IMG/VR virus record: IMGVR_UViG_3300025908_000008 | Coordinates: 1 to 26,155 of that record | Direction: 5' to 3' (one strand) | Length of the DNA stretch: 26,155 nt | Source: a virus | Part shown: one piece after another, positions 1 through 26,155 of the stretch | Layout: each line of letters opens with the position of its first letter | How positions within the stretch are numbered: position 1 is the stretch's first letter | The notes under the pieces: model-generated | Told to the model about the DNA's origin: nothing | The model's input: the letters and a program-made list of their open reading frames with translations, nothing else | Databases searched by the model: none | Position numbers and translations under genes: made by a program

Positions 1-219
1 TTCCGGCTTTGTGAGCTCACGCTATGGCGCGACGGCAACCTGGCCGTGGTCACGTTGAATATCCAAGGCAAGGCGATTCGCATCCTCGAGGCCGATTGCC
101 GGACGATGTTTTACGAGTCGGTCGACGCCGACGCGCTGCGCCAGCTCTCCGACGCCGCAAACCTGCGGCGAGCGGAAAACAGGCCGCCCGATATGCCGGA
201 GCTCGAGGCGGCCGAATGA
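1..219 (+). CDS. Hypothetical protein, 5'-truncated by window edge
   Basis: Reading frame 1 is open from the first base to TGA at 217-219, giving 72 residues without a start, so the gene begins outside the window. The visible part has a beta-strand-like stretch (LWRDGNLAVVTLNI, then QGKAIRILEADC) followed by a helical tail ending in PELEAAE. The frame uses the same codon style as the neighbouring genes (GAG CTC GAG, GCC GGC). Its stop overlaps the next start in an ATGA arrangement, which supports translational coupling. I do not recognise the family. An overlapping longer frame starting at base 24 is rejected except for its C-terminal part, which is the next gene. Confidence 0.6.
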   Translation, partial: FRLCELTLWRDGNLAVVTLNIQGKAIRILEADCRTMFYESVDADALRQLSDAANLRRAENRPPDMPELEAAE

Positions 220-314
220 TGCGGACTCTAGGCTGGCTACTGTTCGGCGCCGTTGTGCTGTTCGCCGTAATGAGCGCGATCGGCGGAACGTTCGGCCCGA
301 TGCGATGGCCCTAG
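216..314 (+). CDS. Tiny single-pass membrane protein
   Basis: The ATG at 216 overlaps the preceding stop (ATGA); a second ATG follows at 219. The 32-residue product is one hydrophobic helix (LGWLLFGAVVLFAVMSAIGG) with an Arg before it and a short PMRWP tail, so it should be an inner-membrane peptide with a short C-terminal end. It is the first of several tiny membrane proteins in this genome. Nothing in the sequence identifies a function; holin-like, superinfection-exclusion or membrane-modulating roles are only possibilities. Coupling to the upstream gene and codon style make it likely to be real despite its length. Confidence 0.5.
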   Translation: MMRTLGWLLFGAVVLFAVMSAIGGTFGPMRWP

Positions 315-326
315 ATGGAGGCGAGC

Positions 327-542
327 ATGGAGCATGACGCGCTAATCGGTAGGCTCGAGCGCAACGCGCGCCTGGCCAATGACATGGCGAACACTGTTCG
401 GAGCGGTGGCGCGGCGCGCCTGGCCGGCGAGCTCGAGGCCTTTGCGGATCTATTCAAGCTATCGGCCTCTGCCCTGCGCACCATGCGGCGAGCTGCGATC
501 GTGGCGCACCATGCGCCGGATCCTGGCGAGCCCAGGCCATGA
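327..542 (+). CDS. Hypothetical small helical protein
   Basis: I choose the ATG at 327 over the in-frame ATG at 315 because GGAGG at 317-321 sits 5 nt ahead of 327 as a ribosome-binding site. The 71-residue product is mostly helical and charged (IGRLERNARLANDMAN, then AARLAGELEAFADLFKLSASALRTMRRAA), with a Pro-rich C terminus. No known family recognised. Its stop overlaps the next gene's ATG at 539 (ATGA), placing it in the same transcript as the membrane peptides around it. Confidence 0.55.
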   Translation: MEHDALIGRLERNARLANDMANTVRSGGAARLAGELEAFADLFKLSASALRTMRRAAIVAHHAPDPGEPRP

Positions 543-697
543 GCTGGCTATGGTGGCTGGTGCTGGGCGTGGCTGTTGTGTGCGCCCTGGTGGTTACTGC
601 GATAGGTGCCGCAATGATTCGCCTGGCTAAAAATTCCCCGCGCTTTTCAGTCCAGCAAATGCTCGAGGCGCTCGAGCGCCAGCGGCGTGGGCTATGA
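539..697 (+). CDS. Small membrane-anchored protein, MSWLWW type
   Basis: Starts with ATG overlapping the previous stop and ends in TGA at 695-697; 52 residues. The N terminus MSWLWWLVLGVAVVCALVVTAIGAA is one transmembrane helix, followed by a short polar helix (FSVQQMLEALERQRRGL) expected in the cytoplasm. The N-terminal pattern, Met-Ser-Trp then aromatic and Leu/Val, recurs in the next gene (694) and at 18294, hinting at paralogues or convergent small membrane proteins. No function can be assigned. Confidence 0.55.
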   Translation: MSWLWWLVLGVAVVCALVVTAIGAAMIRLAKNSPRFSVQQMLEALERQRRGL

Positions 698-924
698 GCT
701 GGTGGCTATGGTGCCTGGTGCTGGCCTGGCTCGCCCTGGTGCTGGCTGCGCCATTGATAGGCGCACGATTGAAAAAAATGAGTCGACCCATTGGCCCCGA
801 TCAAATCGACGCGGCCCAGGGGCGCCGACCAGGGCAGGGGGGGGAGGGGTCGAAAAGACGGCGATGGCCGTTAACCTCCTGCCGCCCAGCGCGAAAATGT
901 GAGGACAGAAAAAAGGGCGTTTAG
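694..924 (+). CDS. Small membrane protein, MSWWLW type
   Basis: Overlaps the upstream gene by ATGA. The 76-residue product begins MSWWLWCLVLAWLALVLAAP, one transmembrane helix, followed by a basic soluble tail (ARLKKMSRPIG, later KRRRWP, ending KCEDRKKGV). The tail passes through a G-rich DNA tract (about 835-848), which could promote length change, so the exact C terminus is less certain than the helix. It is the last gene before the control region at 925-1003. Function unknown. Confidence 0.5.
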   Translation: MSWWLWCLVLAWLALVLAAPLIGARLKKMSRPIGPDQIDAAQGRRPGQGGEGSKRRRWPLTSCRPARKCEDRKKGV

Positions 925-929
925 GGTTT

Positions 930-958
930 TTGTTGGCGGAGTGTCGATAGCGTCTAAT
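930..958 (+). promoter_or_regulatory. Candidate sigma70-type promoter ahead of the packaging genes
   Basis: TTGTTG at 930-935 and TCTAAT at 953-958 are separated by 17 nt. The -10 matches TATAAT at 5 of 6 positions, the -35 matches TTGACA at only 3 of 6. This is one of the few AT-rich patches in the window, and the perfect palindrome at 964-985 lies where transcription would start, as expected for a repressible promoter. The hexamer calls are by eye. Confidence 0.35.
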
Positions 959-963
959 TAGAT

Positions 964-985
964 ACCGTCAAGGCGCCTTGACGGT
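964..985. promoter_or_regulatory. 22-bp perfect palindrome, operator candidate, site 1
   Basis: The core CGTCAAGGCGCCTTGACG at 966-983 is flanked by matching bases so that 22 bp form a perfect inverted repeat. It lies between the promoter candidate at 930-958 and the start codon at 1004. The same core occurs exactly at 6999-7016 and with one change at 23333-23350 and 24224-24241. A dimeric helix-turn-helix regulator is the natural reader. The right half also spells TTGACG, which resembles a -35 element. Confidence 0.7.
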
Positions 986-1003
986 GCGAGGGAGAGAGGG
1001 GCG

Positions 1004-1201
1004 ATGAAGTGCACGCATTACGTTTGCCGCTGCGCTCGAGCGCATGAGCTCGCCGTGATGGGCGAGCGCCGAAACGATCCGCGCCTATTGGCCGAAGCAA
1101 TCGCGGTACACTCGCGACCCGTTACCTGTCGGCTCGAGCTCGAGCCGGCAAATGATGAAACTTTCCCCGCGGATGAGGGGCCATGGGGAACGCGGCACTA
1201 G
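1004..1201 (+). CDS. Hypothetical small Cys/His-containing protein
   Basis: The ATG at 1004 follows a purine-rich ribosome-binding stretch (GAGGGAGAGAGGGGCG). The 65-residue product starts MKCTHYVCRCARAHELA, with three cysteines and a histidine in the first 14 residues (C3, H5, C8, C10, H14) that could bind a metal, and ends in an acidic tail. It is the first gene after the control region with operator site 1. No family recognised. Confidence 0.55.
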   Translation: MKCTHYVCRCARAHELAVMGERRNDPRLLAEAIAVHSRPVTCRLELEPANDETFPADEGPWGTRH

Positions 1202-1210
1202 GGGGCGACG

Positions 1211-1693
1211 ATGACCGTTAAGCGACCGCGTAAGCATCAAAGCCAAACGGCGACCGGCAAACATCTGGCGATGATGGCCCAGGCAAAAGGCGGCTATCCG
1301 ACCTGGCCTAAAGAGCTGGTCGAATTGCCGACCAGGCGCCGCGATCGCCAGCGCGCGACCGGATGGTTTGACCATTTCATAAAGCATCGCGCGCCCGATG
1401 GCTGGCAACCCGCCGACGCGGCGCGCGTGGCGCTGTTGTCGCGGACCATGGCGGCCTGGGAGCGCGAATCGTATCTGTTGATGGAGCGCGAAGGCGGCGA
1501 CGCCGGCCAGGCCGACAAATGGCGCGCGGCGATCGGCCAGTTTTCGCGCCAGCTAGGATTGAGCGTCGCCATACGCGACCCGCGGCTATTGGCAAACGAT
1601 GCAATGGTCCGCGCCGAGCTCGACCAGGCGGAGCTCTCCGCCGGCGAGGATCTGTTCCCGCGGCCTGGCGCCGGCCGCGGCGTTCTGAATTGA
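1211..1693 (+). CDS. Probable terminase small subunit, P27-like
   Basis: The product has 160 residues: a basic N terminus (MTVKRPRKHQ), a central region reading GWQPADAARVALLSRTMAAWERE, which resembles the 'down to here the gene enters an HTH-like helical bundle' pattern of P27-type small terminases, and a C-terminal QFSRQLGLSVAIRDPR, similar to the family's LGLSP.AR ending. Small terminases recognise the packaging site and load the large subunit. The large terminase is about 3.6 kb downstream in the same direction, further than usual, because several accessory genes lie between them. The call rests on general resemblance and position, without a diagnostic catalytic motif. Confidence 0.5.
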   Translation: MTVKRPRKHQSQTATGKHLAMMAQAKGGYPTWPKELVELPTRRRDRQRATGWFDHFIKHRAPDGWQPADAARVALLSRTMAAWERESYLLMEREGGDAGQADKWRAAIGQFSRQLGLSVAIRDPRLLANDAMVRAELDQAELSAGEDLFPRPGAGRGVLN

Positions 1694-1738
1694 GGCGCCC
1701 CAACAACGACTCTTGCGCAACAACAAAGGAAACGAGAC

Positions 1739-2197
1739 ATGGCAAAGAATCCAAAGCGACGGCATTTCACTATCGACGGCCTGCCAGTGATCGACGCTCG
1801 CCTGCCGCTCGAGGTGCACATAACCGGCCGTGATATCAAACACGCCAAACGGCGGAGCTCCGATTGCTGCGCCGCGGCTCGCGCTCTATGCCGCGAAAAT
1901 CCGGAAATCGTGGAGGCGCACGTTTACATGACGGTGACGCTCCTAAAAAAGCGCGAGCACGTGGAACGCTACACGACTCCGCCGGCGCTCCGGCTCGAGA
2001 CGATGGCGCATGATCGCGCCGGCATCTTCCTGCCTGGCGATTTCACGCTGGGCGCGCCGACCGGCGGCCGGCGCCTGGGCCACCATGCCGGCGGCAAAAA
2101 GAAAACGAAAACCGGCAACTCGACTCGCAAGGTGCATAAGGTGATGGGCGTTCGGCCGATGGCGCCGCGTGGGCCTGGCCAAACGGAATTCACATGA
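1739..2197 (+). CDS. Hypothetical basic protein
   Basis: ATG at 1739 is preceded by AAAGGAAACGAGAC, a good ribosome-binding site. The 152-residue product starts KNPKRRHFTIDGLPVIDARLPLEVHITGRDIKHAKRRS, has two cysteines (DCCAA), a beta-rich middle, and a strongly basic C-terminal part (GGKKKTKTGNSTRKVHKV) suggesting nucleic-acid contact. I do not recognise the family. Its stop overlaps the next ATG at 2194. Confidence 0.65.
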   Translation: MAKNPKRRHFTIDGLPVIDARLPLEVHITGRDIKHAKRRSSDCCAAARALCRENPEIVEAHVYMTVTLLKKREHVERYTTPPALRLETMAHDRAGIFLPGDFTLGAPTGGRRLGHHAGGKKKTKTGNSTRKVHKVMGVRPMAPRGPGQTEFT

Positions 2198-2796
2198 CCG
2201 AAGCGACCCGTTTTCCGCTGGCCTGGCCGATCGGCTGGCCGCGGACGCCGGCCGGCGCGCTCGAGCCGGCGCGATTCACTCACCAAGGCGCGGCGATCAC
2301 GATTAGCGCCGCGGCCCAGCGGCTCGAGGCCGAGCTAGAGCGGCTAGGGGCTACCGATCCGCTCATGTCCAGCAATCTAAAGCTGGGCGTTTCCGGCGTG
2401 CCGCTCTCCGGCCAGGGCGAACCGCGCGACCGCGGCGTGGCCGTCTATTTCAACTTGCACGGCGCCGACCGCGTGTTGGCGTGCGACCGCTATCTGTCGA
2501 CGGCCGGCAATATCGCGGCCATCGCCGCACACATTGACGCGCTACGCCGAATCGATCGCTACGGCGTGGGCACCATAGACCAGGCGTTTGCCGGCTATGC
2601 GGCGTTGCCTCCGCCGACGGCCGACAATCGCGCGCCCTGGCGCGCCGCGCTGGGATTCAAGCCGGACGCCAAGGTGACGCCGGACGATGTTCGCGTGAAT
2701 TTCCGGAGTCTCGCCAAAGCGGCGATGACGGACGAACAGCGATTACGCGACCTAAACCTGGCGCGCGACGCCGCATTAAGGGAGCTGGCCGCATGA
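2194..2796 (+). CDS. Prophage-type J-domain-like protein with degenerate J motif
   Basis: The 200-residue product matches a layout known from prophages: a Trp/Pro-rich start (FPLAWPIGWPRTPA), a middle with VSGVPLSGQGEPRDRGVAVYF and VLACDRYLSTAGNI, then IDRYGVGTIDQAFAGYAALPP, and a C-terminal J-like helical hairpin (APWRAALGFKPDAKVTPDDV, NFRSLAKAAMTD, DLNLARDAALREL; residues 148-200). In true J domains an HPD triplet follows the LAK helix and stimulates DnaK; here that place reads AAMTD, so DnaK activation is unlikely. The family's role in phages is unknown. Overlaps both neighbours by ATGA. Confidence 0.7.
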   Translation: MTEATRFPLAWPIGWPRTPAGALEPARFTHQGAAITISAAAQRLEAELERLGATDPLMSSNLKLGVSGVPLSGQGEPRDRGVAVYFNLHGADRVLACDRYLSTAGNIAAIAAHIDALRRIDRYGVGTIDQAFAGYAALPPPTADNRAPWRAALGFKPDAKVTPDDVRVNFRSLAKAAMTDEQRLRDLNLARDAALRELAA

Positions 2797-3023
2797 CCCG
2801 CAAACGCCGCGGCAAAATGGGACACGCCGGCCCGCCGGTGCCGGTGCTGGTGCACTATGGCGGCGCCGTCGACGTGATCGCGGCGTTTCGCGAAACCTTC
2901 CCCGAGGCCGAAGTGGTCGACATGACCACGCCGGCCGGCCGGCTGCGGTTCGCGGAGCTCCGATCGACGGCCAGCGGCGGCACGCTCGAGACTCTCCCGA
3001 TCATATTCAAGGGGGCGCCGTGA
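2793..3023 (+). CDS. Hypothetical small protein
   Basis: Starts by ATGA overlap with the J-like gene and ends in GTGA overlapping the next frame. The 76 residues show a basic N terminus (MTRKRRGKMGH) and a short alpha/beta segment (VPVLVHYGGAVDVIAAFRETFPEAEVVDM). No family recognised. Tight coupling on both sides supports translation. Confidence 0.55.
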   Translation: MTRKRRGKMGHAGPPVPVLVHYGGAVDVIAAFRETFPEAEVVDMTTPAGRLRFAELRSTASGGTLETLPIIFKGAP

Positions 3024-3319
3024 CAGGCGATCGTTACGGCGCCTTTCGGCCCAGGCGCGATGCGAAGGGCGGACTCTACCTCGAGCCGATCGACCCGGAG
3101 GGCAAACCCATGGCGGAATTGATGCGGCTGCCTCCGCCGACGCGGCGCCAGGTGCTCGCCGAGCTCGAGCGCGAGCTGGCCATGAGGGCGACGGTTTTCC
3201 CGTCGCTGGTCTATCAAAAGAAACTCCGGCAATTCGACGCCGACCATCGCAACGCGTGCTTGCGGAGGGCGCTGGCGGACCTGGCGGAGTATTACGGCGG
3301 CCAGGCCGACGGCCGGTGA
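3020..3319 (+). CDS. Hypothetical protein with helical core
   Basis: The start at 3020 is GTG overlapping the upstream TGA (GTGA). The 99-residue product has a beta-like N terminus (RRDAKGGLYLEPIDPEGKPMAELMRLPPPT), then a long helix (RRQVLAELERELAMRATVF) and a second helix (ACLRRALADLAEYY). No known motif. The 57 bases after it hold only the leader and ribosome-binding site of the next gene. Confidence 0.55.
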   Translation: MTGDRYGAFRPRRDAKGGLYLEPIDPEGKPMAELMRLPPPTRRQVLAELERELAMRATVFPSLVYQKKLRQFDADHRNACLRRALADLAEYYGGQADGR

Positions 3320-3376
3320 CGGCCGCCGGCGGAGTAGGGTAAAACGCGGCGACGATCGCAAAGGGGAGTCCAGCTC

Positions 3377-3547
3377 ATGGCCCAGGATCCGCGACCGCTA
3401 CCCCCGCCCGAAAGCGACCCGCCCCAGCCGCAACGGCGCTACGATCGATTGCGCGATTATCTCGCGCTGCCGCGGTTCCGCTGGACCTACGGCGCCCAGC
3501 ACAACGCGCAAGAATACTGGCGCGATCGCCTGGGCGGCGATCAATGA
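3377..3547 (+). CDS. Small Pro/Arg-rich hypothetical protein
   Basis: ATG at 3377 is preceded by AAGGGGAGTCCAGCTC, a clear ribosome-binding site; stop TGA at 3545-3547 overlaps the next ATG. The 56 residues open with a proline-rich section (PRPLPPPESDPPQPQ) and continue with an aromatic and basic helix (RRYDRLRDYLALPRFRWTYGAQHNAQEYWRDRL). Coupled directly to the beta-helix protein, so it might assist it. No family recognised. Confidence 0.55.
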   Translation: MAQDPRPLPPPESDPPQPQRRYDRLRDYLALPRFRWTYGAQHNAQEYWRDRLGGDQ

Positions 3548-4683
3548 GCCCCTATCGACTGGTGGACGAAGAAACCGGCGAAACGGTCCGCGGCGACGAT
3601 GGCGCGCCGTTTGAAGGCATGACGGCGCCGGCCGGCGCGCTGGTGGAAGTGTACGCCGGCGAGCTCGAGGGCACGCCGACGGCGCGAATCTCGCCTGGCG
3701 CCGCGACCGTGCCAGGCCTCGAGCCTCCGGACCCCAACCCGGAACCGATACCGCCGACGGAGGGCAACGGAATGGACGTGATCGAAAACGAAACCCAGCT
3801 CCGCGACGCATTGGAAACCTACGCGCGCGAGCAACGCGTGGGATCCTGTGGCAGCAAGACGCCTATCACCATGACGGCGCCGATTGTGATTCAGCAAACC
3901 TCGCACGACGGTATGCCGTGGGGCGCCAACCTGAATTTCACGCGGCTGTTGTGGAGGGGGCCAGGCGACGCCGACATGATTACCTATCGCGGCAAAGATG
4001 GGATCTCTAACCGCGGCCTGTTCCTCGAGCGGTTCGCGATGGACGGCAACGGCTACGGCGGCACGCCGGCGCGCCGGTGCCTGCATATCTACGCGCCCGA
4101 CGGCGACCCCGGTTCAATCTACAAGTTTACGCTCCGCGACGTCTTTACCGCGTGGGCCGTCAACGGCATTGCGATTCGCGGCGCCGTTTTCGAGGGCTAT
4201 CTGGAAAACGTGCACGCCGAAAACCATCAAGGCGACGGGATCATAATGGAGTCGCTGGGCCTCGACGGCATGTCGCCCTGGTCGATCGTGAGCAATATCA
4301 TGGTCAACCATCCCAACAGCTCGCGCAATTTCGGCGCTGGGATGCGCCAGCCCTACAGCGTCAATTCGATTCTCGGCTCCTACGTTTTGAACGCCGAGGG
4401 CGGCATAGCCTCCGGCGAGGGGATTCGCGCCGTGATGCTTTCCAACGGCGAAAACACTGGCGAGCAATTGTTGTCGCCAACCATCAACGGCTATTCGACG
4501 GTGGTTGCCGGCAATGAGGCGTCGACCGACGGCAAGACGCACGCGCGCCGCTGGGACGGTTCGCAATGGGTAAGTGTCGGCGCGCCGATGCTCTACGGCG
4601 TCAACAACGTGGGGCATTTCGATAACGCCAATCACATGAGCTACTACGGCGACGGATCCGTAAATGTTCGCTGGATGAGATGA
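3544..4683 (+). CDS. Beta-helix (pectate-lyase-like) spike or fibre protein
   Basis: 379 residues in three parts. Residues 1-58 form a small beta-rich domain (YRLVDEETGETV, ALVEVYAGELEG). Residues 59-76 are a proline linker (PDPNPEPIPPTE). From Met77 the chain shows successive short strands with Asn/Gly turns (LFLERFAMDGNGYGG, FTLRDVFTAWAVNGIAIRG, YLENVHAENHQGDGIIM), typical of a right-handed parallel beta-helix seen in phage tailspikes and surface depolymerases. I see no clear catalytic pair. A second start at 3772 (Met77) follows GGAGGGCAACGG and could yield the helix domain alone. Its place between the terminase genes, away from the tail fibre, is unusual; a capsid decoration role is possible. 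Confidence 0.6.
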   Translation: MSPYRLVDEETGETVRGDDGAPFEGMTAPAGALVEVYAGELEGTPTARISPGAATVPGLEPPDPNPEPIPPTEGNGMDVIENETQLRDALETYAREQRVGSCGSKTPITMTAPIVIQQTSHDGMPWGANLNFTRLLWRGPGDADMITYRGKDGISNRGLFLERFAMDGNGYGGTPARRCLHIYAPDGDPGSIYKFTLRDVFTAWAVNGIAIRGAVFEGYLENVHAENHQGDGIIMESLGLDGMSPWSIVSNIMVNHPNSSRNFGAGMRQPYSVNSILGSYVLNAEGGIASGEGIRAVMLSNGENTGEQLLSPTINGYSTVVAGNEASTDGKTHARRWDGSQWVSVGAPMLYGVNNVGHFDNANHMSYYGDGSVNVRWMR

Positions 4684-4688
4684 CGGCG

Positions 4689-4705
4689 CGCGCCAGGCTG
4701 GCGCG
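4689..4705 (+). other. Hairpin just after the beta-helix gene
   Basis: CGCGCCA (4689-4695) and TGGCGCG (4699-4705) pair with a 3-nt loop, starting 6 nt after the TGA. No T-run follows, so this is a weak terminator at best; it may protect the mRNA end or separate the next small gene from the one upstream. Confidence 0.35.
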
Positions 4706-4720
4706 TGAGAGCGGGGGACA

Positions 4721-4813
4721 ATGGATGAAATCGACCTAGAGAGTTTCGCGCTGGGCGCCTGTTTATGCGTTTTGTTGTGGGCCATATGCCAGTACCTCGG
4801 AGTCGCTATCTAA
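4721..4813 (+). CDS. Tiny membrane peptide
   Basis: ATG at 4721 follows a good ribosome-binding site (GCGGGGGACA). The 30-residue product has an acidic start (MDEIDLESFA) and one hydrophobic helix (LGACLCVLLWAICQYLGVAI) ending at the stop, so the N terminus should face the cytoplasm or be membrane-apposed and the chain ends inside the membrane. Function unknown. Confidence 0.45.
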   Translation: MDEIDLESFALGACLCVLLWAICQYLGVAI

Positions 4814-4878
4814 AGAACGGGTTTCCGCGCCTGGTGCTGGCGGCGCCGCCGCACGCGCGAGCGACAAAGGGAAAGAGC

Positions 4879-5031
4879 ATGAACAGCGGCGAGGCCGGCC
4901 AGGTGGCCGACGCGATCACGCTGTTAGAAACCGGCCGCGTCGACATGGCCCTAACGCGTTTGCGAACGCTGTTGGCGAGCTCCGGCTATCCATCGCCCGC
5001 CGTTATCCGGCGTCCCGGCCGCCATGGTTAA
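4879..5031 (+). CDS. Small hypothetical protein
   Basis: ATG at 4879 preceded by AAAGGGAAAGAGC. The 50 residues read as a helix-turn-helix-like amphipathic pair (EAGQVADAITLLETGRVDMALTRLRTLLAS), resembling short phage proteins that form helical hairpins. No family function known to me. An upstream in-frame ATG at 4765 is rejected because it overlaps the preceding peptide and lacks a ribosome-binding site. Confidence 0.5.
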   Translation: MNSGEAGQVADAITLLETGRVDMALTRLRTLLASSGYPSPAVIRRPGRHG

Positions 5032-5104
5032 GCTGGCGCTCCATTTCGCCCTGGGCCTGGCCGTCGCGCTGGCGTGCGACGGGATCCTGGCCGCGGTGCT
5101 TTGA
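5024..5104 (+). CDS. Possible tiny membrane peptide
   Basis: Opens at ATG 5024, overlapping the end of the preceding gene, and stops at 5102-5104. The 26 residues are one hydrophobic helix (LALHFALGLAVALACDGILAAVL) after MVK. The ribosome-binding site is weak, so this is a tentative call. It fits the local theme of very small membrane proteins. Confidence 0.35.
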   Translation: MVKLALHFALGLAVALACDGILAAVL

Positions 5105-5115
5105 GGGGAGAGGCG

Positions 5116-5346
5116 ATGGTTAAGGGATTACGATTCCGCGCCGGCGTGCATGACCGGCTGTTGTGGACCGACGAAAAAGAACCGCTGTCGTTCATATGCT
5201 CGAGCTGCGGCCGATCGATAGACGAGCGCGAGGCGCCGTTGCGATTGATGGGCCGGCGCTGCGCGGTTTTCTGTGAGCCGTGCGTGGAGCTCTGTTTTGA
5301 AACCGTCGAATCCTGGCCCATGCCGGCGACGCGGCGCCGGCGATGA
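5116..5346 (+). CDS. Small zinc-ribbon protein ahead of the large terminase
   Basis: I choose ATG 5116 because GAGGGGAGAGGCG lies just before it. The 76-residue product has two CxxC pairs, FICSSCGRSID and VFCEPCVELC, separated by about 20 residues: a four-cysteine zinc ribbon, with a basic tail (TRRRR). Its stop overlaps the terminase start (ATGA). Position suggests help with packaging or DNA binding, but no specific family is recognised. A second CxxC mini-protein follows the terminase at 6832. Confidence 0.65.
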   Translation: MVKGLRFRAGVHDRLLWTDEKEPLSFICSSCGRSIDEREAPLRLMGRRCAVFCEPCVELCFETVESWPMPATRRRR

Positions 5347-6875
5347 AGGAAACGGCCGGCGAGCTCGTTATACGATTCGTGACTACGCATTTGCGCGTGC
5401 CGGAGGGCGAGCTGGTGGGCCGGCCTGTCAAGCTGGCGGATTTCCAGCGGCGATTCATTCTCGACGTTTACGACAACCCGCACGGCACGCGGCGCGCGCT
5501 GCTATCGATGGCGCGTAAGAACGCCAAGACGACGCTTATTGCCATGCTGGTGCTGGCGCATTTGATCGGTCCCGTCGCCGTTCAAAACTCGCAAATCGTG
5601 TCCGGCGGCCTCACGCGCGCCCAGGCCGCGCTCGTTTTCGATCTTTGCGTGAAGATGGTCCGGCTTAACCCGCGCCTGGTGCGCGAGGTGCACATAGTCG
5701 ACTCGCTAAAGCGGATGAAGGGCCTCGCGCTCAATACCGAATATCGCGCGCTCTCCGCCCAGGCCGGCGCCGCGCATGGCCTGTCGCCGGTGGTCGCGAT
5801 CCTAGATGAGATAGGCCAAATCGACGCCGACTCGAGTCCGTTCGTGGAGGCGATCACGACGGCCCAGGGCGCCTACGCTCACCCGCTGTTGTTCGGCATA
5901 TCGACCAGCGCACGCTCCGACGCTTCCATGTTTTCAATCTGGATCGATGACGCCAAACGAACCGGCGACCCGACGATTGTTTGCCACGAATACCGCGCGC
6001 CCGATGGCTGCGCCCTGGGCGATCGCACGGCCTGGGCGGCGGCAAATCCGGCGCTGGGCCTGTTCCGGAGCGAACAGGATCTGGCCAAGGCGGCGGAGCG
6101 CGCGGCGCGCCTGCCGAGCGAGGAAGCGGCTTTTAGAAACCTGTTCCTAAACCAGCGGATCGCGCTCGAGTCGCTGTTCATTGCGCCGACGCTATGGCTC
6201 GAGAACGCGGCGGCGCCGGAGCTCGAGGCCTTCCGCGCCAATACGGTGGCGATCGGCCTCGACCTATCCGCGCGCGCGGATCTAACGGCCGCCGTGCTGG
6301 CGGCGCGCGACGAAGAAACCGACGGCGGCGCCGTCCATCTATTGCCGTTCGTCTTTACGCCGCTGGGCACGCTGGGCGAACGCTCGAGGCGCGACCGTGC
6401 GCCATATGAACAATGGGCGCGCGACGGTTTCCTGGTGCCGGTGCCTGGCGACGTGATCGAATACGAATACGTGGCCGGCTACCTGGCGCGCGAGCTCGAG
6501 GCGCTGGGGATCGAGCCGGCCGTGGTCGCTTTCGATCGCTGGCGGATTAAGGATTTCCAGCGCGCGGCGATGGATACGGATTTTGCCGGCGGCGCCGAAT
6601 GGCAACCGATACCGCAAACTTATTCCGGCATGTCGCCCAGGCTCGAGGCCTTCGAGTCGCTGTTGCTGCAAAAGCGGATCCGGCACGGCGGCCACCCGCT
6701 CATAACGATGGCCGCGGCAAATGCCGTCGTGAAACTGGATCCGGCCGGAAATCGAATGTTGAACAAGGAAAAGGGCCGCCGGCGGATCGACCCGCTTGTG
6801 GCGGCCGTCATGGCGGCGTTTGCGGTTTACGATGGCGCGGCCCAGGCCTTCGACGAAAAAGCCTGGATCGGCTAA
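5343..6875 (+). CDS. terL: Phage terminase large subunit (ATPase and nuclease)
   Basis: This motor pumps DNA into the prohead and cuts the concatemer. The 510 residues fit the Terminase_1 family of HK97-like phages. The N-terminal ATPase has a Walker A-type loop SMARKNAKTT (residues 55-64) and Walker B VVAILDE (150-156) with its catalytic Glu. The C-terminal RNase H-like nuclease shows its acidic residues: Asp307 in IGLDLSARADLT, Asp398 in VVAFDRWRI, and Asp483 in RIDPLVAAVMAA. Start ATG 5343 overlaps the zinc-ribbon gene's stop. The 3' end overlaps the next small gene by 44 bp. Length and motif order are normal for the family. Confidence 0.95.
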   Translation: MKETAGELVIRFVTTHLRVPEGELVGRPVKLADFQRRFILDVYDNPHGTRRALLSMARKNAKTTLIAMLVLAHLIGPVAVQNSQIVSGGLTRAQAALVFDLCVKMVRLNPRLVREVHIVDSLKRMKGLALNTEYRALSAQAGAAHGLSPVVAILDEIGQIDADSSPFVEAITTAQGAYAHPLLFGISTSARSDASMFSIWIDDAKRTGDPTIVCHEYRAPDGCALGDRTAWAAANPALGLFRSEQDLAKAAERAARLPSEEAAFRNLFLNQRIALESLFIAPTLWLENAAAPELEAFRANTVAIGLDLSARADLTAAVLAARDEETDGGAVHLLPFVFTPLGTLGERSRRDRAPYEQWARDGFLVPVPGDVIEYEYVAGYLARELEALGIEPAVVAFDRWRIKDFQRAAMDTDFAGGAEWQPIPQTYSGMSPRLEAFESLLLQKRIRHGGHPLITMAAANAVVKLDPAGNRMLNKEKGRRRIDPLVAAVMAAFAVYDGAAQAFDEKAWIG

Positions 6876-7014
6876 CCGGATCCGCTGCGACGTTTGCGGC
6901 CGCCGGCGGCCGCTGGCGGCGCGGAGTAGGGATCGCCGGTTTGCCTGGTGCGCGCCGTGCCTCGAGAAGCTCGAGCGCGCCCGCGCCATGGTGGAGAGCG
7001 TCAAGGCGCCTTGA
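6832..7014 (+). CDS. Small basic CxxC protein after terL
   Basis: The ATG at 6832 lies inside the last codons of terL in another frame. The 60-residue product is very basic (MARPRPSTKKPGSANRIR) and has two CxxC pairs, CDVCGRRR and WCAPCLEKLE, which should bind one zinc ion. The stop at 7012-7014 lies inside operator site 2, so a repressor bound there would sit on the gene's end. Possible packaging-associated or HNH-like remnant, but no nuclease residues are visible. The true start is uncertain. Confidence 0.55.
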   Translation: MARPRPSTKKPGSANRIRCDVCGRRRPLAARSRDRRFAWCAPCLEKLERARAMVESVKAP

Positions 7015-7018
7015 CGCT
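6997..7018. promoter_or_regulatory. 22-bp perfect palindrome, operator candidate, site 2
   Basis: Again 22 bp of perfect inverted repeat around the exact core CGTCAAGGCGCCTTGACG (6999-7016). It sits at the end of one gene and just before the lipoprotein gene (ATG 7022 or 7046). The flanking bases differ from site 1 but keep symmetry, a sign of selection for dyad symmetry rather than simple duplication. Confidence 0.7.
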
Positions 7019-7045
7019 GCCATGATCCGCGGCGATATCGGCCGC

Positions 7046-7276
7046 ATGAAAACCGCTCTACCGATCGCCCGTTGGGCGTTCCTTCTGGTGCTGGTGCTGG
7101 GCACTAGCCAAACCGCGGCGTGCTCGAGCGCCGGCGACCCCGAGCGCGCGGCCCGATTGACCAGGGCGTTTAACGCCGGTTTCAGCGACGGCATTTCACG
7201 CCGGCCGGCCCGATCGACGTGCACGACAACGCGCCTGGGCCGCGGCCAGTGGCGCACTGACTGCCGGAGCTACTAG
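7046..7276 (+). CDS. Small lipoprotein
   Basis: I take ATG 7046 because it gives a proper signal peptide: MKTALPIARWAFLLVLVLGTSQTAAC, with charged start, hydrophobic core and lipobox TAAC, so Cys26 would be lipidated. An in-frame ATG at 7022 would add eight residues. The mature part is about 50 residues, basic (SRRPARSTCTTTRLGRG), with two further cysteines. Preceded by operator site 2. It could be an outer-membrane spanin or a lipoprotein blocking superinfection; no inner-membrane spanin partner is recognised. Confidence 0.65.
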   Translation: MKTALPIARWAFLLVLVLGTSQTAACSSAGDPERAARLTRAFNAGFSDGISRRPARSTCTTTRLGRGQWRTDCRSY

Positions 7277-7278
7277 CG

Positions 7279-7446
7279 ATGAAACGTTTGACCAGGCTCG
7301 AGCGCGAGCTGTTGCGCCGATCGGCCGAATTCGTGCTGGCCGGAGAGTGGCCATGGGAGGAAGGCGACGGCCCGAAGGCGATTCGCAAATGGGAGCGCGA
7401 GGCGGCGGCGCTGCGAGCCGCTATTGCCAAACTCGAGGCGACCTAG
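7279..7446 (+). CDS. Small charged helical protein
   Basis: ATG at 7279 three bases after the lipoprotein stop, with GGAG upstream. The 55-residue product is helical and highly charged (MKRLTRLERELLRRSAEFVLAGEWPWEE, then IRKWEREAAALRAAIAKLEAT). It is the last rightward gene before the terminator at 7505-7540. No family recognised. Confidence 0.6.
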   Translation: MKRLTRLERELLRRSAEFVLAGEWPWEEGDGPKAIRKWEREAAALRAAIAKLEAT

Positions 7447-7504
7447 AAACGCGGCGCCGGCTAACGCTGTACGCACACAACAGTAACCCCGCCGGCGCAA
7501 CGTG

Positions 7505-7540
7505 AAGCGGCCCAGGCTCCCAGGCCTGGGCCGCTTTTTT
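7505..7540 (+). terminator. Strong rho-independent terminator
   Basis: A perfect 13-bp stem, AAGCGGCCCAGGC (7505-7517) with GCCTGGGCCGCTT (7524-7536), has a 6-nt loop and a T-run from 7535 to 7540. It ends rightward transcription from the packaging region. On the other strand the stem is followed by no T-run, so it is mainly one-directional. A weaker inverted repeat GCGCCGGC/GCCGGCGC (7454-7461 and 7491-7498) lies just upstream. Confidence 0.9.
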
Positions 7541-7564
7541 GTGCCTCCGAGCTGGGCGCGAAAA

Positions 7565-7873
7565 TTAACGCGCCGGCGTGACTCCCGGCTTGTTCGCCTG
7601 GCCAGGGGCGCCGCCCTGGGGATGCTCGCCGGTTTGGCCTGGCGGCCCGCCCTGGGGATGCTCGCCGGCCTGCGCTGGCGGGTTTCCTTCGCCGGTGAAA
7701 GCCTGGCCGTGCTGGCGCTGGTGCGCCTGGCCGTAGGCGTCGACAAACGACTGGGCGCCGCGGCCGGCGTGCTCCGGATGGGCCTTCTCGAGCTCCGCGC
7801 GCAACGCTGGATCCATGGCATTGCGCACGGCCTCGAGCTCGAGCTGGCGGCCGCCGACGGTGACTTGGGGCAT
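7565..7873 (-). CDS. Leftward moron-like gene with tandem GEHPQGG repeat
   Basis: This is the only well-supported gene on the minus strand. The start at 7873 has GGGAGGAAAG just upstream on that strand, a strong ribosome-binding site; the stop TAA is at 7567-7565. The 102 residues begin MPQVTVGGRQLELEAVRNAM, continue with a helix (DPALRAELEKAHPEHAGRGAQSF) and end in a Pro/Gly/Gln-rich tail holding two 12-residue repeats, GEHPQGGPPGQ and GEHPQGGAPGQ (residues about 69-92). In DNA the repeat core is 22 bp, at 7611-7632 and 7647-7668. It sits against the transcription direction, next to a terminator, as morons do. Function unknown. A plus-strand frame over the same bases (7502-7891) is rejected. 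Confidence 0.7.
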   Translation of the reverse strand: MPQVTVGGRQLELEAVRNAMDPALRAELEKAHPEHAGRGAQSFVDAYGQAHQRQHGQAFTGEGNPPAQAGEHPQGGPPGQTGEHPQGGAPGQANKPGVTPAR

Positions 7874-8011
7874 AGGCTTTCCTCCCGGTGAACGATCAAA
7901 GGCAATGCCGCACGCCGGATCGTGGTTGCCAGGCGCCGCGGTAACGGGATACCTCGATGGCCACAAATGGTGTAAGGCGAAGCCTACGGCGCACAATCGC
8001 TAGGGGGGGCC
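7874..8011. other. Divergent intergenic region
   Basis: These 138 bases separate the leftward gene from the protease gene and should hold promoters for both. I see only weak hexamers: on the plus strand TTGCCA at about 7927 with a poor -10, and on the minus strand two TTGTG-type -35 candidates. No copy of the 18-bp operator is present. Confidence 0.4.
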
Positions 8012-8632
8012 ATGACCAGCCTAACGCCGTTCCGGGCCTGTTCTACTCTAGTTCTGAAATCGATAGACGATGACGCACGCGTCATAGAGGGCACGGCATC
8101 GCACGCGGCGCCGGATCTAGCCGGCGACATTATCGAGCCGAAGGGCGCCGTTTACGCGCTGCCCATGCCGTTGCTGATGCAACACGACCGCGACCGGCCG
8201 GTGGGCGAGGTGGCCGCCGCGCAAGTGTCCGACTCCGAAATTTCAATTCGCGCGACGTTCGCCAGGGATACCGGCCTGGCCTATGTGGATGACGCGTGGA
8301 AGCAAGTTAAGGCCGGCCTGGTGCGTGGCCTGTCGATCGGCGCGCAACCGCTCAAGGCGGAGCCGATCGTGGACAAAGACGGCCGCATGACCGGCGTGCG
8401 CTACACGGCCTGGCGCTGGCTCGAGCTCTCCGCGGTGACGCTGCCCATGAATCAGCGAGCCGGCATTGACGTTGTAAAGATGTTCGACCCGTGGGGAGCG
8501 ACGGCGTTTCCGCCGCGCCTTGATCCAGGGGGCGAGCTGCCAGGCGCCGAGCCCGTGCGCCAATCCTACGAAGCAACCCGAGCTCGCGCCCAGGCCGCCC
8601 TAAAGGCCGCGCGCGCGGTGCTCCACCGTTAG
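8012..8632 (+). CDS. HK97-type prohead protease
   Basis: This serine protease (family S78, HK97 gp4-like) cleaves the scaffold part of the capsid protein during maturation. The 206-residue product has the expected layout: an N-terminal strand region (RVIEGTASHAAPDLAGDIIEPKGAV), the His region LLMQHDRDRPVGEV (His58), the Ser region VRGLSIGAQPL (Ser108), and WRWLELSAVTLPMNQRAGI with an acidic residue near the third catalytic position. Start ATG 8012 follows GCTAGGGGGGGCC. The capsid gene follows 11 nt after the stop, the usual order. Confidence 0.9.
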   Translation: MTSLTPFRACSTLVLKSIDDDARVIEGTASHAAPDLAGDIIEPKGAVYALPMPLLMQHDRDRPVGEVAAAQVSDSEISIRATFARDTGLAYVDDAWKQVKAGLVRGLSIGAQPLKAEPIVDKDGRMTGVRYTAWRWLELSAVTLPMNQRAGIDVVKMFDPWGATAFPPRLDPGGELPGAEPVRQSYEATRARAQAALKAARAVLHR

Positions 8633-8643
8633 GACGATTCGCC

Positions 8644-10056
8644 ATGAACGTTTCCGACAACATTGCGCGCCTGGCTGCGAAACAGGCGGCCGACTATGCG
8701 ACGCTCGAGGGCCTGGTGGCCCAGCTCGACAAGGACACTGGTAACGCGACGATCAAGGGCCAGGTGGACCAACTAACCGTCCAGCTCGAGAAGGACGCCG
8801 GCGCGCTGGCGTCATTCCAGGCGATCGAAAAAGCCCAGGCGCGGCTCGCGCTGCCGATCGCGCCGGCGATCGTGGCGCCCAAGCGCGGCGAGGCGAAAGC
8901 GACGCATATCTGGCGCGCCGCCGTCGTGATGTTCGACTCGTATCATTCGCGGCGATCGATCGACGAAGTTTTGAAAGAGCGTTACGGCGACGACGAAGTG
9001 ACCCGCGACGTTTGCACGCTCGCGCTCAATCATTCGACGCCAGGCCGCGGCCATGACGTGCTGCAAATGATGCTGATACAGCGCGCCGCCCAGGGGCCGG
9101 CAACAACCTTTACGCCAGGCTATGCGCAAGAGCTGGTGCACCAAACATACGCGGCGTTCCTCGATGAGCTCCGCGGCGTGTCGGCCGTCGCCCGCGTGAA
9201 TTTCGTTTCCGACTCCTTCGCGAACGGCGCGCCGATCGTTGTTCCGTATCGCGTCGCAAAAGAACCGTTCCCCGACAATTTCGAGGCCGCGTTCCGTCGC
9301 GAGGGCGACCCGATTCGCGTGGGCCGGCTGCGCACTGGCGCCAAAACGCTCTATCCCTATTCCATGGGCGTGATCGGCACGTTTACGCGTGAGCTGTTGC
9401 GCCGCTCGACGCCGTCGATCGAAACCATGATTCGCCAGGCTATGCTCGATGACACGGCGAGCATTATCGACGCGCTGGTGTTCGGCAACGGCGCCGCCGT
9501 CGCCGGCCTGCGGCCCGCCGGCCTGACCAACGGAATCGATCCGACCGACACGCACGCGGCGACGGCGACGCCGACGATTGCCGATATCGACGCCGACCTT
9601 AACAAGCTGGTGAAACAGCTAGTCGCGGTTCGCATGATGGGCGGCCCGTCGACGTCGTGGGTTATGAACACGGCGAACGCCGTCACGCTCTCGACCTTGC
9701 AAAACGCGCTGGGCGGATCGGCCTTCCCTGGCACGACGGCCCAGGGCGGAACGCTCAAGGGCTATCCGGTGGCCGCGTCGCCGTATTTCGCGCTCGACCG
9801 CGTGTTGCTGGTCGACGGCGCCGGCGTCTTTATGGCCGGCGGCACGCCGGAGTTTGAAATGTCGACTCAGGCAACCTTGCATGAGGAAAACACGGCGCCG
9901 TTGCCGATCGGCTCCGCCGGAGCTCCGGCGACCGTCGCGGCGCCGGCGCGCTCGCTGTTCCAAACCAACAGCGCGGCGCTGCGCATGATCGAAGAAATAT
10001 CCTGGGATGAGCTGCGGACCGGAGCGGTTCAAGAGCTGACTGGCGTAGCCTGGTAG
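8644..10056 (+). CDS. Major capsid protein, HK97 fold
   Basis: 470 residues. The first about 85 residues form a coiled-coil scaffold (delta) domain (LAAKQAADYATLEGLVAQLDKDTGN, KGQVDQLTVQLEKDAGALASFQAIEKAQARLAL), which the neighbouring protease is expected to remove. The rest matches HK97-type coats: GPATTFTPGYAQELVHQ at the N-arm, RVNFVSDSFANGAPIVVPYRV, SMGVIGTFTRELLRRS, DALVFGNGAAVAGLRPAGL, WVMNTANAVTLSTLQ and GGTLKGYPVAASPYF, ending in a beta-rich P-domain segment. Order protease then capsid is normal; the portal, however, comes after it instead of before. Confidence 0.9.
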   Translation: MNVSDNIARLAAKQAADYATLEGLVAQLDKDTGNATIKGQVDQLTVQLEKDAGALASFQAIEKAQARLALPIAPAIVAPKRGEAKATHIWRAAVVMFDSYHSRRSIDEVLKERYGDDEVTRDVCTLALNHSTPGRGHDVLQMMLIQRAAQGPATTFTPGYAQELVHQTYAAFLDELRGVSAVARVNFVSDSFANGAPIVVPYRVAKEPFPDNFEAAFRREGDPIRVGRLRTGAKTLYPYSMGVIGTFTRELLRRSTPSIETMIRQAMLDDTASIIDALVFGNGAAVAGLRPAGLTNGIDPTDTHAATATPTIADIDADLNKLVKQLVAVRMMGGPSTSWVMNTANAVTLSTLQNALGGSAFPGTTAQGGTLKGYPVAASPYFALDRVLLVDGAGVFMAGGTPEFEMSTQATLHEENTAPLPIGSAGAPATVAAPARSLFQTNSAALRMIEEISWDELRTGAVQELTGVAW

Positions 10057-10185
10057 AGCGCAAGAGGGATCCGGCCGCTAGGGGGCGGCCGGTCCCAACC
10101 TCGAGAGCGGCGCCTGGCGTTAACCTTCCCCGACCACACGACCCCGAACGCCCCGCGCCGCTCTCACTCTTTCGAGGGGGCGTTG
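10057..10185. other. Structured intergenic segment after the capsid gene
   Basis: Two inverted repeats fill this 129-base gap. The first is CCGGCCGC (10071-10078) with GCGGCCGG (10085-10092), 6-nt loop, 14 nt after the capsid stop. The second is GAGAGCGGCGC (10103-10113) with GCGCCGCTCTC (10155-10165), a perfect 11-bp pair enclosing 41 nt that contain a shorter GGCGTT/AACGCC pair. No T-run follows either, so partial termination or mRNA processing that sets capsid above portal expression is the likely role. Confidence 0.55.
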
Positions 10186-10473
10186 ATGTTAAGACCAAAC
10201 CAAATGCTCGTTTGGGTATCGCAGGGAACGGCCGCCGATCGCCGGACCGGCTTTGTTGCGATGACCCGCGCGGCGTTCATACAGGCCGAGTCGCAAGGGC
10301 GCGCCCAGGATCCACGAGTCGGCGCGCTGCATTTGAAGTACATACGCCGCGACCTGTTCGTGGCGCCGCCGCTGGCCGACCAGGCGCCGGAGCCGCGATC
10401 GCCGGCGCCGCCGTTGCCGGTTCATTCGACCAGGCCGCCGGCGCGCCGGCGCTCGAGCTCGAGCGAGGGCTAG
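10186..10473 (+). CDS. Hypothetical protein between capsid and portal
   Basis: ATG at 10186 after GAGGGGGCGTTG. The 95-residue product has a beta-rich N-terminal half (MLRPNQMLVWVSQGTAADRRTGFVAMTRAAF) followed by DPRVGALHLKYIRRD, then a Pro/Arg/Ser-rich disordered tail (RSPAPPLPVHSTRPPARRRSSSS). In this position it may be a head accessory protein, but no family is recognised. Its stop touches the portal start. Confidence 0.6.
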   Translation: MLRPNQMLVWVSQGTAADRRTGFVAMTRAAFIQAESQGRAQDPRVGALHLKYIRRDLFVAPPLADQAPEPRSPAPPLPVHSTRPPARRRSSSSEG

Positions 10474-11856
10474 GTGGGCGTCGTTACCTGGCTGCGCCGC
10501 GCCGTGGCCGAAGGCGCCTGGCGCATGGCCTACGGCCGATCGATCGAAAGCGGCCGCGTCTATGACATTCCATTCGGTGACGGCTGGGAGCGCGGCTTGC
10601 GGCTCATGGCTGGCCCGATCGACGGCCGCGGCGTGCCGGCGGCGTTCGCGTGCGTCATGTCGTTTGCTCGAGCGATTAGCCAGGCGACGCCGGCGCACAA
10701 ACGCGTGAGCTCGAGCGGCAAGCATGAAGTGGTCGAAACGTCGCCGGCCGCTCGATTGCTGCGCTATCCCAACGCGTACCAAACGTTTGAACAATTTATT
10801 TTCAATATCATTGCGGCGCACGGTTTCGACGGCGAGGCGCTGGCGCTTATCACGCGCGACGATCGCGGCGCGCCGGCGGAGCTCCACCCGATTCCGCGGC
10901 GCGCCTGGCAACCCTATGTGACGCCGCGCTCCGGCGCCGTTTTCTATTACGTGGGCGAGAGCTCTAACGGCCTCTATCCCGAGCGGCTCGAGCTGGTGCC
11001 GGCGCGCGACGTGATTCATTTCCGGCAATACACGCCACGCCATCCGCTGGTAGGCGAAACCGCGCTGGCCGCGGCCGCGCTGGCGACTGGCGTTAACGTC
11101 GCGCTCTCCGCAAGCCAGGCGGCGTTTTTCTCCAATATGTCGCGACCCGCCGGCGTGCTGTCGACCGACCAGGCGCTTAACCGCGATCAAATGACCAGGC
11201 TGCGGACGGCCTTCAAAGAACAGGCCGCCGGCATGTCTCAAGGCGAATTGCCGATACTGGCGAACGGCCTGAAATTCCAACAGCTCGCAATCTCGAGCGT
11301 CGACGCGCAATTGATCGAATCGCAACGTATGTCGATCGAGGAAATCGCCCGAACGATGGGCGTTCCGTTGCCGGTGATCGGCGTCTTACAGGGCGCGACA
11401 TACAACAACGTTGAACAGCTCATAAATCACTGGCTGGCGGTTTCGCTGGGATCCTTGCTCGAGAGTGTGGAGCGCGCGCTGGATCGCGCCTTTGCCCTGC
11501 CGCGCTCCGAATATGTGGAGCTCGATACAAACGCGTTGCTTCGCTCCGACCTGGCGGCGCGTATCGACGCGCTGACAAAGGGGATCCAGGGCGGCCTCTA
11601 TGCGCCGGACGAAGCGCGCGAGCTCGAGGGCCTCAATCCGACCAACGGCGGCGGCGAGCCGTATTTGCAACAGCAAATGACGCCGCTGTCGCGCCTGGCA
11701 AAGATTGCCGACAAGGCGGCGGAGCCGACGCCGGCGCCGCGGCCCGCGCCGGCGCCGGCGCCGACGCCGGCGAACGCGAACGAAAAGGCCTTTAACCCGG
11801 AGCGCGCGGCGGAGCTGCTACGCGCCAGGCTCGAGAGGCGCGCGAATGTCGGATGA
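10474..11856 (+). CDS. Portal protein, HK97 family
   Basis: The dodecameric portal is the capsid gate for DNA and the seat for the terminase and the connector. The 460-residue product starts at GTG 10474, directly after the preceding TAG. It shows family features: AHGFDGEALALITRDDRGAP, ELHPIPRRAWQPYV, ARDVIHFRQYTPRHPLVGETAL, a central helix with IARTMGVPLPVIG (about 291-303), and YAPDEARELEGLNPTNGG near the C terminus. A Pro/Ala linker (TPAPRPAPAPAPTPA) precedes a short helix. Finding portal after capsid departs from the usual portal-protease-capsid order. Confidence 0.9.
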   Translation: MGVVTWLRRAVAEGAWRMAYGRSIESGRVYDIPFGDGWERGLRLMAGPIDGRGVPAAFACVMSFARAISQATPAHKRVSSSGKHEVVETSPAARLLRYPNAYQTFEQFIFNIIAAHGFDGEALALITRDDRGAPAELHPIPRRAWQPYVTPRSGAVFYYVGESSNGLYPERLELVPARDVIHFRQYTPRHPLVGETALAAAALATGVNVALSASQAAFFSNMSRPAGVLSTDQALNRDQMTRLRTAFKEQAAGMSQGELPILANGLKFQQLAISSVDAQLIESQRMSIEEIARTMGVPLPVIGVLQGATYNNVEQLINHWLAVSLGSLLESVERALDRAFALPRSEYVELDTNALLRSDLAARIDALTKGIQGGLYAPDEARELEGLNPTNGGGEPYLQQQMTPLSRLAKIADKAAEPTPAPRPAPAPAPTPANANEKAFNPERAAELLRARLERRANVG

Positions 11857-12493
11857 TCTAGAGCGACTGTTTAGCCAGGCGCTCGAGCCGCTGGTGCTCG
11901 AGCTCGAGCAAACGCGATCGGCCCAGGGCGAGCTCCGCCAGGGCCTCGAGGCGATGGGCGCCGAGCTCGCGGCCGTGCGCGCCGAGCTCACGGCGGCCCA
12001 GGGCGAGCTCGCGACGTTCAAGGCGCATCGCTTGGACGTGGAGGCCTGGGCGCCTGGCGTCTATCGCCAGGGCCGCGTCGTGCAGCATTTTCACGGCCAG
12101 TATTTCGAGGCGCTCGAGGATACGGCGGCGGAGCCTGGCGAGGGCGGCGCCTGGCGGCGCCTGGGCCTGGCCGGATTCCGGTTCCGCGGCCTGCGCGTCG
12201 ACGGCGCCGACTATCAAACCGGCGACCTGGTGCAAGCCGACGGCGGCACGCTCCTACAGTCCGGCGACAAACTTACGTGGCTGGCGTTGCGCGGCCATCG
12301 CGGCAAGCCAGGATTGCCTGGGGATCCTGGCAAGCCTGGCGACCCTGGCCGGCCTGGGGATCCTGGCGCGCCTGGCAAGCCAGGCGCCGCCCTGGTGCGG
12401 CTCGAGGCCGATCGCGGCGTGTTGTTCGCCGTCATGTCGGACGGCGAGCGGCGCGCGATCGCGCTCGAGGCCGTGGAAGGGGCGACCGCATGA
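11846..12493 (+). CDS. Coiled-coil protein with collagen-like repeat
   Basis: The ATG at 11846 overlaps the portal end by 11 bp. The 215-residue product has three parts: a long coiled coil (residues about 5-65, repeated GELxxGLEAMGAELAAVRAEL-type heptads), a beta-rich middle with Trp and Tyr (VEAWAPGVYRQGRVV, YFEALEDT, GLRVDGADYQTGDLVQADG), and a Gly-X-Y run from about residue 150 to 180 (GKPGLPGDPGKPGDP and on) of ten triplets, ending in a short globular tail. Coiled coil plus collagen triple helix implies a trimer, suggesting a capsid or connector fibre. Its position between portal and connector supports a structural role. Exact function unknown. Confidence 0.7.
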   Translation: MSDDLERLFSQALEPLVLELEQTRSAQGELRQGLEAMGAELAAVRAELTAAQGELATFKAHRLDVEAWAPGVYRQGRVVQHFHGQYFEALEDTAAEPGEGGAWRRLGLAGFRFRGLRVDGADYQTGDLVQADGGTLLQSGDKLTWLALRGHRGKPGLPGDPGKPGDPGRPGDPGAPGKPGAALVRLEADRGVLFAVMSDGERRAIALEAVEGATA

Positions 12494-13080
12494 CCTGGCC
12501 GACCGATACCCTAAGCGCGTTCAAGGCCTGGCTGGGCGCCACGACGGCGACCGATGACCAGCTAACGGCGGCGCTCGAGCTCGCCCTGGTGACGGTCGAA
12601 AACTGGCTGGATCGACCGTTGGAGCTCAAGCAACGGACACAAACCGATTTCGACGCAAATTGCGTGGTGCGGCTCCGCGCCTGGCCTGTCGACAACGTGA
12701 CCAGCGTTACCTATGCCGGCCAGGCCGCCGACGTCGCGCTGTTGGCGCTCGACAAGGCGACCGGCCGGCTTGCGGTGCCGTACTACTGGGGCGCAATCGA
12801 AACCGTTTACAGCGGCGGTTTTGACCCCATGCCGCGCGACCTTGAGCTGGTGTTGTGGACCGTCGCCGCGGCGGTGCTGCCGGCCTCGAGCTCGCGCGCC
12901 GGCGTGAGCCTGGCGCCGGCGGTCCGGCGCGTAACCACGCCGGACGTTGGCACGGTCGAATATGCGACGCCGCCGGCGAGCGAAAGCCAGGCGGAGCAAT
13001 TGCTGGGCGGCGCCATACCGCCGCAATTCGAATCGGTGCTGGCGCGCTATCGCGCCGAGTCGGTCATAGGGGGTGCATGA
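12490..13080 (+). CDS. Head-tail connector, gp6-like
   Basis: ATG 12490 overlaps the previous stop (ATGA). The 196-residue protein starts DTLSAFKAWLGATTATDDQLTAALELALVTVENWLDRPL, the helical start typical of phage gp6-like (phage_connect_1-type) proteins, followed by beta strands (CVVRLRAWPVDNVTSVTYAGQ, AIETVYSGGFDPMPRDLELVLWTVAAAVL). These proteins form a ring under the portal that joins head and tail. The location, two genes after the portal, fits. Confidence 0.75.
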   Translation: MTWPTDTLSAFKAWLGATTATDDQLTAALELALVTVENWLDRPLELKQRTQTDFDANCVVRLRAWPVDNVTSVTYAGQAADVALLALDKATGRLAVPYYWGAIETVYSGGFDPMPRDLELVLWTVAAAVLPASSSRAGVSLAPAVRRVTTPDVGTVEYATPPASESQAEQLLGGAIPPQFESVLARYRAESVIGGA

Positions 13081-13424
13081 TGGGCGCGCCGTTCTGGAAC
13101 GAAGCGCATCGCCAGGCCTGGGAGGGCAACGTTGCCCTGTTGGCGGCGCCGGCGACGTGGACGCAAGACGGCGTTGCCGTCGCGCTGCAAGCCGGCTTTG
13201 CGATCGGCCGCGAAACCGACGTTGCCGTGGCTAACGCGCTGGGCGTGGGCGTGCGCAAGGTGACGTTGCGCGCGATGGATACCGCCGGCCGGACGCCGCG
13301 GCCGCTCGATAGGCTCGAGCTCGCCGGCGAGGTGCTGACGATCGACGCCGTAACGCCGATCGTTTTTGCCGGCGAGCTCTACGGCTGGAAATGCCAATGC
13401 GCCGGCCAGGATCCGACGCCATGA
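13077..13424 (+). CDS. Putative head-closure protein
   Basis: Two in-frame starts, 13077 and 13080, overlap the connector stop; TAGGGGG ahead favours 13077. The 115-residue protein is mostly beta: DGVAVALQAGFAIGRETDVAVANALGVGVRKVTLRAMDT and PRPLDRLELAGEVLTIDAVTPIVFAGELYGWKCQC. Size, composition and position between connector and tail-terminator-like genes fit a head-closure or head-tail adaptor protein. There is no diagnostic motif, so this rests mainly on position. Confidence 0.5.
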   Translation: MMGAPFWNEAHRQAWEGNVALLAAPATWTQDGVAVALQAGFAIGRETDVAVANALGVGVRKVTLRAMDTAGRTPRPLDRLELAGEVLTIDAVTPIVFAGELYGWKCQCAGQDPTP

Positions 13425-13828
13425 GCGGCGAGGCATACAAGCGCGGCCTGGTGCGCGGCTGGTGCGACGCCGTCGCCGCGGCGGCGTTCGTGCCGACGAT
13501 CAACGACGCCGATCGGCCGGCCGATGGCGCGCCGTGGTTTACGATCGTATGGGAGCCCGACACCGTGGAGCCGATCGCCTATTGCGGCGTCGCCATGGAA
13601 ACCGGCGCGCTAAACGTGATCGTGGGCGGCGAGCCTGGGAACGGCGACGCCGCGGTGGCCGCGGCGAGCGACGCCGTCGTGGCCGAGCTCCTGGCCAATG
13701 CGGATCCGCAAGGCCAGCTCACGCTCGAGCGCGCAAACGGGACGGCCGAACACTCGAGCGGCACGGCCGATCGCTGGTATCGACTGCAAACGCCGCTCGC
13801 TTATCGCTACATCAACGGAGGGCCGTAA
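13421..13828 (+). CDS. Putative tail terminator or tail completion protein
   Basis: ATG 13421 overlaps the stop of the previous gene. The 135-residue alpha/beta product (VPTINDADRPADGAPWFTIVWEPDTVEPIAYCGVAMETGALNVIVGGEPGNGDAAV, then SDAVVAELLANADPQGQLTLERANGT) has the length and ordering of tail terminators that cap the tail tube before it joins the head. It lies directly before the major tail protein, their usual place. No sequence motif is decisive. Confidence 0.5.
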   Translation: MSGEAYKRGLVRGWCDAVAAAAFVPTINDADRPADGAPWFTIVWEPDTVEPIAYCGVAMETGALNVIVGGEPGNGDAAVAAASDAVVAELLANADPQGQLTLERANGTAEHSSGTADRWYRLQTPLAYRYINGGP

Positions 13829-13829
13829 A

Positions 13830-14498
13830 ATGGCTGCTAAGGCTTATTCGACCAAGGGGCTGCAAATCTGGCTGGGCGCGCCGGAGGCGCCTACCGCACT
13901 GGTGCCGACCGCGATCACTTCCGCGGCGCCGGCCGTTGTCACGGTGGCCAATACCGCCGTTAACGGCGACCTGGTCTATGTGACCAACAGCGGCTTTCCG
14001 GAGCTCGACGGGAAATGGTTTCCCGTTGGCGCCGCGAGCGCGACGGAATTCGAGCTCGTGGGATCCGACACGAGCGGCTCGACCGGCGCCCTGGCCGTGA
14101 CGCCGTCGATCGACTTGCACGCCAAGGGCGACGCTTTCGACCTGTCGTGCCTGTCGAAAACGATCACGTTTAACAGCGACGCGCCGGCGGCGATCCAGGC
14201 CGGCACGTATTGCGACCCGTCGCTGGCGATAACCTCGCCCATCATTCCGCCGACCACGATTGAGTTTGGCGGCAATATCAACGTCGCGGATCCTGCCTAT
14301 AAGGAATTGATCGACGCCGGCGAGGATGGATTGCAACGGCCGCTCGATATCCTGTTGCCGTTCGGCCAGGGCGATATCGTGGCGCCTGCGGTGGTTTCCC
14401 TGGTGACGTGGGATCTGCCGGTGGACGGCGTGCAAGGTTTCACGGCGACCGTCACATGCTCGAGCAAGCCGGCGCATCGCTTCGCCGCGGCGCCGTAA
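13830..14498 (+). CDS. Major tail tube protein
   Basis: ATG 13830 preceded by CGGAGGGCCGTAAA. The 222-residue product is beta-rich, beginning AAKAYSTKGLQIWLGAPEAPTALVPTAITSA and containing a small inserted domain (PAVVTVANTAVNGDLVYVTNSGFPELDGKWFPV), then SCLSKTITFNSDAPAAIQAGTYCDP and a C-terminal half ending GFTATVTCSSKP. Size and location, just before the frameshifted chaperone genes and tape measure, are those of the tube protein of siphoviruses. The inserted domain may be exposed on the tail surface. Confidence 0.75.
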   Translation: MAAKAYSTKGLQIWLGAPEAPTALVPTAITSAAPAVVTVANTAVNGDLVYVTNSGFPELDGKWFPVGAASATEFELVGSDTSGSTGALAVTPSIDLHAKGDAFDLSCLSKTITFNSDAPAAIQAGTYCDPSLAITSPIIPPTTIEFGGNINVADPAYKELIDAGEDGLQRPLDILLPFGQGDIVAPAVVSLVTWDLPVDGVQGFTATVTCSSKPAHRFAAAP

Positions 14499-14511
14499 GG
14501 GGAAAAGCAAC

Positions 14512-14895
14512 ATGGCAGAAACCAACGGACACGCGCCGCTCGAGCTGGCGCCGATCGCCGCGCCGACCGCGAGCGCCGAGGAATTCGACGCGCTCCTGGC
14601 CGGCCTTTTCGAGCCGCGCCTGGTGGAGCTCGCGCCAGGCCGGACGGTGGAGATTCGGCCGCTCATGCTCGAGGGCGCCGACGTGCTTTACAGCGGCCAG
14701 GCCGGCGGCGGCTCGAGCCTGCAACGGTTCATGTTGGCGCGTTGCGTCTACATCAACGGCCGGCCGCTGGGCGAGCTCGCCGGCCGTCTGCCGGTGGCCT
14801 GGGCTAATCGCCTGGTGCCGCTGGTGATGGAAGCCAACGGCATGGACACGACGCCGGCGGCCGGAGGCGGCGAAGCGATCGACCCAAAAGCCTGA
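14512..14895 (+). CDS. Tail assembly chaperone, zero-frame product (gpG-like)
   Basis: ATG 14512 has GTAAGGGGAAAAGCAAC upstream. The 127-residue product (EEFDALLAGLFEPRLVELAPGRTVEIRPLMLEGADVL, SLQRFMLARCVYINGRPLGELAGRLPVAWANRLVPLVMEANGMD) fits tail chaperones in size and place, which bind the tape measure during tail assembly. Just before its stop lies C CCA AAA (14883-14889), where a share of ribosomes can slip back one base to make the longer fusion described separately. Position between tube protein and tape measure is that of lambda G. Confidence 0.75.
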   Translation: MAETNGHAPLELAPIAAPTASAEEFDALLAGLFEPRLVELAPGRTVEIRPLMLEGADVLYSGQAGGGSSLQRFMLARCVYINGRPLGELAGRLPVAWANRLVPLVMEANGMDTTPAAGGGEAIDPKA

Positions 14896-15119
14896 AACGC
14901 TCCTGGCGCCTGGCGCAACACGGCCTGGCCGAGCTCCTGGGGGTCACTGTAGGGGAGTTGCGCCGGACCATGACGCTACCGGAATTCTTTTCCTGGCAAG
15001 CCTACAGCAAGGCGAAACAGCGCGAGGCGGCGAACGCGGCCGGCCGACCGGATCCGGCGACTCTGCCGGAGCTGGGCGCGCTGGGGCCGGCCGGCGTCGC
15101 CCAGGCGATTAGGGGGTGA
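14512..15119 (+). CDS. Tail assembly chaperone frameshift fusion (gpGT-like)
   Basis: Translation runs in the zero frame from 14512 to the AAA codon ending at 14889, slips -1 on C CCA AAA, and resumes with AGC at 14889, ending at TGA 15117-15119: 126 + 76 residues. The second frame is open across the whole interval, has no good ribosome-binding site or start near 14890, and encodes KRSWRLAQHGLAELLGVTVGELRRT and LPEFFSWQAYSKAKQREAA, closely resembling the T part of tail chaperones in other siphoviruses. Lambda uses the same device to set the G:GT ratio. The slip is predicted from sequence only. Confidence 0.8.
14883..14889 (+). promoter_or_regulatory. Predicted -1 ribosomal frameshift site
   Basis: The heptamer CCCAAAA is in the right phase (C CCA AAA) of the form X XXY YYZ, four bases ahead of the zero-frame stop at 14893-14895. 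The downstream sequence is GC-rich (CGCTCCTGGCGCCTGGCGC begins at 14898) and could form a stem that stimulates pausing. Confidence 0.8.
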
Positions 15120-15120
15120 C

Positions 15121-15609
15121 ATGGCACGCGCGACCATTTCCGGCCTCGAGGCGCTAAAGGCGGAGCTCCGCAAATTTCCCGACGCCGTCCAGGCTCGAGC
15201 GGTGGCAACCGGCGTGCGCAAGGCGGCCGGCAAGCTGCGCACGGCCGTGCGGCGCGCTGCCTATGCCAAGGTGGCCAAGGGATACAAGCGCAAGAATCGG
15301 CTGCGCTACGCGCTGCGATCGGCCGTAGGCAAGCGCGTGCAATTCAAGGGCAAGGCGTGGGTGGCGCTCAAGGCGGCGCCTGGCGAGAAGCGGACGCGCC
15401 ACTATTACAAAACGCTCGAGGTGGGCCGTAAGGCCTACACGAGCAAACGCCGCGGCGCCGTGGCCGGCTCTCCGCCCATGAAACCGTTTTTTGCCAAGAC
15501 GATCCGCGCCAACAGCGCGGCGACAATGCGGATCCTGATAACCGAAACGCAAAAGGCGATCGCCTACGAAGCCGGCAAGGCTTTCGCCCGATCGAAGGGA
15601 AGGCGTTAG
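15121..15609 (+). CDS. HK97 gp10-family protein
   Basis: ATG 15121 right after the fusion frame's stop. The 162-residue product has the family signature: an N-terminal helix (LEALKAELRKFPDAVQARAVATGVRKAAGKLRTAVRRAA), a basic region, and YTSKRRGAVAGSPPMKPFFAKTIRAN followed by a helix with the common ILITETQKAIAYEAGKAF. In HK97 gp10 acts at the head-tail junction and is usually encoded before the tube protein; here it follows the chaperones. Very basic (KGYKRKNRLR). Confidence 0.75.
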   Translation: MARATISGLEALKAELRKFPDAVQARAVATGVRKAAGKLRTAVRRAAYAKVAKGYKRKNRLRYALRSAVGKRVQFKGKAWVALKAAPGEKRTRHYYKTLEVGRKAYTSKRRGAVAGSPPMKPFFAKTIRANSAATMRILITETQKAIAYEAGKAFARSKGRR

Positions 15610-15612
15610 GCG

Positions 15613-17781
15613 ATGGCGGATTTTGCCGACCTTGTCGTTAAGCTCGAGCTGCAACAGGCGCAGTTTCAAAAGGGCATGGAACAGGCCGCGCGCTCCATGG
15701 CGCGTGTCCAGCAAAACGCCAAGGGCGCGCAAAGCGCGATGGGCGGCCTCGAGGCCAGTCTAACCGGCGTCGCCCAGGCGGCCGCGGCCGTGGGCACGGC
15801 GTTTGCCGCGATCAAAACAATTCAGGCGATCACGACGGCGGCCGACCAAATCCGCAACCTGCAAGGCTCGTTTACCGCGCTGACCGGATCCGCCGAGCGC
15901 GCAAACGACATGATGATTCGAATTTTCGGAGTCGTGGCGCGCACTGGCGTTCCGCTCGACGCCGCGGCGAGCTCCATGCAGCGACTCACAATCGCCATGG
16001 GATCAATGGGCGCGAGCAACGCGCAAATTGAGAAGGTAGCCGAAACCTTTATTCAACTGGGCAAGGTGGGCGGCTCGAGCGCCGCCGAGACGGCCGCGGC
16101 GCTGCAACAGCTAGGCCAGGCGCTCGCCAGCGGCAAGCTGGGCGGCGATGAGCTCAAATCGATTCGGGAAAATGCGCCGCTGGTGGCCGAAGCGATCGCC
16201 CAGGCTATAGGCGTGACCAGCGGCCAACTCAAACAACTGGGCGAGGATGGCAAGCTAACCTCCGACGTTGTCGCCAACGCGCTGATAGCGGCGAGCGACA
16301 AGGCGGCCGCCGGTTTTGCGAAACTGCCGCAAAGCCTCGAGCAAGCAACTAACAAGATGCTGGCCCAGGCCACGCTCGCCGCGGCGGAATTCGACCGCGT
16401 GGGCGGCACGACGTCGACCCTGGTAACGAGCGTTGGTTTTGTGGAGGCCACGCTTAAACGCTGGACGGAGGAATTGCGCGCCAGCAATAGCGAGCTCAAT
16501 ACGTCGCAAATCCTGGTGGAGTCGGTAAACGACCTGATGAAGCTGGCCGCGGTGGCGTTCGTGGCCGTGTCGTTCGCGCTCGAGCAAATCGTCAAGCGGA
16601 CGGCGTTTTGGGCCGAGCAAATCAAGCTCATTGTGCAAATGGACTGGGACGGCGTCATTGCCAGCTCCGACCGTTTCCGCCAACAGCTCGAGGCCAGCGC
16701 CGACGCCGCGAATCGCACGATTGAGGCGCTGTTGCGCGCCAAGCAAGTGGCGCCGTTCGGTCCGGCATCCGGCGGCGCCGAGGAAACCGGCGGCCAGCCG
16801 CTGGTCAAGGGCCGGCCGCTCAAGGCGCCGCCAGGAACCGGCGGCGCCGGCGGCAAGGGCAACGCCGAAAAAGAGGCGGAGCAACTGAAAAAGCGCGGCG
16901 AGGCGCTGGCGGCCGCCGTCGACTCGCAAGAGGCCTATAACCAAAAGCTGCGCGAATACGACGAGCTGTTGGGTAAGGGCGCGATTAGCCAGGAAGTTTT
17001 CGAGAAGGCGGTGGCCAAGGCGAACAGGGAACGCACGGCGGAGGGCGACGCCATTAAGGCGCTGGTCGACCCCTACGAAGCGCATCGCCAGGCGATGGAG
17101 AAAATTAACGAGCTCTACCGGCAAGGCGCGATCGAAATAGAGCACTGGCTGGCGATGAAGGAAAAAATTGACAAAGAGCTCAAGGACAAAAAGGGCGACG
17201 ACAAAGACTCGTTTGAAAATCAGCTAAAGCGGCTCGAGGAGGATGCGGCCAAGGCGACCGGCACGGCGATCGGCGAATTTTTTGGCGACCTGATTCAAGG
17301 CTCGATGACGGCCGAACAGGCGTTTAAAAAGATGACGGACGCCATTTTGCAAAACCTGGCCAAGCTCCTGGCCGAATTCGCCGCGGCGCAAATCACAAAA
17401 GCGATTCTGTCGTTCCTGCCAGGCGCCGGCGGCGCCAGCGTCGCCGGCAACATGGCGCCTGGCGGCCTCATGCTGGCCTCGAGGCCGACCACGTGGAACG
17501 CCGCGGCGAGCCTGGCCGGACCGTTCGGCGCATCAACGCGCGCCGGCGCCGCGCCTGGTGAGACAACCGGCGGCGCCGCCAGCGGCTCGCCGTGGAATGT
17601 GACGATCAACAACAACGCGCCTGGCGTCGACGTGACGGCCAGGCCGCGCAATGACGGCGGCCTCGAGGTGGTGGTGGAGCGCGTGCGCTCGATGATGGCG
17701 CAAGACGTGGCGCGCGGCGGAAATCCGTTTTCGCGCTCGCTGGAAACGGCCTATGGCCTGGGCCGCGGTGCCAGCCGATGA
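15613..17781 (+). CDS. Tape measure protein
   Basis: 722 residues. The N-terminal half carries the tape-measure N-terminal domain: QNLQGSFTALTGSAERANDMM-type start, GVVARTGVPLDAAASSMQRL, SAAETAAALQQLGQALASGKLGGDELKSI, NAPLVAEAIAQAIGVTSGQLKQLGEDGKL. A hydrophobic segment (KLAAVAFVAVSFALEQIV) lies around residue 315. A Gly/Pro linker (PPGTGGAGGKGN) is followed by long charged coiled coils (AEKEAEQLKKRGEALAAAV, KELKDKKGDDKD), and the C terminus has a beta-helical or tip-binding region. If length scales as in lambda, the tail would be roughly 100 nm. It is the largest protein of the tail cluster except the tip protein. Confidence 0.9.
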   Translation: MADFADLVVKLELQQAQFQKGMEQAARSMARVQQNAKGAQSAMGGLEASLTGVAQAAAAVGTAFAAIKTIQAITTAADQIRNLQGSFTALTGSAERANDMMIRIFGVVARTGVPLDAAASSMQRLTIAMGSMGASNAQIEKVAETFIQLGKVGGSSAAETAAALQQLGQALASGKLGGDELKSIRENAPLVAEAIAQAIGVTSGQLKQLGEDGKLTSDVVANALIAASDKAAAGFAKLPQSLEQATNKMLAQATLAAAEFDRVGGTTSTLVTSVGFVEATLKRWTEELRASNSELNTSQILVESVNDLMKLAAVAFVAVSFALEQIVKRTAFWAEQIKLIVQMDWDGVIASSDRFRQQLEASADAANRTIEALLRAKQVAPFGPASGGAEETGGQPLVKGRPLKAPPGTGGAGGKGNAEKEAEQLKKRGEALAAAVDSQEAYNQKLREYDELLGKGAISQEVFEKAVAKANRERTAEGDAIKALVDPYEAHRQAMEKINELYRQGAIEIEHWLAMKEKIDKELKDKKGDDKDSFENQLKRLEEDAAKATGTAIGEFFGDLIQGSMTAEQAFKKMTDAILQNLAKLLAEFAAAQITKAILSFLPGAGGASVAGNMAPGGLMLASRPTTWNAAASLAGPFGASTRAGAAPGETTGGAASGSPWNVTINNNAPGVDVTARPRNDGGLEVVVERVRSMMAQDVARGGNPFSRSLETAYGLGRGASR

Positions 17782-18281
17782 GCATTAGTAACGAGCTCAA
17801 ACGGGTTTACGCGAGCGCGCCCAGCGATCGGCGCTATATCGAAACGCTCGACCTGTATCATCCGCGGTTCCCGCGCCGGTTTTTCATCGTTAACGACGTC
17901 CAGGCCTGGCAATTCCAATTGTCGGCCGGCGGCGGCCTGGTGCCGTTTTTGCCGGTGCCGTTTCACGTTCAAATGCCGACCGTCGACGGCAAGGGCCAGC
18001 AAGATATGCAAGTGCAAATCGACAATATCGGCCGCGAGGCAATGGACGCGATCGAAGCGGCGAGCGCGGATCCGACCATCAACATAACCACGACGCTTAG
18101 GATCTATCTCGACGTTGCCGGTTCGGCGCCGCAAATGGACCCGCCCATAACGCTGGCGCTGCAATCCGTCACTGTCGACGCCGGCGCGATCGTGGGCACG
18201 GCGACGCGCGCCGACGTGCTTAATCGACCGTTCCCGACGGAGCTCTATCGCGTCGACCTGTTCCCAGGCCTTAACCGATGA
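17778..18281 (+). CDS. DUF1833-type tail protein
   Basis: ATG 17778 overlaps the tape-measure stop. The 167-residue product follows the DUF1833 pattern: MSISNELKRVYASAPSDRRYIETLDLYHPRFP, then FIVNDVQAWQFQLSAGGGLVPFLPVPFHVQMPTVDGKGQQDMQVQIDNIGREAMD, then strands (TTTLRIYLDVAG, PITLALQSVTVD). This family lies after the tape measure in many siphoviruses and is thought to be a tail-tip component (distal tail protein). The molecular role here is inferred from position. Confidence 0.75.
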   Translation: MSISNELKRVYASAPSDRRYIETLDLYHPRFPRRFFIVNDVQAWQFQLSAGGGLVPFLPVPFHVQMPTVDGKGQQDMQVQIDNIGREAMDAIEAASADPTINITTTLRIYLDVAGSAPQMDPPITLALQSVTVDAGAIVGTATRADVLNRPFPTELYRVDLFPGLNR

Positions 18282-18293
18282 AAGGGGGCCGCC

Positions 18294-18458
18294 ATGAGCT
18301 GGCTATGGATCCTGATTCTTGTGTTGCTGGTGCTGGCGATCGCCGGCGCGCCGACCTGGCCCTATTCGCAGGCCTGGGGCCATGGCTGGGCGCCGAGCGG
18401 CGTGGGCCTGGTGCTGGTGCTGGTGCTGGTGGTGCTGTTGCTCACGGGGCGACTGTGA
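18294..18458 (+). CDS. DUF3309-type small membrane protein in the tail cluster
   Basis: ATG 18294 after AAAGGGGGCCGCC. The 54-residue product has two hydrophobic stretches (MSWLWILILVLLVLAIAG and GVGLVLVLVLVVLLLTGRL) around a conserved loop, APTWPYSQAWGHGWAPS, which is the DUF3309 pattern (LPTWPYSRSWGYGPSG). The family is common as small proteins of Rhizobiales and relatives; the function is unknown. Finding it inside a tail operon is unusual. The second helix is encoded by a run of GCTGGT repeats. Its stop overlaps the GTG of the NlpC/P60 gene. Two short helices also fit a holin-like role. Confidence 0.75.
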   Translation: MSWLWILILVLLVLAIAGAPTWPYSQAWGHGWAPSGVGLVLVLVLVVLLLTGRL

Positions 18459-18874
18459 GCCACGCCGGCGACCTGGCATGGCTAAACGATTATGTCGGCG
18501 TGCCATTCCTCGAGAACGGCCGCACGCGCGACGGCTGGGATTGCTGGGGCCTGGTGGTCGCCGTCTATCGCGATCGCCTGGGCCTCGAGCTGCCGGATTA
18601 TCAATGGCGGCCGCCGTTCGGCCCGCTCGAGAAACTGGCGGCGTTCGCGGTGGCGATCGACGGCGTCGACCAGGGCGAGCTCGCCGTGGAGCTCGAGGCG
18701 CCGGAGGCCTGGGCGATCGGCCTAGTTCGCGCCGATCGCCGGCCGTACCACGTGGGCCTGTCGATCGGCGCCGGCGTGTTGCACGCGCAACGCTACGGCG
18801 GAACGGTCTATGAACCGTTGCGCCGGTTTGAAACCGCATACCAGGGGGTCAAATGGTTCCGCTGGCGGCGCTGA
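18455..18874 (+). CDS. NlpC/P60 tail-tip peptidoglycan hydrolase
   Basis: The start is GTG at 18455, overlapping the previous TGA. The 139-residue product is a C40 peptidase: Cys30 in DGWDCWGLVVAVY is the nucleophile, His99 in RPYHVGLSIG is the general base, and His110 in GVLHAQRYGG may complete the triad. Such domains (lambda gpK-like) cut the peptide part of peptidoglycan so that the tail can pass through the wall. It precedes the tip protein as in lambda-like tails. Start by GTGA coupling is the best supported choice, giving a normal domain length. Confidence 0.85.
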   Translation: MSHAGDLAWLNDYVGVPFLENGRTRDGWDCWGLVVAVYRDRLGLELPDYQWRPPFGPLEKLAAFAVAIDGVDQGELAVELEAPEAWAIGLVRADRRPYHVGLSIGAGVLHAQRYGGTVYEPLRRFETAYQGVKWFRWRR

Positions 18875-21114
18875 TCTTTCGGCAAAACCCGCTCTCGACG
18901 CGCGACGATATCGTGGCGGCGCTCGAGCCTGGCGCCGTGCCGTTTGACTGGCTGGCCGAACATTATCCGAACGGCTGCGGCCGCAAGGTTTGGCACTATC
19001 ACAATGCCGAGCTGATCGACGCCGACTCGCCTGACTACCTCGAGCGGCCGGTGCAAGCCGGCGACGTCGTGCATCTGGTGACGTTCCCAGGCGAGCCAAT
19101 TTCGATAACCACGATTCTCGTTACGGCGCTGGTGACGGCCGCCGTATCCGCCGCGGTATCTATCGGCCTGTCGCTGTTGTTCCCCAAACCAACCGCGCCA
19201 AGTGCGGCGACGCCAGGGGGCAGCAATCCGGCAAACCCCGCTTACAACGTGCGCTCGAGGCAAAACATTGCGCGCCTGGGCGAGCCGGTGCCGGCGATCT
19301 ATGGCCGCGTGATCGCGACGCCGGATCTTTGCGCGTCGCCCTATGCCATGTATGAGGCCGGAACGCGCGGTATGTGGGTCGACTTGCTCATGTGCCTGGG
19401 CCATGGCGATTTCGACGTCCATCAAGTGTTCGTAGGCGAGAGCGAGGCCGACCAAATCGAAGGCGGCGCCGCGCGCTGGATTGTTGTTCCGCCGTCCGTG
19501 CACGGCGGCGGCTTTGGCTCGCTAATGGGCATCGCCCAGGCGGCCGGCTGGGAACAAGGTTTCATCGAAAACGCCTACGTATCGCAAGAGATAGGCGAGC
19601 AACGGTTCACCGACCAAGGCGACGCGAGCGGCTTTTATCGCCTGGGCCGCGCCGGCGTGGTCATGGGTAGCCAGCTCTGGATTTTGCTCGAGTGGCCGCG
19701 CGGCCTCTATCAAATGCCGGACTGGGGCCAGCCGATCGGCACGTGGGTTGACTGGGACGTTTACGTTGATGAGGCCGACGCCGACGGCCGGCCGGTGCCT
19801 GGCACGCGCCAGGAATTCAATTTTAGTTTCAACGCTGCCGTGATCGACCCTGTCCGGCGAATGGACGCGATCTATTTAGGCCGCAACGCCGCCTGGCTGG
19901 TGAAAATCTATCGCCGCACGGTGAAGGAACCGAACGGCGACGAGCAAAACGAATTTTTTTGGCGCGCCTGTTTCCTGGCGTGCGCCCATCCGCCTGGCGT
20001 GGCCTACGGCAACACGACTCTGTTGATGGTGCGCCTATTTGCCGAGCAAGTGGCCTCGAGCGCCGATCGCCTGGTGCGCGTGGAGCTCACGCGGCGCCTG
20101 CCGCATGTCGACGGATCCGGCGACGCGCCGTCGACGTCGCCGGCCGACGCGTTTGCCGACGTCTATTGCAACGGCGTCTATGGCGGCCGCCGGCCGCGCG
20201 CCGAGCTCGACCAGGTGCGACTCAATCAACTGGGCGCCTACTGGGGCGGCTATCAATTCAACGCCGTTTATACCCAGCGCACGACGGTATGGGAGGCGCT
20301 CACGCAAACCGTGCAAGGCGTCGCGGCGGCGCCGCTGCCGGTGGCCGGCGCCATGTCGATCGTGCAAGACGGCGTGCGGCCGGTCCGCTCAATGCTGTTT
20401 ACGGAACAGAACATTGTTAAGAGCTCGTTTCAGCTCGCCTACCATTTCGAGCCGACCGGCGCGCCGGACGGAATCGAAATCGAATACGTCGACCCCAACA
20501 CATGGTCGCCGGCTTATGTGCGCTATCCGGCCTCGAGCCTGTCGCCCGATCGGATCAACCTGTTTGGCTGTTCGGATCCGGTGCAAGCGGCCCAGGTGGC
20601 GCGCCTGCAATGGCAGCGCCGGCAATTGCTGCGGCGCCTGGTGACGTTTGAAACCGAGCTCGAGGGCCTCATACCGAATCCAGGCGAGCGCATTGCCGTT
20701 GCCCATACGCTGCCGCGCTGGGGCGTGTCCGGCCTGGTGAAATCCGTTGCCTTCGATGGCGTCAATATCGACCTAGACCGCGCGTTGCCGTGGGATGAGG
20801 TAGCGCCGCCCTGGTACATGATGTTTCGCGATCAATGGAGCGGCGCCAGCGCGATCGTGCAAGCGACGCCAGGCGCCGGCGCAAACCAGGCCACGCTCTC
20901 GAGCTCGCCCTGGGGGCCAGGCCAAGGCTGGCAACTGGGCAACACGCAAGAGCGCACGCATTTTGCCTGGGGCGATGGCTCGCGCGTGATTAAGGATTTC
21001 ACGCTGACGGCGTTGTCGCCCAAGGGCGGAAAAACGGTGGGCGTTGAAGGCGTGATTTATGAGCCTGGCGTCTATGACCAAACCCTGTATTTCCTCGCCG
21101 GAGCGGTGCCGTAA
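18853..21114 (+). CDS. Tail tip / host-specificity protein, gpJ-like
   Basis: ATG 18853 has CAGGGGGTCAA upstream and overlaps the hydrolase gene by 22 bp. The 753-residue product has an N-terminal beta-grasp, gpI-like region (residues 1-80, ending AGDVVHLVTFPGEPI), a hydrophobic Ala/Val helix (ITTILVTALVTAAVSAAVSIG), then NPANPAYNVRSRQNIARLGEPVPAIYGRVI, the classical tail-tip J start. The middle carries DGDFDVHQVFVGES-type tip folds (LCLGHGDFDVHQVFVGESEA) and the C terminus ends in beta-rich domains. This protein forms the tail tip below the tape measure and usually sets host range. It appears to fuse gpI- and gpJ-type parts. Confidence 0.85.
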   Translation: MVPLAALIFRQNPLSTRDDIVAALEPGAVPFDWLAEHYPNGCGRKVWHYHNAELIDADSPDYLERPVQAGDVVHLVTFPGEPISITTILVTALVTAAVSAAVSIGLSLLFPKPTAPSAATPGGSNPANPAYNVRSRQNIARLGEPVPAIYGRVIATPDLCASPYAMYEAGTRGMWVDLLMCLGHGDFDVHQVFVGESEADQIEGGAARWIVVPPSVHGGGFGSLMGIAQAAGWEQGFIENAYVSQEIGEQRFTDQGDASGFYRLGRAGVVMGSQLWILLEWPRGLYQMPDWGQPIGTWVDWDVYVDEADADGRPVPGTRQEFNFSFNAAVIDPVRRMDAIYLGRNAAWLVKIYRRTVKEPNGDEQNEFFWRACFLACAHPPGVAYGNTTLLMVRLFAEQVASSADRLVRVELTRRLPHVDGSGDAPSTSPADAFADVYCNGVYGGRRPRAELDQVRLNQLGAYWGGYQFNAVYTQRTTVWEALTQTVQGVAAAPLPVAGAMSIVQDGVRPVRSMLFTEQNIVKSSFQLAYHFEPTGAPDGIEIEYVDPNTWSPAYVRYPASSLSPDRINLFGCSDPVQAAQVARLQWQRRQLLRRLVTFETELEGLIPNPGERIAVAHTLPRWGVSGLVKSVAFDGVNIDLDRALPWDEVAPPWYMMFRDQWSGASAIVQATPGAGANQATLSSSPWGPGQGWQLGNTQERTHFAWGDGSRVIKDFTLTALSPKGGKTVGVEGVIYEPGVYDQTLYFLAGAVP

Positions 21115-21647
21115 TGGCCGAGCAAATCACCTATCCGACTGAATTCCGATGCGCTCAAATCGCAAACTACCGCGTGGCCGTCGACATGGGCGTGTTGCGG
21201 ACGCCGATGGATTCCGGCCTGCCGCGCCAGCGCCGGCTCTATCGCACCATGCCGCACACGTTCCAGCTCGAATTCATAATGACCGTGCCGGAGCTGGGCG
21301 CCTGGCAACGGTGGGTTAACGCTCACGCTTACGACTATTTCACGATGGGCAAACTCGAGTCGTATTTCGCCGGCGTCATGGGCGAGATAGCGACGCCGCA
21401 TAGCGTGCGGTTCACTGGCAATCTGGAATACGACAATCCGGTTTATGGATGGGTGCGCGTGCGCGTGCCGGCGGAGCTCGACCCGCTGCAACCGTTCCCT
21501 GGGCCGATTGAGCCGACAAACCTTTGGGTGATCGGCGGAACGCCGCCGGCGCCGAGTCCCAACAACGTGATAGCCGGCACGCCGCCGGCGCCAGCGCCGG
21601 ACTGGCTAATCGCCGGAACGCCGGCTTATCCGGCGGCCGTGATTTAG
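21114..21647 (+). CDS. Tail-associated protein with C-terminal Pro-rich repeats
   Basis: ATG 21114 overlaps the tip-protein stop. Residues 1-130 form a globular domain (FRCAQIANYRVAVDMGVLRTPMDSGLPRQRRLYRTMPHTFQLEF, LGAWQRWVNAHAYDYFTM), similar in style to small tail-tip proteins. Residues 137-174 hold three copies of a (V/L)I(G/A)GTP-type unit followed by PAP-rich spacers, a probable extended linker. Between tip protein and fibre it could connect the two. No family recognised. Confidence 0.6.
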   Translation: MAEQITYPTEFRCAQIANYRVAVDMGVLRTPMDSGLPRQRRLYRTMPHTFQLEFIMTVPELGAWQRWVNAHAYDYFTMGKLESYFAGVMGEIATPHSVRFTGNLEYDNPVYGWVRVRVPAELDPLQPFPGPIEPTNLWVIGGTPPAPSPNNVIAGTPPAPAPDWLIAGTPAYPAAVI

Positions 21648-21660
21648 GGGAGCTCGAGCG

Positions 21661-22989
21661 ATGACCGATACATTTGCAAGGATGCGCCAGCTCAACGGCA
21701 CGACGGCCGAGTGGGCGGCGAATGATCTAGTGATCGGCCTGGGCGAGTTTGCGGTGGAGAAAATCGCCGGCGGCGCCATGCGGTTAAAGCTGGGCGACGG
21801 CGTCGCGAAATTTTCCCAGCTCCCCTATTTCGACCCTGGCGTTTTTTCCTATGTGCTCAAGGGCGGCGACACGATGACCGGCCCGCTGATCGTGCCAGGC
21901 CTCACCGTCAACGCCGGCGGCCTGACAGTGTCCGGTGGCAATTCAAACATAACGGCGCCCATCAACCTGGGGCCGAGCGCCACGACCGGCGAGCCGACGC
22001 CGGCCGACAACAACAATTCGAAAGTGCCGACGACTCATTGGGTACAAACCCAGGTGGCCGGCATCATTACCGGCCTCAACTATCTGGGCACATGGGACGC
22101 GGCGACCAATACGCCGCCGCTGGCGAGTGGTGGCCTGGGCGTGCCGACGCCGGTGCGCGGCGATTTCTATATGGTGAGTGTCGCCGGCTCGACGGATCTA
22201 GACGGCAACACGACTTGGCTCCCTGGCGATTTCGTGGCGTTCAACGGCGTTGCCTGGCAACGCATCCCGCAACCGCTGACCTATGACCAAATTGTCGCCG
22301 GCCTCGGCTATGTGCCGGCCGATGACGCCGACGTGGCGGCGCTGCAAAGTTCGCAGATTCCGAAAACGCTTGTCGACGCCGCCGGCGATCTAATCGTGGG
22401 CACGGCGGCCGACACCGTGGCGCGCCTGGCCAAAGGCGCGGCCGGCCAGGTGCTTTCGGCCGACGCCGGCGGCCTGGTGTGGCAGACGCCCAGCTCGCGC
22501 TCGCCGGTGCTCTATAGCGAGGTGGTCACGACCGCCGGCGCGACGGAAATGCGCGTGACGATTCCGACGCCGTATCCAAAGAAAATTGAAATCGAATTCA
22601 GCATGGCTACGGCCGACGCCACGCCCCAGGGCGTTGCCTTCCAAGCTCTGCAAAGTGCCGCGATCGTGGCCGGCACAAATTACGCTTGGCAATATCTCCT
22701 GGGGACCGGCACGACTCCGCAAGCGAACGGCGCGATCAATACGAGCAATTGGACGCTAGGAACGGCGATTTTTTGGAAGGGCATTTTGCGGCCGTGCCTG
22801 GTGCTGCCGTCCGGCCATTCATTCGAGGGCCAGGGCTACGCGCAAGGCGCCGGCGGCATCCGCATCGCGATTAACTGGGCCGGCGATCTTGCCGCTACCG
22901 TCACCAACATAACCGGCTTTCGCCTGGGCTTTGGGCCTGGCACGCCGCTCGCTGTTGGCTCGTTTATGCGCTGCTACGTCGTGACATGA
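21661..22989 (+). CDS. Tail fibre protein
   Basis: ATG 21661 with GGGGAGCTCGAGCG upstream. The 442-residue product starts with an Mtd/fibre-type attachment domain (TAEWAANDLVIGLGEFAVEK, RLKLGDGVAKFSQLPYF), then the common KGGDTMTGPLIV fibre motif, Asn/Gly strand repeats (GGLTVSGGNSNITAPI), a QTQVAGIITGLNYLGTWDA region, and a C-terminal beta-sandwich (SPVLYSEVVTTAGATEMRVTIPTPYPKK, ending FMRCYVVT) that should contact the receptor. Last large gene of the tail cluster, as expected for the fibre. Confidence 0.8.
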   Translation: MTDTFARMRQLNGTTAEWAANDLVIGLGEFAVEKIAGGAMRLKLGDGVAKFSQLPYFDPGVFSYVLKGGDTMTGPLIVPGLTVNAGGLTVSGGNSNITAPINLGPSATTGEPTPADNNNSKVPTTHWVQTQVAGIITGLNYLGTWDAATNTPPLASGGLGVPTPVRGDFYMVSVAGSTDLDGNTTWLPGDFVAFNGVAWQRIPQPLTYDQIVAGLGYVPADDADVAALQSSQIPKTLVDAAGDLIVGTAADTVARLAKGAAGQVLSADAGGLVWQTPSSRSPVLYSEVVTTAGATEMRVTIPTPYPKKIEIEFSMATADATPQGVAFQALQSAAIVAGTNYAWQYLLGTGTTPQANGAINTSNWTLGTAIFWKGILRPCLVLPSGHSFEGQGYAQGAGGIRIAINWAGDLAATVTNITGFRLGFGPGTPLAVGSFMRCYVVT

Positions 22990-23195
22990 GCTCGAGCGCC
23001 TGGCGCCTGTCGATCGGCGCCGTCGCCCTGGCGCTGGCGGCGTGCGGTGGCCGTGACCAGCCCGTGACCCTGGCGCCGCAATTCCGCTGCGAGGGCCTGG
23101 TGGTGCGCTGCCACGTGATCGCCTGGACTGTTGGCGCGGCCTGGGCCGCGCGGCTCGAGGGAACGCATATCCGGTGCACGTGCGCCAACGCCTAG
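22986..23195 (+). CDS. Small cysteine-rich lipoprotein
   Basis: ATG 22986 overlaps the fibre stop. 69 residues: signal peptide MSSSAWRLSIGAVALALAAC with lipobox LAAC (Cys20), then a mature part of about 50 residues with four more cysteines (FRCEGLVVRCHVIAW, IRCTCANA). Likely an outer-membrane lipoprotein. It could be the outer spanin of a lysis module or an infection-blocking lipoprotein, but no lysis partner is next to it. It ends the tail operon. Confidence 0.6.
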   Translation: MSSSAWRLSIGAVALALAACGGRDQPVTLAPQFRCEGLVVRCHVIAWTVGAAWAARLEGTHIRCTCANA

Positions 23196-23413
23196 CCGTT
23201 CCGACTCCCGACACGGCCCTATCCGTTGTGGTTAGGCCGAACGCGGTAACACAATCGAGAGCGGCGTTTTACCTGCCGGACCTAGGGCATTGCCTGACGC
23301 GTCAAGCCAACAAAAACGCCTAACCCATTGATCGTAAAGGCGCCTTGACGTCGTGTTCGCAATGTGGACATGATCGTTACAATTATCAGTCCCCTTAGCG
23401 TCCGAAAATTCCA
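23196..23413. promoter_or_regulatory. Early control region upstream of the Cro-like gene
   Basis: This 218-base gap is the longest in the window and AT-richer than its surroundings. It holds operator site 3 (23333-23350), a TGACGCGTCA palindrome at 23295-23304 whose half (GTCAAG, in everted orientation) resembles the operator, and TACAAT at 23378-23383, a good -10 by itself. I found no -35 at 17 nt from it. No convincing terminator ends the tail operon here. Confidence 0.5.
23333..23350. promoter_or_regulatory. Operator candidate, site 3
   Basis: CGTAAAGGCGCCTTGACG matches the 18-bp core with one change (C to A at the fourth position). It lies 64 nt ahead of the Cro-like gene, and its right half provides TTGACG, a possible -35. 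The position suits autoregulation. Confidence 0.6.
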
Positions 23414-23686
23414 ATGAAACGCGCCCGCAAGACGAAGGGCGATGGCGCGGCCCGCTCGAGCCGCACGCGCCCGAAGGCGAAAAAGCCCAGGCGATCGGCC
23501 AGGCTCCGCAAGGTGCTTGCCCTGTTCCCGCAACCCGAGCTCGCGCGGATCTGTGGCGTCAAACGCCAGGCCGTCCAGCAATGGGCCGACCTACCGCCGC
23601 AACACGCGCTCGCCGTCGAAAAGGCGAGCGGCGGCGAGCTCACGAAAGAGTTTCTAGCGCCAAATTTTTACCCGCGGCCGGCATGA
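23414..23686 (+). CDS. Cro/YdaS-like helix-turn-helix regulator
   Basis: 90 residues. The first 35 are very basic and probably flexible (MKRARKTKGDGAARSSRTRP, KKPRRSARLRK). From residue 36 the fold reads LALFPQPELARICGVKRQAVQQWADLPPQHALAVEKASGGEL: a helix-turn-helix (about 41-57) followed by a helix, as in Cro and YdaS-type proteins, where LARICGVKRQAVQQW is the recognition part and LPPQHALAVEKASGG the dimer side. Such proteins control the early promoters of temperate phages. The gene lies just after operator site 3, so it is the best candidate reader of the palindromes. The long basic N-terminal extension is unusual. Confidence 0.75.
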   Translation: MKRARKTKGDGAARSSRTRPKAKKPRRSARLRKVLALFPQPELARICGVKRQAVQQWADLPPQHALAVEKASGGELTKEFLAPNFYPRPA

Positions 23687-24075
23687 GCGCACACGCCGGC
23701 CCAGCGAGAGAGGCGCCGCGGCCCGCCGGCGATCGGCCTGGCGCGATCGTGGCGCCGGTGGCCTGGCCGGAGCTCGCCCACGAGCTAGTCACGCAACGCG
23801 GCCGCGCGCGCCGTTTGGAGCTGGTGCCGCTGGCTCACGAGTTGCGCGAAGCGATCGCCTGGCGCGTTCGCAATCTCACGCCGCTGGTGGCGTCGCCGGC
23901 CTACGCGCCGTTGTGGCTCCAGGGCGGCGCCGATCGGCGCCGGCTCATGCTGGCCGCCGTTTTCGAGTCCGGCGATTTTCATTACGGCGCGAGCAATCGC
24001 GAGCGCCGGCAAACCCTGGCGCGCTGGATCCACGCGCGCCTAAGCGCGGCTCCGGCTCCGGAGCCGAGCGCATGA
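23683..24075 (+). CDS. Hypothetical early protein
   Basis: ATG 23683 overlaps the Cro-like stop. The 130-residue product has a Pro/Ala-rich start and a helical middle (WPELAHELVTQRGRARRLELVPLAHELREAIAWRVRNL), then WLQGGADRRRLMLAAVFESGDFHYGASNRERRQTLARWI. No family recognised. In lambda-like early operons a CII-type or replication-accessory gene would stand here, but nothing in the sequence shows such a function. It is followed by a terminator. Confidence 0.6.
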   Translation: MSAHAGPAREAPRPAGDRPGAIVAPVAWPELAHELVTQRGRARRLELVPLAHELREAIAWRVRNLTPLVASPAYAPLWLQGGADRRRLMLAAVFESGDFHYGASNRERRQTLARWIHARLSAAPAPEPSA

Positions 24076-24092
24076 CGTGAAGTGAATTTTGC

Positions 24093-24125
24093 GAGGGGCC
24101 GGAAAGGCGGCCGGCCTCTCGTTTT
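24093..24125 (+). terminator. Rho-independent terminator in the early operon
   Basis: GAGGGGCCGG (24093-24102) pairs with CCGGCCTCTC (24111-24120), ten pairs with one G-T, 8-nt loop, then GTTTTG. It separates the Cro-like operon from the initiator gene and may be read through under antitermination or partly terminating. Confidence 0.75.
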
Positions 24126-24189
24126 GTGTGGCGTGCGACGTTGACGCGAAGCACGACCCGAGAAACCGGCCGCCAGGGACCGACGAACA

Positions 24190-25080
24190 ATGTTGAACGC
24201 AGAGCGTAGGAATATCAAGGCCACGACAAGGCGCCTTGACGATGACACAAAAGGGCCAGGGAACGCCGCGCGGCGCTGGATTCAATCGATAGGCAACCTA
24301 TCGCGAACCGAGCGCGACGTGGGCCTGGCGTTCGCCTGGTACGCCGATAACGACGGTTTCGCCTGGCCTAGCCGCTATTCCCTGGCCGTCCGATCGCGTT
24401 TGAGTGTTCGGACCGTCCAGCGCGCGCTCGAGGGCCTGGTGGCGCGTGGCGTGCTGATCGAGGCCGGATCCAAAGTGACCCGCGACAAGCGCGACGGTCG
24501 ACCCCTCACCCGGACGCGGCTCTATCGCCTGGCGCTCTCCGATCGGCTCGAGCCCGTATTGCCGGCGACCGAACGCCGGCGCCTGGCGCGCGAGCTCGCC
24601 GGCGAAAGTGCCAATTTGGCACTCTCGATAGGGGCCGAAACCCGTCCTATCGAGAGTGCCAAAACAGGGCCGCAAACGGGGCCGGAAACGGTCGATCGAA
24701 AGTGCCAAATTGGCACTCTCGAGGCCGATCGAGAGTGCCAAATTGGCACACAATCCTTAGTAACAACCCAGGCAATGGTCGACGGCGCCGGCGAGGGCGC
24801 GCCCCTCACGCCAGCGCCGGCGCCGCCGACGGCCGGCACAACAACCGTTCAAATTGTTGCCGCGCGAGGCGCCGGCATGACGGCGATAGCGGCCGGCAAC
24901 GTCGTGGAGCTCACGACGGCCCAACAGCTCGCGACCGTGGCGCGCCGCAAGGCCGCGTTGGCGCGCAAACCGGCCGGCGGCCGCTGGTGGGACGTGCTGC
25001 CGGTGGAGCTCACGACGGCGGCCGATCGACCGAATCGCCTGGGCGATCGCAAAGACTGGCGGCGAGGGCCGAAGGCATGA
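24190..25080 (+). CDS. Replication initiator, HTH_36-type, lambda-O-like architecture
   Basis: ATG 24190 with AGGGA about 10 nt upstream; 296 residues. Residues 28-90 form a winged-helix domain, GNLSRTERDVGLAFAWYADNDG, then FAWPSRYSLAVRSRLSVRTVQRALEGLVARGVLIEAGSK: the pattern of HTH_36 proteins that act as phage replication initiators. The middle (codons about 138-188) is encoded by the iteron cluster, a spacer with little structure. The C terminus (about 215-296) ends in GGRWWDVLPVELTTAADRP and a basic tail and should contact the host replication machinery. Site 4 of the operator set lies over codons 12-18, suggesting repression of the initiator. Stop overlaps the HNH start. Confidence 0.75.
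   Translation: MLNAERRNIKATTRRLDDDTKGPGNAARRWIQSIGNLSRTERDVGLAFAWYADNDGFAWPSRYSLAVRSRLSVRTVQRALEGLVARGVLIEAGSKVTRDKRDGRPLTRTRLYRLALSDRLEPVLPATERRRLARELAGESANLALSIGAETRPIESAKTGPQTGPETVDRKCQIGTLEADRECQIGTQSLVTTQAMVDGAGEGAPLTPAPAPPTAGTTTVQIVAARGAGMTAIAAGNVVELTTAQQLATVARRKAALARKPAGGRWWDVLPVELTTAADRPNRLGDRKDWRRGPKA
24224..24241. promoter_or_regulatory. Operator candidate, site 4
   Basis: CGACAAGGCGCCTTGACG matches the 18-bp core with one change (T to A at position 3). It is inside the first codons of the initiator frame when ATG 24190 is used, so binding there would act as a roadblock to transcription. Confidence 0.6.
24603..24760. repeat. Iteron cluster, candidate replication origin inside the initiator gene
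   Basis: Four copies of a repeat based on AGTGCCAA-N-TTGGCACT: copy 1 at 24607-24623, copy 2 as a half-site plus flank at 24648-24662, copy 3 at 24701-24717, copy 4 at 24734-24750 with its last base changed. Flanks extend the match (TATCGAGAGTGCCAA and its reverse complement). Centres are spaced 48, 46 and 33 nt. Copies 1 and 2 are read as SANL and ESAK, copies 3 and 4 as KCQIGT and ECQIGT, in a different frame. The stretch just after (24743-24770) is AT-richer, like a melting region. Confidence 0.8.
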
Positions 25081-25511
25081 GGCTAACCAAGACGAAGAGT
25101 CGAAAAACCGGCGACCCGTTCCTGGCGTCGAAAGCCTGGCGGATCCTGCGGGCGCGCCATTTGAAGCGGCATCCGCATTGCGCCTGGTGCCCAGCTCGAG
25201 GGCCTCGAGGCATGACCGTTGACCATATCGAGCCGCGCTCGAGGCGGCCGGAGCTCGCCCTGGATCCTGCCAACCTGCAAACGCTGTGCGGCACGTGCCA
25301 CGGCCAGGCGAAGCAAGCCCACGAGCTGGCCGCCGGTGACGTCATGGCCGGCGGCTCGAGCTCGAGCGGCTGGCCTGTCGACCCTGGCCATCCGTGGAAT
25401 CTGGCCGCCAGCGCGCCCGCGGCCGCTCGCCTGGCTCCGCCCAGGCCGTCTAACGACCCGAGAGGGCGGCCCGCGCCCCAAATCGCCCCAGGGGCCAAAA
25501 ACCGGCCCTAG
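25077..25511 (+). CDS. HNH endonuclease
   Basis: ATG 25077 overlaps the initiator stop. The 144-residue product has a complete HNH site: CAWC (Cys35, Cys38), TVDHIEPRSRRPELALDPANLQTLCGTCH with His50 in DHI, Asn66 in ANLQ, and Cys71/Cys74/His75. A Pro/Gly-rich disordered tail follows (GGSSSSGWPVDPG). HNH proteins in phages cut DNA, often at cos sites near terS; here the gene adjoins the initiator, so a role in replication or as a homing-type nuclease is equally possible. Confidence 0.85.
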   Translation: MRLTKTKSRKTGDPFLASKAWRILRARHLKRHPHCAWCPARGPRGMTVDHIEPRSRRPELALDPANLQTLCGTCHGQAKQAHELAAGDVMAGGSSSSGWPVDPGHPWNLAASAPAAARLAPPRPSNDPRGRPAPQIAPGAKNRP

Positions 25512-25544
25512 CGATCGAATCCCCAACAACGGAGAATTGCGCCA

Positions 25545-26155
25545 ATGGATATTTCCCGCCTAAACGCCCGAATCCGGCATATCCCAGTGCCGGAGCACAT
25601 GCAGCGCCGGCCGATCACGCGCCGCGGCTTTCCGGTGCCGTTTTTCGTGGCCTGGCTCTCGCCCATGGGCGCCGACATGCCGGACGGCATGGGCGAGCCT
25701 GATTTCCGCGTGGTCGACGGCAAAAAGCTGGCGGCCTGCCGCAAGCTGGGCCTGTGCTGGCTATGCGGCAAACCGCTGGGCAAGTTCCGCGCGCTGGTGG
25801 TTGGCCCCATGTGCCTTGTGACCAGGCGCACGCCGGATCCGGACTCCCACACGGCGTGCGCCGAGTATGCCGCGCGCGCCTGTCCATTCCTGGCCAACGA
25901 TCGGACCAGGCGCAACGAAGCGGTGCCGCTGCCGGAGGGAGCGCAAGCCCATCCGATGGGCGCGAAGCGAAATCCTGGCGTCTGTTGCGTGTTCGTGCAT
26001 ACCGAGCGGTGGCTAAAGCTGGCGCCGCAACCCATGGGCCTACCGCCGCTGTTTCAAATGCCGAGCGGCGAGCCGCGCCGGCTCACGTTCTGGGCCAATG
26101 GCGAGCGCGCAACCCGTCGCCAGGTGATGGACTCGCTTAACGGCGGCCTCGAGAT
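25545..26155 (+). CDS. Cys-rich phage protein, 3'-truncated by window edge
   Basis: ATG 25545 after ACAACGGAGAATTGCGCCA; open to the window end, 203 codons visible. The sequence reads IRHIPVPEHMQRRPITRRGFPVPFFVAWLSP, EPDFRVVDGKKLAACRKLGLCWLCGKPLGKF, VGPMCLVTRRTPDPDSHTACAEYAARACPFL: a Cys-rich family (C71, C74, C90, C105, C113 and others) seen in many proteobacterial phage genomes, probably zinc binding. I know of no defined function. Same strand and direction as the HNH gene, so part of the early operon. Confidence 0.7.
   Translation, partial: MDISRLNARIRHIPVPEHMQRRPITRRGFPVPFFVAWLSPMGADMPDGMGEPDFRVVDGKKLAACRKLGLCWLCGKPLGKFRALVVGPMCLVTRRTPDPDSHTACAEYAARACPFLANDRTRRNEAVPLPEGAQAHPMGAKRNPGVCCVFVHTERWLKLAPQPMGLPPLFQMPSGEPRRLTFWANGERATRRQVMDSLNGGLE

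Follow-up and report, generated by a model that had tools for sequence, protein, structure and literature searches.

Gene neighborhood and domain architecture of the initiator

Toward its end the window, the whole 26,155-bp stretch of viral DNA analyzed here, carries a Cro/YdaS-like regulator gene, a small gene, an initiator gene and an HNH endonuclease gene whose start overlaps the initiator stop via an ATGA (Table 1). The gene after the HNH gene, with which the record ends, has no family match in Pfam or PHROGs; it is a cysteine-rich ORF (25545-26153) that runs off the contig end. No helicase loader or helicase gene occurs directly downstream of the initiator in the record, which ends about 1 kb past it, and no partition genes were recovered with Pfam and PHROGs among the scanned neighbors. 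The stretch from the tail-fiber-like gene to the HNH gene measures about 2.1 kb in the window (22990-25076) versus about 6.8 kb in a sister contig (G004), and the early region is therefore very compact.

Table 1. Genes, domains and repeat sites in the initiator region of the window
Feature	Position	Strand	Description
Cro/YdaS-like regulator, second gene before the initiator	23414..23686	+	Pfam YdaS_toxin E 4.3e-10, P22_Cro E 3.8e-6; PHROG transcriptional repressor
Small gene flanked by Cro-like gene and initiator	23683..24075	+	Function unassigned; 46% conserved in sister contig G006
Initiator gene, 296 aa	24190..25080	+	HTH_36 / PHROG "replication initiation, O-like" (Pfam PF13730, PHROGs)
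N-terminal winged-helix DNA-binding domain (predicted), residues about 22-115	24253..24534	+	AlphaFold2 pLDDT mostly 80-97, Pfam
Iteron 1	24607..24623		AGTGCCAATTTGGCACT, perfect dyad, reading frame 0
Half-site	24655..24662	+	AGTGCCAA, frame 0
Iteron 2 (copy 3 of the sequence-only reading)	24701..24717		AGTGCCAAATTGGCACT, perfect dyad, frame 1
Iteron 3 (copy 4 of the sequence-only reading)	24734..24750		AGTGCCAAATTGGCACA, 1 mismatch, frame 1
AT-rich 40 bp, candidate unwinding element	24740..24779		57% AT; AT peak of lambda and most relatives at the same position
HNH endonuclease	25077..25511	+	PF01844 E 2.1e-9, phrog_2323 E 3.8e-21

HTH_36 (E 2.9e-7, residues 36-87) is the sole Pfam match of the initiator at E<0.1, and the Phage_rep_O domain (PF04492) was not found in it. 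The protein matches nine PHROG families, all of them replication initiation, of which phrog_1032 is the best (E 8.4e-11), followed by the O-like phrog_391 and phrog_678, with phrog_270 also among the matches. An AlphaFold2 model, built on a 12-sequence alignment, predicts the fold order helix-helix-helix-strand-strand for the winged helix and behind it a less confident helix up to about residue 144. Most of the residues coded by the repeats are modeled as disordered, with one short helix at 243-258. On comparison of the model with solved structures, many of the top matches were MarR-like and other transcription factors. The C-terminal host-contact domain proposed in an initial sequence-only reading of this DNA did not hold up: the C-terminal part has no Pfam match, and a folded domain there is not supported by the model.

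Dyad repeats within the initiator gene

The sequence-only reading had counted four copies of a dyad within the HTH_36 ORF. The repeat cluster is real and comprises three full dyads of a 17-bp unit, AGTGCCAA-W-TTGGCAC(T/A), with zero, zero and one mismatches to AGTGCCAA-N-TTGGCACT; the remaining copy, AGTGCCAAAACAGGGCC at 24655, is a half-site with six mismatches versus the full dyad. To the left of this half-site lies CCTATCGAG, which forms an 18-nt exact inverted repeat with the flank on the right of iteron 1. With the half-site included, the sites follow each other in steps of 48, 46 and 33 bp. Measured between centers, the full dyads are separated by 94 and 33 bp (8.95 and 3.14 helical turns), a suggestive phasing from too few sites for a claim. 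No further full dyad with up to three mismatches occurs in the 26,155-bp record outside the initiator gene; the chance expectation for the dyad in the whole record is 0.06, and none of 100 shuffles reaches three. On the plus strand of the record AGTGCCAA is confined to these four sites, and TTGGCACT is found at two of the four and additionally at 18990. A 14-mer repeat statistic gives seven "copies" in the window, one of which, at gene position 278 with three mismatches, is probably due to chance.

The change of reading frame noticed at the outset stands: the sites at 24607 and 24655 are translated as SANLA and SAK in frame 0, and those at 24701 and 24734 as CQIGT each in frame 1. When the codons were shuffled synonymously with the protein kept exactly, none of 1000 trials yielded three dyads each within one mismatch of the unit. 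Therefore, it is the DNA words that are kept and not the peptide, and the window dyads are, as had been argued, not explained by protein selection. The AT-richer stretch reported beside the repeats is likewise real and modest: the 40-bp segment stands at the 99.2nd AT percentile of the record and takes in half of iteron 3.

The 3' part of the initiator gene contains a separate exact 17-nt direct repeat, GTGGAGCTCACGACGGC, at 24904-24920 and 25003-25019. Its copies share one frame (VELTTA) and may reflect a codon habit, GAGCTC being common in the record (70 times).

In-gene arrays in other phage initiators

No close relatives of the whole initiator were found in IMG/VR, and its N-terminal part recovered nothing from the GTDB genomes beyond one weak relative (L002). 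Contigs with a TerL 75-86% identical to that of the window do exist; among 49 TerL-related records the initiator N-terminus has a single match (G049, 43% over 71 residues), and the window dyad occurs in 0 of the 49. The G049 relative contains a seven-place array of a different unit and is followed by genes reading like DnaC and DnaB. In two sister phages (TerL 83-86% identical) the slot before the HNH gene is occupied by a different gene, coding, as judged from the sequences, for a DUF1376-like protein in G004 and for another winged-helix-like protein in G006 (L253); hence, the initiator module has been exchanged. The G006 gene contains two exact GGGCCTCACAGGCCCA copies (about 9011-9047), 21 bp apart with AT-rich DNA after them; both lie in one frame, and a peptide repeat is possible.

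We compared the repeat unit and its spacing across related initiators with a repeat-family statistic computed per gene against 40 synonymous shuffles, a gene passing if it was matched by at most one of them. Among 22 named-phage relatives, collected by tblastn with four proteins (three of which had originally been found via their own arrays), ranked purely on protein similarity and partly non-independent in that five Pseudomonas entries are close to one another, an in-gene array is significant in 19, with 17 matched by no shuffle and two by one. By this statistic SI8, V039C and DelaGarza are negative; in these the array may be absent or its repeats may have diverged. For lambda O, the positive control, the statistic returns exactly the four annotated iterons, and all 36 control genes, taken from the window and these same loci, fail it. 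The relatives' arrays lie mostly directly behind the winged helix, with differing units and mostly in mixed frames; those of VpM-pA2SJ1 and Chenonceau are in a single frame and could be peptide repeats. Immediately 3' of the array, the AT content of lambda and of 14 out of 16 relatives peaks at the 96th percentile of the gene or higher; the window reaches 94 on this measure. The gene annotated directly after the initiator codes in many relatives for a DnaB helicase or for a loader resembling P or DnaC. The lambda layout, with the origin within the initiator gene, is thus widespread among phage initiators of the winged-helix kind, even distantly related ones.

The iteron itself, which the sequence-only reading did not recognize, is new only in detail, its TGCCA-N3-TGGCA core being found in other phage initiator genes as well. 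Scans of IMG/VR with single and with paired dyads recovered, among the matches listed, in-gene arrays of this core in L010/L014/L022 (one sequence), L028, L030, L029, L032, L033 and L041, and further in L083, L091, L095, L110, L128, L136 and L147. All 15 of the array-bearing proteins scanned match PHROG replication families, L110 weakly so. With a winged-helix profile, at least 12 arrays fall within initiator ORFs in 119 loci versus none in 37 loci of a half-site-swapped control pattern, a contrast to be read as an indication and not as a rate, six of the 12 having belonged to the training set of the profile. Seven of these initiators (L014, L028, L029, L083, L091, L128 and L136) resemble that of the window in having the dyad core within the gene at the matching place; the whole proteins are 17-28% identical to it, and the spacing and flanking bases are unlike. 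We tentatively suggest, with the balance leaning somewhat toward doubt, that TGCCA-N3-TGGCA could recur as an iteron among winged-helix initiators of phages, in proteins that are less than 30% identical to that of the window and belong to different PHROGs (O-like, DnaD-like and lambda-O type), with other units in other winged-helix initiators. If so, either a conserved mode of recognition or repeated convergence on one DNA word would be implied, and the core would help in predicting origins from sequence in uncultured phages.

Two of the loci deserve mention in their own right. The lambda-O-type initiator gene at L029:8606-9538 (minus strand) has at least seven TGCC(A/G)-N3-(T/C)GGCA dyads in three frames. 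In L092 (IMGVR_UViG_3300036770_006768), ten TGCCA-N3-TGGCA dyad pairs are dispersed over the whole 13.5-kb locus, each 29 bp from center to center with a GC-rich spacer, and many adjoin sigma-54-like TGGCAC-N5-TTGC sites. There are 20 such sites versus 1.2 expected, a count reached by no shuffle (L081 has three versus 0.6 expected), and the pairs have the look of a regulatory element spread over the genome of a sigma-54-using phage.

A probable replication origin and its parallel in lambda

We consider it highly likely that the segment 24603-24780 is the replication origin of the phage, following the lambda O/ori plan in lying within the gene for its initiator, and that the dyads are very probably docking sites of the initiator protein. 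The sequence-only reading had already invoked this plan, and it finds good support in the O-like families, the array behind the winged helix, the mixed frames, the 3' AT peak and the recurrence in relatives versus controls; it fails for the copy that is a half-site and for the C-terminal domain. Counting against the origin are the small number of sites, a spacing wider and less regular than in lambda, the modest AT peak, the record's lack of a loader or helicase gene and the lack of a close relative of the initiator.

Palindromic operators are common targets of winged-helix proteins, and the dyads could instead be bound by the initiator itself, or by the Cro-like regulator encoded upstream, to regulate transcription of the operon, with replication starting elsewhere. 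The transcription factors among the top structure matches and the nearby regulator gene would fit such a role; the position of the sites, mid-gene and not at the gene start, would not. Moreover, the family carries a replication-initiator annotation, helicase or loader genes adjoin the initiator in many relatives, and arrays of other units occupy this in-gene position in other phages, among them lambda, whose array is the origin. We regard operators as an unlikely explanation, and the operator and origin roles are not mutually exclusive.

It is quite improbable that the array serves partition or incompatibility, or that it is left over from an origin which the phage has abandoned for another mode of replication. 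In favor are the degenerate state of one site in four, the lack of a loader gene downstream and the different gene in the slot of the sister phages, which implies that the module is exchangeable; against this stand two perfect dyads and a third with one mismatch, an intact initiator gene and the absence of partition genes among the scanned neighbors. Very improbable, finally, is selection of the peptide motif SANLA or CQIGT with the DNA similarity merely following: CQIGT does recur at two sites and two relatives have single-frame repeats, but the frame change and the synonymous shuffles largely refute this reading, and the mixed frames of most relatives and the modeled disorder speak against it as well.

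For the origin, we infer by analogy the following course. The N-terminal winged-helix domain, probably as a dimer, would bind each 17-bp palindrome, and several bound copies of the initiator would assemble into a nucleoprotein complex. The AT-richer DNA on the 3' side of the array, either 24740-24779 or DNA beyond it, would then open, and a helicase would be recruited. We propose that the repeat-coded stretch is tolerated as a disordered linker of the initiator, because of which the repeats could be read in two frames. This would place a probable origin together with its initiator in an uncultured phage. The synonymous-shuffle test offers a simple finder of in-gene origins, and initiator/iteron pairs from many phages would make a DNA-recognition code testable.

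A literature search of incomplete coverage found no published report of the window's iteron. In-gene iterons are known from lambda and Stx phages (PMC7466680), and HTH_36 proteins occur in Stx-phage replication regions, in an account that does not mention iterons (PMC8951638). An in-gene origin on the lambda plan was already known, and what is added is an HTH_36 member with wide spacing. Among the closest parallels are initiators of HTH_36 and PHROGs 1032, 391 and 678, such as those from Sphingopyxis VSN-002, Pseudomonas MD8 and phi2, and Aeromonas 4_D05, which share with the window a related protein, the position of the array, mixed frames and the 3' AT peak; they differ in their units (e.g., GCACCCCCGCAG and GGGTGCA) and in a spacing of mostly 17-24 bp versus 33-48 bp.

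In lambda, O dimers bind the iterons to form the O-some, which is then joined by the lambda P-DnaB complex (PMC3985674), and the AT-rich DNA beside the iterons is needed for unwinding (PMC7466680). Lambda O and ori-lambda (NC_001416, iterons 39034-39118) resemble the window in having mid-gene iterons behind an N-terminal DNA-binding domain (PMC7466680), iterons in several frames, a 3' AT-rich stretch and a Cro gene upstream. A strictly lambda-type origin would have at least four full dyads at regular 20-24 bp, as with the four annotated 18-bp iterons of lambda itself (20-24 bp apart), an AT-rich tract directly beside them and, immediately after the initiator, a gene for the loader (P) or a helicase. 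In the window the unit has another sequence and is present as three full dyads plus one half-site at intervals of 33-48 bp; the AT-rich tract is modest and overlaps the last dyad, and an HNH endonuclease stands in the place that gene P takes downstream of O. Lambda O is a PF04492 (Phage_rep_O) protein, whereas the window initiator is HTH_36 in Pfam, with matches to the O-like PHROGs. In the broader O-like sense the two agree: the protein falls in the O-like and replication initiation families, and the in-gene array behind its winged helix is unexplained by the protein. The order of Cro-like gene, small gene and O-like gene in the window likewise recalls the cro-cII-O order of lambda.
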